Shown here: in pieces, positions 1 through 64,000 of the stretch
How positions within the stretch are numbered: the stretch's first letter is position 1
Layout of the letters: every line of letters starts with the position of its first letter
Assembly: GCF_002240055.1 (NCBI RefSeq)
Contig: NZ_CP016753.1
Span: 62,001-126,000 of the forward strand
DNA length: 64,000 bases
Origin: Leptotrichia sp. oral taxon 498
GTDB lineage: Bacteria > Fusobacteriota > Fusobacteriia > Fusobacteriales > Leptotrichiaceae
Direction: 5' to 3'
The notes under the pieces: generated by a model
What the model was told of the DNA's origin: nothing
The model's database searches: none
Seen by the model: only the letters and a program-made list of their open reading frames with translations
Position numbers and translations under genes: made by a program

Positions 1-951
1 TATACTGATAGGACAGGAGATGATGCAAACAACTTAGGAAATAAAGGATTTAAAGGCTCAAATAGAAACAGAAGCCGTTTTAGAAACACAACTTCGGGGA
101 CGATGAAATTATCCGATGAATTTGATATGGACGGAAACTTTAGAATTTTGAGAAACCAAGATATAATTTATGGAAAACCTAGTACAAGAACTTCGGAACA
201 TGAACTTTGGGAAACAGAGTTTTCACTTACAAAAAATTTAAAATTAGGAAATCTTGACACAAAATGGAACTTAGGCTGGGAAAATAAGACAAATAGAGCA
301 AGAGCCGAAAAAACAAGTGGAAGCTATAAAACTACAGGAGCTTCAAATGAAATCTATTTTGGACCTTCCTTCGACCTTAAATTATTTGGTCAAAAAATAG
401 GAACTAGTTTACAATTGGCATATTTTGACATAAAAGATAATAAAACAGGCGATTATTATTTAACTGGAAGTAAATTGGCAAGAGGAAAAGGGGAAGGCTG
501 GGGAATAAACCTTAATTTAAACAACTCGAATGATATTTTAAAAGGAAAATACGGAACTTTAAGCTACAGCATTAATTTACTAAATAAATTGAGAGATATA
601 AGAGGAAAAATAGCTGCAACAAACGAAGAAGCAAAATCAAGTGTCTATTTAGACTATGTAACAAATTTAGTATACACAACCCCTTCATTTGCTGGATTTA
701 CAGCATTTGTCTCACCTGGAAACGAATATGAAAAACATACGGCAAAAACAGGATATGACAATACATTTACTATTTGGACAGGTATTGGATATAAAAAATC
801 GATTGAAACAAATGTTGGAACAATTACTCTTAATCCATCTGTAAAATATAGTGCACTTGAAAGATATACATACAAAAATAAAAGCACAAAAAAAACTATC
901 GAAAGAAACGAGCTAAGAACTGGAATAACAGTAAGTTTGTCAGCAAAATAA
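1..951 (+). CDS. Outer-membrane beta-barrel protein, C-terminal part
   Basis: The reading frame is open from base 1, so the gene begins upstream of the window; the ATG at 103 is internal. The visible 316 codons alternate polar and hydrophobic or aromatic residues in short strands split by charged, Asn/Gly-rich turns, the usual look of an outer-membrane beta barrel. No signal peptide is expected in this part. The protein ends in Ser-Leu-Ser-Ala-Lys, not in the terminal Phe or Tyr typical of BamA substrates, so membership of a standard porin family is uncertain. It could be a fusobacterial porin or a surface barrel of unknown role. The 3' flank holds only half of a terminator hairpin, followed by insertion-sequence debris. 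Confidence 0.6.
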   Translation, partial: YTDRTGDDANNLGNKGFKGSNRNRSRFRNTTSGTMKLSDEFDMDGNFRILRNQDIIYGKPSTRTSEHELWETEFSLTKNLKLGNLDTKWNLGWENKTNRARAEKTSGSYKTTGASNEIYFGPSFDLKLFGQKIGTSLQLAYFDIKDNKTGDYYLTGSKLARGKGEGWGINLNLNNSNDILKGKYGTLSYSINLLNKLRDIRGKIAATNEEAKSSVYLDYVTNLVYTTPSFAGFTAFVSPGNEYEKHTAKTGYDNTFTIWTGIGYKKSIETNVGTITLNPSVKYSALERYTYKNKSTKKTIERNELRTGITVSLSAK

Positions 952-961
952 TAATAAAATA

Positions 962-989
962 AAAAAACTATATCTAAGTCGACTTAATA
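962..989 (+). other. Orphan left arm of a terminator hairpin
   Basis: Just after the outer-membrane gene there is an A-run followed by ACTATATCTAAG and then a 12-base palindrome, TAAGTCGACTTA. The complete terminator at 7514-7566 starts with the same A-run plus ACTATATCT and closes with the complementary arm and a T-run. Here the closing arm is missing and insertion-sequence-like DNA starts at about 990. I infer that the right half of this terminator was lost when the element arrived or was later deleted. Confidence 0.4.
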
Positions 990-1100
990 GGGTGTGTAAA
1001 AATTTTTGTGTAAACCTCTAGATAATATATGGTAAAATAACTGTATAATATTTGGAGGTTTTTGTTATGGCTAAAAAGAAAATTAAGAAAGACTATTTCA
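990..1100 (+). mobile_element. Left-end remnant of an IS256-like insertion sequence
   Basis: The stretch starts with GGGTGTGTAAAAATTTTTG, which resembles IS256-family terminal repeats. It continues with a good ribosome-binding site (TTTGGAGG) and an ATG at 1067 that opens MAKKKIKKDYF, a lysine-rich start like those of IS256 transposases. The frame then runs into the 3' end of the convergent thiamine gene, so about 12 transposase codons survive. The family call rests on the end sequence and the start peptide only. The remnant may supply the stop codon of the neighbouring tenI-like gene (1093-1095). Confidence 0.42.
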
Positions 1101-1704
1101 TTAGACTTGACATCATACATAGTCCAAAAGCTCCACTATTTATAACAGACTGGGAATTTCTTTCATCTATTCCGCCTATTGCAAATACAGGAATGTTTAA
1201 TACGGATGATAGATTTTCAACAAATTTTAGTCCTCTTGGCTCTAAGCCTTTTTTACAATCTGTTTTAAATATATGTCCTGCAACCACATAGTTTGCTCCC
1301 AAACTTTCTGCTTCTTTAGCTTCCTCAAGACTATGTACAGATACTCCTATTTTTTTATATTTTTTTATAAGTCCTGTTTTAATATTTTCTTCTAAAGACT
1401 TAAAAACATTATAACTTAAATGAATACCTTCAATATTATATTTTTTATCTAAGTTTAAATCATGATTTTGATGTAAAATTAAATTTATCTTATATTTTTG
1501 ACAAATAGGATAAATTTTTTTCACTAAGTTTAGATATTTATTTTTATCTAAATCTTTTTCTCTTAAAGTAAGTGCAGTAATCTCAAAATTTTTTAAAATT
1601 ATTTTTTTCTCATAAGCAGAAAAAATTTTTTCTATTTGTTTTTCAAGATTGCCATTAGCACATAATTTTCTGTTACTAATAATATTTAATTTTATTTTAT
1701 CCAT
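1093..1704 (-). CDS. tenI: TenI/ThiE-like protein, probable thiazole tautomerase
   Basis: Last gene of the thiamine operon. It has the TIM-barrel pattern of the ThiE/TenI family, including a GIHLS segment and a late VFAIGGID phosphate-binding loop. It lacks the QLREK and NDR motifs that the real ThiE of this operon keeps, so I favour TenI, which isomerises the thiazole phosphate made by ThiG, over a second thiamine-phosphate synthase. I chose the ATG at 1704; a TTG at 1713 in the same frame is closer to the AAGGA site and is an alternative start. The gene directly follows thiH. Its last two codons lie at the junction with the IS256-like remnant, so the natural C-terminus may have lost a few residues. 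Confidence 0.72.
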   Translation of the reverse strand: MDKIKLNIISNRKLCANGNLEKQIEKIFSAYEKKIILKNFEITALTLREKDLDKNKYLNLVKKIYPICQKYKINLILHQNHDLNLDKKYNIEGIHLSYNVFKSLEENIKTGLIKKYKKIGVSVHSLEEAKEAESLGANYVVAGHIFKTDCKKGLEPRGLKFVENLSSVLNIPVFAIGGIDERNSQSVINSGAFGLCMMSSLMK

Positions 1705-1713
1705 AACAATCAA

Positions 1714-2844
1714 TTAATCCTTTAAATAAATATAGTCGTTCATCACAGGTTGTAAATTTTCACTTTTTATCTTTTCAAATATTTGGGCTACTGTTCTTTT
1801 ATCTGCTATTTCAAACTGCTCGTCACCTTTTTTATTTGAACATTCACTATGAGCGCCTATTCCTGTATCCACTCCTGCCGAAATTTTTGTTGCGGCTATT
1901 TTTATTATATTATCCCTAAAATTAGGCTTTTCTCTTGTAGATATTGTTATATTTGCAAAAGGTAAAAATAGTCTATATGCACATACAATTTGAAACAGGT
2001 CTTTTTCACTGATAAATTTTTGTTCTATTTTTAGATTATTGATAATAGGTCTTAATCTTGGACAAGAAATAGAAATTTCTGCATGAGGATATTTTTTTTG
2101 TAAGAGATAAGCATGATAACCTGTTGAAAAAGCATCTTTTCTAAAATCATCCAGCCCTAGCAATGCTCCAAAAGCAACACCTCTCATCCCCCCCATTAAA
2201 GCCCTTTCCTGTGAATTAAATCTATATGAAAAAACTTTTTTATGTCCTTCTAAATGTAATTTTTGGTATTTTTCTTCGTTGTATGTTTCTTGAAAGATTG
2301 TTACATAGTCTGCTCCACAAGAATTTAGGTACTTATAGTCTTTCACATTTACAGGATATATTTCGATTCCTACATTATTAAAATATTTTCTTGCTAATTT
2401 ACAAGCCTTTCCAATATATTCAATATTGGAATATTTTTCACTTTCTCCTGTAAGTATAAGTATTTCTTCCAAACCTGTTTTTGCTATTTCCTTTAATTCA
2501 GCTTCTATCTGTTCAAAATTTAATCTAGCCCTTTTTATCTTATTATGCGAGTTAAAACCGCAGTAAACACAATAATTATCGCAATAGTTTGAGATATATA
2601 GGGGTGTAAACATATAGACAGAATTTCCAAAATATCTTTTTCTGCATTCTTTTGCTTTTTGTGCCATTTCTTCAAGATAATTTATAGCTTTTGGAGATAG
2701 CAGTGCTTGAAAATTTCTTGTGGATAAATAATCTTTATTTAAGGCTTTTTTTATATCTTCATCTGAAAAAGAATTGTAGTCATAATCATTTATTTTATTT
2801 ATTACTTTATTCAAAATATCTGAGTTAATGTTTTCTAGTTTCAT
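1714..2844 (-). CDS. thiH: 2-iminoacetate synthase ThiH (radical SAM)
   Basis: ThiH splits tyrosine with a 5'-deoxyadenosyl radical and delivers dehydroglycine to ThiG for the thiazole ring. The 376-residue length fits the anaerobic pathway enzyme. The radical-SAM cluster motif is visible as C88-x3-C92-x2-C95 within YCDNYCVYCGF. The start ATG overlaps the stop codon of thiG by one base (TAATG), which implies translational coupling. Its use in place of the oxygen-dependent glycine oxidase ThiO agrees with an anaerobic organism. Confidence 0.93.
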   Translation of the reverse strand: MKLENINSDILNKVINKINDYDYNSFSDEDIKKALNKDYLSTRNFQALLSPKAINYLEEMAQKAKECRKRYFGNSVYMFTPLYISNYCDNYCVYCGFNSHNKIKRARLNFEQIEAELKEIAKTGLEEILILTGESEKYSNIEYIGKACKLARKYFNNVGIEIYPVNVKDYKYLNSCGADYVTIFQETYNEEKYQKLHLEGHKKVFSYRFNSQERALMGGMRGVAFGALLGLDDFRKDAFSTGYHAYLLQKKYPHAEISISCPRLRPIINNLKIEQKFISEKDLFQIVCAYRLFLPFANITISTREKPNFRDNIIKIAATKISAGVDTGIGAHSECSNKKGDEQFEIADKRTVAQIFEKIKSENLQPVMNDYIYLKD

Positions 2845-3617
2845 TAGTCCACCTCATTTAAAAATCCTGTAAGCGGTGAAGAGGCACAGCCTCCGTTTTC
2901 CAAAACTCTTCCTACTTTTGCAAGATAAGCATCTCTTCCAGCTTGTATTGCATACTTAAAGGCTTTTGCCATTCTTGGAATATCATTTGCAGTTGCTATT
3001 GCAGTATTTGCCATAATTGCGGTTACTCCCATTTCCATTGCTTCACAAGCTTGAGAAGGTTTCCCTATCCCTGCATCAACTATTATTGGTAAATCTATCT
3101 CATCTATTAAAATCTGTATAAATTCCTTTGTTATCAGGCCTCTATTAGAGCCTATTGGTGCTGCAAGAGGCATAATACAACTTGCCCCTGCATCCCTTAA
3201 ATCTCTTGCAACATTCAAATCAGGATACATATATGGCATTACAATAAAGCCTTCTTTTGACAATATTTCAGTTGCTTTTATAGTTTCATAGTTATCCGGC
3301 AAAAGATATTTGCTATCTTTTATAACTTCAATTTTAATAAAATCTCCTTGAGTGCATTCTCTTGCAAGTCTTGCTATTTTTACTGCTTCTTTTGTATTTC
3401 TTGCACCAGAAGTATTAGGAAGCAAGGTTATGTTTTTAGGAATATAATCTAAGATATTTTCCTGAACTCCACTAACAGCTCTTCTCATCGCAACAGTTAC
3501 CATTTCTGCCTGTGCATAATTAATGGCACTATTTATTAATTCATTTGAATATTTTCCTGAACCAAGGATAAATCTTGAATTAAATTCTTTATTTCCAAGT
3601 TTAAAACTATCTTTCAT
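2844..3617 (-). CDS. thiG: Thiazole synthase ThiG
   Basis: ThiG condenses deoxyxylulose 5-phosphate, dehydroglycine and ThiS-thiocarboxylate into the thiazole phosphate. The 257-residue protein has the family landmarks: an early FILGSGKY loop, VTVAMRR, LLPNTSG, and the late [11 protein letters not shown] and MANTAIA phosphate-binding loops. It overlaps thiF by four bases (ATGA) and thiH by one base, so the three genes look coupled in translation. The sulfur donor is encoded by the upstream thiS, and the lyase partner ThiH is next door. Confidence 0.95.
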
Positions 3618-4231
3618 TTTTCTTCTCCTAGTATTAATCTTAAAACCATATTGGCTTGGTGTGCGGCACAGATCATAACTCTAGTTGATATAATGCCCGA
3701 ATATTCTTCATAATCTGAATAATTATCCCCAATCAAATAAAAATTATCTCTAACTCTTCTTGTAATAATTTCATTTGATGAGCCTAAACCAGCCATTCCA
3801 GATGCGGATATAACTATTTTATTTTTATTTGTCAGTAATTTTTCTATTGCCATAGCTTTTGTTTCAGCTCTATCAAAGGCTTCTACAATAATTTTTATAT
3901 CTTTAACTATAGAAGATATATTTTCTTTATCCACTTTTGTATCCAGAATATCAACTTTTACAAAAGGATTAATTTCCTTTATAATATTTTTTATAGCTTT
4001 AGTTTTTTTCATTCCTATATGAGATACTCTATATTGCTGTCTGTTCAAATTACTTGCTTCAACAACATCAAAATCTACTAATTTTAAATATCCTATCCCT
4101 GCTCTTGCAAGTAAAGCCGCCACATTTGAACCCAATCCTCCCAAGCCTAAAATACAGATTTTTGTCTTTTTTAATTTTTCAAATGTACCTTTCACATTTC
4201 TTTTAAGCAAATCTTCTTCTTTTAAATCCAT
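3614..4231 (-). CDS. thiF: ThiS adenylyltransferase ThiF (short form)
   Basis: An E1-like enzyme that adenylates the C-terminal glycine of ThiS so that sulfur can be added. The nucleotide loop GLGGLGSN is at residues 29-36, followed by the [15 protein letters not shown] acidic/arginine segment typical of the MoeB/ThiF fold. At 205 residues it is a short ThiF, and the paired CxxC zinc motifs of longer MoeB proteins are not seen. It begins three bases after thiS ends and overlaps thiG. Family and context agree well. Confidence 0.92.
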
Positions 4232-4234
4232 ATA

Positions 4235-4429
4235 CTAACCTCCACCAACAAAACATACGATTTCTATCTTATCTGTATTTTTTATATTAATTTTTTCAAA
4301 ATCTTCCTTTTTTATTATATTTCCGTTGAAATCAACAACAATTCTATCTGTTCTATATTTATTTTTTGTTAAATAATCTAGCAAGTTAATATTGTTAATT
4401 TCTTCATATTTTCCATTAATTTTTGCCAT
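4235..4429 (-). CDS. thiS: Sulfur carrier protein ThiS
   Basis: A 64-residue ubiquitin-like sulfur carrier. It ends in Gly-Gly-Gly after a hydrophobic EIVCFV strand; the terminal glycine is the site of adenylation by ThiF and of thiocarboxylate formation. A strong ribosome-binding site (AGGAG) lies just before the ATG. It sits between thiC and thiF, the order expected for thiazole synthesis genes. Confidence 0.93.
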   Translation of the reverse strand: MAKINGKYEEINNINLLDYLTKNKYRTDRIVVDFNGNIIKKEDFEKINIKNTDKIEIVCFVGGG

Positions 4430-4438
4430 TTTACACTC

Positions 4439-5740
4439 CTATTTTAAAATATTTACATCTTCACCTGACATTATTTTTTTCATAGTTCTCATAGAACACA
4501 TTTTTCCGCACATAGTACAAGTATCTTCATTTTCAGGAGTAGACTCTTTTCTATATCTTCTGGCTTTTTCTTCATCTATTGCTTCTGCAAACATTCCTTC
4601 CCAATCTATATCTGCTCTATATTTTGCCATTCTATTATCCCAATCTATTGCCTTTGGAACTTTTTTACTGATATCAGCAGCATGAGCAGCAATACGAGAG
4701 GCTATTATTCCTTCTTTCATATCATCTAAGTTTGGTAATCTCAAATGTTCAGCTGGTGTTACATAACATAGGAAATCAACTCCAGCTGCTGCTGCTATTG
4801 CTCCACCAATAGCTGAAGTGATATGGTCATAACCTGGAGCAATATCTGTTACCAATGGTCCTAGTACATAGAAAGGGGCATTGTGGCAAAGTTTCTTTTC
4901 TAACTTTACATTTGCTTCTATTTCATCTATTGCCATGTGTCCTGGTCCTTCAATTATTATCTGTACATTTCTTTTCCAAGCTCTTTTAGTTAATTCTCCT
5001 AATGTTATTAGCTCTTTTATTTGGCAGGCATCTGTTGCATCATTTAGACAACCTGGTCTTAATGCATCTCCTAAACTTATTATCATATCATATTCTTCAC
5101 AGATATCAAGAAGTTTATCAAAGTTTTCATAGAATGGATTTTCTGCATTGTTAAGTTCCATCCAAGCATACATAAGAGAACCACCTCTTGAAACAATATT
5201 AGTTATTCTTTCATTTCTTTTAAAAAGCTCCACTGCTTCTCTATTTAATCCTGCATGGATAGTAACAAAATCCACTCCATCTTCTGCATGTTTTCTTACC
5301 ACATCTAAAAATTCTTCTGCCTTTATATCCTTTAATTCCTTATCATAAAAGCCAATTGCATCGTAAACAGGAACTGTTCCAATCATTGCAGTAGACATAG
5401 CGATTAATTTTTTTCTAAATTTTTCTGTTTTACCAAACGAGCTTAAATCCATTATTGCATCTGCTTTCATATCTATGGCAACTTTTGCTTTTTCCAATTC
5501 TCTATTTAGATTAGGACAATCCTTTGATATTCCTAAATTTACATTTATTTTTGTAGATAAACCTGTTCCAACTCCTTTTGCTAAAAGAGAGCTATGATTT
5601 TTATTTGCAGGAATAGCAATTTCACCTTTTGCCACTCTTTCCATCAAAATTTTTTCATCCATAGATTCGCTTTCTGCAATAATTTTCATCTCCTTTGTTA
5701 AAATACCTTTTTTAGCAGCTTCCATCTGTGTTTTATACAT
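4439..5740 (-). CDS. thiC: Phosphomethylpyrimidine synthase ThiC
   Basis: ThiC is a radical-SAM enzyme that rearranges aminoimidazole ribotide into hydroxymethylpyrimidine phosphate. The 433 residues match the short bacterial form that lacks the extra N-terminal domain. Recognisable segments include [28 protein letters not shown] and [16 protein letters not shown]. The C-terminal cluster motif reads C-TM-C-GKM-C, that is CX2CX3C, one residue shorter than the CX2CX4C of E. coli-type ThiC; this may be normal for the short class. AAGGAG lies ahead of the ATG. Confidence 0.95.
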
Positions 5741-5760
5741 AATAATATCATCTCCTTGTA

Positions 5761-6381
5761 TTAAATAAAATTTTTTAACATAATATTTACTGTTTTTTTA
5801 CAATCTTTTTCTGATAATATCCCTGAAACTGCACATATTCCCTGCAGTCCAATATTTTTTAACATACATACATTATTAATATTTATTCCTCCTATTGCAA
5901 AAACTGGTATTTTTACACTATTTACTATCTTTTTTAAATCTTCCATTTCTAATTTTTTTGCATTGCCTTTTGTATTTGTTCCAAAAATAGCTCCGCTTCC
6001 AATGTAATCTGCTCCTGACAGCTCTGCTTTTTTAGCTTCTTTTACATTTCTTGCTGTTGCTCCAATTAAAAATTTATTTTTTAAAATCTTTTTTGCCTTT
6101 TCTATTGGCATATCAGTTTGTCCTAAATGAACTCCATCTGCCTCAACAGCCTGTGCTATGTCCAATCTATCATTTATAATAAAGAGTGCTCCATAATTTT
6201 TGCATATTTCTTTTACTTTTAATGCCTTTTCATAAAAGTCTTTTGTAGAGCTTTTTTTTTCTCTTAATTGAACTATTTTTACTCCACCTTTGATACTTTC
6301 TTCTATACATTTATAAAAATCTTTTCCAAGACAGGCTTTTTCATCGGTTACTAAATAAATTCTACAATCTTTTAAGTCCAT
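5761..6381 (-). CDS. thiE: Thiamine-phosphate synthase ThiE
   Basis: Joins hydroxymethylpyrimidine pyrophosphate to thiazole phosphate to give thiamine phosphate. The 206 residues carry the full ThiE set: LVTDE near the start, [24 protein letters not shown], a GATARN loop and [12 protein letters not shown], ending in FAIGGIN. This separates it from the TenI-like paralogue at the end of the same operon. It lies ten bases from thiD, which makes its pyrimidine substrate. AGGGGAG precedes the ATG. Confidence 0.95.
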
Positions 6382-6390
6382 ATACTCCCC

Positions 6391-7224
6391 TTAATAAAGT
6401 TTTTCTATATCAATATTTTTATATATTTCACCCATTTGATTTATCGTCCCACCTATTTCTCCAAAATCTACTGAATTTCTTATTGAACATAAAACAAAAT
6501 TCTTAGCTTTCTTAACTGAGTCCAGCATAGAATAGTCCTTAGCTAAATTAGAAGCAATAGCTGAAGATAAACTGCAACCAGTCCCATGAGTATTGTTATT
6601 AAAAATTTTTTCTCCTTTTAAAACATATACTTTTTCTTTATTTATAAGAATATCCACTGCACTATTTGAAAGATGTCCCCCTTTAACAAGAACCCATTTT
6701 TTAGTAAAATCTGCAATTATCTTTCCATAAGTTTTCATTTTTTCTATGCTATTTATGTCCTCAATATTTTTATTTTTTAAAATTATTTTTACTATTTCTT
6801 TTGTTTCATCTAAATTAGGTGTAATTATATCCGCCAGTTTAAATAATTTATTTACTAAAAAGTCTTTTGTTTCATCTTTTATTAAAGAATTTCCGCTTGT
6901 CGCAATCATCACAGGATCAAGAACTATATTTTCTGCTTTATATTTCAATAAAGATTCATATATTATTTTCCCGTTTTCTCTAGTATTTATCATTCCAATT
7001 TTTATGGCAGAAACTTTTATAGTATCTAATATTGCTTTTATCTGACTTTTTAACATCTCTATTGAGACATTTTCTATCATCTTTACTTTCTGCGGGTTCT
7101 GTGCAGTTAAACTTGTAATAACTGTCATTCCATAAACTTCATTTGCAACAAAAGTTTTCAAGTCAGCTTGTATTCCCGCTCCTGCACTGCAATCTGAACC
7201 TGCTATTGACAATACATTTTTCAT
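6391..7224 (-). CDS. thiD: Hydroxymethylpyrimidine (phosphate) kinase ThiD
   Basis: First gene of the riboswitch-controlled operon. A ribokinase-fold enzyme that phosphorylates hydroxymethylpyrimidine and its phosphate. Residues near the start read SIAGSDCSAGAGIQAD, the family signature, and the late segment NNTHGTGCSLSSAIA carries the GTGC catalytic loop. I chose the ATG at 7224, five bases after GGAGG, in place of an upstream in-frame start at 7242 that has no ribosome-binding site and lies in the terminator loop region. The resulting 277 residues suit the family. Confidence 0.94.
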   Translation of the reverse strand: MKNVLSIAGSDCSAGAGIQADLKTFVANEVYGMTVITSLTAQNPQKVKMIENVSIEMLKSQIKAILDTIKVSAIKIGMINTRENGKIIYESLLKYKAENIVLDPVMIATSGNSLIKDETKDFLVNKLFKLADIITPNLDETKEIVKIILKNKNIEDINSIEKMKTYGKIIADFTKKWVLVKGGHLSNSAVDILINKEKVYVLKGEKIFNNNTHGTGCSLSSAIASNLAKDYSMLDSVKKAKNFVLCSIRNSVDFGEIGGTINQMGEIYKNIDIEKLY

Positions 7225-7240
7225 ATTTTCCTCCAAATAC

Positions 7241-7273
7241 AAAAAAAGTATATACCTAATTTGTATATACTTT
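7241..7273 (-). terminator. Riboswitch-controlled terminator before thiD
   Basis: On the minus strand AAAGTATATAC (7273-7263) pairs with GTATATACTTT (7255-7245), and a run of seven T follows. It lies between the TPP aptamer and the thiD ribosome-binding site. This is the usual design for TPP-dependent premature termination: ligand-bound aptamer allows this hairpin, and a free aptamer should favour an alternative pairing. I did not model the antiterminator. Confidence 0.8.
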
Positions 7274-7292
7274 GTAATCTAAAATAAACTTT

Positions 7293-7385
7293 CTTACTTC
7301 CTACGTTGGCATTATCCAAATCAGGTCAAAAGGTCAAGGCTCACATCCTTTTCTCAGTCAATTTATTGACTCCCTTGTAACTAGT
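7293..7385 (-). promoter_or_regulatory. TPP riboswitch (THI element)
   Basis: Read on the minus strand, the segment contains the conserved landmarks of the thiamine pyrophosphate aptamer in the right order: GGGAGTC, then CTGAGA, then GACCTGATTTGGATAATGCC and finally AACGTAGGAAG. These match the pyrimidine-sensing and pyrophosphate-sensing arms of known THI elements. It lies in the leader of an eight-gene thiamine synthesis operon, upstream of a terminator, so it very probably shuts off transcription when thiamine pyrophosphate is plentiful. Confidence 0.95.
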
Positions 7386-7424
7386 TTTATTATTTAATTT
7401 TATTATATTTTATTTACACTTAAT

Positions 7425-7453
7425 ATAATAGCACATATTTAATTTTTATGCAA
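7425..7453 (-). promoter_or_regulatory. Predicted thiamine operon promoter
   Basis: On the minus strand there is a -35 box TTGCAT (7453-7448), a 17-base spacer and a -10 box TATTAT (7430-7425) preceded by TGC, an extended -10. Transcription would start about 35 bases before the TPP aptamer. No competing promoter of similar quality is seen in this leader. Confidence 0.65.
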
Positions 7454-7513
7454 TAAATAAAAAAAGTTATTCTGCACTATGTATTATTAAAATTATGAAC
7501 ACTCTTAAATAAT

Positions 7514-7566
7514 AAAAAAACTATATCTTAAAAATTGGCTTAATGCCTTTTAGATATAGTTTATTT
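7514..7566 (-). terminator. Terminator after the two-repeat protein gene
   Basis: Arms AAACTATATCT and AGATATAGTTT enclose a loop of about 30 bases. On the minus strand the hairpin ends in a T-run seven bases long. It follows the gene at 7574-8368. The A-runs and T-runs on both sides would also let it stop plus-strand transcription. Confidence 0.7.
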
Positions 7567-7573
7567 TTTTATA

Positions 7574-8368
7574 TTATTTAATATATTCTTTTGTAACTTC
7601 TTCCACATTATAGTCTTTTGCAATTTGGTCAATTAAGCTATTTCTTTCCTGTACTGCTTTGTTATTCAATAAACCGTTTGCAATTTGCTGGTATGCGCTG
7701 TTTGGAGTTACATTTCCTAATTTTGCTTTTTCTTTTTCATAAATTTCTGTAATTTCTTCTTGAGTTACCTTTACATTTTTTCTAACTTGTAAATCTAGAT
7801 AATAGTTGATATAAACATTGTCTTTAACAATTTCTAAATCTTTTTTATTTTTTTCTTCAAAGTTTTTTTCTTCCATTTTTTTAGCAATTATTTTTCCAAC
7901 AATCAATGTTTTTAAAACTTCTGAATTTCCTTTAGAAAATAAAATTTCTTCTTTTGTGATTTCTACTTTATCTTCCATTTCTTGAACTAACTTGTCCAAC
8001 TCTTCAGCTTCAAGAGTTGCAACTTGTTGATTCAATAAATCTCTTTGAATAATTTCTTTTGCTTGTGAAAACGAAATGTTTTGTGCATCAAAATTTGCTT
8101 TATTTTTAGTGTAAATTTCTGTAACATCATTTTCATTTACTACAATTTTATTTTCAATTAATTTTGCAATAAAAAATTTGTTTTTTTCATTTTTGTAGAA
8201 ATAATCAAACTCTTCCTTTTCTTCATCTGTAAATTCATATTTTTTTGCTGTATCCAAAATTGCTTTATTAATTAAAAGATTTTTTATTCCTTCTTCATTT
8301 AAATCTTTTATTTCTTCATCAGTTAAAATCAATTTTGCTTTTTCAATCTCTTTTTCTTTTTTAGCCAT
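7574..8368 (-). CDS. Two-repeat SurA-N-like helical protein, function unknown
   Basis: A 264-residue, charged, mostly helical protein with no signal peptide or membrane segment. Residues 15-137 and 137-262 are two copies of one unit: LTDEEI matches ITKEEI, NDVTEIYTKNKA matches EEITEIYEKEKA, and QRDLLNQQ matches ANGLLNNK. The spacing of helices and the LLN/SLI segments recall the N-terminal chaperone domain of SurA/PpiC-type foldases, but no parvulin domain is present. Without a leader it should act in the cytoplasm. It is monocistronic, with a terminator behind it and ATCTCC (AGGAGAT on its own strand) ahead of the ATG. The name is a fold guess. Confidence 0.55.
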   Translation of the reverse strand: MAKKEKEIEKAKLILTDEEIKDLNEEGIKNLLINKAILDTAKKYEFTDEEKEEFDYFYKNEKNKFFIAKLIENKIVVNENDVTEIYTKNKANFDAQNISFSQAKEIIQRDLLNQQVATLEAEELDKLVQEMEDKVEITKEEILFSKGNSEVLKTLIVGKIIAKKMEEKNFEEKNKKDLEIVKDNVYINYYLDLQVRKNVKVTQEEITEIYEKEKAKLGNVTPNSAYQQIANGLLNNKAVQERNSLIDQIAKDYNVEEVTKEYIK

Positions 8369-8547
8369 TATATCTCCTAAATTTCTTATTTTTATTTTAT
8401 TTGGTTATTTATTATTTTACACTATTTTAGAAAAAATTTCAAGATTTTTCTTTAATTTTATATTACTTTTCTAATTTTTTTCAAAAATGTATAAATACTG
8501 AGTTTTTAAATATTTATAAAAAATTTTATTTTAAAATCTAGATATAT

Positions 8548-8587
8548 AAAGAAACTAATTATTATAAAATAATTAGGTAATTTCTTT
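8548..8587 (-). terminator. Long A/T hairpin after speE
   Basis: AAAGAAA plus CTAATTATT on one side pair with AATAATTAG plus TTTCTTT on the other around a short loop. It lies downstream of speE in a gene-free stretch of about 270 bases. There is no clean T-run after the stem, so it may be an RNA end-protecting hairpin instead of a true terminator. I see nothing else in 8369-8639. Confidence 0.4.
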
Positions 8588-8639
8588 AAATTCTATTGCT
8601 TTATCTTAATTTTTTGTTTTTTCAATAAATTTAAAATAA

Positions 8640-9485
8640 TTATTCACTAATTAATTCCTTTACATAATTTGGAAGTGCAAAAGCTCCTTTATGAAGTTCT
8701 GTATTATAATATTTTGTCTTTATCCCAAAACTGTTCCAGATATCAGCTTTTAAGTCGGTTACTGGATTATATTTTTTTGAAGCGAATCCGAATAGCCAAT
8801 GTCCTGACGGATATGTTGGAATATGCAACTGATAAACTGTCGCAAAGGGAAAAACAGCTTTTAACTGTTTATTTGCTCTTTTGGAAGCAATTGCATCAGC
8901 TTCGTAATAAGGACTCTCATGCTGATTTACAAGTATTCCATCGTCTTTTAACGCATTAAAACAATTCCCGTAAAATTCTCTTGTAAATAAATCTTCTCCA
9001 GGCCCAAAAGGATCTGTGGAATCGACAATTACAATATCATATTCATTATGTTTGGAACGGACAAATTTTAAACCATCTTCATAATAAATATTTACTCTTT
9101 TATCTTCTAATTTACAGGCAGTCGATGGCAAAAACTCCCGACACAGATCAACGACGGCTTTATCAATCTCAACCATATCTATTTTTTCAATGTGGTCATA
9201 TTTTACAAGCTCTCTTACTGTTCCACCGTCCCCAGCGCCGATTACCAATATTTTTTTTGTATTTGGATTAACTGCCATTGGAACATGAGTTATCATTTCG
9301 TGGTAAATAAATTCATCTTTTTCTGTGAGCATCATAAATCCGTCTAATGTTAAAAATCTCCCAAACTCTTTCGATTCAAAAATATCTATTCTTTGAAATT
9401 CGCTTTTAAAACTAACTAGCTGTTTGTCAACTTTTATCGAAAAACGGACATTTTTCGTATGTTCTTCAGTATACCAAAGCTCCAT
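8640..9485 (-). CDS. speE: Spermidine synthase SpeE
   Basis: Transfers an aminopropyl group from decarboxylated S-adenosylmethionine to putrescine. In the 281-residue protein the cofactor loop VIGAGDGG is at about 81-88, and the catalytic region IVDSTDPFGPGEDLF at about 153-167 holds the conserved Asp pair. I chose the ATG at 9485 (MELWYTEEHT), which has AAAGGA upstream and matches the family start. The longer frame from 9587 adds a lysine-only leader that overlaps the muramidase remnant. Its substrates come from SpeD, encoded in the same cluster, and from the SpeA/SpeB route. Confidence 0.95.
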   Translation of the reverse strand: MELWYTEEHTKNVRFSIKVDKQLVSFKSEFQRIDIFESKEFGRFLTLDGFMMLTEKDEFIYHEMITHVPMAVNPNTKKILVIGAGDGGTVRELVKYDHIEKIDMVEIDKAVVDLCREFLPSTACKLEDKRVNIYYEDGLKFVRSKHNEYDIVIVDSTDPFGPGEDLFTREFYGNCFNALKDDGILVNQHESPYYEADAIASKRANKQLKAVFPFATVYQLHIPTYPSGHWLFGFASKKYNPVTDLKADIWNSFGIKTKYYNTELHKGAFALPNYVKELISE

Positions 9486-9538
9486 AGTTTTTCCTTTCTT
9501 TTTTACTTTTTTTCTTGTTTTATTTTTTTTTTCATTTT

Positions 9539-9756
9539 TTAAACATTTTTCAAATAATTTTCTTTTCTTTTTACTCTGTTTAGCCATCCAGCCAAAAAGA
9601 CTTTTTGCTTAGGATTGCTTTTAACAACTGCATTGTAATATTCAATTTGTAATTTATGATATTCTGCTTGTAATTTATGATATTCTGCTAAAAATTTTTC
9701 AGAATTTACCAAATTTAAATATTTGACTGTCTGAAGACCTATTATTCCATCGGCTG
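9539..9756 (-). pseudogene. GH108 muramidase, 3' fragment (peptidoglycan-binding part)
   Basis: This is the C-terminal piece of a lysozyme-like gene cut by the tnpB element at 9757-11156. It opens with DGIIGLQTVKYLN, the peptidoglycan-binding motif that follows the catalytic domain in GH108 proteins, has YHKLQAEYHKLQIEYY, and ends with the FLAGWLNRVKR segment typical of the family C-terminus. When the element is removed, the frame joins the 5' piece at 11157 as Val-Leu-Thr-Ala-Asp-Gly with no shift. An open frame from a TTG at 9832, inside the element, could still express this domain on its own, but I see no convincing start. Confidence 0.85.
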
Positions 9757-9868
9757 GTGAACTACTCCCGCTTTTAGAAGCGGGAGCTTCTTGGGAAGTA
9801 TCTGCTTTTGCTAGCCAAATATTATTTACCAAGCTCTTCGGGCAGTTCCTGACCTGTTTTTTTATTTC
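9757..9868 (-). ncRNA. Predicted omega RNA 3' region of copy 1
   Basis: TnpB nucleases of IS605 elements work with an RNA from the 3' end of tnpB through the right end, guided by the bases just beyond the element. Here the 112 bases after the tnpB stop are nearly the same in both copies, hold the GCGGGAG hairpin and end at 9757. The guide would be the muramidase flank starting CAGCCGATGG (9756 downward), and the adjacent-motif equivalent would be TTTAA. The RNA start inside tnpB cannot be fixed by eye. Confidence 0.45.
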
Positions 9869-10966
9869 CTAATATTTCAACATTTCTTTTCCAACATCTC
9901 TTATATTCAATGCCGCATTGTAATCTCTATCAATTTCAATCCCACAGCACTCACATTTATAACTTCTTTCTGATAATTTCAGTTCCTCTTTAATATTTCC
10001 ACATCTACTACAAGTTTTCGACGATGGAAACCATTTATCTATCTTCAAAAATTGTTTCCCTAAAAACATCAGTTTATACTCAAGCATTCTCAAAAACATT
10101 CCCCATCCATTATCTCCTATACTTTTACCAAAATTTAATGCCTGGCTCATCCCTTTCATATTCAAATCCTCAACAACTACAGCATTATACTCTTTAGATA
10201 ATTTTTTCGATAATTTATGCAAAAAATCTCTTCGGCAATTTTTGATATACTCATGCAATCTTGATATTTTCTCTTTTTGTCTATACCAATTTTTAGAAAA
10301 TTTCACTTTTCTTGACAATGATTTCTGTAATTTCTTCAATTTTTTCTCCAGCATCCTAAAATATCTTGGATAATCAGCCCTTTGGTTTTCAGAACTGACA
10401 AATAATTCAGGCATTGAAAAATCAAGCCCAATTACTTTATCGCTACTTGGTATTTTTTGAATTTCTTTTTCAAATTCCGTCAAAATAGAAACATAGTAAT
10501 TTCCATTACTGTTTGTCAATGTTACCGACTTTATTCTGTAATCCTTTGGTATTTCTCTATGATATTTCAATTTTACTCTTTTCAATTTTGGCAAAACCAA
10601 ATATTTGTTTTCCTCAATTTGTATTGAATTGTTCACACAATTTGTCGTGTAACTTTTAACATTATTCTTTTTAGATTTGAACTTTGGAAACTTCGCTCTC
10701 TTCTGAAAAAAATTCGTAAACGATCGTTTTACATTCAATTGAGCATTTGAAAGTGCTAGACTGTCAACTTCTTTCAAAAATTGGTTTTCACTTTTCAAAC
10801 TGGCAGGTGTAATTATTTTATTTTTTCCAGTCTCTTCATAAATTTTATTAGCAGTGTACAAAATCGTATTGTAAACAAAACGAACACATCCAAAAGTCTT
10901 GTTTATCAACAATTCCTGCTCCTTATTTGGATAAATTCTGTATTTGAATGCTAAATTATATTTCAT
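9869..10966 (-). CDS. tnpB: TnpB RNA-guided nuclease, copy 1
   Basis: A 365-residue TnpB, intact from a strong AGGAGG site. It has the N-terminal helical region (YRIYPNKEQELLINKTFGC), a RuvC-like core with Asp in VIGLDFS, Glu in VVVEDLNMKGM, and the last Asp in IDRDYNAALN. A four-Cys zinc finger is formed by CSRCG and CECCG. All three catalytic residues are present, so it may be active. It differs from the copy at 61612 at a modest number of positions, mostly conservative. Confidence 0.93.
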   Translation of the reverse strand: MKYNLAFKYRIYPNKEQELLINKTFGCVRFVYNTILYTANKIYEETGKNKIITPASLKSENQFLKEVDSLALSNAQLNVKRSFTNFFQKRAKFPKFKSKKNNVKSYTTNCVNNSIQIEENKYLVLPKLKRVKLKYHREIPKDYRIKSVTLTNSNGNYYVSILTEFEKEIQKIPSSDKVIGLDFSMPELFVSSENQRADYPRYFRMLEKKLKKLQKSLSRKVKFSKNWYRQKEKISRLHEYIKNCRRDFLHKLSKKLSKEYNAVVVEDLNMKGMSQALNFGKSIGDNGWGMFLRMLEYKLMFLGKQFLKIDKWFPSSKTCSRCGNIKEELKLSERSYKCECCGIEIDRDYNAALNIRDVGKEMLKY

Positions 10967-11156
10967 AAAATTACACCTCCTTTTGATTTTGAATATTATT
11001 TCTAATTATTTCTTTAGAAATTTTATTATTTATAACGTCTCTTCGATATTTTATACAAAAATTGTATCATGGATGTATCCTTTTTTCAATTTTTTTACAA
11101 AAAAAGCAATTCATCTCCCACTTGTAGAGAGCCTACGACTTCTTGCTATCTTTTTG

Positions 11157-11487
11157 TTAAAACATTTTTTTCATAAACTTTATTTACAGCTTCCTGCGCT
11201 TTTTTTATTCCATATTTTCCAGAGTTTACGACAAAATCAAAGATACTAAGAGCCATTTTATCATTTTTAATTTTGTCAATTTTATAAGCTTTGTAATATT
11301 TCTTTTCATAAATTTTTTGTGCAAGAGCTTTTGTCAAATCTGTCATTTCTCCTTTGTATCCATAACTTCTGGCAGTTTCTTTTGTTATTCCGTATTTTGT
11401 TTCACCGCCTTTGTCATCAGGATGATTGGAATAGTTCCCTTCTATAAATAAAAGATAGTCAAAAAATTTATTAAATCTGTCAATCAT
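11157..11487 (-). pseudogene. GH108 muramidase, 5' fragment (catalytic part)
   Basis: Encodes the catalytic domain of a glycoside hydrolase family 108 N-acetylmuramidase: EGNYSNHPDDKGGETKYGIT near residue 16 holds the acidic catalytic Glu and the GGxTxYGIT signature, followed by LFDFVVNSG-like SIFDFVVNSG. The frame enters the tnpB element and stops three codons in. The rebuilt gene (549 bases with the fragment at 9539) gives 182 residues, normal for the family. AAGGAAGTG precedes the ATG. A product of about 113 residues could still be made without the wall-binding part. Such enzymes are often phage lysins, but no other phage gene is near. Confidence 0.85.
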
Positions 11488-11603
11488 TTGATATCACTTC
11501 CTTTTTTATTTTATTTTTTATTTTTCTCGCTCTTCTTTTCTCCTTCTTCTTTTTTATTTTTGATTTTTTCTTATTTCTGACTTATTACTTTTTATTTTAT
11601 AAA

Positions 11604-13070
11604 CTATTTTTCTACAACTACATTTATTTTGTCAACATGCATATCTTCAGTTCCAGTTAAAAGACAACCTTTCTCTTTTGCATAAGAAATATACCGAATA
11701 ATTTCGTCGGTAATTTTTTCTCCTGGCGCTAAAATTGGTATTCCTGGCGGATAAGCCATCACAAATTCTGCGCTCACTCTTCCAACGCTATCTAAAATTG
11801 GAATCATTTCTTTTTCAGAATAAAAGGCATCTTGAGGAGTCATGACAACTTTTGGATTTATATATTCGTGGTCAAACATTCCTTCTGGACTTTTAGAGTA
11901 AAGTCTTTTAATTTCAGCAAGTGATGAAATTAACCGCTCAATTTCAAGTCCTCTGTCTCCTGCAGTAATTATCGACAGAATATTTCCCAAATCTCCAAGT
12001 TCAATTTGAATTCCATATTCATCTCTCAAAATATCATAAACTTCAATTCCCGCAAGTCCAATATCTTGTGTATAAACGGATAGTTTAGTTGTGTCAAAGT
12101 CAAAAACTGCATCTCCATCAATAAGTTCTCTCCCGTAAGCATAATAACCGCCCAATTTATTAATTTCACTTCGTGCATATTCAGCAAATTTTACAGTTTT
12201 CTCAAATAATTCTCGGCCGTTTATGGCAAGATTTTTTCTTGCCACATCAAGTGATGCCATAAGTAAATACGAAGCACTTGTAGTTTGTGTCAAATTTATT
12301 ATTTTTCGCACATAGTCGGCATTAATTTTCTCTCCGCTCAGCAAAATGGAGCTCTGTGTAAGAGAACCACCTGTTTTGTGCATACTTATCGCTGCCATAT
12401 CAGCTCCTGCTTCCATAGCCGAAATTGGCAAATTTTCATCGAAGGAAAAATGTGCTCCATGCGCTTCGTCGACTAAAACATACATTCCATTTTCGTGTGC
12501 CAGTTTCACAATGGATTTTAGATCCGAGCAAATTCCGTAATAAGTTGGATTATTTACCAAAATTGCCTTTGCGTCAGGATTTTCTTTGATTGCCTTTTTC
12601 ACATCTTTTATCGACATTCCAAGTGAAATTCCCAATTTTTTATTTAGTCCAGGATTTATATAAACTGGAACTGCACCGCAGACAACCATGGCATTTATGG
12701 CACTTCTATGGACATTTCTAGGAATTATAAGCTTATCCCCAGCTCTGCAAGTTGACATAATCATCGCCTGTACTGCTCCTGTCGTTCCGCTTACCATAAA
12801 ATAGGCTTCTTTTGCCCCAAAAGCTTCAGCTGCTATTTCCTGTGCTTCTTTTATGACGGAAGTTGGATGACATAAATTATCCAGCGGTTTCATAGAATTG
12901 ACATCCATTTGCATGGCATGTATCCCAATAAAATCTCTAAATTCTTTGTTTCCACGTCCACCTTTGTGTCCTGGTACATCAAATCTTACCACTCTGTTAT
13001 TTAAGTGTTCTTTTAGTGCGTCAAAAAGTACAGTTTTTTTCTGTCTTTTCAAATCAATATTCTTTTTCAT
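11604..13070 (-). CDS. speA: Arginine decarboxylase, PLP fold type I (SpeA type)
   Basis: A 488-residue member of the Orn/Lys/Arg decarboxylase family. FDVPGHKGGRG (30-40), DEAHGAHFSF (201-210) and SMHKTGGSLTQSS with the PLP lysine K232 are clear. The length and motifs match the Bacillus SpeA group. The family also contains lysine decarboxylases, so the substrate is inferred: an agmatinase gene at 20028, plus speD and speE nearby, make arginine to agmatine the best fit. It lies 45 bases after speD on the same strand, so the two are probably cotranscribed. Confidence 0.85.
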   Translation of the reverse strand: MKKNIDLKRQKKTVLFDALKEHLNNRVVRFDVPGHKGGRGNKEFRDFIGIHAMQMDVNSMKPLDNLCHPTSVIKEAQEIAAEAFGAKEAYFMVSGTTGAVQAMIMSTCRAGDKLIIPRNVHRSAINAMVVCGAVPVYINPGLNKKLGISLGMSIKDVKKAIKENPDAKAILVNNPTYYGICSDLKSIVKLAHENGMYVLVDEAHGAHFSFDENLPISAMEAGADMAAISMHKTGGSLTQSSILLSGEKINADYVRKIINLTQTTSASYLLMASLDVARKNLAINGRELFEKTVKFAEYARSEINKLGGYYAYGRELIDGDAVFDFDTTKLSVYTQDIGLAGIEVYDILRDEYGIQIELGDLGNILSIITAGDRGLEIERLISSLAEIKRLYSKSPEGMFDHEYINPKVVMTPQDAFYSEKEMIPILDSVGRVSAEFVMAYPPGIPILAPGEKITDEIIRYISYAKEKGCLLTGTEDMHVDKINVVVEK

Positions 13071-13115
13071 TTTTTGTTTTCTCCGTATTTTATCTATTCT
13101 TTACTAAAATAATTT

Positions 13116-13955
13116 CTAATAAATATTCATTCCGCTGTAGATTTCTATCATTTCTTTTCTTAAATCATCTATTATTTTCAGTCTTTCTCGTGGTGGAATT
13201 TCATAAACATCACGGTTAAAAAGATAATTTTGGAGCTCAATTTCCTTTATGAGCATCTTTGTGTGAAAAATGTTGGACTGATAGACATTTACATCAATCG
13301 CATCGTAAATTTTTAATTTATCAGGGTCAATGTAATCCTGAATAGAAGTAATGTTGTGGTCGGTGAAAAATTTTTTACCCGAAATATCTCTAGTAAAACC
13401 TCTTATTTTGTAGTCTATTGTAATAATATCGGATTCAAAGCTGTCAATCAAATAATTTAAGGTATTCAGTGGTGAAATCTCTCCGCAAGTTGCTATATCA
13501 ATATCCACTCTGAAAGTAGAAATTGAATTTTCTGGATGATACTCGGGAAAAGTATGTACTGTAATGTGACTTTTATCCAAATGTGCGTGAACCGTATCTG
13601 TATCTTTAATTTTTAAATCTTTATTTTCATCAAAAAAAGGCTTTCCCCGATTACATGATTTATCAATGTTTGCAGAATTAATTCTGGCTTCCGCAATTAA
13701 GATGTTGACAGAAGCTCCCTGCGGCTCATAATCTTGCTTTGAAATATTTAACACTTTAGCTCCTATCATCTGAGCAACATTTATCAAAATTTTTGTGAGC
13801 CTATCAGAATTATACTGCTCGTCAATATAAGCGATATAATCTTTCTGCTCCCTTTCCATTTTGGCATAACAGACATCGTAAATATTAAAGCTAAGTGTCT
13901 TTGTAAGATTGTTAAATCCATATAACTTTATTTTATTTTCCAACTCATTCATCAC
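13116..13955 (-). CDS. speD: S-adenosylmethionine decarboxylase proenzyme SpeD
   Basis: Makes the aminopropyl donor for spermidine. The 279 residues resemble the long E. coli type: HLDKSHITVHTFPEYHPE and IDIATCGEISPLNTLNYLI. Self-cleavage before Ser129 in the Lys-Ser-His motif would give the pyruvoyl cofactor. AAGGGAAGTG lies next to tandem ATG codons; the first is used here. It is the first gene of the minus-strand polyamine set and is divergent from the ABC importer at 14179. Confidence 0.95.
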   Translation of the reverse strand: MMNELENKIKLYGFNNLTKTLSFNIYDVCYAKMEREQKDYIAYIDEQYNSDRLTKILINVAQMIGAKVLNISKQDYEPQGASVNILIAEARINSANIDKSCNRGKPFFDENKDLKIKDTDTVHAHLDKSHITVHTFPEYHPENSISTFRVDIDIATCGEISPLNTLNYLIDSFESDIITIDYKIRGFTRDISGKKFFTDHNITSIQDYIDPDKLKIYDAIDVNVYQSNIFHTKMLIKEIELQNYLFNRDVYEIPPRERLKIIDDLRKEMIEIYSGMNIY

Positions 13956-14090
13956 TTCCCTTCGATTTTTTTATCTATTTTCTAAAAATTAGTTTTTTTT
14001 AAATTTTGTAAAAATTATATCACTTATGGAAAATTTTTACAATTATAATTTTTGTTTTAATTTTAATATTTATAATTTTTAATATGATTT

Positions 14091-14118
14091 TTGTTTAATA
14101 AAAAAAATGTGCTATAAT
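14091..14118 (+). promoter_or_regulatory. Predicted promoter of the peptide importer operon
   Basis: TTGTTT (14091-14096), a 16-base spacer and TATAAT (14113-14118) with a TGC extension. A TTG start codon follows about 60 bases on. The 13956-14178 gap also has to hold the divergent speD promoter, which I could not place with confidence. Confidence 0.65.
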
Positions 14119-14178
14119 TGTACTATAGTAAATATAGTATTTATTGAATTGAATCGAATTGAAAGGAAGTGAAAAATT

Positions 14179-15036
14179 TTGAGCCAAAAAGATATACTTT
14201 TGAAAATAGAAAATTTGACTACGAGTTTTCGGATTGATGAAAAATATTTTCCTGCTGTTGATGATGTGTCGATTGAACTTAGAAAAAATGAAGTTTTGGC
14301 GATTGTTGGGGAGTCTGGGTGTGGGAAAAGTACTCTTGCTACTTCTATCGTGGGACTTCATAATCCAATTAATACTAAATCTAGTGGAAAAATAACTTTC
14401 GAAGGTAAAAATCTTTTAGAAATCCACGAAGAAGAATTTAATAAAATAAGAGGAAAACATATTGGAATGATTTTTCAAGATCCATTATCTGCACTTAATC
14501 CGCTTATGAAAATTGAAAATCAAATTGAAGAAAGTCTTATTTACCACACAAATTTTACAAAAGAAGAAAGAAAAAAGAAAGTTTATGATTTGCTACAAAA
14601 AGTTGGGATAAATAATTACAAAAGAGTTGCAAAACAATTTCCACATGAGCTTAGCGGAGGTATGCGACAAAGAGTTATGATTGCAATTGCGCTTTCCTGC
14701 AAACCACAGATTGTCATAGCCGATGAGCCAACTACAGCGCTGGATGTAACAATTCAGGCACAGATATTAGATTTATTAAAATCTCTTCAAAATGAAATGA
14801 ATGCTGGAATTATACTGATTACACACGATTTGGGAGTTGTTGCGCAGATGGCTGACAGAGTTGCCGTCATGTATGCGGGAGAAATTGTAGAAATTGCTGA
14901 TGTTACCGAATTATTTAAAAATCCGAAACACCCTTACACAAGGTCGCTTCTTAACTCCATTCCACAACTGGACTTAGAAAATGAAAAACTTCATGTGATT
15001 TATGGAAATGTACCGTCGCTAAAAAAAAATAAATAG
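14179..15036 (+). CDS. Oligopeptide/dipeptide ABC transporter ATPase, OppD/DppD type
   Basis: First gene of a five-gene importer. ATP-binding motifs are clear: Walker A GESGCGKST (44-52), signature LSGGMRQR and Walker B IVIADEPTTALD. Translation starts at a TTG after AAAGGAAGTG. The annotated frame ends after VPSLKKNK, but the oligopeptide-family tail (GCRFADRIPW, then a pair of Cys) continues in another frame to 15169. A single extra A in the A9 run at 15021-15029 explains this. The ATPase core is complete; the missing tail usually holds the C-terminal regulatory or iron-sulfur-like segment. Substrate class is inferred from the family. Confidence 0.85.
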   Translation: MSQKDILLKIENLTTSFRIDEKYFPAVDDVSIELRKNEVLAIVGESGCGKSTLATSIVGLHNPINTKSSGKITFEGKNLLEIHEEEFNKIRGKHIGMIFQDPLSALNPLMKIENQIEESLIYHTNFTKEERKKKVYDLLQKVGINNYKRVAKQFPHELSGGMRQRVMIAIALSCKPQIVIADEPTTALDVTIQAQILDLLKSLQNEMNAGIILITHDLGVVAQMADRVAVMYAGEIVEIADVTELFKNPKHPYTRSLLNSIPQLDLENEKLHVIYGNVPSLKKNK

Positions 15037-15169
15037 AAAAGGCTGCCGATTTGCTGATAGAATTCCGTGGGTTGATAAAAGTGAACATGAAGAAAATCCA
15101 AAATTGCATGAAATTTCTAAAAATCATTTTGTTAGATGTACTTGCTATAAAAATTTTGAATTAAAATAA
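15021..15169 (+). other. Out-of-frame C-terminal tail of the OppD-type ATPase
   Basis: Starting at the A9 tract, the +/-1 frame reads INRKGCRFADR, then a charged stretch and HFVRCTCYKNFELK before TAA at 15167-15169. GCRFADRCP-like text is the standard tail of this ATPase family (oligo_HPY). One A fewer in the tract would fuse it to the main frame and give a protein of about 329 residues. Ribosomal or polymerase slippage could do this without mutation. Beyond it, 15170-15352 is A/T-rich with no gene that I can see. Confidence 0.75.
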
Positions 15170-15352
15170 ATTGAATAAGTTAAAGAAAATTAAATTGAAA
15201 TAAAGTATAGTGAAACTGATTTAAAACAAAACTCAAAACTATGACCATTTTATACAAACCCTAAGTTTATATAATTTTTAATACTTCAATTTTGGATAGG
15301 TTTGAGTATAAATTGAAATAAAATCAAGTAAAAGAAATTAAGGAGAAAAAAT

Positions 15353-16279
15353 ATGAGTTTTCTTGAAGTAAAAAATTTAAAAGTTCATTATCCAATCCGC
15401 AGCGGATTTTTTAATAAAATTGTCGACCACATCTATGCTGTTGACGGGGTGTCGCTTACAATTGAACAAGGAAAAACTTATGGACTTGTCGGGGAATCTG
15501 GCTCGGGAAAATCCACAATTGGAAAAGCGATAATTGGACTTGAAAAAATTAAAAGTGGAAAAATTATTTACAAAGGCAAAGAGATTGACAGAAAATTTAG
15601 AAATAGAAAAAATGAGTACAATAAAAATGTTCAAATGATATTTCAGGACTCTCTATCAAGCCTCAATCCAAAAAAAAGGATAATTGACATAATAAGTGAA
15701 CCACTAAAAAATTTTGAAAATTTGACTGAAACGGAAAATAAGAAAAAAATTTTAGAATTGCTTGAAATTGTAGGACTTTCTGAAGATGCACTCTACAAGT
15801 ACCCACATGAATTTTCAGGAGGACAGCGTCAAAGAATCGGAATTGCAAGAGCGGTTGCAACAAAGCCACAGCTTATCATCGCTGATGAACCTGTTTCTGC
15901 ACTGGATTTATCGGTTCAAGCGCAAGTACTAAATTATATGAAAGATATTCAAAAACAGTATAATTTAAGCTATTTATTCATCTCGCACGACCTTGGGGTT
16001 GTAAAACATATGTGCGACTACATCTACATCTTAAATAGCGGAAGATTTGTTGAAACTGGGACAAAAGCTGATATTTATGATTTTCCAAAACATCCATATA
16101 CAAAAAGATTGATTGCTGCAATTCCAGAAATTCATCCTGAAAAACGGATGGAAAATGCGATAAAAAGAAAAAAAATTGAAGAGGAATATCAAAAAAATAA
16201 AAAAAATTTTTACGACGAAAATGGAAAAGTTTTTGATTTAAAAAATTTAACCGATACACATTTTGTCGCTTTAAAATAA
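15353..16279 (+). CDS. Oligopeptide/dipeptide ABC transporter ATPase, OppF/DppF type
   Basis: Second ATPase of the importer, 308 residues. It has Walker [10 protein letters not shown], the signature [14 protein letters not shown], Walker [13 protein letters not shown] and the switch His in FISHDLGV. The C-terminal tail starting at [17 protein letters not shown] is the family tail and is intact here, unlike in the partner ATPase. AAGGAG precedes the ATG. It pairs with the OppD-like subunit, and both bind the permeases encoded just downstream. Confidence 0.92.
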
Positions 16280-16309
16280 AGATTTAACAAGACAAGAAGG
16301 GAAAAAAAT

Positions 16310-17272
16310 ATGTGGAAAACGATTTTAAGACGGTTTATAATTATGATACCGCAATTATTTATACTTAGCATAATTGTCTTTATTTTGGCAAAACTTATGC
16401 CAGGAGACCCATTTACAGGACTTATCACTCCGCAAACTGATCCATCCGCACTGGAAGCTCTGCGAAGAAAAGCTGGACTTCTTGACCCTTGGCACATTCA
16501 GTATATAAGATGGATTAAAAATGCTTTTTCTGGAAATCTGGGAATGAGCTACACTTATAATGTTCCCGTTAAGACTTTGATTGGGGAAAGGGCTGTAAAT
16601 ACTTTTATTTTGTCACTTGTAAGCTTGATTTTGACATATTGCATTGCAATTCCATTAGGAATGCTATCTGGACGATACCAGAACTCATTTTTGGACAAAT
16701 TTGTAACTTTTTATAACTATGTGAGTTATGCAATACCGACATTTGTCTTGTCGCTTATAATGATTTGGTTCTTTGGCTACAAATTGGGATGGTTTCCTAC
16801 GACAGGTTCCGTTACCGCTGGACTTGAAACTGGAAAGATGGGACATTTTTGGGACAGAATTTATCACATCATACTTCCAGCCATAACTTACGCACTGCTT
16901 GGAACAACTTGGATTATTCAGTATTTGAGAAATGAAGTCATTGAGGCAAAGTCGCTTGATTATGTGAAAACAGCGAAAAGTAAAGGAGTTCCTGAAAATA
17001 AAATTTATTCACGACATATCTTTAGAAACTCAATTTTACCGATTGCGGCGTTTTTTGGTTATGCAATAACAGGATTACTTGGGGGTTCGATTTTTATTGA
17101 GAAAATATTTAGTTATCCCGGAATGGGCGGACTTTTTATAAATTCTATCGTAACTAGGGATTACAGCGTAGTAACTGCTCTTATTCTACTTTTTGGATTT
17201 TTAACACTTTTTGGAAGTTTGCTTTCTGACATAATTTTGAGCATTGTCGACCCTAGAATTAGAATTAAATAA
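16310..17272 (+). CDS. ABC peptide transporter permease, OppB/DppB type
   Basis: A 320-residue inner-membrane permease with six predicted membrane segments. It opens with RRFIIMIPQLFILSIIVF and a PGDPF loop and carries the EAxxLDYVxTAxxKG coupling loop (here EAKSLDYVKTAKSKGV) that contacts the ATPases. It ends in ILSIVDPRIRIK, the normal terminus for this subunit. It lies 30 bases after the second ATPase and just before its permease partner. Confidence 0.93.
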   Translation: MWKTILRRFIIMIPQLFILSIIVFILAKLMPGDPFTGLITPQTDPSALEALRRKAGLLDPWHIQYIRWIKNAFSGNLGMSYTYNVPVKTLIGERAVNTFILSLVSLILTYCIAIPLGMLSGRYQNSFLDKFVTFYNYVSYAIPTFVLSLIMIWFFGYKLGWFPTTGSVTAGLETGKMGHFWDRIYHIILPAITYALLGTTWIIQYLRNEVIEAKSLDYVKTAKSKGVPENKIYSRHIFRNSILPIAAFFGYAITGLLGGSIFIEKIFSYPGMGGLFINSIVTRDYSVVTALILLFGFLTLFGSLLSDIILSIVDPRIRIK

Positions 17273-17288
17273 AGGTGGTGAAAAAAAT

Positions 17289-18158
17289 ATGAATGAAAAA
17301 CCGACAGGTATTAGAATAATAGTAAAAGAACTTTTAAAGGATAAACTTGCGCTTGCATCATTAATTTTACTTGCAGTAATTTTTGGAATTATTTTTATCG
17401 GCTCGCTGTTTGCAAATCAAGATGAAATTATGAAAATAAGCCTTTTGGACAAATATGCCATTCCAATGAAAGAAGGATTTTGGCTGGGCTCAGATTCAGG
17501 TGGACGTTCAATTTTAGGACAGCTTATATTGGGAGCTAGAAACTCGATTATCATTGGCTTTACAATAACTATCTTGACAAGTTTTCTAGGAACTTTTTTT
17601 GGAATGATAAGCGGGTATTACGGCGGAATTATTGATAATATAATTATGAGAATAATTGATTTTATAACAATTATGCCGACACTTATGATAATTATTGTAT
17701 TTGTAACAATTGTGCCAAAATACACAGTTAGTTCGTTTATTTTCATAATGAGTGCATTTTACTGGGTTTCAACAGCACGGCTTATTAGGAGTAAAGCTCT
17801 TGCAGAAAGTAAAAAGGAATATGTTCTTGCTTCAAAGACAATGGGAACAAGCGATTTTAAAATAATTTTTAGAGAAATCTTGCCAAATTTAAGCTCTTTA
17901 ATAATTGTGGATTTGACACTTGCCTTTGCCGGAAATTTGGGAATTGAAACTGGACTTAGCTTTTTAGGATTTGGTTTGCCTCCTTCAACTCCAAGTCTTG
18001 GGACACTTGTTGGATATGCAGCCGATCCGGAAGTTTTATCTTCAAAACTTTGGATTTGGCTTCCAGCTTCGATTTTAATACTTGTTATGATGCTTTGTAT
18101 AAACTACATTGGACAGATGTTAAACAGAGCTGCTGATGCGAAAAAAAGACGAGCGTAA
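17289..18158 (+). CDS. ABC peptide transporter permease, OppC/DppC type
   Basis: Second permease, 289 residues, with an N-terminal cytoplasmic piece, one membrane segment, then the five-segment transport domain. LGSDSGGRSILGQLILGARNS and GISGYYGG-like text are typical, and the coupling loop is ESKKEYVLASKTMG. I start at ATG 17289, nine bases after AAAGGTGGTG; the longer frame from 17244 overlaps the previous gene and has no signal. It ends just before the binding-protein gene. Confidence 0.93.
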   Translation: MNEKPTGIRIIVKELLKDKLALASLILLAVIFGIIFIGSLFANQDEIMKISLLDKYAIPMKEGFWLGSDSGGRSILGQLILGARNSIIIGFTITILTSFLGTFFGMISGYYGGIIDNIIMRIIDFITIMPTLMIIIVFVTIVPKYTVSSFIFIMSAFYWVSTARLIRSKALAESKKEYVLASKTMGTSDFKIIFREILPNLSSLIIVDLTLAFAGNLGIETGLSFLGFGLPPSTPSLGTLVGYAADPEVLSSKLWIWLPASILILVMMLCINYIGQMLNRAADAKKRRA

Positions 18159-18178
18159 CTTTTTTGAGAGGAGAATTT

Positions 18179-19951
18179 ATGAAAAAAATATTGATTTTTT
18201 TAATTGGACTTATGCTAATTTCCTGTAATCCAGGTAAAAAGAGAAGTGAGATGCCGGGAGCTAAAATAAATTTGTCAATTTTTCCGATAAAAACTTCAAA
18301 TAATGAACCAGCTGTGGAAAATGCAACACTTCAAGTGGCTCTTGTCAAAGATGACCCGCTTGTTGGAGTTTTTAACGAGATTTTGTATCAGGACGGCTAC
18401 GATGGAGATATCCTTTCGATGTTTTTAAGCTCCAGCCTTTTTGAAGTGAATGACAATTTTGAAATAATTGACACGGGTGTTGCCACATTAAATGTCGATG
18501 CAAAAAACAAAAAAGCAACTATAAAAATTAAAGATGGTATAAAGTGGTCAGATGGCGTTCCACTTACCGCAGATGATATAATTTATGCTTACGAAGTTCT
18601 GGGAAGCAAGGATTACACAGGAATTCGTTATACTAAAGAATATCAAAAAGTCATTGGGATGAATGACTACCACAGTGGAAAATCTAAAACAATTTCCGGC
18701 GTGAAAAAAATTGATGATAAAACAGTGGAAATTTCATTTTCTGAGATGGGACAAAGTATTTTTAGCGGTGGAAACGGACTTATGGCAAACGCACTTCCAA
18801 AACACTATTTAAAAGATGTTCCAATAAAAAATTTAGTTTCATCTGACAAAATAAGAACAAAACCCGTCACATTGGGGCCTTATAACTTGGTAAAAATTTC
18901 TCGCGGAGAAAGCATGGAATTTGTGGCGAATCCTTATTATTACAAGGGAAAACCTAAAATAAAAAAGGCGATTTTGCAAGTGGTCAATCCACAGTCGATT
19001 GTTGCGGCTCTAAAAGCCGGAAAGTATGACTATGTTATGGAAATGCCAGACAGTTTATACAATAATTATAAAGATTTTAGAAATTTAGAAGTTTTGGGAC
19101 AACAAGATTTGTATTATTCATATGTTGGATTTAAATTGGGACATTTTGACAAAGCAAAAGGAGAAAATGTGAGTGATCCAAATGCTAAAATGGCAGATTT
19201 AAATTTAAGACAAGCGATGATTTATGCAATTGATGTCGATCAAATCACACAGGCCTTTTATTTTGGACTGCGTCAAAGAGCGACTTCCACAGTTCCTCCA
19301 GTCTTTAAAAAATATTTTCCAAAAGATTTGACAGGATTTCCGTATAACTTAGCCAAAGCAAAACAGCTTCTTGATGAAAGCGGATACAAAGATGTGAACA
19401 ATGATGGATTTCGTGAAGATAAAAATGGTAAGCCGCTTCAAATAAAAATGGCGTTTATGGCTGGTGGAGATGTGGCTGAGCCACTTGCTCAGTTTTATTT
19501 GCAAAGCTGGAAAAAAATCGGACTAAATGTGAGCTTGACTTCTGGAAGATTACTAGCTTTCCAGAACTTTTACGAGAAAGTACAAAGTGATAGCAAAGAT
19601 ATCGACGTATTTTTCGGTGCCTGGGGAGTCGGAACCGACTTAAATCCAACTTCTTCGGCTGGAAGAAGTTCTCAGTTAAATTACACAAGATTTGTATCCC
19701 CTGAAAATGACAAATTCATCGCCGAAATTTTGGGTGAAAAATCACTAACTATCCCAAATTACAAAGCCGAAATGTACAAAAAATGGCAAGAATACTACAT
19801 AAATCAAGCCGTTGAAGTGCCACTTATGTACAAATACAAATTAACTCCAGTAAATAAAAGATTAAAAAATGTCTACATTGGTTATGACAGCGCCTTAAAA
19901 AACGAAGGTATTCAAAAATGGGAATTAACGGCTATAAATCCAATGAGATAA
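18179..19951 (+). CDS. Peptide-binding lipoprotein of the ABC importer (OppA/DppA type)
   Basis: A 590-residue family 5 extracellular solute-binding protein. The start at 18179 follows GAGGAGAA and gives MKKILIFLIGLMLISC, a lipoprotein leader with Cys16 as the lipid anchor. Family landmarks include IKIKDGIKWSDGVPLTADDIIYAYE and the late FFGAWGVGTDLNP. A lipid anchor in a diderm implies an inner-membrane or periplasmic location. It is the last gene of the importer; the predicted speB promoter starts four bases after it. The cargo may be peptides, and the polyamine genes on both sides make arginine-rich peptides an untested guess. Confidence 0.92.
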   Translation: MKKILIFLIGLMLISCNPGKKRSEMPGAKINLSIFPIKTSNNEPAVENATLQVALVKDDPLVGVFNEILYQDGYDGDILSMFLSSSLFEVNDNFEIIDTGVATLNVDAKNKKATIKIKDGIKWSDGVPLTADDIIYAYEVLGSKDYTGIRYTKEYQKVIGMNDYHSGKSKTISGVKKIDDKTVEISFSEMGQSIFSGGNGLMANALPKHYLKDVPIKNLVSSDKIRTKPVTLGPYNLVKISRGESMEFVANPYYYKGKPKIKKAILQVVNPQSIVAALKAGKYDYVMEMPDSLYNNYKDFRNLEVLGQQDLYYSYVGFKLGHFDKAKGENVSDPNAKMADLNLRQAMIYAIDVDQITQAFYFGLRQRATSTVPPVFKKYFPKDLTGFPYNLAKAKQLLDESGYKDVNNDGFREDKNGKPLQIKMAFMAGGDVAEPLAQFYLQSWKKIGLNVSLTSGRLLAFQNFYEKVQSDSKDIDVFFGAWGVGTDLNPTSSAGRSSQLNYTRFVSPENDKFIAEILGEKSLTIPNYKAEMYKKWQEYYINQAVEVPLMYKYKLTPVNKRLKNVYIGYDSALKNEGIQKWELTAINPMR

Positions 19952-19954
19952 AAA

Positions 19955-19983
19955 TTGTAAATTTTTTTTAAATATGCTATAAT
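19955..19983 (+). promoter_or_regulatory. Predicted speB promoter
   Basis: TTGTAA (19955-19960), a 17-base spacer and TATAAT (19978-19983) preceded by TGC. It lies between the binding-protein stop and the agmatinase start, so speB can be expressed apart from the importer. It shares the TGCTATAAT core with the importer promoter at 14091-14118. Confidence 0.7.
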
Positions 19984-20027
19984 GACAAAAATTTTTTAAG
20001 TAAATAAAATTAAGAAAGGTAAAAACT

Positions 20028-20891
20028 ATGAGAAAACAAAATATACATACATTTATTGGCTGCGACAATGAATATGACGAAAGTAGTATTGTAATTTTCG
20101 GTGCTCCATTTGACAGCACTACTTCCTTTAGACCTGGGACACGATTTGCAAGTTCCGTTATGAGAAATGAGAGTTTTGGAATTGAAACTTACAGTCCTTA
20201 TCAAGACAAGGATTTGGAAGATTACAAAATTTTTGACGGTGGCGACTTGGAACTTTCTTTTGGAAATTCAAATTTGGCGCTTCAAGACATTCAAGATGAA
20301 ACCGAGAGTATTTTAAATGACGGAAAAATTCCATTTATGATAGGTGGAGAGCATTCTGTCACATTGGGAGCCGTAAAAGCGGTTTTTAAAAAATATCCAG
20401 ATTTACACATAATTCAGTTTGACGCTCACACAGATTTAAGGGATGAATATTTGGGTCAATATTTTTCACACGCTTCAGTAATTAGAAGATGCTGGGATAT
20501 GGTTGGCGACAATAAAATTTTTCAGTTTGGAATAAGAAGCGGAGAACGAGCTGAATGGGATTTTGCAAAAAAACATCTTCATACGACAAAATTTAACTTT
20601 GGAAAAAATTTTGACGAACTGGACAAAGTTATTGAAAAACTAAAAGGTAAACCTGTTTACTTCACATTGGATTTAGATGTGCTAGATCCGTCAGAATTTC
20701 CAGGAACGGGGACACCTGAAGCGGGAGGAGTTACTTTTACTGAGTTGCACAAATCAATAGAAAAAATCTCAGAATTAAATATTGTAGGACTTGATATGAA
20801 CGAATTATCGCCTATTTACGACCAATCGGGACAATCTACCGCTCTTGCATGTAAGCTTCTAAGAGAAATTTTGCTATTTATTTCAAAATAA
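20028..20891 (+). CDS. speB: Agmatinase SpeB
   Basis: Hydrolyses agmatine to putrescine and urea. The 287-residue ureohydrolase has the manganese ligands in GGEHSVTLG, QFDAHTDLRDEY and FTLDLDVLDPSEFPGTGTPE. AAGAAAGG precedes the ATG. With SpeA it forms the arginine-to-putrescine route; SpeD and SpeE then make spermidine. It lies on the other strand from these genes and has its own promoter and terminator. An arginase cannot be fully excluded, but the sequence and context favour agmatinase. Confidence 0.92.
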   Translation: MRKQNIHTFIGCDNEYDESSIVIFGAPFDSTTSFRPGTRFASSVMRNESFGIETYSPYQDKDLEDYKIFDGGDLELSFGNSNLALQDIQDETESILNDGKIPFMIGGEHSVTLGAVKAVFKKYPDLHIIQFDAHTDLRDEYLGQYFSHASVIRRCWDMVGDNKIFQFGIRSGERAEWDFAKKHLHTTKFNFGKNFDELDKVIEKLKGKPVYFTLDLDVLDPSEFPGTGTPEAGGVTFTELHKSIEKISELNIVGLDMNELSPIYDQSGQSTALACKLLREILLFISK

Positions 20892-20970
20892 TCAACAAAT
20901 CATTTAAACAAAGTGAATTGCTCAAATTTACAAAAGTAAGATTTCTTTTGTTAATATGATTTAAAATTAA

Positions 20971-21008
20971 AAATGAGAGTGCAAAAATTTTAACACTCTC
21001 ATTTTTTT
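20971..21008. terminator. Bidirectional terminator between speB and the large autotransporter gene
   Basis: AAATGAGAGTG pairs with CACTCTCATTT around a 13-base loop; T-runs flank both sides. It lies between two convergent genes and can serve both. Confidence 0.9.
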
Positions 21009-21047
21009 ATAAAATTTTCCTTTTGAAAATTTGTAAATTTATCAAAA

Positions 21048-24000
21048 TTAGTAAATCAATCTAAATCCTAGTCCACCTCTTACGTTTTCTCCCTTAGTGT
21101 CATACCCAGCATTTACTGTCACTCCAAATCTTGTGTTGTCAATTCCTAAGTTCAAGTCAAATTTACCATTCCCGTGTCTGTCTTCCTTGTCATTTCTCAA
21201 GTTGTACCAGTCTGCCGTCGTATAACGTACTCTCGCCTGATTAAGTCTATTCAGTTTCTCAATCTCATTTTCATATGCCGCCGAAAGTCCAATCGATAAC
21301 TGCGTTCTTACAGCTAATGGTTGAATATACTTGAATTCCGCTCCAACTTCAGGCTTAACTGAGAAATAGTCGTTTCCTTTAACTTCCAGGTTCATCTGTC
21401 CCCTGTCCTCATTTATATCCGTAAATCTTCCATATTCCATTTTTAACGCTCCGTAAGGTCTCAAATGCGTTCTTTCAGATAATCTTATGTCATAACCTAA
21501 ATCAGTTTTTAACGCCGCTCCATAGGTATAATAGTCAGCCTTTGAGTAGAACGTGTCGTCAACTACCCAGAATTTTCGGTGCATATTGTTTACACCTCCA
21601 AACACATCTCCTGCAATCGTCCATCTTAAGTTTCCGTTATGGTCCTTAACTGGCGACACTGTCTTAAATACTCCTGCTCTAATCATTGACTGCTGTTCAG
21701 TCGATTTTCCTAAATCCTTGAACTTGAATCTGTTTGAAACTGCTCCAGCATACCATCCAGCTGAGTTTCCAAGCGTAATTGCCTCGTCTTCATGCACATA
21801 GGCAACTCCGTAAGCGTTGCTGTCGTAGTCAATTACTCCTGCCGTATCAGTTCTGTATTCATCTTTCTGTCCAAACACTTTTATCTTGTTGCTCTGCTTA
21901 GATGGATTTCTCCATTCGTCGTGCAAATATTTGAACTCCTTGTCCAAAGTATTTCCTGTTGCATTTATCCTTTGCTGCGTATTTGAATATTCATAACCCT
22001 TCATCTCATTTACAGCCTGCGCAAATATATGATTTTCACCTTTTCCTAAGTCATTCAGCTTATTAAATATCTGTTTTTCCCTCGAATGTATGCCTTCGAC
22101 TCCGTATCTCTGTTCAAGTCCGTCCAAAAAATGTTCCGTGTCAACGTCGTTTTTGCTTGCAAAGTCTGTATAAGGTATTTTTACCATGTATACTGTCTTT
22201 ATCGGTGCCGCTATGTTTCCTGATTCCACCGGCTGCGCTATCCAGGTCAGGCTCGAAGAGTTCACATTTAATGTCACCCCTGTCGATACAACACTTGCCA
22301 AGGCATCATTATACGGCTTTAAGATGTTATCACCTATTTGAATCGCTTTCGCATTCAGATATTTTGTAACTTCCGTTCCCATTATCAGGTCTATATCTGT
22401 AAGTCCATATAGGTTGCTTAATCCTTGAATCGGATTTGTGTAGTTTATACCTGATGTGTCAACATACATTCCTATGCTTGATATTTCTCCATTCGAGTGG
22501 GTATGGTTGTGGTCCATCTGCTCAGTCGCCAAGTTTAATGTCGTAACTCCTGTTAAATCTGTTATGTTCACTTCTGGAGCTTGAGGAGACGCTACGTTCG
22601 TATCAACTTTTACTGGCTCAACCTGTACTCCATCTATTGATATTGACACTGCGCTCGGTAATGATGCTGGCGGAACTTTTACTATCGCCTTTCCTGTTAT
22701 TTTCTTGTCTGTCGCTGTCCCTTCCAGATATGGTCTTGTCGAAGTGTTTCCTGTCCCGTGTTCTTCATACGGTTTATACGTCGAGCTTGTTTCATCGCCT
22801 CTGAATACATACACTCCTATATTTTTACTTCCCATAATTTTTATTGTCCCGTAGTTCTTAATGACTCCGCCGTTTGTCACTACCACACCTTTTATTCCTG
22901 TTCCATTCGCTGTTGGTGTCGTCTGGATCACTCCGTAGTTTTCTCCTTCCGCATATCTGTCAATATACATTCCTGTCGTGTTCTTGCCGTCCAGGTTTAT
23001 AGTTCCTCTATTTACTGCCTTCGCACCTCTTCCAACTGCATACATTCCTACACTGTTTTCCTTTGTGACATTTATTGTTCCATAGTTTTCAACTGTCCCT
23101 ACATTTGATGCAGCTTTTGTATTTTCATCGTAATATCCCGTCGCCATTCCAATTCCATACTGCTTGGTTGTCACATCACTCATTCCAACTTCAATTGTTC
23201 CATAGTTTTTTCCAGTTCCCTGCGTTGAGTAGATTCCAATATTTCCATTTCCCGACATCAGATTAATGTTTCCGTGATTTATTGAATCCTGCGATGAATA
23301 GATTCCATATCCATTGTTCTTATCAGTCACAATATTAGAATAGTTTTCAATCTTTCCACCAAGAGCTTTTGGCGCACCTGAATAGATATATACAGATTTT
23401 TCTCCAATATGAACGTCATTTGGCGCATGAGTTGTCAAGTCTGTCTTAGCATTTGAGGCTGTTATTAAATATCCAAATGAATCTGTATCTCCTACTTTCA
23501 TATCCACATTTGAATTTACCGTTGTCGCTACCGGCGCTTTATTGTCATCTGCGATGTAAACTCCGACAGCGTTGTTGTTTGCAATATTTATTTTTCCACC
23601 AGTAAGGTTTACAGTAGGTCCAGTTGAATAAATACCTATGGCATCGTCAGATACATCAATTTTTCCACCAGTCATATCTACATTTTTACCATAAACACCA
23701 TATGAAGATTGTCCTACATTGATAGTTCCTGCTGTGCTTAATTTTGTATTAACATCATCTGTAAACATACCAATTGATTCATTTCCACTTGAAGTTGCCA
23801 CAACATTAATTGTCCCAGTATTTGCATTTGTTACAACTGACGAATTGTTTGCATACATTCCAGCTGATTTAGTTCCATTTACATTGATTACACCTGCATT
23901 TGTTAATGTTGCCTTGCTTCCAGCCATTCCAATTGCATTATTGCTTCCATTCATTGTTATTGTACCAGTTGCAGTATTTGTTGCCCAAGTTTCATTATTC

Positions 24001-27000
24001 CCTCTTACAGTACTCGCTTTACCGCTATTGTTAAGTACATATATTCCAATTGCAGAATCATCGTTCATAGTGACTATTTTATTATTTGTAATCTCAATTT
24101 TTCCAAAATCGCCAGCACTTGTAGCAAAAGGCTCAGATACATGGTCAACTAAATTTCCTTTTGAATCAAGTCTATAAGAAAGCCCTAAAATACCAAATGA
24201 TTTTTTACCTCCAACAGTTACTGCACCATCGTTTGTAATTGGAGTGCTGTTTGTACCGAAAATACCAACCGCATTGTCATTTTTGTTAGTAGCTTCTACA
24301 GCAACAGTTCCATTTGACTTATTATGTATTTTACCATAATTTACATAAAGTCCAACCCCACCAGCACCTGTATCAGTTCTGTTCACTTCGATTTTACCAT
24401 CGTTATTAATTTGTGTAGTATTGTTACTTGTGCTTTTACTGCTTGCACTTAATGCAATTCCAATTGGAGAGTTCCAGCTAGAATCAATATCATGAACTTG
24501 CGCTGTATTTAAGTTAGCTTTAACTCCACCAGTTGACGCTACATTGACAATTGAGTTTTGATAAAGCAATCTTTTACTAAATACTTCACTGTCACTATTT
24601 TCAGCTGGTGTTGTTAATCCTCTGTCTAATGAAGCATTAACATTTAAAATTCCATTGTCAACTGAAGCATATTTATATTGTGTTGCTGATGGATCGTTAG
24701 TTACAGTTATTCCAGTACCTAATGTCTGATCCTGTAATGAACCTGAACCTAATGGAGAGTTGTTAATATTTAATGTGACAACCCCTCCTGCGGCTGGATC
24801 ACTATTTCGTAAATCAGCTATTATTACATCATTTGAAGAAACATGAATAGTGGCATCTGTTAAGTTTACAGGACTATTAGGCATATGTGTATCATTAATA
24901 TAACCTACTGCTTTTCCTCCTAATTCAAGTCTTGAAGCTTGTGTTCCATTTTTACTCATATCAATTGTACCGCCATTATCCGTATAAAGCGCATATCCCG
25001 CACCTTCATAATGTACTGTACTTCCTTTTAACGAAACATTTGCCCCGTTAGTAGAAGCCACCGCTGTCGAACCAGCTATAACTTTAATTTTATTGTTATC
25101 CGCTATTATTTTAGTTGGATTACCCGAAACATTACCATCAGCATATAATCCAAACCCCGTGTATTCATCAATAGGCTGCCATGTTCCAGATACAATTTTA
25201 CCTACTTGTTTACCAGCAACATCAACATTCCAATCTGTTGAAGATGTAAATGAATTTGTTGTACCTCTTGAAATATCTACTTTTGCACCGCCTTTGGCGT
25301 AAACTGCTCCTGTTGTAGGTGTAGAACCGCCGCTTAATGGATTATTTGAAATAGTGCTTTGAATTTTTAATCCACCCAAGTTTTCATGAGTTTTAACTCT
25401 TGCTCCCCCATCTGCAAAAATAAATATATTATCCGTTGTCACATTACTTGTTGAAATACTTCTTGCTGTTGCTTCCCAATTATTTACAGCATTTGTGTTA
25501 GTTGTATTTTTACCACTGGCAAAAATAGCTGTATTATTAGTACCACCATCAAGCACCATATCACTTTCTGAATGTACAGAACCACCATTTTCAACTGCTA
25601 TTCCTGTATTATTTGAACCACCAGTCATCTTAATTCTACCAATTCCCAAATTTACCATTACACCATTTGCAGTTCCAGTTCCTGGCGTATAAACTCCCAC
25701 ATTATTTTGACCATTACCATTACTTGCAGCACTTCCATTTAGATGAATATAATGAGCTTGTAAGTCAATTGCTGATTTCGAATAAATCCCTGCTGAACCT
25801 AATGAGTTTCCACCACCATCTTTTCCACCATTATTTTGTAATTCAACTCCAAATGCCCCATTTATCCAGTTATGTGTTCCAGGAACATAGATACCAGCAC
25901 TATTATTACCTTTCATTATAATTGCTTCATCTGTCATATTCGTATCTGCCCATTTTCCACCATCACCTGCATTTGTTCCAACATTTATATCAAGTTTATT
26001 AATCTTATCTCTACTACTGCCATTCCAAAAAGCATCACCTACATATGTTACAGTTATGTTAGTACCAGCTAAACTAGTAGCTGTACCTTGTACTGGAGTT
26101 CCAGATGCTTTTCCTGCCGACAAAGCTTTAGAAAAATTAGTAAAAACTAATGAGTGAGAAAATTGAGTTGGAGCGTTATCAGGATCAGTAACCTCTCTTG
26201 GATTAAAATAAATACCTACACTTTGATCTCCTTCCATAGTCATTTTACCTTTATTTATTACTGCTATCCGTCTATCAGAAATCCTTGGAAAAGGTGGATG
26301 AGGAGGAGCAGGAGTAGGAATAGGATCAGGAAATTTACCATTACTACCACGATAAACATCATTCGCAAAATAAAACATCGCTGTTTTGTTTGCTTTTGTA
26401 GTTATATCACCTATTCTAGCACCAGTCCCAGATAATTTACCTTCATTATAAAAGAATTGCTGTGTATAATTATGAGTAGTGTCAGGCGAAACAATAAATA
26501 CAGCACTTTCTGTGGAATCATGAATTATTTTTCCTTGATTTAAAATTATCCCATTTGCTCTTCCATAATCATCATGCGAATAACTATTTGAAAAAGTAGC
26601 ATATTTACCACTTATATCAATATTTCCTGTATTCGTAAAAATATTATATCCTCCATGCGAAGCCGTTCCATCTTCTATTATTTTCATACCTAGAATATCT
26701 TTAAAACTTTCACTCAAATCAAGTCCTGAAGAAGCTAAATCACTAAACTCAGTAATCACTTTACTAAATTGTAGTCCATTATGTATGTCTTGATGCACAA
26801 GTTCCTCGGTATGTGCAGCATCATTACTACTAACATATGTTACATTCGCATTATTTAAAAAGAATGCAGCGCTAGGTACACCGGCATTACCAGAAATTTG
26901 AAACAAACCATTCACATTATCTTCAGTTGTTGAAGTAATTCCAGAAACTGATTTGTCACCTCCACCATATGCTAATGTATTTAATGAAGTGTATGAATGC

Positions 27001-27920
27001 ACATTAAAACCTGGAGAAGTATTTTTTATAGTTATATCAGGTACATTATAGGTTAATTTTTGATAATTTGTATTTGTTCCTAGATTCCTAGTAACATTGA
27101 TTGTTCCACTTTTAATAGTAACTCCTTCAAATACCCCATTATAATTATTATCATATTTAGTTTTTCCTAATGCTCCTATATTATTATTACCATTCATTGC
27201 AGAAACTCGCTGCCAGCTTCCTCTTGATCTAGCAGTTAATGTTAAATCAACATTCAAATTAACAGATGGAGCACTGACATTAGGTGCTTTTGGTGCATTG
27301 ACTGTTCTAGGAATAAAATTAGGCAGATTGCTTACATCAATATCCATCGATAAATTTGCATTTTTAACCTTAGGAACTAATGGTGTAAGTGAAGCAGATA
27401 CTGGTATTATCGCAACGGGTTCCTGTTTTAATCCAAGATCTGTTGTATTTCCATAAAGAGAGTGTGCATCTGGAGTTGTGTTGTATTTATACTTCCCCAT
27501 CGTTTTATCTCTTTCATACTTCACATCGGCAACTTTGTCCCCACGTCCTTTGTAGTGCCCTTGCCAATTGTTATAAAATCCATTTATTCCATATTGCCAG
27601 CTGCTCCAAGGTGACTTAACCACGTGATCCCCTTGCTCCATCAACTGAATCAGCTCTAAATTTGTGTTACGGAGAAGCTTGTTATTTTCTGCTCTCGCTT
27701 TTCTAAAGTCCTGCTTTAGCTGAACAATTGATGTATTTATTGCTTTTGTCTGTACTTTAATCTCATCTTCAGCCGAAAAAAGATTGATTGAAATTCCTCC
27801 TATCCCTATCGCTCCCGTCAATAAAAACGAAATAAGCGCCGCATCTGTGTACTTAAAGTCTTTTACTCTTTTGGCAAAAGATTTTAATTCTTGTTTTAAT
27901 TTTTTTAAATTGTTCGTCAT
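21048..27920 (-). CDS. Giant fusobacterial-type autotransporter adhesin, 2290 aa
   Basis: A type V secreted surface protein. Residues 1-150 form an N-terminal region shared with the paralogue at 28211: a charged KLKQELKSFAKRVKDF stretch, one hydrophobic export segment (about 27-50), a coiled region, and a WQYGINGFYNNWQGHYKGRGDK motif. The passenger (about 150-2000) is a beta-helix type array of N-x-G-x-I-x-V and G-M-Y units, rich in Asn, Gly, Thr and Ser, with a proline-rich patch near 545 (DPIPTPAPPHPPFPR). From about 2010 a 280-residue barrel starts at NKIKVFGQKDEY and ends in the aromatic Tyr of FRLIY. GGGAAGGAA precedes the ATG. A role in adhesion is inferred from the family. Confidence 0.9.
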   Translation of the reverse strand: MTNNLKKLKQELKSFAKRVKDFKYTDAALISFLLTGAIGIGGISINLFSAEDEIKVQTKAINTSIVQLKQDFRKARAENNKLLRNTNLELIQLMEQGDHVVKSPWSSWQYGINGFYNNWQGHYKGRGDKVADVKYERDKTMGKYKYNTTPDAHSLYGNTTDLGLKQEPVAIIPVSASLTPLVPKVKNANLSMDIDVSNLPNFIPRTVNAPKAPNVSAPSVNLNVDLTLTARSRGSWQRVSAMNGNNNIGALGKTKYDNNYNGVFEGVTIKSGTINVTRNLGTNTNYQKLTYNVPDITIKNTSPGFNVHSYTSLNTLAYGGGDKSVSGITSTTEDNVNGLFQISGNAGVPSAAFFLNNANVTYVSSNDAAHTEELVHQDIHNGLQFSKVITEFSDLASSGLDLSESFKDILGMKIIEDGTASHGGYNIFTNTGNIDISGKYATFSNSYSHDDYGRANGIILNQGKIIHDSTESAVFIVSPDTTHNYTQQFFYNEGKLSGTGARIGDITTKANKTAMFYFANDVYRGSNGKFPDPIPTPAPPHPPFPRISDRRIAVINKGKMTMEGDQSVGIYFNPREVTDPDNAPTQFSHSLVFTNFSKALSAGKASGTPVQGTATSLAGTNITVTYVGDAFWNGSSRDKINKLDINVGTNAGDGGKWADTNMTDEAIIMKGNNSAGIYVPGTHNWINGAFGVELQNNGGKDGGGNSLGSAGIYSKSAIDLQAHYIHLNGSAASNGNGQNNVGVYTPGTGTANGVMVNLGIGRIKMTGGSNNTGIAVENGGSVHSESDMVLDGGTNNTAIFASGKNTTNTNAVNNWEATARSISTSNVTTDNIFIFADGGARVKTHENLGGLKIQSTISNNPLSGGSTPTTGAVYAKGGAKVDISRGTTNSFTSSTDWNVDVAGKQVGKIVSGTWQPIDEYTGFGLYADGNVSGNPTKIIADNNKIKVIAGSTAVASTNGANVSLKGSTVHYEGAGYALYTDNGGTIDMSKNGTQASRLELGGKAVGYINDTHMPNSPVNLTDATIHVSSNDVIIADLRNSDPAAGGVVTLNINNSPLGSGSLQDQTLGTGITVTNDPSATQYKYASVDNGILNVNASLDRGLTTPAENSDSEVFSKRLLYQNSIVNVASTGGVKANLNTAQVHDIDSSWNSPIGIALSASSKSTSNNTTQINNDGKIEVNRTDTGAGGVGLYVNYGKIHNKSNGTVAVEATNKNDNAVGIFGTNSTPITNDGAVTVGGKKSFGILGLSYRLDSKGNLVDHVSEPFATSAGDFGKIEITNNKIVTMNDDSAIGIYVLNNSGKASTVRGNNETWATNTATGTITMNGSNNAIGMAGSKATLTNAGVINVNGTKSAGMYANNSSVVTNANTGTINVVATSSGNESIGMFTDDVNTKLSTAGTINVGQSSYGVYGKNVDMTGGKIDVSDDAIGIYSTGPTVNLTGGKINIANNNAVGVYIADDNKAPVATTVNSNVDMKVGDTDSFGYLITASNAKTDLTTHAPNDVHIGEKSVYIYSGAPKALGGKIENYSNIVTDKNNGYGIYSSQDSINHGNINLMSGNGNIGIYSTQGTGKNYGTIEVGMSDVTTKQYGIGMATGYYDENTKAASNVGTVENYGTINVTKENSVGMYAVGRGAKAVNRGTINLDGKNTTGMYIDRYAEGENYGVIQTTPTANGTGIKGVVVTNGGVIKNYGTIKIMGSKNIGVYVFRGDETSSTYKPYEEHGTGNTSTRPYLEGTATDKKITGKAIVKVPPASLPSAVSISIDGVQVEPVKVDTNVASPQAPEVNITDLTGVTTLNLATEQMDHNHTHSNGEISSIGMYVDTSGINYTNPIQGLSNLYGLTDIDLIMGTEVTKYLNAKAIQIGDNILKPYNDALASVVSTGVTLNVNSSSLTWIAQPVESGNIAAPIKTVYMVKIPYTDFASKNDVDTEHFLDGLEQRYGVEGIHSREKQIFNKLNDLGKGENHIFAQAVNEMKGYEYSNTQQRINATGNTLDKEFKYLHDEWRNPSKQSNKIKVFGQKDEYRTDTAGVIDYDSNAYGVAYVHEDEAITLGNSAGWYAGAVSNRFKFKDLGKSTEQQSMIRAGVFKTVSPVKDHNGNLRWTIAGDVFGGVNNMHRKFWVVDDTFYSKADYYTYGAALKTDLGYDIRLSERTHLRPYGALKMEYGRFTDINEDRGQMNLEVKGNDYFSVKPEVGAEFKYIQPLAVRTQLSIGLSAAYENEIEKLNRLNQARVRYTTADWYNLRNDKEDRHGNGKFDLNLGIDNTRFGVTVNAGYDTKGENVRGGLGFRLIY

Positions 27921-28049
27921 TTTCCTTCCCTTCTCAAAAAATTATTCTAATCTTTTCTTAATTTAATTTCATTATTTTTGCAAAATTTCAAAAAAAATAT
28001 AAATACTTTCTTTTTTTAAATATCACAATTTTATAACAAGCCTTATTTA

Positions 28050-28078
28050 ATTGTATAAAATTTTTTAAAAAAAGTAAA
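28050..28078 (-). promoter_or_regulatory. Predicted promoter of the large autotransporter
   Basis: On the minus strand: TTTACT (28078-28073), a 17-base spacer and TACAAT (28055-28050). The layout and spacer text match the promoter of the smaller paralogue at 32954-32982. The leader to the ATG is about 120 bases. The rest of 27921-28210 is A/T-rich with nothing else that I can support. Confidence 0.7.
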
Positions 28079-28210
28079 GCTTTTTTGTTTTCTTTTAGAA
28101 TAAACTTTTTTACAAAAAATTTTTTATTTATTTTTTTAATGATTTATCTATAATAAACAGAGGACCAAAATTTTTTGATAAATAATTGTCTCAAATTTTA
28201 GTGGCAAAGA

Positions 28211-31200
28211 TTAATAATTCAATTTAAATCCAAGCCCTTCTCTAATATTTTTACCTTTAGTATCATATCCTAAGTTCGCCGTCACTCCAAATCTTGAACT
28301 ATTAATTCCGACATTTAAGCCAAATTTTATATTTCCCTTTCTATCTTCTTTTTCATTTTTTAAATTATACCAATCTGCCGTAGTATAACGAACTCTAGCT
28401 TGATTAAGTCTATTAAGTTTTCCAAGTTCATTTTCATACGCCGCCGAAAGTCCTGCTGAAAGTTGTGTTCTCGCAGTAAGTGGCTGAATATATTTAAACT
28501 CTGCCCCAACTTCAGGCTTAACTGAAAAGTAGTCGTTCCCCTTGACTTCTAACTTCATTTGACCATTATTTTCCTTTATATTCGTAAATCTTCCATATTC
28601 TATTTTCAGTATTCCATATGGCCGCAAGTGAGCTCTTTCAGATAATCTTATATCATAGCCTAATTCATTTTTTACAGCTGCTCCATAAGTGTAATAATTA
28701 GCTTCAGACTCAAACACATCGTCTACAACCCAGAATTTACGATGCATATTATTTATTCCCCCGAATACATCTCCTGCAACTGTCCACTCTAATGAACTGT
28801 TGTAATCATTTTTTGGTGACATTGTCTTAAATGCTCCAGCTTTAATCATAGATTGCTGTTCAGTCGATTTTCCTAAATCTTTGAATTTAAATCTATTTGT
28901 AACAGCTCCAGCATACCAACCTTGAGAATTCCCCTTTTCAATTGTTTCATCTTCGTGCATATAAGCTACTCCGTAAGCGTTGCTGTCATAGTCTACAACT
29001 CCAGCTGTATCTGTGTTATACTCATCCTTCGCTCCAAACACTTTAATCTTGTTATTTTGTTTAAGCGTATTTCTCCATTCTTTCCGTAAATTTCCAATTT
29101 CCTTGTCCAATTCATTTCCAGTTTCATTAATTCGCTGCTGAGTATTTGAATATTCATAACCTAGCATTTCACTTATAGCTTGCGTGAATATAAGATCTTC
29201 ATCATTCCTCAAATCGTTCAACTTATTAAAGACTTGCTTTTCTCTCGAATTTACATCTTCAACTCCATATCTCTGTTCAAGCCCATCTAAGAAATGTTCA
29301 GCATCCGTATCATTTTTATTTGCAAAATCAGTATAAGGAATTTTTTCCATATACACGGTTTTCATTGGTGCAGTTAAATTCCCTGATTCTACCATCTTTG
29401 CTCTCCAAGTCAAACTTGCTGAATCTACATTTAATTTAACTCCTGTCGGCATAACACTTCCCAAAGCATCGTTATATGGTTGTAAAATGTTATCTCCTAT
29501 TTGAATCGCTTTTGCATTCGTATTTCTTGCAGCTTCTGTTCCCATTATTAAATCTATGTCTGTAAGTCTTGTTAAATTATTTAATCCTTGAATAGGATTC
29601 GTATGATTTATTCCTGAAGTGTCCACATACATTTCTATGCTTGATTTATTTGTATGATTATTACCGCCTGATACTTGCGGCAAATCTATATTTGCGTTAT
29701 CTCCTAATGATTCAGCTATCACAGCAGGTATCGGTATTGACACTGGACTTGGATGTGCAGGGACTTTTACTACCAATTTTTCTGCTACTGTTCTACTAAC
29801 TGCTGTTCCTACCGAAGATTTATTTGTTGAGTTGTTAGTTCCATGCTCCTGATATGTACTAGTCGTGTCAGTTTCTACTCCTGTATTACTACTTCCAACG
29901 ATATTTATTGTTCCATAATTTTTAATAATTCCTCCATTTTTTGCAACCACACCTTTTATTCCATTACCGCTTGCAGTTGTCTGAATCGTTCCATAATTTT
30001 CTCCAGCAGCATGATTGTCAATATACATTCCAACCGTATCATTGCCTTCCAAATTAATGGTACCCCTATTTACTGCTTTTGCACCAGAACCTGAAGCGTA
30101 CATTCCAACACTGTTATCTTTTGTAACATTAATTATTCCATGATTCTCTATAGTTCCCACTGATGCAGCTGTACTTCCTGTCGCCATTCCAATTCCATAT
30201 TTTCCATTTACTACATCACTTGGACCGACTTCAATGGTTCCATAGTTCTGTCCAACCCCTTGTGCCGAATAAATTCCAACATTTCCAGTTCCTGATCTCA
30301 AATCAATATTTCCACGATTTATAAAATCTTGAGATGAATAAATTCCATAACTATTATTTCCATCAGTCACAATATTTGATTTATTTTCAATTTTTCCACC
30401 TAAACCTTGTGGTGCTCTCGAATAAATATAAACTGAATTTTCTCCAATATGAACATCATTTGGTGCTTTTGTATTTAAGTCTGTCTTAATATTTGCCGCT
30501 GTTATTAAAAATCCAGCTGAATTTTGCCCAACTTTCATATCCAAGTTTCCTTTAACAATTGCAGGTTTTGGAGCTACTGTTGCGTCATCAATATACACTC
30601 CTACTGCATTGTCGTTGCCTACATTAATTTTCCCTGCAATAAGATTGACATCAGGCCCTTGAGAATAAATTCCTACTCCATCATCACCTACATTTATTGT
30701 ACCACCATTCATTTCTATATTTCTTGCAAAAATACCATAAGAAGATCGTCCAACATTTATTATACTGTTATTTCTTATTCTAGTTCCATTTTCTTCTTCC
30801 AACATATAAACTTTTGACTCTGGATCATCTCCATACATTCCTATTGATTCATTTCCAGGAGAAGTTGCAGCAACATTTATTATTCCAAAATTTTTCAAAT
30901 CAGTATTATTTGTCCCGTACATTCCAAACGATTGTGTCCCATTTATATTAATTATTCCAGAATGATAAACATGAGTTACAGGATCTTCACCTTCATAATT
31001 TGAAACGGCACCAAAACTAGATCCCATTCCTATCGCATGATTATTTCCATTTATTGTAATAGTACCTTCATTTACACCGACAAGCCAAGCTTTAGATGTA
31101 GATGGAACAGATTTTATAGTCGGATCAATGCTGTTATTTTTTGTAAATATCCCAATTGCGCCGTCATCGTCCATTGTAATTGTACCCCATGGCAAATTCA

Positions 31201-32809
31201 TAATATCTATTTTCCCAAAATTAGCTGGATTTTCAGCACTTCTGAAATAAGGTTCATTAGACGGATCTACAGCTAAACCTGTAGAAGGGTCTATTCTATA
31301 CGAAAGTCCTAAAATTCCAATTGAGTTTTTACCACCGACATGTATTGGACCAGAACTTACCATATTTGAATTGTTTGTTCCGTACATTCCAACTGCTCTG
31401 TCATTATGTGTCGCACCTTGTTCCACTTCTAATTTTCCAGCATTATAGTTATTAAGCCATCCATAATCGGCATAAAATCCTATTCCACCTTGTCCAGCAT
31501 CTGTTCTGTCAACAAAAACTCTCCCCTTATTTCCAATTTCTGTTGTTCTATTATTAACCGATTTTGAACTTCCAGCAATTGCAAGTCCCACTGGTGCTAA
31601 AAATCTGTCATCTATCGCCTTCATTTGTGCTGTATTTAATTCTGCTTTTACCGAACCATATGCTTCGACATGCAATCTCGAATTTTGATATAAAAATCTC
31701 TTTGTGAACACTTCGCTGTCTGAATCACTTATTAGATTTGCTTTATCAATTGCCGATTTTATTTGAATTGTCGCATCATCTGCCAAAGCATATTTATAAT
31801 TTGTCTTTCCATTTGAACTTGTAACATTTACATTTCCTCTAAGAAGCCGGCTCTTTAAGCTATCATTACCAGCTTTATTTTCCACATCTATAACAAGCGG
31901 ACTTTTTGAATCTGTTAACTCTGCAATTACTGCATCATCAGAAAGCACATCAATATTAGTATTATTAAAACTTACAGCATTTGGTCTAGCCTGGTCAAAA
32001 ACATAACCAATAGCTTTTCCATCTAGTATCAATGTCGCATCTTTCATATTAATAGCACCTTCAGAATTACTTGTACTGTCAGTATAAAGTGCATATCCAT
32101 TTCCCTTATATTCCACTTTACTGCCTTCCAAATCAATTTTTGCATTGTTTAGTGAAACAATGTTCATTGGACTGTCTGTCACTTTTATCCAGTTCTTCTG
32201 CGCATTAATTATACCGCCATTATTGGCAAAAAGTCCAAATTTTGCATTTTTCTTTGTCTGAGAATCAATCCCATTTGCTATAGAAATATTTGGCATTGAC
32301 GGAAGAGAAGTTCTGTTCATTGTTATCGTTTCGCCATTACTTGCATGAACTGCTCCAACATTATCATCTGCTACTGTTTTTTTATCCGAAGTATTTCTAC
32401 CTCTAGTATATTTAATATTTTTTACCTTATCTCCACGACCTTTGTAGTGCCCTTTCCAGTTGTTGTAATTTCCGCTCACTCCATATTGCCAGCCTCCCCA
32501 AGGTAATTTAACCGCATAGTCTCCTTGCTCCATAAGCTGAACTAACTCCAAATCGGTATTTTTAATAAGTTTCTCATTTTCTCGTTTTACCCTTTTAAAG
32601 TCTTTTTTCTGCTGTGCAACCGAGACGCTTATCGCTTTTGTCTGTGTTTCAACCTTATTTCCATCTGAAAACAGATTAGCTGGCGCACCTCTTCCTATCG
32701 CACCAGTCAATAAAAATGTGATAAGTGCTGAATCAGTGTATTTAAAGTCTTTCACTTTTTTAGCAAATGACTTTAATTCCTGTCTTAACTCTTTTAAATT
32801 TTTTGCCAT
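28211..32809 (-). CDS. Fusobacterial-type autotransporter adhesin, 1532 aa
   Basis: Tandem paralogue of the 2290-residue gene. It shares the N-terminal export region (residues 1-130, with WQYGVSGNYNNWKGHYKGRGDK) and, from about residue 190, follows the larger protein from its residue 918 to the end: GYALYTD, SDSEVFTKR, GGIGFYADYG and the barrel starting NKIKVFGAKDEYN and ending in LNY. About 730 passenger residues of the larger protein have no counterpart. Passenger repeats are again N-x-G-x-I-x-V units. GGAAAGGAAG precedes the ATG. No clear terminator lies between its end and the larger gene's promoter. Confidence 0.9.
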   Translation of the reverse strand: MAKNLKELRQELKSFAKKVKDFKYTDSALITFLLTGAIGRGAPANLFSDGNKVETQTKAISVSVAQQKKDFKRVKRENEKLIKNTDLELVQLMEQGDYAVKLPWGGWQYGVSGNYNNWKGHYKGRGDKVKNIKYTRGRNTSDKKTVADDNVGAVHASNGETITMNRTSLPSMPNISIANGIDSQTKKNAKFGLFANNGGIINAQKNWIKVTDSPMNIVSLNNAKIDLEGSKVEYKGNGYALYTDSTSNSEGAINMKDATLILDGKAIGYVFDQARPNAVSFNNTNIDVLSDDAVIAELTDSKSPLVIDVENKAGNDSLKSRLLRGNVNVTSSNGKTNYKYALADDATIQIKSAIDKANLISDSDSEVFTKRFLYQNSRLHVEAYGSVKAELNTAQMKAIDDRFLAPVGLAIAGSSKSVNNRTTEIGNKGRVFVDRTDAGQGGIGFYADYGWLNNYNAGKLEVEQGATHNDRAVGMYGTNNSNMVSSGPIHVGGKNSIGILGLSYRIDPSTGLAVDPSNEPYFRSAENPANFGKIDIMNLPWGTITMDDDGAIGIFTKNNSIDPTIKSVPSTSKAWLVGVNEGTITINGNNHAIGMGSSFGAVSNYEGEDPVTHVYHSGIININGTQSFGMYGTNNTDLKNFGIINVAATSPGNESIGMYGDDPESKVYMLEEENGTRIRNNSIINVGRSSYGIFARNIEMNGGTINVGDDGVGIYSQGPDVNLIAGKINVGNDNAVGVYIDDATVAPKPAIVKGNLDMKVGQNSAGFLITAANIKTDLNTKAPNDVHIGENSVYIYSRAPQGLGGKIENKSNIVTDGNNSYGIYSSQDFINRGNIDLRSGTGNVGIYSAQGVGQNYGTIEVGPSDVVNGKYGIGMATGSTAASVGTIENHGIINVTKDNSVGMYASGSGAKAVNRGTINLEGNDTVGMYIDNHAAGENYGTIQTTASGNGIKGVVAKNGGIIKNYGTINIVGSSNTGVETDTTSTYQEHGTNNSTNKSSVGTAVSRTVAEKLVVKVPAHPSPVSIPIPAVIAESLGDNANIDLPQVSGGNNHTNKSSIEMYVDTSGINHTNPIQGLNNLTRLTDIDLIMGTEAARNTNAKAIQIGDNILQPYNDALGSVMPTGVKLNVDSASLTWRAKMVESGNLTAPMKTVYMEKIPYTDFANKNDTDAEHFLDGLEQRYGVEDVNSREKQVFNKLNDLRNDEDLIFTQAISEMLGYEYSNTQQRINETGNELDKEIGNLRKEWRNTLKQNNKIKVFGAKDEYNTDTAGVVDYDSNAYGVAYMHEDETIEKGNSQGWYAGAVTNRFKFKDLGKSTEQQSMIKAGAFKTMSPKNDYNSSLEWTVAGDVFGGINNMHRKFWVVDDVFESEANYYTYGAAVKNELGYDIRLSERAHLRPYGILKIEYGRFTNIKENNGQMKLEVKGNDYFSVKPEVGAEFKYIQPLTARTQLSAGLSAAYENELGKLNRLNQARVRYTTADWYNLKNEKEDRKGNIKFGLNVGINSSRFGVTANLGYDTKGKNIREGLGFKLNY

Positions 32810-32953
32810 TTTTCTTCCTTTCCAAAAATTAAAAAATCTACTTAAATTATATATTTTTTATCCACTATAATTTAATTTTTTTAATTTTTATAGATAAAAT
32901 ATCAAATTTAATTTTATTTAATATTTTACAACTATATAACATTCTTTATTCAA

Positions 32954-32982
32954 ATTATATAAAAGTTTTTTGAAAAAGTAAA
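32954..32982 (-). promoter_or_regulatory. Predicted promoter of the smaller autotransporter
   Basis: On the minus strand: TTTACT (32982-32977), 17 bases, TATAAT (32959-32954). Same -35 box and near-identical A/T spacer as at 28050-28078. It is back to back with the lipoprotein promoter at 33012. Confidence 0.75.
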
Positions 32983-33011
32983 CTTTTTTTACTATTTTTT
33001 TTAAAAAAATA

Positions 33012-33020
33012 TGGTATAAT
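33012..33020 (+). promoter_or_regulatory. Predicted extended -10 promoter of the small-lipoprotein operon
   Basis: TGGTATAAT, an extended -10, about 48 bases before the first lipoprotein ATG. A TTTACT hexamer sits at 32988-32993, but the spacer to the -10 is 21 bases, so the -35 contact may be weak. That hexamer and the -35 box of the divergent autotransporter form the inverted repeat AGTAAACTTTTTTTACT. Confidence 0.6.
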
Positions 33021-33067
33021 ACTAGTGCAAAATTATAAAATTTCAATTAAATTTGTAGGAGAATAAA

Positions 33068-33220
33068 ATGAAAAATTTAATTTTAATAATTTTAATGCTA
33101 TTCTCACTAACTTCCTGTGTTACAGGCGGAATAAGTGTAGGAAGTAACGGAAAAATTCATGGAAATATAGGAGTCAGCACAGGTGGACTGATAAATACTG
33201 GAGTGGGAATTGACTTTTAA
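33068..33220 (+). CDS. Tiny glycine-rich lipoprotein, 50 aa
   Basis: The start peptide MKNLILIILMLFSLTSC is a full lipoprotein leader with Cys17 as anchor. The mature part is only 34 residues: VTGGISVGSNGKIHGNIG and a similar end in GVGIDF. Turns of Gly with Val or Ile alternate, as in a short beta strand pair. TAGGAG lies before the ATG. It resembles the next gene, and both sit in front of nfeD. I know of no family name for it. Membrane anchoring is clear; the role is unknown. Confidence 0.75.
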   Translation: MKNLILIILMLFSLTSCVTGGISVGSNGKIHGNIGVSTGGLINTGVGIDF

Positions 33221-33254
33221 AAAATAAATTTATAAACTGAAAGGAGAAAAAATT

Positions 33255-33368
33255 ATGAAAAAAATAATTTTAATGATTTTGATGTTAGTTGCACTAACTT
33301 CTTGTCTAAGTGCGGGAATTGGAATTGGAACAAATGGAATTCACGGTGGTGTCGGAATCGGATTTTAA
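33255..33368 (+). CDS. Tiny glycine-rich lipoprotein, 37 aa
   Basis: A 37-residue paralogue of the previous gene. The leader MKKIILMILMLVALTSC gives Cys17, and the mature part is 21 residues, CLSAGIGIGTNGIHGG followed by VGIGF. A strong AAAGGAGA site precedes the ATG and the gap to nfeD is 26 bases. Leader, lipobox, ribosome-binding site and similarity to the neighbour argue that it is real in spite of its length. Confidence 0.72.
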   Translation: MKKIILMILMLVALTSCLSAGIGIGTNGIHGGVGIGF

Positions 33369-33394
33369 ATTTTTAGGAAAAAAAGGAGAAAAAA

Positions 33395-33832
33395 ATGGGT
33401 GAATTATTTTGGGCAATGGCAACTGCGGTATTTGCAATACTAGAAATTATTATACCGGGACTTGTGACAATTTGGTTATCCCTTGCAGCACTTGTTTTAA
33501 CTGGATTATCTTTTTTTATGAGAAATCCTGTCGTCGAAGTCTTTATTTTCTCAGCTTTGTCAGTAATTTTTGTAATTTTCACAAGACCCGTCTTAAAAAA
33601 TTACATCGAAAAAAACAAAAGGACAAATTTTAATTCTAAAATGATAGGAAACGAGATAAAAATCGAAGAGGTTTTAAATTTAACAAGTTCAAAAAAAGAG
33701 TACGAAGTTAAATTCAAAGGTATCCTTTGGAAGGGGATTAGCGAAGATGTCTTAAAAAAAGATGAGATTGCTAAAATAAAAGGTTTTGTTGGAAACAAAA
33801 TCATTTTAGAAAAAATGAAGAAAGAAATGTGA
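33395..33832 (+). CDS. NfeD-like membrane protein
   Basis: A 145-residue short NfeD: two or three N-terminal hydrophobic segments (ATAVFAILEIIIPGLVTIWLSLAALVLTGLSFF and a second near 48-66), then a C-terminal OB-fold-like beta domain (KEYEVKFKGILWKG). NfeD proteins pair with SPFH/stomatin proteins and are nearly always encoded next to them. The partner gene lies at 35392, but a tnpB element now separates the two. AAAAGGAG precedes the ATG. Confidence 0.85.
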   Translation: MGELFWAMATAVFAILEIIIPGLVTIWLSLAALVLTGLSFFMRNPVVEVFIFSALSVIFVIFTRPVLKNYIEKNKRTNFNSKMIGNEIKIEEVLNLTSSKKEYEVKFKGILWKGISEDVLKKDEIAKIKGFVGNKIILEKMKKEM

Positions 33833-33871
33833 AATTTAAAATAATATAAAATTTAGGAGGAATAAACAGAT

Positions 33872-35385
33872 TTTAAAATTATATGATAATATACTAACTA
33901 ATAAGTATTTAAATATATCATAAATATTAAATTTAAACTAAATAGATTTAATAAAGTTGTAAACAAAGAAAGTATAAGAAGTGATTGAAAAATGACAAAG
34001 AACTATAAATGCGTAAAAATCGAAATCAAACCTACTAGTGAACAAATTGAGAAAATTAATAAAACTATTGGAACAGGGAGATATTTGTATAATTTTTATA
34101 TAACATATAATAAAGAAATTTATGAAAAAGAAAAGAAATTTGTAACAGGATTTGAATTTTCAAAATATATAAATAATATTTTTAATAAAAGAAAATCCTG
34201 ATAAAGTTTGGATAAAAGATGTTTCTTCAAAATCTAATAAACGAGCGATAATGGATGGTGAGAAAGCATTTAAAAGATTTTTTAAAAAATTATCAAAGTT
34301 TCCAAAATTTAAAAAGAAAAATTGTAATAACCAAAGTTGTTATTTTCCTAAAAATAATAAAACTGATTTTGAATTTTATCGACATAAGATAAAAGTTCCA
34401 ACTTTGAAATTTGTAAGACTTAAAGAATATGGATATATTCCTAAAAATGCAAATATAAAAAGTGGAACTATATCAAAAGAAACTGATAGGTATTTTTTAT
34501 CACTTGTTTTAGAAATTGAAAAAAAATTCAAAAATACTAAAAATTTACAAATTAAAAATGGAATTGGAATTGATTTTGGGATAAAGGATTTTGCAATTTG
34601 CTCTGACGGTAAAGTTTTTAAAAATATTAATAAAACTTGTAAAGTTAGGAAAATCGAGAAAGAATTAAAGAGAGAGCAACGAAAACAATCAAGAAAATAC
34701 TTAGTTTGTAAAAAATCAGGAAAAAAACTTTATGAGTGTAAAAACTTTCAAAAACAAAAATTAGTAATATCTAAACTATTTTTTAGACTAAATTGTATTA
34801 GAAACGATTATATAAATAAAATTGTTAGTGAAATAACGAAAACCAAGTTAAACTATATAACAATCGAAGATTTAAAAGTTTCTAATATGATGAAAAATAA
34901 GCATTTGTCAAAGGCAATTTCAAATCAAAAGTTTTATGAATTTAGAATGAAACTGCTGAACAAATGCAAAGAAAACAATATTGAACTAAGACTTGTTGAT
35001 ACATTTTATCCTAGTTCCAAGTTATGCAGTAATTGTGGGCATAAAAAACATAATTTAAAATTGAAAGATAGGATTTATAAGTGTGATAACTGTGGAATTG
35101 AAATGGATAGGGATTTTAATGCGAGTCTTAATCTAAAAAATGCTGAAAATTATAAGATTTTAGCATAATAAATAATATATTCTAAATAAAAAAAAGAAGG
35201 AGAATGCTACTATATAGACTAATAGTGAAAGAGAATATATTATGTGTACCGATGGCTAGTCGGGAATTTACGACTGTGGAGAGCAAAAAGAATACGAGTA
35301 GATAATTTTTTTTATCAAAAGTATGTTCGATGAAGCAGTAACATTCTAATGTGTTAAATATGTTTTGACACATTTTTAGTAGCAG
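33872..35385 (+). mobile_element. Second-type tnpB element, degenerate, ends approximate
   Basis: A tnpB-only element unlike the copies at 9757 and 61423. It lies between nfeD and the stomatin gene. The left limit is placed just after the AGGAGGAATAA site that should serve the stomatin gene; the right limit lies close to the stomatin ATG. The 3' part has hairpins (AGTCG-GGAATTTA-CGACT and ACATT-CT-AATGT) like the RNA end region of such elements. With only one copy in the window, the ends cannot be fixed better than about 20 bases. No tnpA is present. Confidence 0.7.
33992..35168 (+). pseudogene. tnpB: TnpB, divergent type, with one frameshift
   Basis: The 5' frame (33992-34201) gives the N-terminal region (IKPTSEQIEKINKTIGTGRY). 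It stops after FNKRKS because of one surplus base in the A4 run at 34187-34190. In the next frame the protein continues as ENPDKVWIKDVSSKS to 35168. The RuvC residues are present (Asp in GIGIDFGIKD, Glu in ITIEDLKV, Asp in MDRDFNASLN), as is the CSNCG/CDNCG zinc finger. Only the shift disables it. The stop and restart are not followed by a clear second start signal, so I treat it as a pseudogene. Confidence 0.82.
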
Positions 35386-35391
35386 GCTATT

Positions 35392-36306
35392 ATGAACGTC
35401 ATATTATTACCATTAATTATTATTTTACTTGCTTTTCTTGCAATTTTAGTTCTGAAAGCAATAAGAATCGTACCCGAATCAAAAGTTTACATCATAGAAA
35501 AATTAGGAAGATATTATCAGTCACTGGATTCTGGATTAAGTTTTATAAATCCATTCTTTGACAAAGTAGCAAGAGTTGTGTCGTTAAAAGAACAGGTTGT
35601 TGATTTCCCTCCACAGCCAGTAATCACAAAGGACAATGCCACAATGCAGATTGATACAGTCGTATATTTTCAAATAACAGACCCGAAACTATACACTTAC
35701 GGAGTTGAGCGGCCAATCTCAGCAATTGAAAATTTAACTGCGACAACCCTTAGAAACATCATTGGTGACATGACAGTCGACCAGACTTTGACTTCAAGAG
35801 ATGTTATTAATACAAAAATGCGAAAAGAGCTGGATGATGCGACAGATCCTTGGGGAATAAAAGTAAACAGAGTTGAGCTAAAAAGCATTTTGCCACCTGC
35901 AGACATAAGAGTTGCAATGGAGAAAGAAATGAAAGCTGAAAGAGAAAAAAGAGCAAATATTTTGGAAGCACAGGCAAAAAGAGAAGCGGCTATTTTAGTT
36001 GCGGAAGGAGAAAAACAAGCGGCTATTTTAAGAGCAGAAGCCAAGAAGGAACAGCAAATTAAAGAAGCGGAAGGGGAAGCAGAAGCAATTTTATCAGTTC
36101 AAAAAGCAAAAGCAGAAGCTTTAAGAGTTTTAAACGAAGCTGCTCCAAACGACAAAGTGCTATCTTTAAGAGGACTAGAAGCATTTGAAAAAGCGGCAGA
36201 TGGAAGAGCTACAAAAATTATTATCCCAAGCAATATGCAAAATTTAGCAAATCTTGCGACTGTATTTTCTGAATTGACAAAAAAAGATGAAAGTGAAAAA
36301 AAATAA
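35392..36306 (+). CDS. SPFH/stomatin-family membrane protein
   Basis: A 304-residue protein with one N-terminal membrane anchor (LLPLIIILLAFLAILVL), the SPFH domain (VYIIEKLGRYYQSLDSGL and VYFQITDPKLYTYGV), then a long Ala/Glu/Lys coiled coil (about 180-250) that drives ring assembly. It resembles QmcA/YbbK-type stomatins, which organise membrane microdomains or control proteases together with NfeD. The present upstream context offers only AGCAGG as a ribosome-binding site, because the tnpB element has displaced the stronger AGGAGG. Confidence 0.9.
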   Translation: MNVILLPLIIILLAFLAILVLKAIRIVPESKVYIIEKLGRYYQSLDSGLSFINPFFDKVARVVSLKEQVVDFPPQPVITKDNATMQIDTVVYFQITDPKLYTYGVERPISAIENLTATTLRNIIGDMTVDQTLTSRDVINTKMRKELDDATDPWGIKVNRVELKSILPPADIRVAMEKEMKAEREKRANILEAQAKREAAILVAEGEKQAAILRAEAKKEQQIKEAEGEAEAILSVQKAKAEALRVLNEAAPNDKVLSLRGLEAFEKAADGRATKIIIPSNMQNLANLATVFSELTKKDESEKK

Positions 36307-36369
36307 ATTCAAAAACTTTATTTTTGACAAAAAATTTGTAAAAAAGCATATTGACATTAAAAAATTTCG

Positions 36370-36398
36370 TTGATAAAAGTGTTGATATATGATAAAAT
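36370..36398 (+). promoter_or_regulatory. Predicted tpiA promoter
   Basis: TTGATA (36370-36375), 17 bases, TAAAAT (36393-36398) preceded by TGA. The tpiA start codon is 39 bases downstream. Confidence 0.65.
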
Positions 36399-36436
36399 TA
36401 AAATAAGAAAATTTATGAATATTGGAGGAAAGATTA

Positions 36437-37204
36437 ATGAGAAAAGTAATTGTAGCAGGAAACTGGAAAATGAATAAAACTGCAAAAGAAGCAGGAGAAT
36501 TTTTTGCAGAATTCAAACCATTAGTAAAAGATGTTAAAAATGCTGGAATTATAATTGGTGCACCTTTTACAGCATTAGAAACAGCTGTTAGAGAAACTAA
36601 AGGAACAAACATTAAAATCGCAGCTGAAAATATGAATGCTAAAGAAAGCGGAGCTTACACAGGAGAAGTTTCACCTTTGATGCTAAAAGACTTAGGTGTT
36701 GAATATGTAATTTTAGGACATTCTGAAAGAAGAGAATATTACGGAGAAACTAACGAAATCATTAACGAAAAAGTAAAATCAGCATTAGCACACGATTTAA
36801 AACCAATTTTATGTATCGGTGAAAAATTGGAAGAAAGAGAAGCAAATACAACTGAAGATGTGGTTAAGAGCCAAATTATTGGTGGATTAAAAGATGTAAC
36901 TGCTGACCAAATGGCAAATATAATTTTAGCATACGAACCAGTTTGGGCAATCGGAACAGGAAAAACCGCAACTCCTGCACAAGCTCAAGAAGTTCACGCA
37001 TTCATAAGAAGTTTATTAACAGATTTATTTGGTGCACAAGTTGCTGAAAATGTAACAGTTCAATATGGTGGATCAATGAATGACGGAAATGCCGCTGAAT
37101 TAATCGCTCAAAAAGATATCGATGGTGGATTAGTTGGTGGAGCAAGTCTAGTTCCTGCAAAATTCACAGTAATAGTAAAAGCTGGAGATGCAGTAACTAA
37201 ATAG
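36437..37204 (+). CDS. tpiA: Triosephosphate isomerase TpiA
   Basis: Interconverts dihydroxyacetone phosphate and glyceraldehyde 3-phosphate in glycolysis. All key segments are present: GNWKMNKT with the catalytic Lys, LGHSERR with the His, AYEPVWAIGTGK with the Glu and loop 6, and YGGSMN and GGLVGGAS for phosphate. I chose ATG 36437, after GGAGG; the frame start at 36422 adds five residues not seen in the family. 255 residues is normal. Confidence 0.97.
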   Translation: MRKVIVAGNWKMNKTAKEAGEFFAEFKPLVKDVKNAGIIIGAPFTALETAVRETKGTNIKIAAENMNAKESGAYTGEVSPLMLKDLGVEYVILGHSERREYYGETNEIINEKVKSALAHDLKPILCIGEKLEEREANTTEDVVKSQIIGGLKDVTADQMANIILAYEPVWAIGTGKTATPAQAQEVHAFIRSLLTDLFGAQVAENVTVQYGGSMNDGNAAELIAQKDIDGGLVGGASLVPAKFTVIVKAGDAVTK

Positions 37205-37242
37205 TTATTTTCTCAGTCTTTGCACAATTTAGGAGGACTTTA

Positions 37243-37449
37243 ATGTTAGAAAATTTATTAATCGTAGCTTTGGTAATCTTATCAATTATTATGATAAGCG
37301 TAATCTTATTGCAACCTGACAGAAGCCAAGGTTTAGCAAAAAGTGCAGCAAATATCTTAGATGAAGAAAAAGAAGGAATTGAAAAATTTACTGAAGTTAT
37401 CGCAACATTATTTTTGGTTGTTGCAATATTATTTCAAATAGTGAGATAA
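37243..37449 (+). CDS. secG: Protein translocase subunit SecG
   Basis: A 68-residue protein with two membrane segments (LLIVALVILSIIMISVILLQ and the C-terminal VIATLFLVVAILFQIV) joined by a short loop with GLAKSAAN, the SecG layout. SecG assists SecYE in export. AGGAGG precedes the ATG. It is 38 bases after tpiA, a pairing common in low-GC bacteria, and a strong terminator follows. Confidence 0.92.
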   Translation: MLENLLIVALVILSIIMISVILLQPDRSQGLAKSAANILDEEKEGIEKFTEVIATLFLVVAILFQIVR

Positions 37450-37452
37450 ACT

Positions 37453-37483
37453 AAAAGAGAGATTTTCGTCTCTCTTTTTTTAT
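37453..37483 (+). terminator. Terminator after secG
   Basis: AAAGAGAGA pairs with TCTCTCTTT around a TTTTCG loop and is followed by a T-run of at least seven. Confidence 0.92.
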
Positions 37484-37614
37484 TTTAATATTCAGACAAT
37501 GTAAATCACTTTATGTAACTGACTGTAGTCATAAATCCCTATATTAATGAACTTGTATTAATATTTACACAAAATTACATATATTTTCAAAATTTATAAA
37601 CAAATTTATTTTTT

Positions 37615-37654
37615 CAAAAAAAAACTATCTTAAAAAATTTAAGATAGCTTTTTT
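37615..37654 (-). terminator. Terminator after the cold-shock gene
   Basis: CTATCTTAAA and TTTAAGATAG form the stem; on the minus strand nine T follow. It ends the cold-shock gene at 37681. The rest of 37484-37614 shows nothing I can name. Confidence 0.88.
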
Positions 37655-37680
37655 AATAACAACAACATTTAACTTAACTA

Positions 37681-37878
37681 TTATTGAGAAACTACATTTG
37701 TTGCTTGAGGTCCTTTTGGTCCTTCTTCTACATCAAAACTTACTTCTTCACCTTCGTTAACTGTTTTGAATCCTTCTTTATTGATTTTTGAGAAATGTAA
37801 GAAATAATCTTGTCCATCTTCTCCTGAAATAAATCCGAATCCTTTTTTGTCGTTAAACCATTTTACTTTACCTAACAA
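37681..37878 (-). CDS. Cold-shock domain protein (CspA family)
   Basis: A 65-residue nucleic-acid-binding OB-fold protein. RNP1 is KKGFGFIS and RNP2 is DYFLHFS; the protein ends GPQATNVV. Family alignment and the ribosome-binding site (AGGAGG, six bases ahead) point to a TTG start at 37878 (protein start MLGKVKWFN), not the upstream start at 37908. An extended -10 box (TGATATACT, minus strand, 37968-37976) implies a leader of about 85 bases, which is common for temperature-controlled csp mRNAs. Confidence 0.93.
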
Positions 37879-38026
37879 AGTATTACCTCCTAAAAATTTA
37901 CACCTCAAACAACTTGTTACAAATATTAATTTTGTTACATTTTACTTGCTTTTGGTTATCTATGAATAGTATATCATATTTTTAAAAAAAAGAACAGTTT
38001 TTTTTCAAATTTATTTAAAACTTTTT

Positions 38027-38896
38027 TTATTTTTTTAAATATTCTAAAAGTGAATTATATCTTTTTCGAGCTTCATTGTAGCCAATTTTGTAAACTTCTT
38101 CAAGTTTTTCCCTATTTTTTTCAATTCTTCCCAATGTAAGTGGAACTTGCGGCTGAATTACAAAAATTTCCCCTCTTTTTTCTAAATCATAAATATATTC
38201 TAAAGTTTTATTATATCTAGTATATCTTGTTTTCATCAGTTCCACAAATTTGGGATATTTTCTATATTTCACTTTTGAGATTACACCTAATTTGCTTTGA
38301 GTTTTTCTGTAACTTCTATCTCTTGTAAGTACAACTATATTCTTTTTATTTCCTTTTTTTATTGAATATTTTAACGGTATGGAATCAGCCACTCCGCCAT
38401 CCAAATACTTTTTATCTCCCAATTTCACCATTTTTGACAAAAATGGAAGTGAGGCAGAAGCTCTTAAAATATCTATATCTGTAATTGCATCTTTAATTTC
38501 AGGATATTCTGGCTGCCCAGTTTCACAATTTGTTATGACCGCTTGAAATTTTATGGGACTATTTTTAAACGTATTGTTATCAAAAGGATTATATTTTTCA
38601 GGTATATCATGATAAGAATACTGAGTTTCAAAATAATTTCCAGTTTTAATTAGATTATAAAAACTTCCGTATTCTCTTTTTTGAATGTGATCCGCAATCG
38701 CCTCAAAGCCTCTTTTTTCCTGCTTAGACAAATAATTAACCCCAAGCAGTGCTCCTGCCGACACTCCAATGCAATTGTCAACTTCCACATTTTTTTCCAA
38801 AAACAAATCTAACACACCTGCAGTAAAAATTCCTCTCATTCCTCCACCTTCAAGAACTAGTCCGATATTTTCTTTTTTTGCTTTTTCATTTTCCAT
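38027..38896 (-). CDS. Patatin-like phospholipase
   Basis: A 289-residue serine lipase-fold protein. The oxyanion loop EGGGMRGIF, the nucleophile elbow GVSAG and the second catalytic residue in YLDGGVADS are all present, so the Ser-Asp pair is intact. It resembles the RssA/YjjU group of cytoplasmic or membrane-attached patatins. No signal peptide is seen. AAAGGGGAA precedes the ATG. It stands alone on the minus strand. Substrates are unknown. Confidence 0.88.
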   Translation of the reverse strand: MENEKAKKENIGLVLEGGGMRGIFTAGVLDLFLEKNVEVDNCIGVSAGALLGVNYLSKQEKRGFEAIADHIQKREYGSFYNLIKTGNYFETQYSYHDIPEKYNPFDNNTFKNSPIKFQAVITNCETGQPEYPEIKDAITDIDILRASASLPFLSKMVKLGDKKYLDGGVADSIPLKYSIKKGNKKNIVVLTRDRSYRKTQSKLGVISKVKYRKYPKFVELMKTRYTRYNKTLEYIYDLEKRGEIFVIQPQVPLTLGRIEKNREKLEEVYKIGYNEARKRYNSLLEYLKK

Positions 38897-39049
38897 ATAA
38901 ATTTCCCCTTTTCTAAACTTGTTTTTTTATTATATCACTTTTTCTATAATAAAAAAATAGAAAAAACTAATTTCTTAACTTTCTCTATTTTCTTGTAAAG
39001 TTATTTTTTTTATTTACAATTTATTTTTATATTTTCTCAATTTATATTT

Positions 39050-40258
39050 TTATTTACAAACTTCTGGAAAAACCTCTTTTAAAGCACTGTAAAGTCTATC
39101 TAAAGCTTCTTTTATGACCCAAGTTGGCGCAGCTAAATTTATTCTTTCAAATCCACTTCCATTTTTACCAAAAGTATAACCTTCGCTGAAATAAAGTTTT
39201 GCTTTTTCATTCATAAATTTTTTCAACTCTTCATTTGAAAGTTCCAAACTTTTAAAATCTAACCATTGAAGATAAGTTCCTTCAATTAGCGGCGCGCTTA
39301 AATTTACAAAATTTTTATTGAAAAAATCATGAACTAATTTTTGATTTTTGTCAATTAGCAAAATAAGTTCATCAAGCCATTTTTCACTTTCATTATACGC
39401 CAATTCACAAGCTTTGTAACCCAGCGCTGCAAATACATGAGAACTTGATCTATCTTGTTCAATTTCAAATTTTTTTCGCAATTTTTCATTTTTTATAATA
39501 ATATTTGAAATTCCAACTCCCGCCAAATTAAAACTTTTTGTGGGAGCAGTACAAGTTATAGTAATTTCTGACAATTCGTCTGACAATGTTTGTAAAACTG
39601 TGTGTCTGTAATTCGGCATTATTAAATCAGAATGGATTTCATCAGAAATAATTATTAAATTATTTTTTAGTGCGATATTTCCAATTTTTTCCAATTCTTC
39701 CCTTTTCCAAACACGTCCTAACGGATTGTGAGGACTACAAAATATTAATAGTTTATTTTTTTCATCACTTGCAAGTTTTTCAAATTTTTCAAAATCAATT
39801 TCATAGTAGTTATTTTCATTTTTTAACATCTCACATTCTATAATTTTTCTATTATTATTTTTTATAGAACTGTAAAAAGGATAATAAACTGGCGTAAAAA
39901 CAATAATTCCATCATCTTCTTTCGTAAACGCCTTCACACAGTCATAAATTGCTGAAACCACGCCGTTTGAACAGACAATCCACTCTTTTTTCACTTTAAA
40001 GTTATGTCTTCTATTAAGCCAATCAATCACAGCTGAATAATAACTTTCATAAGGTCCTGTATATCCTAAAATCGCACTGTCCAAATATTTTTTCAATCCA
40101 TCAATTATTTCTTTTGCAATTTTTAACTCCATATCTGCAACAGATAATGGAACGATATTATCAGCAATATTTGGGTCAATTTTATACATTTGATCCCATT
40201 TATAGGATCCTTGTCCTTTTTTATTTATTATTGTTTCAAAATCATATTTTTTATTCAT
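39050..40258 (-). CDS. PatB/MalY-type aminotransferase (C-S lyase)
   Basis: A 402-residue fold type I PLP enzyme. The MalY/PatB features are VPLSVADMEL near the start, SPHNPLGRVW, ISDEIHSDL, and the cofactor lysine in CTAPTKSFNLAG. Such enzymes split cystathionine or cysteine conjugates; in oral fusobacteria they release hydrogen sulfide. I use the ATG at 40258 over the TTG at 40273; GGATGG lies upstream. The gene is not in an operon with sulfur genes, so the exact substrate is open. Confidence 0.88.
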   Translation of the reverse strand: MNKKYDFETIINKKGQGSYKWDQMYKIDPNIADNIVPLSVADMELKIAKEIIDGLKKYLDSAILGYTGPYESYYSAVIDWLNRRHNFKVKKEWIVCSNGVVSAIYDCVKAFTKEDDGIIVFTPVYYPFYSSIKNNNRKIIECEMLKNENNYYEIDFEKFEKLASDEKNKLLIFCSPHNPLGRVWKREELEKIGNIALKNNLIIISDEIHSDLIMPNYRHTVLQTLSDELSEITITCTAPTKSFNLAGVGISNIIIKNEKLRKKFEIEQDRSSSHVFAALGYKACELAYNESEKWLDELILLIDKNQKLVHDFFNKNFVNLSAPLIEGTYLQWLDFKSLELSNEELKKFMNEKAKLYFSEGYTFGKNGSGFERINLAAPTWVIKEALDRLYSALKEVFPEVCK

Positions 40259-40427
40259 AGTTTTACCATCCAAAATTTATTTTTATCAAAGTATGATAAC
40301 ATATTTTATTTTTGTAGTCAAACATTTATTAAAGCAAAGATAGGGTAAAAATTAATTTATCCAATTTCTTTATTTCTGTTTGCAAAATATATTAACAAAA
40401 TCTTCTATTTCTACAAATGAGAGTAGT

Positions 40428-40814
40428 TTAATTATCTTCTGGAGTTCCTTTTTTTATTAACTTATTGTTTTTTCTATAAAAATCCCATTCGTCAATTTCT
40501 TTTCCATCTTTAAATTTACAAACTCCATATTCATTCCCGTCGCCATCTAATTTAATAATAGATTTTCCGTCATTTTTCTCGCAATAAATTGAAGCAGGAT
40601 TAGGTATTCCTATCATCCTTTGCTCAGGAATATCACTATTTTCTATTTTTTTTACTTTTGGTAACTTTGAATTTTTACTTTTTATTTTTGTCAATGACTT
40701 TTTTGCTGCTTTTTTGGAAATTTTTGCAGTTCTTCTTTTCATAGTTTTTGCCCCTGCAATATTTAATGAAAACATCATTACTATACATACAGCCAAACTA
40801 AATAATTTTTTCAT
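40428..40814 (-). CDS. Exported DUF333 protein
   Basis: A 128-residue exported protein. The start at 40814 follows AGGAGG and gives MKKLFSLAVCIVMMFSLNIAGAK, a signal peptide. A Lys-rich stretch (KKAAKKSLTKIKSK) follows, then a C-terminal DUF333 unit: NPASIYCEKNDGKSI and EYGVCKFKDGKEIDEW with its two Cys. DUF333 domains occur in small periplasmic or outer-membrane proteins of unknown role. It is monocistronic, and no clear terminator is seen in 40274-40427. Confidence 0.8.
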   Translation of the reverse strand: MKKLFSLAVCIVMMFSLNIAGAKTMKRRTAKISKKAAKKSLTKIKSKNSKLPKVKKIENSDIPEQRMIGIPNPASIYCEKNDGKSIIKLDGDGNEYGVCKFKDGKEIDEWDFYRKNNKLIKKGTPEDN

Positions 40815-41024
40815 AAAATTTCCTCCTAAATTTTTATCTTTCAAAAATTTTATTTTTTTTGTATTACTTTTTATTTGCAGTTTAGCACAAAAATATTTGT
40901 TTTTTATTTATTTATAATTTATTTTTTAGAATTTTTATTTTAGTATAATAAAATAAAGGTGTTTATAATTTTTAAAAAATATAGTATAATATATAAGTAC
41001 AAACTAAAAAAAGGAAGTTTTAAA

Positions 41025-42170
41025 ATGATATATTTAGATAATGCAGCAAGTACAAAACCAAGAAAAGAAGTTATAGATACAATGGTTTGTGCGATGGAGC
41101 AAAGTTATGCGAATGCTGATGCGATTCATGATTTTGGACATAGAATTTTTCTTAAAATTAAAGATGCTAGAAAGACAATTGGAAAATATCTTAAAGTTAG
41201 CCCCGAGAGAATTTTTTTTACTTCTGGTGGTGGAGAAGGAAATAATATTATTTTGCAAGGAATTATTAATGCGAACTCAAAATTAAAAAAACATCTGATT
41301 ACGACAAAAATTGAACATCCATCAGTTTATGAAGTTTTTCGGTACTATGAGGAAAATGGATTTAAAGTTGATTATCTTAATGTCAACAAAGACGGATTTG
41401 TAGATTTAGATATGCTTTCTGACTTGATTTGCAAAGATACTATAATAGTGTCAATTGGTGCTGTAAATAGTGAAACTGGAACTATTCAAGATTTAGAAAA
41501 AATTTCTAAAATTATAAAAGACAAAAATAAGAATACTTATTTTCACACGGATTTTGTGCAAGGATTTGGACTTCCAAATATAAATTTTAATAAAATAAAA
41601 GTTGATGCACTTACTGTGAGCGGGCACAAAATTTATGCTCCGAAAGGAATTGGCGCTATTTATGTTGGAGAAAATGTAAAAATCAATGACATAATTTTCG
41701 GCTCAAATAGTGCAAATGGCATTATTAAACGAACTTTGCCAGCTGAGTTAATTTTGGCTTTTTCAAAAGCGGTTGAAATTCTTGCAAAAGAAGATAAAAA
41801 AGAAGCGATTCATTCACAAAATTTTAAAATTAATCTTGCAAAAAAATTAACAGAAGAAATTGAAGATATGAAAATAAATTCACTTTTGACAGAAAAATCA
41901 ACGCCAAAAATTTTAAATGTTTCGTTTAATGGGACAAAAGGTGAAGTTTTAACGCATTTTTTAGGAATGTATGACATTTTTGTGTCAACTGGGTCAGCTT
42001 GTTCTTCAAAAAAAGGAAACAGCAGAATTCTTGCTGCGATGGGTCTTAATCAGTCTGAATTGGACGGAGCGATAAGATTTAGCTTTTCAAATGAAAATAA
42101 ACTTGAAGAAATTGATGAAATTGTGAAAAGAGTTAAAGAAAGCGTTGCTAGAATTAGAAAAATGAAATAA
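41025..42170 (+). CDS. Divergent cysteine desulfurase, probably serving ThiI
   Basis: A 381-residue NifS-family protein that takes sulfur from cysteine. It has MIYLDNAAST, FFTSGGGEGNN, the PLP lysine in SGHKIYAPKG and the persulfide Cys in STGSACSSKKG. It departs from the canonical paralogue at 60114 at two spots: NNETG reads NSETG, and the RxGTxN segment reads IKRTLPAE. The start at 41025 follows AAAGGAAG. It lies in a run with thiI, so a dedicated sulfur donor for tRNA thiolation (NifZ-like) is a sensible inference. Confidence 0.85.
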   Translation: MIYLDNAASTKPRKEVIDTMVCAMEQSYANADAIHDFGHRIFLKIKDARKTIGKYLKVSPERIFFTSGGGEGNNIILQGIINANSKLKKHLITTKIEHPSVYEVFRYYEENGFKVDYLNVNKDGFVDLDMLSDLICKDTIIVSIGAVNSETGTIQDLEKISKIIKDKNKNTYFHTDFVQGFGLPNINFNKIKVDALTVSGHKIYAPKGIGAIYVGENVKINDIIFGSNSANGIIKRTLPAELILAFSKAVEILAKEDKKEAIHSQNFKINLAKKLTEEIEDMKINSLLTEKSTPKILNVSFNGTKGEVLTHFLGMYDIFVSTGSACSSKKGNSRILAAMGLNQSELDGAIRFSFSNENKLEEIDEIVKRVKESVARIRKMK

Positions 42171-42246
42171 TAAAATAATAATAAATAAAATAAAAAATAT
42201 TATTTTTAAAAAATTAAAAATAAAAAAAAGAAAGAAGAGTGATTGT

Positions 42247-42891
42247 ATGAAAAAAATGTTTTTAACTTCATCATTTGGATATGTAGAAAAATTATTTAAA
42301 AATTTTTTAGAAAACGATTTAGGACTTGAAAACAAGCTAAAAGGAAAAACTGTGGCTCTGATTCCAACTGCGGCATTGGTGGAAAATATTGACATTCACA
42401 TAAAAATAGCGATGGAAATTTATGAAAGTCTTGGAATGAGCATAACTCTTTTGGAACTTACCGAGGTGAGCGAAACAAAAGCAAAAGATTTGATAAATGA
42501 CTCCGATATTTTGCACATCTCAGGCGGAAATACTTTCTTTTTAATGCAAGAAATTCAAAAGAAAAATTTATTGGATTTTATTGTAAAAAAAGTTGAAAAT
42601 GGACTAATCTATGTTGGTGAATCAGCGGGAAGCGCCATTATGAGCCCCGATATTGAATATGTTTCAGAGTGTGACGACAAAGCTTTTGCACCAGAATTAA
42701 AAAATACTAAAGGACTTAATCTTTTACCATTTTATCCAGTTCCCCACTACCAAAGCGAACCTTACAAGGAAAGTTGTGACAGATTGGTTCAAAAGTATAA
42801 AGATAAACTTCATTTAGTTCCGTTTAACAATATTCAAGCCATAACTGTGGAAGACGATGACTACAACTTAGTTACGCTTCAAAAGATTTAA
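42247..42891 (+). CDS. Peptidase S51 family protein (dipeptidase E-like)
   Basis: A 214-residue alpha/beta protein. The S51 nucleophile motif is GESAGSAIMSPDIEY, and the ILHISGGNTFFLMQ loop is typical of aspartyl dipeptidase E and cyanophycinase relatives. A late LLPFYPVPHYQSE segment supplies the His. At this length it is closer to the small S51 proteins of low-GC bacteria than to cyanophycinase. AAGAAGAG precedes the ATG. It is flanked by the desulfurase and thiI on the same strand. Confidence 0.85.
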   Translation: MKKMFLTSSFGYVEKLFKNFLENDLGLENKLKGKTVALIPTAALVENIDIHIKIAMEIYESLGMSITLLELTEVSETKAKDLINDSDILHISGGNTFFLMQEIQKKNLLDFIVKKVENGLIYVGESAGSAIMSPDIEYVSECDDKAFAPELKNTKGLNLLPFYPVPHYQSEPYKESCDRLVQKYKDKLHLVPFNNIQAITVEDDDYNLVTLQKI

Positions 42892-42937
42892 AAAAATAAA
42901 AATTAAAAAGAATTGAAGAAAGGAGAAAAAATAAAAA

Positions 42938-44128
42938 ATGGAAAAATATACGGATAAAAATTTGCTTGACGCAATCGGTCTTTCTTATGGCGAACTTTCG
43001 CTAAAAGGTAAAAATCGCGGGCAATTTGAGCAAAAATTGAGAAATAGAATAAATAGAAACCTAAAGGAATTTGACTATAAATTAGTCGAAGATTTATCTA
43101 AATTATATGTTTTGATTGACCCAAAAGATTTGGAAAAAATCACAGAAAAACTAAAAAAAGTTTTTGGAATTGTTGGAATAAACCAGTCAAGCAGAGTTTC
43201 ACAAAAAGACGAAGAGATTAAAGCAAAAGTTTTAGAATTTGCAAATTATGCATATGAAAAAGGAGCTAGAACTTTTAAAATTTCTGTCAACAGAAGCAAC
43301 AAGGAATTTCCCATTAATTCTATGGACTATGCCAAAGAAGTTGGGGCTTTTGTGTTAATTAACAGTCCTTTTGAAAAAGTTAAGATGAAAGATCCTGATG
43401 TTATGATATACATTGACATAAGAAAAGAAGTTTATATTTATACGACGAGAATCAAGACTTATGGTGGACTTCCGCTTGGATCAACTGGAAAAGGACTAGT
43501 TTTACTTTCTGGAGGAATTGATAGTCCAGTTGCTTCATTTATGATGGCAAAAAGAGGAATGAGAATAAACTTTGTGACATTTAACAGCTTTCCTTTTACA
43601 AGTAAACAGGCACTTGAAAAGATTAAGGAATTAACCAATATTTTGACTGATTATACTGGAAAATCAAGACTTTATACGATTAATATTTTAAAACTGCAAG
43701 AAGAAATTAATGGCAAAACTAGAAAAGAATATGCAACTATCTTGACAAGAAGAGTTATGATGAGACTCAGCGAAAGACTGGCAAATTCAATGCAATATCA
43801 GGCATTGATTACAGGAGAAAGTCTGGGGCAAGTCGCTTCTCAAACATTGGGTGGACTTACTTGCACAAATGCCAGTGTGGAAAAACTTCCTGTCTTTAGA
43901 CCGCTTATTGGAATGGATAAGACTGAAATTATCGATATTGCAAAAGAAATTGGAACTTATGAGAAGTCAATCGAGCCTCACGAAGATTCCTGCGTGATTT
44001 TTGCTCCAAAACATCCTGTTACAAATCCCAAATTGGAAGATATCCTTGCAGAAGAAGCAAAAATTGAGAATTATGAAGAATTAATGGATGAAATTTTTAG
44101 TGAAAAAGAATATTTTAATTTTGGATAA
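42938..44128 (+). CDS. thiI: tRNA 4-thiouridine synthase ThiI
   Basis: Places sulfur on U8 of tRNA using ATP and a persulfide from a cysteine desulfurase. The 396 residues have an N-terminal ferredoxin-like/THUMP part (about 1-165), the PP-loop SGGIDSP at 191-197, and late GESLGQVASQT. The C-terminal rhodanese domain of E. coli ThiI is absent, as in Bacillus, so it depends on a partner desulfurase; one is encoded two genes upstream. In species with the ThiF/ThiS route, ThiI is not needed for thiamine itself. Confidence 0.94.
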   Translation: MEKYTDKNLLDAIGLSYGELSLKGKNRGQFEQKLRNRINRNLKEFDYKLVEDLSKLYVLIDPKDLEKITEKLKKVFGIVGINQSSRVSQKDEEIKAKVLEFANYAYEKGARTFKISVNRSNKEFPINSMDYAKEVGAFVLINSPFEKVKMKDPDVMIYIDIRKEVYIYTTRIKTYGGLPLGSTGKGLVLLSGGIDSPVASFMMAKRGMRINFVTFNSFPFTSKQALEKIKELTNILTDYTGKSRLYTINILKLQEEINGKTRKEYATILTRRVMMRLSERLANSMQYQALITGESLGQVASQTLGGLTCTNASVEKLPVFRPLIGMDKTEIIDIAKEIGTYEKSIEPHEDSCVIFAPKHPVTNPKLEDILAEEAKIENYEELMDEIFSEKEYFNFG

Positions 44129-44200
44129 ATTAAGAAAAATGGAGAAAATAATGGAAATGAATTTAGAAAATACAAAAAAAATTTTAATGATTTAAAAAGA

Positions 44201-45679
44201 ATGATATATTTAATTTACAAAAATTACAGAGATGGTGAAACTCAGATACTTGCAATTTCACTCACTTACTATTCACTTTTAGCGGTATTTCCGTTTGTGG
44301 CACTAGTTCTTGGAATAACTAGAGGATTTGGATTTGATAAAATTTTTATAAAAAAATTGTTTGAATTTTTGCCAAACAGTTCCATCATAAAATCTATTTT
44401 AAGTGTTGCACAAAAGCTACTTGCTTCCACCGAAGGAAATTTACTTGCAGGAATTGGAATTATTGTTTTAATCTATTCTGTTATAAAAGTCTTGATTATG
44501 CTAGAAAATTCGTTTAACAAAATTTGGAGAATAAACAAAAAGCGTTCGCTTCCGAGAAGAATTGTCGATTATGTCGCAATCATATTTTTGGGACCAATAT
44601 TTTTTGTAGCATTATCAGCATTAAATTCTTTTATAATTGACGAGCTTATTCACTATTTTTCCAAGCAATCAATTTTTATTGATTTATTTATAGCAGTTTC
44701 GGGACCCCTAACTTACATAATTTTATTTTCTTTTATATTTTATTTGATTCCAAATACAAATGTAAAAGTAAAGCCTGCGTTAGTTGCTGGATTTATCACA
44801 ACAATTTTGACTTTTTGCTGGAAACTGTTATTTTTACTGCTTCAATCAATTATTACAAGCTATAATATAATTTATGGAAGTTTAGCGTTAATCCCAATTT
44901 TTTTGATTTTTATTCAATATATTTGGGTAACGATTTTACTAGGTGCACAAATTGCCTTTTCAATTCAAACTTCAGACAAATTTTTGTATAAAGAGGAAAT
45001 TGAGATGCCAATTAAGATTAAAAGAGAAGCTGGAATGCTTATTTTGTCGCTAATTATTAAAAATTTTGCACAAAAAAAAGAACCTTTTACTTTTCAAAAA
45101 TTGTCGGATAGACTTGGAATGGATGTGCTTTTTGTTAAAGATATTTTGTCAGACCTTGAAAAAATGGGATTTATAAATGAAGTCTTTCTGGGAAAAAATT
45201 CAGAATCAATTTATCAGATTGCCTATAATCCTGAAGCCATCACCATAAATGAATTTATAAAAGAATTTGACACAAAAAATATCGAATATTATACTGATGT
45301 ATTTAAAAACTTAAAGGCAGAAGATAAAAGAATACTTGAAAAAATACAGCAAAAATTGACAACTCAAAAAATTGAAAAAAGAGATATTTTTGATATTCAG
45401 TTTCCTGAAAATGTCAAAAGTTATAGTAAACAAGGAATGCCCCCTTTCTTAGATGAACGACAAAAAAAATATGAAAATTTGGAAACTATCATAAAAAAAG
45501 AAGAGAAAAGTTTAGAAGAGAATGATGAAAAAGATTCAAATTTTCACGACGATGATGACAACAATAAATTTGAAAATGATAAAGAATTTGAAGATGATAG
45601 AGATGATAGTGATAATAACGATGACGGCGACAATTTATCAAAAATAAAATATGAAAATGGAAAATGGAAATTTTTATAA
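44201..45679 (+). CDS. YihY/BrkB-family membrane protein with acidic tail
   Basis: A 492-residue inner-membrane protein. Six hydrophobic segments in residues 15-260 (ISLTYYSLLAVFPFV first) define the YihY/BrkB family, once taken for RNase BN. Residues about 285-345 look like a winged helix (FQKLSDRLGMDVLFVKDIL), and the last 60 residues are strongly acidic (Asp/Glu/Asn). The ATG at 44201 has no ribosome-binding site. A better start at 44151 (GGAG upstream) reads into the same protein if the A8 run at 44174-44181 had one more A, so the N-terminus may be about 17 residues longer. Function is not established. Confidence 0.82.
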   Translation: MIYLIYKNYRDGETQILAISLTYYSLLAVFPFVALVLGITRGFGFDKIFIKKLFEFLPNSSIIKSILSVAQKLLASTEGNLLAGIGIIVLIYSVIKVLIMLENSFNKIWRINKKRSLPRRIVDYVAIIFLGPIFFVALSALNSFIIDELIHYFSKQSIFIDLFIAVSGPLTYIILFSFIFYLIPNTNVKVKPALVAGFITTILTFCWKLLFLLLQSIITSYNIIYGSLALIPIFLIFIQYIWVTILLGAQIAFSIQTSDKFLYKEEIEMPIKIKREAGMLILSLIIKNFAQKKEPFTFQKLSDRLGMDVLFVKDILSDLEKMGFINEVFLGKNSESIYQIAYNPEAITINEFIKEFDTKNIEYYTDVFKNLKAEDKRILEKIQQKLTTQKIEKRDIFDIQFPENVKSYSKQGMPPFLDERQKKYENLETIIKKEEKSLEENDEKDSNFHDDDDNNKFENDKEFEDDRDDSDNNDDGDNLSKIKYENGKWKFL

Positions 45680-45698
45680 AAAATCAGGAGTGCAATTT

Positions 45699-46735
45699 AT
45701 GAAAAAAACTGGTATAATCTTTGGAAAATTTTATCCGATTCATATGGGACATGTTGACTTTATTCAAAAAGCCGGTGGCTTTGTCGACGAGCTTTATGTC
45801 GTTGTTTGCAGTGACGACACTAGGGATAAAAAATTATTTGAAGAATCTAAAATGAGAAAGATGCCAACTATAAAAGACAGATTAAATTTTGTAAAAGGTA
45901 TATTCAAATATCAAAATAATATAAAATTAATTCATTTAGCTGAAGATGGTATTCCATTTTATCCAAATGGATGGAAACTTTGGAGCGAAAGAGTTTTTGA
46001 GGTCTTACTACAAAATGATATAAAAGTCGATGTGATTTTTTCAAACGAACTGCAAGACGTTGAAAATTACAAAAACAATTTTCTCACTCTTCCAAATTTT
46101 GAAAAAGTTTTCAATAAAAATCTAACGATTCAAACAATCGACATAAATCGAGATAATTTCCCAATAAGTGCGACTGAAGTGAGAAATTCCCCTTATCACA
46201 ACTGGGATTTTATGCCAAAACCTGTCCAGGAATTTTTTACAATAAAAGTGGCGATCATAGGAACTCCGCACTCAGGAAAGACTACTTTGGTTCACAAATT
46301 ATCAAATTGTTATAATACAAATTTTGTAGAAGATTACAAAAAGAAATATTTGAAAAAAAATAATTTAAAAAATTTAGAAGAAAAAGATTTTAACAGCATT
46401 GCTGAAAAATATCAAAAAAAATCTTAAATTCTGTAAAAAGTTCCAACAAATTAGTGTTTATTGATACGGAATTTTGTTCACTTCAGGCTAATCTAATGGA
46501 ATTTAAAAGTAAAGAAAATGAAATAATCAATAATTTTATAAAAAATGAAGATTTTGAGTTGATTTTTTATCTTGAAAGCGAGGAAAAAACTGATAAAATA
46601 AAAGAATTTGATAAAAATTTAAAAAAAATTTTAAAAAAAAATAATAAAAAAATAGTTATATTAAAACTAAATAATAATAATTTTACAGAAATTTATAATT
46701 GCTGTCTTAGATATATCAATAAAATGATTGAATAA
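45699..46735 (+). pseudogene. nadR: NadR-like protein, frameshifted
   Basis: An NMN adenylyltransferase/ribosylnicotinamide kinase paralogue. The first domain is intact (IIFGKFYPIHMGHVDFIQKA), followed by the P-loop GTPHSGKTTL. The frame then ends at 46425-46427 after YQKKS; the kinase domain continues in another frame (ILNSVKSSNKLVFIDTEF) to 46735. One A missing from the A8 run at 46414-46421 explains the break. The 3' half is also more divergent than the intact copy at 50819. AGGAG precedes the ATG at 45699. The adenylyltransferase part alone might still be made and active. Confidence 0.82.
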
Positions 46736-46851
46736 TTTAATATAAATTTTATTAAAATTCTATAGGAAAATTTTTAAAAATATGGTATAAATACTATTGA
46801 ATAAATATTTATTATTCATATAAAAAATATTTTTAGAAAGGAATGAAATTA

Positions 46852-48501
46852 ATGAATGCTGCGTCGATTAACTACCAACAGATGATATTCGGATTTTTAG
46901 GTGGACTTGGATTATTTCTATTTTATATGAAATATATGGGAGATGGACTTCAAATGGCAGCTGGAGATAAACTTCGATATATCTTGGATAAATATACAAC
47001 TTCACCTTTTTTAGGAGTCTTAGTTGGGATTTTAATAACAGCTCTTATTCAATCCAGTTCAGGAACGACAGTAATTACAATAGGACTTGTCGGAGCGGGA
47101 TTACTGACACTTCGTCAAGCTATAGGAATTGTAATGGGAGCTAATATTGGTACAACAATTACAACATTTATTATAGGATTTAATATATCACATTATGCAC
47201 TTCCAATTATATTTGTAGGTTCGCTATGTCTTTTTTTCTTTAAAAATCAGACCATGAATAACGCCGGGAGAATTTTATTTGGATTTGGAGGAATATTTTT
47301 TGCACTAAGCTTGATGTCAAATGCGATGGCTCCACTTAGATACCTTCCCGCTTTTAAAACTTTAACCACAAGCTTGGGAAAAAATCCTATTCTAGGAGTT
47401 CTTTTGGGAACTGGGATGACTATGGCTGTACAGGCGTCAAGTGCCACAATAAGTATTATCCAAAATATTTATCAAGAAGGGCTTATGCCACTAAAATCTT
47501 TACTTCCAGTTCTTTTTGGAGATAATATTGGAACTACAATAACAGCTATTTTAGCTTCAATAGGGGCTAACACATCAGCAAAAAGACTCGCATTATCTCA
47601 TACCTTATTCAATATGATTGGTACTGTAATATTTATGATTGTTTTAATCCCTTTTACAATGTATGTGACTAAAATGCAGCAAATTTTCTATTTGAACCCC
47701 AAAGTTACAATTGCATTTGCTCATGCTTCCTTTAATATAATTACAACAATACTTTTATTTCCGTTTATTAGAGTTTTGGAATATATAGTTGTTAAAGTAA
47801 TAAAAGACAAAGATGAAGACAAAGCGGAAGAATTTAAGCCAAAATATTTGGATATGGCTTTATTAAATGCACCTTCTATTGCAATTGGACAAGTAAAACA
47901 AGAAATATTAATTATGATTTCAATGGCTCTTGAGAACTTAAAAGAATCTGTTGAGTTCTTTCATTCACACAATGAAAAATTAGCTAAAAATGTTGAACTT
48001 TCTGAAGATAACATAAATAGCATGGATCAGGAAATCACAAAATATTTAACAATGTTATCACAGGGAACTTTCACTGAAAAAGAAGGAGAAGAAATCAGCA
48101 TTTACCTTGATATGTGCCGTGACGTTGAAAGAATCGGCGACCACGCTTTCGGAATAGTTAAAGATGTTCAATATGAAATAAAAAAAGAATTGGTTTTTTC
48201 TGATGTGGCACATAACGAAGTGAGTAAACTTCTTGAAATTACTGTAAAATTAATTGAAACAGCGATTGACGCACTAAAAGAAAATGACAATGAAAAAGCT
48301 TTTTCTGTGATTGATTTGCACAATAAATTATATAGAAAAGAAAAAGAAGTAAGAAAAGCTCACATAAAAAGAGTAAGTAAACAGGAATGCGATGTAAAAG
48401 CTGGACTTTACTACATAGATGTCATTTCTCACTTCACAAGAGTTGGAGATCATGGGAGAAATTTAGTTGAGAAAATGATTGAAACCAAAGTGAGTAAATA
48501 A
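46852..48501 (+). CDS. Na/Pi cotransporter family protein with PhoU-like tail
   Basis: A 549-residue protein with two inverted transporter halves: the QSSSGTTVITIGLVGAGL motif in the first and QASSATISIIQNIYQEG in the second mark the NptA/PF02690 family. From about 345 on, a helical PhoU-like domain follows (ISIYLDMCRDVERIGDHAFG and FTRVGDHGRNLVEK). It probably moves phosphate with sodium, in or out. GAAAGGA is nine bases before the chosen ATG at 46852; an ATG at 46843 is too close to it. A terminator follows. Confidence 0.9.
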   Translation: MNAASINYQQMIFGFLGGLGLFLFYMKYMGDGLQMAAGDKLRYILDKYTTSPFLGVLVGILITALIQSSSGTTVITIGLVGAGLLTLRQAIGIVMGANIGTTITTFIIGFNISHYALPIIFVGSLCLFFFKNQTMNNAGRILFGFGGIFFALSLMSNAMAPLRYLPAFKTLTTSLGKNPILGVLLGTGMTMAVQASSATISIIQNIYQEGLMPLKSLLPVLFGDNIGTTITAILASIGANTSAKRLALSHTLFNMIGTVIFMIVLIPFTMYVTKMQQIFYLNPKVTIAFAHASFNIITTILLFPFIRVLEYIVVKVIKDKDEDKAEEFKPKYLDMALLNAPSIAIGQVKQEILIMISMALENLKESVEFFHSHNEKLAKNVELSEDNINSMDQEITKYLTMLSQGTFTEKEGEEISIYLDMCRDVERIGDHAFGIVKDVQYEIKKELVFSDVAHNEVSKLLEITVKLIETAIDALKENDNEKAFSVIDLHNKLYRKEKEVRKAHIKRVSKQECDVKAGLYYIDVISHFTRVGDHGRNLVEKMIETKVSK

Positions 48502-48510
48502 AAATAAAAT

Positions 48511-48548
48511 AAAAACTGCCTTACTTTCATAAATAAGACAGTTTTTTT
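48511..48548. terminator. Terminator shared by the Na/Pi gene and the convergent lipoprotein gene
   Basis: AAAAACTG-CCTTA pairs with TAAG-ACAGTTTTT with one mismatch, followed by a T-run on the plus strand and an A-run start that serves the minus strand. Confidence 0.85.
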
Positions 48549-48550
48549 AT

Positions 48551-49141
48551 TTATTGTAATACAAAAATCAACTGTTTTCCGCCATTTCCGTATAATCCCA
48601 ATTTATTATTTTTTACTTTATAGGTGTAAGTTCCATCTGATAAACTATCACTTTTTTGATTAAATGACAAATTTTTCTTTTCTACACTTGTCCCATTTTC
48701 ACCTTCAACTGTGTAAACCACTCTATACTGTGTTCCCTGTCTTTCAAAAGTGACCACTCTGTCGTCGAGTGAAAATTGGTGTCCTAAAACACCATCTACA
48801 TGTTTTAATGTCGGACTATTTTTCGCTTGAGGATTTGGAGATTGTTGTACCCCATTTTGAACTTGATTTTGAGTTTGATCTGTATTTCCATCTTGATCAT
48901 TTTGCGGCTGCAATGCTGTCTTAGTTGGATTTGTTGTATCTAAAGCTTGAGTTTGTTGTGATTGCTGTTGTTTATTTGTAGCATCAGATGTGCTGTTGCT
49001 ATTTGCATCACTTGACTGAGATTGTGAAATATTTTCTTCAGGTTTTTCCACATTTGCTGGATCAGATTCTTTATTACAGCTAATCGTTAAAACTGCTAAA
49101 ATTCCAATCAACAAATATATTTTAAAAAAATTTTTTTTCAT
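48551..49141 (-). CDS. Gln/Asn/Ser-rich lipoprotein
   Basis: A 196-residue lipoprotein. The leader KIYLLIGILAVLTISC gives Cys22 as anchor. Residues about 35-110 are a flexible linker of Gln, Asn, Ser and Thr, probably a spacer across the periplasm. The last 85 residues form a small beta-rich domain (VLGHQFSLDDRVVTFERQG and DGTYTYKVKNNKLGLYG). I do not recognise the family. AAAGGAGTG precedes the ATG. It ends at the shared terminator. Confidence 0.75.
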   Translation of the reverse strand: MKKNFFKIYLLIGILAVLTISCNKESDPANVEKPEENISQSQSSDANSNSTSDATNKQQQSQQTQALDTTNPTKTALQPQNDQDGNTDQTQNQVQNGVQQSPNPQAKNSPTLKHVDGVLGHQFSLDDRVVTFERQGTQYRVVYTVEGENGTSVEKKNLSFNQKSDSLSDGTYTYKVKNNKLGLYGNGGKQLIFVLQ

Positions 49142-49253
49142 AAATTTTTTTCACTCCTTTTTTTTGTTTTATTTTTACTTTTATTATTTTTTCTAATTTT
49201 TTTATATTCATTTTTATTTTTTCGACTATTTATTTTTCTATCTGTTTTTTCGT

Positions 49254-50252
49254 TTATTTTTTTGTTTCTACAAATTTCACATTTTTTGAAATGCTCTCAG
49301 GAATTTTTATTCCCAATAATTCCATATTTTGTTTATTTACTTCGATTTTTAAATCTTTTACATTTTCAATCGGAATTTCATTTGGCTTTTTCCCATCTTT
49401 CAATATTTGAGCGGCTATTTCTCCAGAACGGTAACCTATGTCATAATCAGTCGTCCCTTGTGAAATAAATCCTCCTGCATTTGAATAAATATTATTTGTC
49501 CCAAAAATTGGTTTTTTCTCTCTGTTAAAAATATCCAATATTGCTGAAATATATGAAGCAACTGTATTATCTTGAATCGCATACAATAAATCCGCTTGTT
49601 TTACCACAAGATTGGCCGCTGACACAAGCTCGGTTCCATTAGTTACAGATTTATCAACTACATTAAATCCATATTTTGGTGCCAATCTTTTCAAATTATT
49701 TACTTCAGAAACAGAATTTTGTTCAGATGAATTATAAATTATTCCTATATTTTTAGCTTTTGGAAATAATTCTTTCATCAATTTCAAATTTTCTTCCACT
49801 GGAGCTGCTCCACTTGTTCCAGTAACATTTGATATTCCTACTAATCCTGCACTCTTTGGATCTGTCACAGAAGCAAACACAACAGGGATATTTTTATCCA
49901 CCTGATTTTTTGCCGCCTGAGCTGTTGGCGTAGTTATAGCATAAACTAAATCTTTTTTGTCTGATGAAAATTGCTGCATTATTAAAGTTTGATTACTCAT
50001 TTCGTTATTTGCAATTTTGTCATCATAATCCGCTTTTATCCCTGCTTTGGCAAGTGCATCCTTAAATCCTTGTTTTGCTGCATTTAATGCTGGGTGATCA
50101 ACAATCTGCGACACTCCTATTTTGTAAACTTTTTCATTTTTTGTAGCTTGGGAATTAGTAGAATTGTTAGAATTATTACTCTTATTTCCGCAAGCTAAAA
50201 TCATTCCTCCAAGCATACCGAATAACAGTACACCTCTCATAATTTTTTTCAT
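49254..50252 (-). CDS. ABC substrate-binding lipoprotein (PF04392, TrpX-like)
   Basis: A 332-residue periplasmic-binding lipoprotein. The leader ends in GGMILAC, with Cys21 as anchor. The mature protein has IGVSQIVDHPALN, TPTAQAAKN, PVVFASVTDPKSAGLV and GIIYNSSEQNSV, typical of the ABC_sub_bind (TrpX/TyrX) family that binds aromatic amino acids. No permease or ATPase gene is adjacent, so it may serve a transporter encoded elsewhere. AGGAGG precedes the ATG. Substrate is inferred from the family only. Confidence 0.88.
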   Translation of the reverse strand: MKKIMRGVLLFGMLGGMILACGNKSNNSNNSTNSQATKNEKVYKIGVSQIVDHPALNAAKQGFKDALAKAGIKADYDDKIANNEMSNQTLIMQQFSSDKKDLVYAITTPTAQAAKNQVDKNIPVVFASVTDPKSAGLVGISNVTGTSGAAPVEENLKLMKELFPKAKNIGIIYNSSEQNSVSEVNNLKRLAPKYGFNVVDKSVTNGTELVSAANLVVKQADLLYAIQDNTVASYISAILDIFNREKKPIFGTNNIYSNAGGFISQGTTDYDIGYRSGEIAAQILKDGKKPNEIPIENVKDLKIEVNKQNMELLGIKIPESISKNVKFVETKK

Positions 50253-50381
50253 CTGATTTTCCTCCTAAAATAAATTTTATTTTTTATCATTTATATTTTA
50301 CCATATTTTTTATTAAAAATAAAAAAATTTTTTTAATAAAAAAACACTAACTTTCGTCAATGTAAATCAATAATTTTATTT

Positions 50382-50407
50382 AAAAAAATAGGAGTTTTTA
50401 AACTCCT
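50382..50407 (-). terminator. Terminator after rpmF
   Basis: AGGAGTTT (50390-50397) and AAACTCCT (50400-50407) form a tight stem; on the minus strand seven or more T follow. It starts four bases after the rpmF stop. Confidence 0.9.
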
Positions 50408-50411
50408 GTAA

Positions 50412-50606
50412 TTATTCAGCTTCTGTTGTAGTTTCATCAGTTTTCAACACTTGTCTACCTCTGTATACTCCTGTTTCTAAATTTAATCTGTGAGGTCTTC
50501 TCACTGTTCCGTCAGCTTCTACCACAATATTTGGAGCTGTGATTGCATCATGTGCTCTTCTCATATTTCTTTTAGCTTTGGAAGTTCTTTTCTTAGGTAC
50601 TGCCAT
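50412..50606 (-). CDS. rpmF: 50S ribosomal protein L32
   Basis: A 64-residue protein starting [20 protein letters not shown], the hallmark L32 start. The zinc Cys pair found in some L32 proteins is absent, so it is of the Cys-less type. GGAAAGGAG precedes the ATG. The usual upstream yceD partner is not adjacent; the preceding gene on this strand is nadR, 212 bases away, and the gap is featureless A/T-rich DNA. Confidence 0.95.
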
Positions 50607-50818
50607 TATTTATCGACTCCTTTCCATATTTTTATCATTTCATTTATAGATAATTTGCTAAAAAATCTTTTTATTTTGACAAATTTGCCACTTTTAAATT
50701 TTTTAGTTTTTATCATATTAAAAAAACTTTCTAAATTTTTATAGTAATTCATTATATCATATATTGATATATTTTGCAACTTGCCAAATGCGAAAATTTT
50801 TATTTTAACATCAAAAAA

Positions 50819-51943
50819 TTACTCATAGCTATCTGCAATTTCCTGCAAATTTTCTTCTCCATTCAAATATGCCTTTATAATATGCTTACAAGCCAAATAT
50901 CTGTTTTCATAGCTATTTGATTTCACAGTCACATACGAAATATTATATTCTTTATACAATTTTTTTAATAGTTTTTGAAATTTTTCTCTTCTGTCGTCGT
51001 CTCCAATCGAACGAAGCCCATCATTTACCCATTTTACATTATTTTCCAAAAGTATTGTAAGATCAAATCTATAATTTTGCACAAACTCTCTGACAATCGG
51101 ATTATCTCTTTCTTCATACGTCAGACAAAACGCCAAAGTTGTGATGTAATCCGTATCTATCAGTGCAAATTTATTTGCATTTCTTGCTGCATACAAGACA
51201 TTTGACTGATGTCCAAAAACTATCTTTTCATAATCCGAATATTGCAAGGCATCTTCATCTCCGCCTAATTTTTCAAAGACATATTCACGCCCATATTCCC
51301 AAGCAGAACTTGTGTTAAACACATTGGCAAGTTTGTCTATCATGATACTTTTTCCGCTGCTCTCACCGCCACATATAGTTATAATGGGGATTAAATGTTC
51401 TCTTACTTCTCTAGGTAAATAATTCCAATATTTGCTTGGATTTTCTCTGATTTCGTGAGAATTTACATTATATTCATTGTAATTTTCATCAATTGATTTC
51501 GTCTGTGAGCCAAAATACTTTAAATAATATTTTTTATCATCCTTGTGATTACTTATGAAAATCACATTATTTTCCCAATCTAAATTTTTTTTATTTTTTT
51601 TACTCTCTTTATTTTCTCTATTTTCTCTTTTTTCAATTTCATCTTTCAATAATTTTGACCACTTTTCCCAGCCGTCTGGATATGGCGGGCAATCGTCTTC
51701 GTTAAACAAAAAAGAAACTATATTAGGCTGATTTTTAAATGTCTGTTTGACAAAACGAAGTCTGTCCTTTGGTGTTATTTCTTTCACAAACCTAGAATTT
51801 GAAGTAATAAGGTCGTCTCCATCAGTCGAATATGAAACTACTACATATAATTTTTCCACTATTCCACTTGCCCTTTGAATTAAATTCACATGTCCTATGT
51901 GAAGCGGAAAAAATTTCCCTACAACAATTCCTATTTTTTTCAT
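50819..51943 (-). CDS. nadR: NadR: NMN adenylyltransferase / ribosylnicotinamide kinase
   Basis: A 374-residue two-domain NAD salvage protein. The nucleotidyltransferase site is GKFFPLHIGHVNLI near residue 8. The kinase P-loop GGESSGKSIM lies near 195, followed by WEYGREYVFEK and LIDTDYITT. The N-terminal DNA-binding domain of the enterobacterial repressor NadR is absent, so it is an enzyme only. It is intact, unlike the paralogue at 45699. AGAAAGAGG precedes the ATG. Confidence 0.92.
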   Translation of the reverse strand: MKKIGIVVGKFFPLHIGHVNLIQRASGIVEKLYVVVSYSTDGDDLITSNSRFVKEITPKDRLRFVKQTFKNQPNIVSFLFNEDDCPPYPDGWEKWSKLLKDEIEKRENRENKESKKNKKNLDWENNVIFISNHKDDKKYYLKYFGSQTKSIDENYNEYNVNSHEIRENPSKYWNYLPREVREHLIPIITICGGESSGKSIMIDKLANVFNTSSAWEYGREYVFEKLGGDEDALQYSDYEKIVFGHQSNVLYAARNANKFALIDTDYITTLAFCLTYEERDNPIVREFVQNYRFDLTILLENNVKWVNDGLRSIGDDDRREKFQKLLKKLYKEYNISYVTVKSNSYENRYLACKHIIKAYLNGEENLQEIADSYE

Positions 51944-51998
51944 TTTTCCTCTTTCTAAAATCTTTTAAGTTTTTTATTTTAATATTTGTTTTTATATA

Positions 51999-52040
51999 CA
52001 AAAACTTCTACATACTAAAAAAGCATATAGAAGTTTTTTT
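51999..52040 (-). terminator. Terminator after nusB
   Basis: AAAAACTTCTA and TAGAAGTTTTT flank an 17-base loop with a small inner ATAC/GCATAT pairing. T-runs follow on both strands. It sits between nusB and the next minus-strand gene, nadR. Confidence 0.8.
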
Positions 52041-52050
52041 ATTTTTATTC

Positions 52051-52452
52051 CTATTTCATATTTTTTACTAATTTTGCAAGAATTCCATTCAGAAAATCCT
52101 TTGTGTCATTGTAAGAATATTTTTTTGCAAGTTCCAAAACTTCGTTTATTGCAATTTCAAATCCTACTTTTTTTATAAGGATTTCATAAAAAGAGATTTT
52201 TAATAATACCTTTTCTATTGTTCCCAGTCTTTCATAAGTCCAACCGTCAAGTGTATTTTTTATTTTTTCTACTAAAATTTCTTCATTTTCAATAATTTCA
52301 GTTACATAACTTTTTAAAAAATTAATCTGGTCTTCTTTTGTAATTTTTTCTTCTTCGACAACTTCCTCAATTCTTTTTTGAATATCGTTATCAATTAATT
52401 CATGTTCAAAAAGAAGCTTAAAAATTTCTTCTCTAATTTTTCTTCTTGTCAT
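52051..52452 (-). CDS. nusB: Transcription antitermination protein NusB
   Basis: A 133-residue all-helical protein: TRRKIREEIFKLLFEHEL at the start, DGWTYERLGTIEKVLLKISFYEIL, and EVLELAKKYSYNDTKDFLNGILAKL at the end. It binds boxA RNA with S10 to keep rRNA operons transcribed. I chose ATG 52452, after AGGAAGGG; the frame from 52479 adds nine residues. It ends the accB-accC-asp23-amaP-nusB run, an order shared with many Firmicutes. Confidence 0.93.
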   Translation of the reverse strand: MTRRKIREEIFKLLFEHELIDNDIQKRIEEVVEEEKITKEDQINFLKSYVTEIIENEEILVEKIKNTLDGWTYERLGTIEKVLLKISFYEILIKKVGFEIAINEVLELAKKYSYNDTKDFLNGILAKLVKNMK

Positions 52453-52633
52453 CAAAATTTCCCTTCCTAAAATCTTCAAAATACTCGAACTACCATAGAA
52501 AAAATCCTGTGGTTCTCAGTAAATTTACCAAGCTATCCTCATTGTTCTTGCGGTTCTTATATTATTTCTTAGATAATATTTCCAATTATTCTTGCAATTT
52601 TATTTTTTTAAGTTACTCTGTTTTTTCTTTTTT

Positions 52634-53266
52634 TTAAAAATTTTTCTCTTTTTCAATTTCTTTTTCTTGATTTTTATCTGTACTTTCAGATTTTTTTGTT
52701 TCAGAATCTTTTTCAGAAAAATCCATAGCTTTTCTTTCTGTTATTGTTTCACTTAAAACTTTTCTTAATTTTATTTTACTTTTTTTTACTGTAATTCCAG
52801 TTGAATGAAAAACATATTCGGTTAATTCATTTTGAATCTCTGAGAGCTTGTCATTCAAATTTTCTACATTATATGTATCCACACTCGCTTCAATAATAAC
52901 CGCTTTTCCTTTTGAATATGATTTCACTTTTGAGTTTTTTATAATTTCTTTTGTTTTTAAAAACTCTTTTGTCGTTTCATTTATTGTTTTAATTGATACT
53001 TCAATTTCGCCACTTTTACTTCTCACTTTTTTATTTTGAGAATATTTAGTAAGTTTGTTGATATATGAAAGTAAAAATAAAACTAAATAAATTACTGCAA
53101 CTACTCCAACTAAAATCTTAACATTAAAATTACTCAAATCAACCGCACTATCCAACTGATCTAAATATGTTGTTTTGAATAAAATATCTGAAATACTAGA
53201 AAAAGCAATTCCAATAAATCCCAATATCACTGATAATTTTGCTAAAAATCCTAATATAGCTGTCAT
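52634..53266 (-). CDS. amaP: AmaP-like membrane anchor for Asp23
   Basis: A 210-residue protein with two N-terminal membrane segments (ILGFLAKLSVILGFIGIAFSS and ILVGVVAVIYLVLFLLSYI), then a cytoplasmic domain similar in strand pattern to Asp23 (SGEIEVSIKTINE, AVIIEASVDTYNVENL), and a charged Lys/Glu/Ser tail. AmaP anchors Asp23 at the membrane in staphylococci. It starts ten bases after the asp23 gene. The 181 bases to nusB hold no gene. Confidence 0.82.
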   Translation of the reverse strand: MTAILGFLAKLSVILGFIGIAFSSISDILFKTTYLDQLDSAVDLSNFNVKILVGVVAVIYLVLFLLSYINKLTKYSQNKKVRSKSGEIEVSIKTINETTKEFLKTKEIIKNSKVKSYSKGKAVIIEASVDTYNVENLNDKLSEIQNELTEYVFHSTGITVKKSKIKLRKVLSETITERKAMDFSEKDSETKKSESTDKNQEKEIEKEKNF

Positions 53267-53276
53267 TTATCCACAC

Positions 53277-53660
53277 CTATTCCTCTGTTTGTTCTGCCAC
53301 TGCTACTTCATTTTTTTTATCATCTTCAACAATTTTTTGAATGTATACATTCACTTCTTGAACTTTTAATCCAGTTGTTTCTGTGATTGCTTTTACCACT
53401 TTTGTCTGAATTTCTCCAGCAAGGGCTGGTAATTGGTAACCCATTTTAGCTACAATATACAAGTCGATTGTACATTCAGTTTCACCAACTTCTACATCAA
53501 TTCCTTTTCCTCCAGCAGATACGCTTTGGAAAAATTTAATTATTTCATTTTTTGATTTTCCTCCAACTAAACTGCTTACTCCTTCAATTTCTGAAACTAC
53601 TAATTCTGCAATTGTTGCAACAACTTCCTGTGATATATTTACATTTCCTAATTCGTTCAT
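53277..53660 (-). CDS. Asp23/Gls24-family envelope stress protein
   Basis: A 127-residue Asp23 protein: GNVNISQEVVATIAELVVSEIEGV at the start, then VEVGETECTIDLYIVAKMGYQLP and VQEVNVYIQKIV. The family forms membrane-linked filaments or helps the envelope under alkaline stress. It is unusual to think of it in a diderm, but fusobacteria keep this set. AGGAGG precedes the ATG, and its likely anchor gene follows at once. Confidence 0.93.
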   Translation of the reverse strand: MNELGNVNISQEVVATIAELVVSEIEGVSSLVGGKSKNEIIKFFQSVSAGGKGIDVEVGETECTIDLYIVAKMGYQLPALAGEIQTKVVKAITETTGLKVQEVNVYIQKIVEDDKKNEVAVAEQTEE

Positions 53661-53723
53661 TTTGATTCCTCCTAAATTTTAAAATTAAATATTTAATTTT
53701 TTTAAACAGTTTTTCCCATTTTT

Positions 53724-53746
53724 AAAAAACAGGAAATCTTGTTTTT
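53724..53746 (-). terminator. Weak hairpin between accC and asp23
   Basis: AAAAAACA and TGTTTTT pair around an eight-base loop, with T-rich sequence after it on the minus strand. It may partly separate accBC from asp23-amaP. No other signal is clear in 53661-53804. Confidence 0.4.
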
Positions 53747-53804
53747 ATTAATAAAATTATACCACAATTTTTTATTTTTTTCATCTTTATTTTAATAATT
53801 TTTT

Positions 53805-55160
53805 TTATTTTTCCAAAACTTCGCTAAAATAAGTTTCAATAAAGTTTGTATAAAATTTTCCTTCTCTAAATGCCTTGTTTTTAAAAACTTTTTGATGAAA
53901 AGGAATTGTTGTGTCAATTCCTTCGATTATAAATTCCTTTAATGCTCTTTCCATTCTTACAATCGCTTCTTCACGATTTTTTCCTTTGACTATTAACTTA
54001 GCTATCATCGAATCGTAATAAGGCGGTATTTCATAATTTTGGTACGAGTGTGAATCCACTCTCACTCCAATTCCACCAGACGGAATATATTTTTCCAAAA
54101 TACCAGACGACGGCAAAAATCCATTTTCTGAATCTTCAGCATTTATTCTGCACTCAATTACATGTCCATGTATGTTTATATCTTTTTGAGTAAAACTCAA
54201 TTTTTCTCCCGCTGCCACTCTTATTTGCTCTTTTACTAAATCAACTCCTGTAATTTCTTCACTTATTGTATGTTCCACTTGAATTCTCGTATTCATTTCC
54301 ATAAAATAAAAATTCATTTCTTTGTCAACCAGAAATTCCAATGTTCCAACACTGTCATAACCTATCCCTTTAGCTAATTTTACTGCAAATTTTCCCATTT
54401 TTTCACGAGTCTTTGCGTCAATTCCAGCTGATGGGCTTTCCTCTATCAATTTTTGATGTCTTCTTTGAATAGAGCAATCTCTTTCTCCTAAATGAACGAC
54501 ATTTCCATATTTATCTCCAATCACTTGAATTTCAACATGTCTTGGTTCTTCAACATATTTTTCAATATAAACATCTGGATTTCCAAAATTTGCTTTGGCT
54601 TCATTTTGCGCAACGACATAGTTTTCAACTAATTCTTGTTCATTATGAGCAATTCTCATACCTTTTCCACCGCCACCGGCAGTTGCTTTTATCATGACAG
54701 GATAAGTTATCCATTCTGCAATTTCTTTAGCTTCTTCAACACTTGGGACAATTCCGTCCGAACCTTTTGTCATTGGAACTTTATGTTTACTTGCAGTTTC
54801 TCTTGCAGTCGCTTTATCTCCCATCATGCTAATAAGTTCAGGTTTAGGGCCAATAAACACAATACCATTTTTTTCACAAATTTCAGCAAATCTTTGATTT
54901 TCTGATAAGAATCCATATCCTGGATGAATTGCCTCACTATCTGTAATTTGTGCCGCTGAAATGATATTTGGTATTTTTAAATAAGAATCAGCAGCACTTG
55001 GCTTTCCAATACAAATTGCCTCATCTGCAAGTTTTACATGCAGGGAATCCTTATCCGCTTCTGAATATACAGCAACTGTCGCAATTCCCAATTCTCTTGC
55101 TGCTCTTATAATCCTCACAGCGATTTCCCCTCTATTTGCTATTAATATTTTTTTAAACAT
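53805..55160 (-). CDS. accC: Biotin carboxylase AccC
   Basis: A 451-residue ATP-grasp enzyme that carboxylates biotin. It starts [20 protein letters not shown], holds the glycine loop [12 protein letters not shown], the [15 protein letters not shown] block and [20 protein letters not shown], and all expected catalytic residues. 451 residues is the acetyl-CoA carboxylase subunit length. AGGAGG precedes the ATG. It lies 30 bases after the accB-like gene, whose product lacks the biotin lysine, so its true biotin partner is in doubt. Confidence 0.95.
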
Positions 55161-55190
55161 TGATTCCTCCTAAATATTAACTTTTTTAAT

Positions 55191-55586
55191 TTATTTTATT
55201 TCGATTTTAAATAATTCTTTTGAAAAATCAACGGCGATTCCATCAGAGACCAAAACTTCTTTTATCACTCCGTCAACTGTGGCTCTTACTTCATTTTCAA
55301 TTCCCATTGTGTAAATTTTAGCTAATATTTCACCTTTTTTAACTTCTTTTCCACTATTTACATTTAATAATTTTATCTTCCCAACATTATCTGACTTAAT
55401 AATTTCTTCTTTTTTTACCTTTTCTTCTTTTTTCATAACTTTTACAGGATGGGACACATTTATTTTTTGACTGGCATCACAAGAATTAATCAATGTTAAT
55501 TTCATTTTTCCATATCTAATTTTAAGCTCTTCCAACTCTTCTTTTTTCATAACTTTCATCAATTCTTGAATATCTTTTAATTCCAT
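55191..55586 (-). CDS. AccB-like biotinyl-domain protein lacking the biotin lysine
   Basis: A protein of about 131 residues laid out like AccB: helical N-terminal part (MELKDIQELMKVMKKEEL), charged linker, and C-terminal lipoyl/biotinyl domain from about 68 (NVGKIKLLNV, VKKGEILAKI, DGVIKEVLVSDG). The attachment site of the family is Glu-Ala-Met-Lys-Met; here the text is YTMGIENEV, so Gly96 (counting the tandem Met) replaces the Lys, while both flanks align well. It cannot be biotinylated at that place. The position before accC is conserved synteny. It may be a scaffold, a decayed subunit, or a sign that another BCCP is used. Confidence 0.8.
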   Translation of the reverse strand: MELKDIQELMKVMKKEELEELKIRYGKMKLTLINSCDASQKINVSHPVKVMKKEEKVKKEEIIKSDNVGKIKLLNVNSGKEVKKGEILAKIYTMGIENEVRATVDGVIKEVLVSDGIAVDFSKELFKIEIK

Positions 55587-55722
55587 CATTTCTCCTCATT
55601 TTAAAACTATCATTTTTAAAAATTTAAATTTTTTTATTTTGTATTAATCGCTTAATTTTGATAATTTATTATAACATACAATATTATATTTTACAATATT
55701 TTTAAGGTTTCAAGAAAGATCA

Positions 55723-58700
55723 TTATCTTATCTTTATTTTTTCAAATCCTGTTAATTTCACCAATCTGCGCAAAAAATTTAAAGACAAATTTATAGTGTA
55801 TTTAGAAGTTTTAAACTCACTTTTTCCACCTTTTTCCAAAACTTGAATAAATTTATTTTCCCCTCGATATTTCAAAATTAATTTTTTAATTTCTTGAGAT
55901 TTTTTTATCGTATCTTCATCAATTTTAATAAATAATTTCAAATCCTTTCTTTTTTCCAAATTTTCCAATTTACAAATATTTTCTAAAAAAATATTATATT
56001 TTTCATTTTCAAAATTCACATTTCCTTCCAAAATAACAATTTCGTTTTCTTTAATCTCATTTTCAAAATTTACATATTTATTCGGAAAACATATAATTTC
56101 AATATTTCCATCAAAATCTTCCAATTCAAATTTTGCCATTTTTTCGCCTTTTTTTGTATTAAAAACACTCAAATGCTTTATCATTCCAATAATTCTTACA
56201 TTTTTTAATTTTTTTTTGGAAATATTTTTAATTCTATTGTGAAAAACCATATCTATCAAAACTTTTTTCAAATCCAGCGGGTGTTTTGAAACATAAATCC
56301 CCAGATATTTTTTTTCATTTTCCAAAAGTTCTGTTTGTAAAATTTTTTTACTTTTCGTTTTTACATCTTTCAAATTTTTTAAATCAGAATTTTTTTTATT
56401 TTTATCTTCTAAACTTTCTTGAAATATTTTACTTACTTGTGTTTCTTCATCAAGCAATTCTAGATTTTCAATCAAATCAAGCATTTTACTCCGACTTTTC
56501 CCGAATTTGTCTAATGCCCCTGAAAATATCAAAATTTCGAGTTGTTTTGCCGTCATTTCATTATCTTTCATTCGCTGAGCAAAATCTTCATAAGAACTAA
56601 AGTTCCTATTTTTTGCCTCTTCACTCAAACTTTGAAGCAACTTTTCTCCTATTCCTTTTATTCCGCAAAATCCAAAGCGAATACTTCCATATTTCTCATT
56701 TTCTTTTCTGCGTATTTTTTCTTTCACAACTTCAAAATCTTTATTACAAATATTTACATCAGGCAAAAGTAAATCTATATCTTTTTTCTTAGCTTCATTT
56801 ACAAAAATTTGAAATCTATCTAAATTTGAAACTTCTACTGACATTATTGCAGCAAAAAATTCCAAAGGATAATTTGCCTTAAAAAAAGCTGTCCAGTAAA
56901 CGATTAATGAATATGCCGCCGAATGTGACTTGTTAAATCCGTAACCACCAAATTTTTCGATTAAGTCATAGATTTCATTTGCTTTTTTTTGTGGATTTTC
57001 ACTCTGTAAAACGCCTTTTTTTAAAGTATTTTTTACAAATTTTTCACGGTTTTTCTGAATTAATTCAAGATTTTTTTTACTTATCGCTCTTCTCACTTCA
57101 TCAGCTTCCCCAAGCGTATAACCCGCAAGTTCACTTAAAATTTTCATAACCTGCTCCTGATACAAAATCATTCCGTAACTTTCCACCAAAATATCTTTTA
57201 GAGAACCGTCAATATATTTTATTTCATTTTTTGAATTTTTTTGAGAAATAAAGTCATCTACCATTCCACTTCCAAGAGGCCCTGGTCTATAAAGCGCAAG
57301 AAGCGCCACAATATCGCTAAAACTCTCAATTTTCATTTTTTTCATAAGGCTTCTGATACCGACCGACTCGCACTGAAAAACTCCCATTGTATCAGCATTT
57401 GAAAGAATCTCATAAGTTTTTTTGTCATCTAATGGGATTTTATCAAGAAATACTTTATTTTTTGATTCTTCAAAAAAAATCTCATTATATTTTTTGCTCT
57501 CTTCCACATTTTCAACAGTTTTTCGCAAAATTGTCAAGTTTTTTAAGCCTAAAAAATCCATCTTCAAAATTCCTAGTTCTTCCAGCTCTTTCATCTGATA
57601 CTGAGTTGCCACAACTTTTGTCTTTCCATCGGAATAAGTTGGTATTTCATCAGTCAAAACATCTTTTGAAATGACAATTCCTGCTGCATGAATAGAAGTG
57701 TGTCTAACCTGCCCTTCCAGCTTTAAGGAATAATCAATTATTTCCCTTGTTTCCCTGTCGGTTTCATACATCATTTTCAATTCTGCCACATTTTCTTTTG
57801 CTTCACTCAAATCCATACTAAACGGTATCATTTTCGCAATTTTATCAATTTTTGAAATTTTCACATTCAAAACTCTTCCCACATCTCTAATTACAAGTCT
57901 TGATTTTAATGTTCCAAAAGTTATGATATGAGCGACATGCTCACTTCCATACTTTTTATAGACATAATCTATAACTTGCTCCCTTTGCTCCTGATCAAAA
58001 TCTATGTCAATATCAGGCATAGAAATTCTTTCAGGATTCAAAAATCTCTCAAAAATCAAATTATATTCAAGTGGATCAATATCTGTGATATTTAAAGCAT
58101 ACGAAACTATGCTTCCCGCAGCAGAACCACGTCCAGGTCCAACATAGATTCCATTTTCTCTAGAAAATTTTATAAAATCCCAAACTATGATAAAATAACC
58201 ATTATAACCCATTTTATCAATAATTTTAAGCTCGTATTCCGCTCTTTTTATTATACTTTTCCCATCCAAACTTTTTTCATTTTTAAATTTGGCGCTTGAA
58301 AATTTTTTAATAACTTCTTTTATATCTTCTTCATTTTCCACTTCAAAAGTTACAGTTGAATATCTTTTTACAATTCCGTTATAGACAAGTTTTCGTAAAA
58401 ATCCTTTTTCAGAAATATTTTTGGGCAATTCATATCTAGGAAATTTAAATTTATGAAATTCAAAATCAACTTCACAATTTTGAACAATTTTTTGAATATT
58501 TTTTATTGCCTTTTCAAAAATCTCAGTTTCGTTTTTAAAAGAGTTTTTCATTTCAATATAATTTTTAAAATAGAAGTCATTATTTTTAATTTCCTCACTA
58601 TTTACAATCTTTTCTGAATCTGACTTTTCTCCATCTTTTATCAGTTCCACTATTTTTTGCAAAATTTTATCTTCTTCATTCAAATAATAAATGTCATTCG

Positions 58701-59280
58701 TTACAACAAAATTACTTATGTTTTCTCTTTTCACCGTTTCAATGAGCAGCTTTTTCACTTTCTCAAGTTTTTTTGATGCTGGAATTTCCAAAAAAAAATT
58801 TTCGCCAAAATCAAAAGAAAATTTTCTCATTATTTTTCGTGCAATTTCATTTTTTTGCTCCAAAATGCAATTTGTAATTTCTCCATTCAACCCGCTTGAC
58901 AAAATATACAAATCTTGTGAATACTTTTTCAAATCTTCATATTTTACTTTATTTCTTTTCCGTGAAAACTTTTCAAACGAAATCGAAGATAACTTACACA
59001 AATTTTTATAACCATTTTTATTTTTGGCAAGTAAAGTTAAAGAATATTCTCCAAAATTTTCCATTCCGTCTAAAAAGATTTCAAGTCCAATAATTGGCTC
59101 AATCTTAGCATTTTTACATTTTTTAAAAAATTCTATTGCACCAAACATATTGACATCCGTTATTGCAAGGGAAGTCATCCCAAGTTCACTTGCTTTTTTC
59201 ACATACTCGTCTATTTTTCCAACGCCTTCCAGCAAAGAATACTCGGTGTGCAACTTTAAATGTACAAATTTACTTTCCAT
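55723..59280 (-). CDS. dnaE: DNA polymerase III alpha subunit DnaE
   Basis: The 1185-residue replicative polymerase of the DnaE1/DnaE3 line. A PHP domain starts at once (FVHLKLHTEYSLLEG), the polymerase site has VGPGRGSAAGS and MPDIDIDFDQEQR, followed by GGYGFNKSHSAAYS and a helix-hairpin-helix region (FGFCGIKGIGEKLL). A late OB-fold segment (IGMIKHLSVFNTKKG) completes it. I use the ATG at 59280 over the TTG one codon before. It lies 15 bases after the HAD gene. Confidence 0.95.
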   Translation of the reverse strand: MESKFVHLKLHTEYSLLEGVGKIDEYVKKASELGMTSLAITDVNMFGAIEFFKKCKNAKIEPIIGLEIFLDGMENFGEYSLTLLAKNKNGYKNLCKLSSISFEKFSRKRNKVKYEDLKKYSQDLYILSSGLNGEITNCILEQKNEIARKIMRKFSFDFGENFFLEIPASKKLEKVKKLLIETVKRENISNFVVTNDIYYLNEEDKILQKIVELIKDGEKSDSEKIVNSEEIKNNDFYFKNYIEMKNSFKNETEIFEKAIKNIQKIVQNCEVDFEFHKFKFPRYELPKNISEKGFLRKLVYNGIVKRYSTVTFEVENEEDIKEVIKKFSSAKFKNEKSLDGKSIIKRAEYELKIIDKMGYNGYFIIVWDFIKFSRENGIYVGPGRGSAAGSIVSYALNITDIDPLEYNLIFERFLNPERISMPDIDIDFDQEQREQVIDYVYKKYGSEHVAHIITFGTLKSRLVIRDVGRVLNVKISKIDKIAKMIPFSMDLSEAKENVAELKMMYETDRETREIIDYSLKLEGQVRHTSIHAAGIVISKDVLTDEIPTYSDGKTKVVATQYQMKELEELGILKMDFLGLKNLTILRKTVENVEESKKYNEIFFEESKNKVFLDKIPLDDKKTYEILSNADTMGVFQCESVGIRSLMKKMKIESFSDIVALLALYRPGPLGSGMVDDFISQKNSKNEIKYIDGSLKDILVESYGMILYQEQVMKILSELAGYTLGEADEVRRAISKKNLELIQKNREKFVKNTLKKGVLQSENPQKKANEIYDLIEKFGGYGFNKSHSAAYSLIVYWTAFFKANYPLEFFAAIMSVEVSNLDRFQIFVNEAKKKDIDLLLPDVNICNKDFEVVKEKIRRKENEKYGSIRFGFCGIKGIGEKLLQSLSEEAKNRNFSSYEDFAQRMKDNEMTAKQLEILIFSGALDKFGKSRSKMLDLIENLELLDEETQVSKIFQESLEDKNKKNSDLKNLKDVKTKSKKILQTELLENEKKYLGIYVSKHPLDLKKVLIDMVFHNRIKNISKKKLKNVRIIGMIKHLSVFNTKKGEKMAKFELEDFDGNIEIICFPNKYVNFENEIKENEIVILEGNVNFENEKYNIFLENICKLENLEKRKDLKLFIKIDEDTIKKSQEIKKLILKYRGENKFIQVLEKGGKSEFKTSKYTINLSLNFLRRLVKLTGFEKIKIR

Positions 59281-59294
59281 CAATTTCCCCTACT

Positions 59295-60086
59295 TTATAA
59301 ATTTTTTAGAATTTCATAAATTCCATCTTCGTCATTGGACAAAGTTATTCTGTCAGAAGAAAATTCCTTTTTTAAGTCTTCAGTCGCATTTCCCATAAGA
59401 TACCCATATTTTACCGATTTTAACATCTCCAAGTCATTCCACTGATCTCCAAAAGCCATTGCCTCCTGCGGCAAAATATTATATTTTTCAAGCATAACTT
59501 TAACAGTTAACCCTTTATTCACTTCTTTATTTAGCGCTTCCAAATACTTTAATTTTGAAAACACAAATGTAACATCTGGCAACTTTTCTTCCAATTCTTT
59601 TTTCAATTTTTTTAAAACCTCATTTTCATTGATAAAAAGCGCTTTTGTCGAAGTTTTTTCAAAAAAATTGTCAAAATTTTCCACATAATACGGAATTCCA
59701 ACACTTTCAGCATACGCTTTCCCTTCATCTGTCTCTTTTTCAATGTACAATTTATCATCTGTGTACAAATTCAAGTGAATATTTTTTTCTCTTGCAATTT
59801 TTATTATCTTTTCCACAGCATTCGCATCTAACGGTTTTTCATAAATCATTTTTTTTGTTGTAGGATCCACGATTCTTCCACCGTTATAAGTAATCACGGG
59901 ATTTTTTATTTTAAGCATTTCGATAAAAGGACTTGCTGAAGTAAATGTACGACCTGTCGCAATAAAAATTTTAACTCCTTTTTTTTCTAATTCATTCAAT
60001 TTATTTTTTAAATTTTCAGAAATTGTATGCTCACTTGTTAGTGTTGTCCCATCCAAATCCAAAAATATTGCCTTAATTTTGTCCAT
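59295..60086 (-). CDS. Cof-type HAD phosphatase
   Basis: A 263-residue HAD hydrolase: motif I FLDLDGTTL, motif II IATGR, Lys in the GLTVKVMLEKY region and motif III/IV FGDQWNDLEML. The large C2-type cap in between marks the Cof/YbiV group, which strips phosphate from sugar phosphates or flavin nucleotides. The substrate cannot be told. AAGGAG precedes the ATG, and the gene lies between iscS and dnaE on one probable transcript. Confidence 0.88.
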   Translation of the reverse strand: MDKIKAIFLDLDGTTLTSEHTISENLKNKLNELEKKGVKIFIATGRTFTSASPFIEMLKIKNPVITYNGGRIVDPTTKKMIYEKPLDANAVEKIIKIAREKNIHLNLYTDDKLYIEKETDEGKAYAESVGIPYYVENFDNFFEKTSTKALFINENEVLKKLKKELEEKLPDVTFVFSKLKYLEALNKEVNKGLTVKVMLEKYNILPQEAMAFGDQWNDLEMLKSVKYGYLMGNATEDLKKEFSSDRITLSNDEDGIYEILKNL

Positions 60087-60113
60087 TTTTACTTTTCACT
60101 CCTTCACAAATTT

Positions 60114-61247
60114 TTATATTATCTCTTTCAAATTTTCAATAAAATAATCAATTTCTTCAATTGTCGTATCTTTTCCAATACTGATTCTAAACGAACTTTT
60201 CAATCTTTCATCATTTAATCCCATAGCTTCTAAAACGTACGAATTTTCAAGCGAACCAGACATACAGGCTGAACCTCCGCTCACACAAATTCCCCTCATA
60301 TCAAGAGCTACTAAAAGCATTTGAATATCCGTATTTTCTATAAAGACATTTGTAATATTTTTCACTCTTCTTGAATTTTCTCCATTTATTTCCACTTTCT
60401 GAATTCTTCCAATTTCATTTTTCAATTTTTCCTCCAAATATTCTTGAATCTTTTTTTCGTGTTCAAAAATCACTTCCATTTTTTCATAAACTTCCTCAAG
60501 TGCAACGCCGGTTCCCAAAATTCCATTCACATTTTCAGTCCCCGCTCTTCTGTTTCTCTCTTGACTTCCTCCAAAAATTTCTTTTTCAATATTATATTTT
60601 TTGTCGATAAACACAAATCCAGTTCCTTTAGGCCCATAAAATTTATGCGATGACACAGTCAAAGCATCTATTCTCAACTCTTTTGGATAAATTTCAAATT
60701 TTCCAATTGCTTGAACAGCATCCGTGTGAAAAAAAATTTCTTTTTCTTTTAAGAACTCACCAATTTCCTTTATTGGCTGAATAACTCCAGTTTCATTATT
60801 TACAAACATAACCGACACAAGAGCGGTATCTTTTCTAACTGCTTTTTTTAACTTTTCAACATCAATTATTCCATCTTTTGTAACGTCTATGTAAGTTACG
60901 TCATACCCTTGCTTTTCAAGACTTTCAAAAGTTTTTAGCACAGTCGAATGTTCGATTTTGGTTGTTATAATGTGTTTTCCTTTATCCTTATTCTGTTTTA
61001 AAAATCCTTTTATGACAAGATTGTTCCCTTCCGCACCACCAGAAGTAAAAACTATTTCTTTTGCTTCAACTTTTAAATTTTTTGCCACAATATGTCTTGC
61101 ATTTTCAACTACAGCTTTTGCCTTTTGCCCCAAAGTATGTGTTGAAGATGGATTCCCATAAATTTCTTCAAACGATTCTGTCATCTCTTCAATCACTCTT
61201 TTTGACATTTTTGTCGTAGCCGCATTATCTAAATAAACTAATTTCAT
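60114..61247 (-). CDS. Cysteine desulfurase, canonical NifS/IscS type
   Basis: A 377-residue enzyme with the full motif set: VYLDNAATT, FTSGGAEGNN, NNETGVIQ, the PLP lysine in SSHKFYGPKG, QERNRRAGTENV and the persulfide Cys in SGGSACMSG. It feeds sulfur to iron-sulfur clusters and perhaps to ThiF/ThiS. No iscU or nifU gene is next to it. AGGAG precedes the ATG. It is the first gene of the run to dnaE. Compare the divergent paralogue at 41025. Confidence 0.92.
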   Translation of the reverse strand: MKLVYLDNAATTKMSKRVIEEMTESFEEIYGNPSSTHTLGQKAKAVVENARHIVAKNLKVEAKEIVFTSGGAEGNNLVIKGFLKQNKDKGKHIITTKIEHSTVLKTFESLEKQGYDVTYIDVTKDGIIDVEKLKKAVRKDTALVSVMFVNNETGVIQPIKEIGEFLKEKEIFFHTDAVQAIGKFEIYPKELRIDALTVSSHKFYGPKGTGFVFIDKKYNIEKEIFGGSQERNRRAGTENVNGILGTGVALEEVYEKMEVIFEHEKKIQEYLEEKLKNEIGRIQKVEINGENSRRVKNITNVFIENTDIQMLLVALDMRGICVSGGSACMSGSLENSYVLEAMGLNDERLKSSFRISIGKDTTIEEIDYFIENLKEII

Positions 61248-61611
61248 TTTTTTCTCCTAATTTTTAAAAACTTTTATACCATTATTTTACCATATTTCAC
61301 AATTAATCAAAAAATTTTTTTTATTAATTTTATTTTTTTATAAATAATTATCAAGCAAATCCACTGATTAATTTGTTTATTTTATATTTTGTTTTTAGTT
61401 TAATCTTTTTATTTTTTTTTAACAAAAAGATAGCAAGAAGTCGTAGGCTTTCTACAAGTGGGAGATGAATTGCTTTTTTTGTAAAAAAATTGAAAAAAGG
61501 ATATGTCTATGATACAATTTTTGTATAAAATATCGAAGAGAAATCACTAATGATAAATTTCTAAAGAAATAATTAAAAATAATATTCAAAATCAAAAGGA
61601 GGTGTAATTTT

Positions 61612-62709
61612 ATGAAATATAATTTAGCATTCAGATACAGAATTTATCCAAATAAGGAGCAGGAATTGTTGATAAACAAGACTTTTGGATGTGTTCGTTT
61701 TGTTTACAATACGATTTTGTATGCTGCAAATAAATTTTATGAAGAAACGGGAAAAAATAAAATAATTACGCCTGCCAGTTTGAAGAATGAAAATCAATTT
61801 TTGAAAGAAGTAGACAGCTTGGCACTTGCAAATGCTCAATTAAATGTAAAACGATCGTTTATGAATTTCTTTCAAAAGAGAGCAAAGTTTCCAAGATTCA
61901 AATCTAAAAAGAATAATGTTAAAAGTTACACGACAAATTGTGTGAACAATTCGATACGAATTGAAGAAAACAAATATTTGGTTTTGCCAAAATTGAAAAA
62001 AGTAAAATTGAAATATCATAGAGAAATACCAAAGGATTACAAGATAAAGTCAGTAACATTGACAAATAGCAATGGAAATTATTATGTTTCTGTTTTGACA
62101 GAATTTGAAAAAGAAATTCAAAAAAATCCAAGTAATGATAAAGTGATTGGACTTGATTTTTCGATGTCTGAACTATTTATCAGTTCTGAAAACCAAAGGG
62201 CTGATTATCCAAGATATTTTAGGATGTTGGAGAAAAAATTGAAAAAATTACAAAAATCATTATCAAGAAAAGTAAAATTTTCTAAAAATTGGTATAAGCA
62301 AAGATCGAAAATATCAAAACTACATGAGTATATTAAAAATTGTCGGAGAGATTTTTTACATAAATTATCAAAAAAATTGTCTGAAGCGTATAATGCTGTG
62401 GTTGTTGAGGATTTGAATATGAAGGGGATGAGTCAGGCATTAAATTTTGGGAAAAGTGTAGGAGATAATGGATGGGGAATATTCTTGAGGATGCTTGAGT
62501 ATAAACTGATATTTTCAGGGAAACAATTTTTGAAGATAGATAAGTGGTTTCCATCGTCGAAAACTTGTAGTAGATGTGGAAATGTTAAAGAGGAACTGAA
62601 ATTATCAGAAAGAAGTTATAAATGTGAGTGCTGTGGAATTGAAATTGATAGAGATTACAATGCGGCACTGAATATAAGAGATGTTGGAAAAGAAATGTTG
62701 AAATATTAG
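61612..62709 (+). CDS. tnpB: TnpB RNA-guided nuclease, copy 2
   Basis: A 365-residue intact TnpB, very like copy 1. RuvC residues are present: Asp in VIGLDFSMSEL, Glu in VVEDLNMKGM and Asp in DRDYNAALN. The CSRCG/CECCG zinc finger is intact, and AGGAGGTG precedes the ATG. Changes against copy 1 include GKNKIITPASLKNEN for the copy 1 SEN form and ISSEN for VSSEN. Both copies look functional, so the element family is probably recent in this genome. Confidence 0.93.
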   Translation: MKYNLAFRYRIYPNKEQELLINKTFGCVRFVYNTILYAANKFYEETGKNKIITPASLKNENQFLKEVDSLALANAQLNVKRSFMNFFQKRAKFPRFKSKKNNVKSYTTNCVNNSIRIEENKYLVLPKLKKVKLKYHREIPKDYKIKSVTLTNSNGNYYVSVLTEFEKEIQKNPSNDKVIGLDFSMSELFISSENQRADYPRYFRMLEKKLKKLQKSLSRKVKFSKNWYKQRSKISKLHEYIKNCRRDFLHKLSKKLSEAYNAVVVEDLNMKGMSQALNFGKSVGDNGWGIFLRMLEYKLIFSGKQFLKIDKWFPSSKTCSRCGNVKEELKLSERSYKCECCGIEIDRDYNAALNIRDVGKEMLKY

Positions 62710-62820
62710 GAAATAAAAAAACAGGGCAGGGACTGTCCGAAGAGCTTGGTAAATATATTTGGCTAACAAAAGCAGATACTTCCCAAGAAGCTCCCGCTTC
62801 TAAAAGCGGGAGTAGTTCAC
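62710..62820 (+). ncRNA. Predicted omega RNA 3' region of copy 2
   Basis: The counterpart of 9757-9868: about 110 conserved bases from the tnpB stop to the right end, with the GCGGGAG hairpin. The bases just beyond, TAAGTAGAAATGG (62821 on), would be the guide. Its guide differs from that of copy 1, as expected if each RNA reads its own insertion site. Confidence 0.45.
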
Positions 62821-62822
62821 TA

Positions 62823-62894
62823 AGTAGAAATGGCGGTCCTTTTCCCTTATGGAAAAAATATGAAAATAATATTGAACAGAATAACGCTTTGTAA
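62823..62894 (+). other. Possible 3' scrap of a broken gene
   Basis: Right after copy 2, one frame reads RNGGPFPLWKKYENNIEQNN before TAA, with a balanced residue mix unlike the surrounding A/T-rich DNA. The left flank of the element holds no matching coding text, so it is not a simple split gene like the muramidase. I do not recognise the peptide. Confidence 0.25.
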
Positions 62895-62949
62895 CCAAAA
62901 ATAAATTAAAAGTATTTCTAAAAATTAATTTATAAAAAACTTAAATTTA

Positions 62950-62958
62950 TGATATAAT
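62950..62958 (+). promoter_or_regulatory. Predicted extended -10 promoter of the symporter
   Basis: TGATATAAT, an extended -10, about 40 bases before the symporter ATG and beyond the tnpB element. The -35 region (TTATAA at 62930-62935) is poor. Confidence 0.55.
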
Positions 62959-62998
62959 ACAATTATAGTTATTTTTTTTAATGAAAGGAGAAAATTTT

Positions 62999-64000
62999 AT
63001 GAAAAGATTTAAAATAGGTCTGGTTTCACGACTACTCATAGCAATTATGCTGGGGATTTGTGCTGGATTTATTTTACCAGGACCGATTATTAGAATTGCT
63101 GTAACTTTTTCAGGACTGTTCAGTAAATATTTGGCATTTATTATACCACTTATGATTATTGGATTTATAGTAACAGGAATTGCTGATTTAACACAAGGAG
63201 CGGGAAAACTTCTAGGAATAACAACTGTTATAGCGTATGGTTCAACGATTTTAGCAGGTACACTGGCCTATATAATGGCTTCAACTGTTTTTCCACATAT
63301 AATAGATGGAAATACTCTAGCAAAAATAGGGGATCCAGAAAAAGGAATGTTAAAGCCTTTTTTTGAAATAAATTTACCACCTTTACTAGATGTAACTTCA
63401 GCAGTAGTCTTTTCATTCATAATGGGTCTTTCAATAAGCTGGTTAAAATCTCAGAAAAATGATTACGGTGAAACAATTTATAATTTATTTTCAGATTTTT
63501 CTATTATTATTGTAAAAGTTTTATCGACTTCAATCATTCCAGTCTTACCTTTTTATATTTTTGGAACATTTGCAAATATGGCTCACAGCGGTGATGTATT
63601 TACGATAATGTCAGTATTCATAAAGGTATTTTTGTGTGTTTTGACTTTACATATTATATATTTAATAATTTTATTTATAATTTCTGGCGCAATTGGAAAG
63701 AAAAATCCACTTCAGTTGTTAAAACATCAAATTCCAGGATATATAACTGCACTTGGAACTCAGTCTTCTGCAGCTACAATCCCTGTAAACGTGGAATGTG
63801 CTAAAAATAACGGAGTTTCTGAAGAGATAAGGGATTTTGTCGTACCACTTTGTGCGACAATCCATATGGCTGGAAGTATTATTACGATAACAAGCTGTGT
63901 TACAGCTGTCTTAATGATAAATAATATGCCTCATAGCTTGTCAACCATGTTTCCATTTATAATGACTTTGGGGATCGCAATGGTAGCAGCACCAGGAGCA
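62999..64000 (+). CDS. Dicarboxylate/amino acid:cation symporter, N-terminal 334 residues
   Basis: The gene runs off the window. The protein starts MKRFKIGLVSRLLIAIMLGI after GAAAGGAG and has several hydrophobic segments. The DAACS-family core is clear: LGTQSSAATIPVNVECAKN is the re-entrant serine-rich loop, and PLCATIHMAGS matches the PxGATINMDG-like motif that binds substrate and sodium. Related proteins take up glutamate, aspartate, serine or threonine, or C4-dicarboxylates. Which one applies here cannot be told without the C-terminus. Confidence 0.9.
   Translation, partial: MKRFKIGLVSRLLIAIMLGICAGFILPGPIIRIAVTFSGLFSKYLAFIIPLMIIGFIVTGIADLTQGAGKLLGITTVIAYGSTILAGTLAYIMASTVFPHIIDGNTLAKIGDPEKGMLKPFFEINLPPLLDVTSAVVFSFIMGLSISWLKSQKNDYGETIYNLFSDFSIIIVKVLSTSIIPVLPFYIFGTFANMAHSGDVFTIMSVFIKVFLCVLTLHIIYLIILFIISGAIGKKNPLQLLKHQIPGYITALGTQSSAATIPVNVECAKNNGVSEEIRDFVVPLCATIHMAGSIITITSCVTAVLMINNMPHSLSTMFPFIMTLGIAMVAAPGA

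Follow-up and report, generated by a model that had tools for sequence, protein, structure and literature searches.

A lysine-less BCCP-like protein encoded beside accC across Fusobacteriota is a probable non-catalytic subunit of acetyl-CoA carboxylase

Acetyl-CoA carboxylase (ACC) commits carbon to fatty acids, and the bacterial enzyme is taught as having four subunits. The 64,000-nucleotide stretch of the Leptotrichia sp. oral taxon 498 genome analysed here (the window) contains, directly before the biotin carboxylase gene accC, a gene for a protein resembling the carrier subunit BCCP (AccB), but with glycine at the site of the biotin-accepting lysine. The questions raised by this locus are which protein then carries biotin, and what the lysine-less protein does. 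The gene and its recognizable parts are:

55191-55586, minus strand: lysine-less BCCP-like protein, 131 residues, the first gene of an accB-accC-asp23 cluster.
55485-55586, minus strand: residues 1-34, an N-terminal region whose homology to the N terminus of E. coli BCCP follows from alignment of the family profile, from its position 4, with 4HR7_B.
55302-55304, minus strand: GGA, encoding Gly95, the biotin-accepting lysine site, assigned from the codon and from alignment to the E. coli BCCP lysine.
55194-55406, minus strand: biotinyl-like domain (residues 61-131) lacking both thumb and lysine, as assigned from a PF00364 match to residues 66-129 and a count of thumb motifs.

The reading frame spans 55191-55589 on the minus strand and has two ATG codons after a GAGGAG ribosome-binding site. 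The second ATG (at 55586) is the better start, because it lies at the usual spacing from GAGGAG and because relatives begin with the same MELKDI; the limits given in the first-pass annotation, 55191-55586, are thus good. The codon at 55302-55304 is GGA, flanked by ATG and ATT and differing from AAA or AAG at two bases or more; the proposed Met-Gly in place of Met-Lys is a correct reading. A profile of 28 relatives aligns over nearly the full length of E. coli BCCP (4HR7 chain B; E 2.2e-17), with Gly95 of the window protein opposite the modified lysine of the EAMKM motif. The protein scores 46.4 bits against PF00364 (Biotin_lipoyl; gathering cut-off 22.1) and 43.0 bits against TIGR00531, for which the curated whole-protein cut-off is 115.2. 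Structure prediction from its single sequence was unusable (pLDDT 33).

The window genome (2.15 Mb, one contig) was searched together with 97 others of the same phylum, 98 in all, 81 of which encode a stand-alone AccC above the curated cut-off. Every one of these 81 also encodes the lysine-less protein, in 80 cases directly upstream of accC; the remaining copy, in G087, is split over two contig ends. Glycine occupies the lysine column in 81 of 81 proteins, including those of two close relatives (88% and 85% identity), so it is not a read error, a single one having been judged unlikely in the first-pass annotation; lysine at this place in relatives, named beforehand as the observation that would count against the claim, occurs in none. 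Only two other columns are invariant in the family and both are glycine; together with the invariant glycine at the lysine site, this pattern suggests a turn held under constraint, not drift. The reading frames of the relatives are intact and accC follows the window gene after 30 bases, in line with the first-pass view that the gene keeps its frame and its place before accC. Judged across these sequences, the Met-Gly change is phylum-wide and ancient.

The carrier function appears to be met elsewhere in the genome. The window genome encodes an ordinary AccB at G000:C1:1055693-1056154, after folD and about 0.94 Mb from accC, so that the recommended search for another BCCP finds one; it has the motif EAMKLMNEVKS, a thumb and a score of 131 bits to TIGR00531. 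The genome has a single AccC, with accA and accD at a third locus, and also encodes a decarboxylase-type carrier; the possibility that it has no carrier was rejected given these two proteins. Ordinary AccB was read in 78 of the 81 genomes with AccC, with the copy in G056 recognized by score alone; only G027 and G086, both approximately 82% complete, have none. All 80 of the ordinary AccBs read across the phylum have EAMK (57 EAMKLMNE, 17 EAMKMMNE, one EAMKLLNE and five with MND), and all 80 are more than about 1.5 kb away from accC. G056 provides a natural control, in that its second accC is preceded by a lysine-bearing AccB (EAMKVFNE). The lysine-less protein has a median identity of 29% (range 20-37%) to the AccB of its own genome. 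The thumb motif (SPMxGTFY...P.FV, before the carrier hairpin) is found in 74 of 80 ordinary AccBs, but in none of the 81 lysine-less proteins. Lacking lysine and thumb, and scoring well under the whole-protein cut-off, the latter is, as far as its sequence indicates, no working BCCP.

In G075 (L159 124-1956) and G076 (L155 130-1965), the ordinary ACC-type BCCP found is fused in frame to the end of a carboxyltransferase resembling OadA/PycB, giving proteins of 611-612 residues; the carrier parts of these fusions fall within the fusobacterial AccB clade in the tree described below, and fusions of this type are also present in most top Clostridia matches (e.g. L185). A second AccC is present in G003, G004, G008 and G010 (L220-L223), and another lysine-bearing BCCP-like carrier in some species of the genus (L024-L027, L050). 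The extra carrier of G010 follows genes that by eye are KipI/KipA-like, probably encoding 5-oxoprolinase.

The lysine-less gene is followed by accC, an Asp23-family gene, a gene for a 210-residue protein and nusB, all on the same strand:

53805-55160, minus strand: accC, biotin carboxylase, 735.6 bits to TIGR00514, the only AccC in the window genome.
53277-53660, minus strand: asp23/yqhY-family gene, following accC in all 50 relatives whose sequence extends far enough.
52634-53266, minus strand: 210-residue protein between asp23 and nusB, with no Pfam match above cut-off and with N-terminal membrane segments seen by eye.
52051-52479, minus strand: nusB, after the gene for the 210-residue protein.

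The 210-residue protein is a possible envelope partner of Asp23. The association of the lysine-less protein with AccC extends to its absence: the genomes without AccC (G013, G028-30, G077, G082, G083, G091-96 and some incomplete ones) have no lysine-less protein, and those named have no ordinary AccB over the cut-off either, the carrier matches read in AccC-less genomes being of the decarboxylase type, with EAMKM. The genomes named are mostly small. The joint absence of AccC, AccB and the lysine-less protein suggests that malonyl-CoA synthesis has been lost in these organisms and that host fatty acids are relied on.

In a tree of 32 lysine-less and 32 ordinary proteins, built with the motif columns removed, the two types fall into two distinct clades, each with an SH-aLRT support of 99, whose internal branching is similar; the tree does not order the two relative to the outgroups. 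A single lysine-less clade that branches like the ordinary AccB clade argues for vertical descent after one old duplication, and the simplest reading of the tree would be a single ancient duplication, or a single ancient acquisition, that predates the divergence of the phylum into families. Within the genus, dN/dS relative to the window gene is 0.11-0.24 for the whole gene and 0.07-0.17 for the biotinyl-like domain; the lysine-less family is under purifying selection.

BCCP docks to biotin carboxylase via its N-terminal region and its barrel-sandwich domain. The fusobacterial protein keeps the parts used in docking to AccC, has lost those used in carrying CO2, and has its gene next to accC, being absent where AccC is absent, and this combination is why we consider it probable, at the level of sequence, that it is a non-catalytic ACC subunit working like the plant BADC proteins. 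The first-pass annotation had left a choice between another carrier and a new role for the subunit, such as holding AccC. This interpretation is partly supported: both halves hold, since an ordinary AccB exists and, from linkage, co-occurrence and homology, a new AccC-related, non-catalytic role for the lysine-less protein is most probable.

Probably, a BCCP gave rise to two copies before the phylum diverged into families and one of them became a non-catalytic subunit, retaining the N-terminal region and, presumably, the barrel-sandwich domain, with the biotinylated hairpin tip (EAMKLMNE) exchanged for a turn with an invariant glycine and the thumb lost. Co-produced with AccC from one gene cluster, the protein would then join AccC and the biotinylated AccB encoded far away, forming a mixed BC-BCCP complex. 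Once there, it could serve as a 'glue' keeping the BC-BCCP complex together, or it could occupy carrier positions, so determining the number of live biotin arms per AccC and, through this, the output of malonyl-CoA. An effect on assembly is more likely than inhibition, although the sign of the effect is itself presumed.

The chief rival to this reading, though an unlikely one, is that the protein acts outside the working enzyme as an autoregulator, sensing free AccC or AccB and repressing or tuning the accC cluster. Its position as first gene of the cluster and its retention of the BCCP N-terminal region accord with such a role, for which loss of biotinylation would release the protein from catalysis; E. 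coli AccB has, moreover, been proposed to autoregulate accBC (James and Cronan 2004, as cited in PMC11602165). The mechanism in E. coli is, however, itself unsettled, and the lysine-less protein has no DNA-binding motif. A scan for promoters and terminators gave nothing above chance, and conservation is strongest not in the N terminus, but in the biotinyl-like domain (with its low dN/dS and invariant glycine sites).

It is likewise improbable that the protein is a dominant-negative inhibitor of ACC, competing with biotinylated AccB for AccC. The anatomy of such a brake would be the same as that of a subunit, and inhibition has its advocates in the case of plant BADC (work cited in PMC11926652). 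However, an inhibitor that is co-produced with AccC and kept in every genome with AccC needs a control of its own, none of which is seen, and NMR work on the plant system from 2025 speaks against inhibition.

A role as a linker, connecting AccC to Asp23/YqhY, and perhaps also to the membrane protein encoded after it, for envelope anchoring or control, is very unlikely. The presence of asp23 after accC in all 50 loci with room is consistent with it, as is the report (PMC5437119) that loss of YqhY in B. subtilis selects mutations in acetyl-CoA carboxylase subunits. By contrast, in other bacteria the AccB of accBC-yqhY is an ordinary one, which indicates that YqhY needs no lysine-less partner. 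The same operon bears on the preferred reading as a non-catalytic subunit, because the place of the gene beside accC could be left over from an ancestral accBC-yqhY order (PMC5437119) and need not signify contact. That the gene is a pseudogene, that its sequence is in error or that its product carries a modification on a different lysine is suggested by the missing lysine alone and has negligible probability, given the ordinary AccB in the same genomes, the glycine in 81 of 81 intact frames with whole-gene dN/dS of 0.11-0.24 (which reject error and pseudogene) and the finding that no lysine near the site is conserved throughout the family (which counts against another acceptor).

The lysine-less subunit may occur in a single phylum only. 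The family profile was searched in 398 genomes of a Clostridia-type phylum and in 198 genomes of the Paraflavitalea phylum (Bacteroidota); among the matches listed, all but two of the matching genomes had a single match. The motif was read for 28 of the best 30 Clostridia-type matches and for all of the best 20 Bacteroidota matches; each motif read is EAMK. Nor was a lysine-less BCCP found among the matches with a motif read in ten scattered genomes of further phyla; in this sample the quick motif pattern took other residues in 4 of 14 matches, two of which show EAMK. A relaxed plant-BADC pattern gave 10 matches in approximately 85,000 prokaryote genomes, compared with about 7 estimated by chance, and none of the 10 loci has a biotin-carrier domain. 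No report of a bacterial lysine-less BCCP was found in the open-access literature, subscription journals being mostly outside this search. BCCP-like proteins without the lysine are known as a kind from plants; what appears to be new is a bacterial form that is linked to accC throughout a phylum. On balance, we lean towards the view that it has been a fifth, non-catalytic ACC subunit since the origin of the phylum and is the first AccC-tied lysine-less BCCP from bacteria, resembling BADC either by convergence or by ancient common origin.

If so, a phylum-wide fifth subunit, derived from a dead carrier, would change the four-subunit picture of the enzyme in important oral and gut bacteria, and would provide a small, easily purified system in which to ask whether lysine-less BCCPs, including BADC, assemble or inhibit the enzyme. 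There is also a consequence for annotation, which may name the lysine-less gene accB and thereby mistake it for the carrier gene.

Plant BADC contacts the thumb of BCCP, a contact that is at most hypothetical for the fusobacterial protein, and this counts against the preferred reading. The absence of a thumb motif from the fusobacterial protein itself is a separate difference from BADC. The plastid BADC proteins are BCCP relatives with 25-30% identity that lack AMKL, are not biotinylated and help BC-BCCP assembly (PMC11926652), although, according to the same paper, plant work disagrees on assembly versus inhibition, an inhibitory role also being argued. The fusobacterial protein is similarly a BCCP homologue, at a comparable median identity of 29%, without the biotinylation lysine, and, at the sequence level only, it coexists with AccC and an ordinary AccB, as BADC does with a biotinylated BCCP and a heteromeric enzyme. 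By contrast with BADC, it is bacterial and has a fixed position before accC. In work on Brassica (PMC9578262), the motif CYIEQLGGQFPIESDVTGEVVKI is presented as a new biotinyl domain, belonging to proteins that were mapped to the Arabidopsis BCCP-like gene. This motif, published as a 'new' biotinylation domain, lacks the site lysine, also has glycine at that position and looks BADC-type; its fit to the fusobacterial profile is better, at 9.5 bits, than that to the ordinary-AccB profile, at 2.3, a comparison in which BADC is represented by this 23-residue published motif only. In our analysis, the proposal that the fusobacterial protein may work like BADC is kept apart from the claim that it is a BADC.

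Compared with ordinary AccB/BCCP (TIGR00531; E. coli 4HR7), the fusobacterial protein shares, by sequence, the N-terminal region, linker and biotinyl domain, together with the position before accC seen in many bacteria, but differs in having neither lysine nor thumb and in scoring 43 bits where the cut-off is 115.2. The locus has been counted as an ordinary accBC-yqhY operon, Fusobacteria being among the phyla listed with this operon in the relevant part of PMC5437119, and its gene order is indeed common to the operon described there for Firmicutes and others. Unlike the operon elsewhere, however, the 'accB' of the fusobacterial version is the lysine-less protein, and the real accB is located elsewhere.
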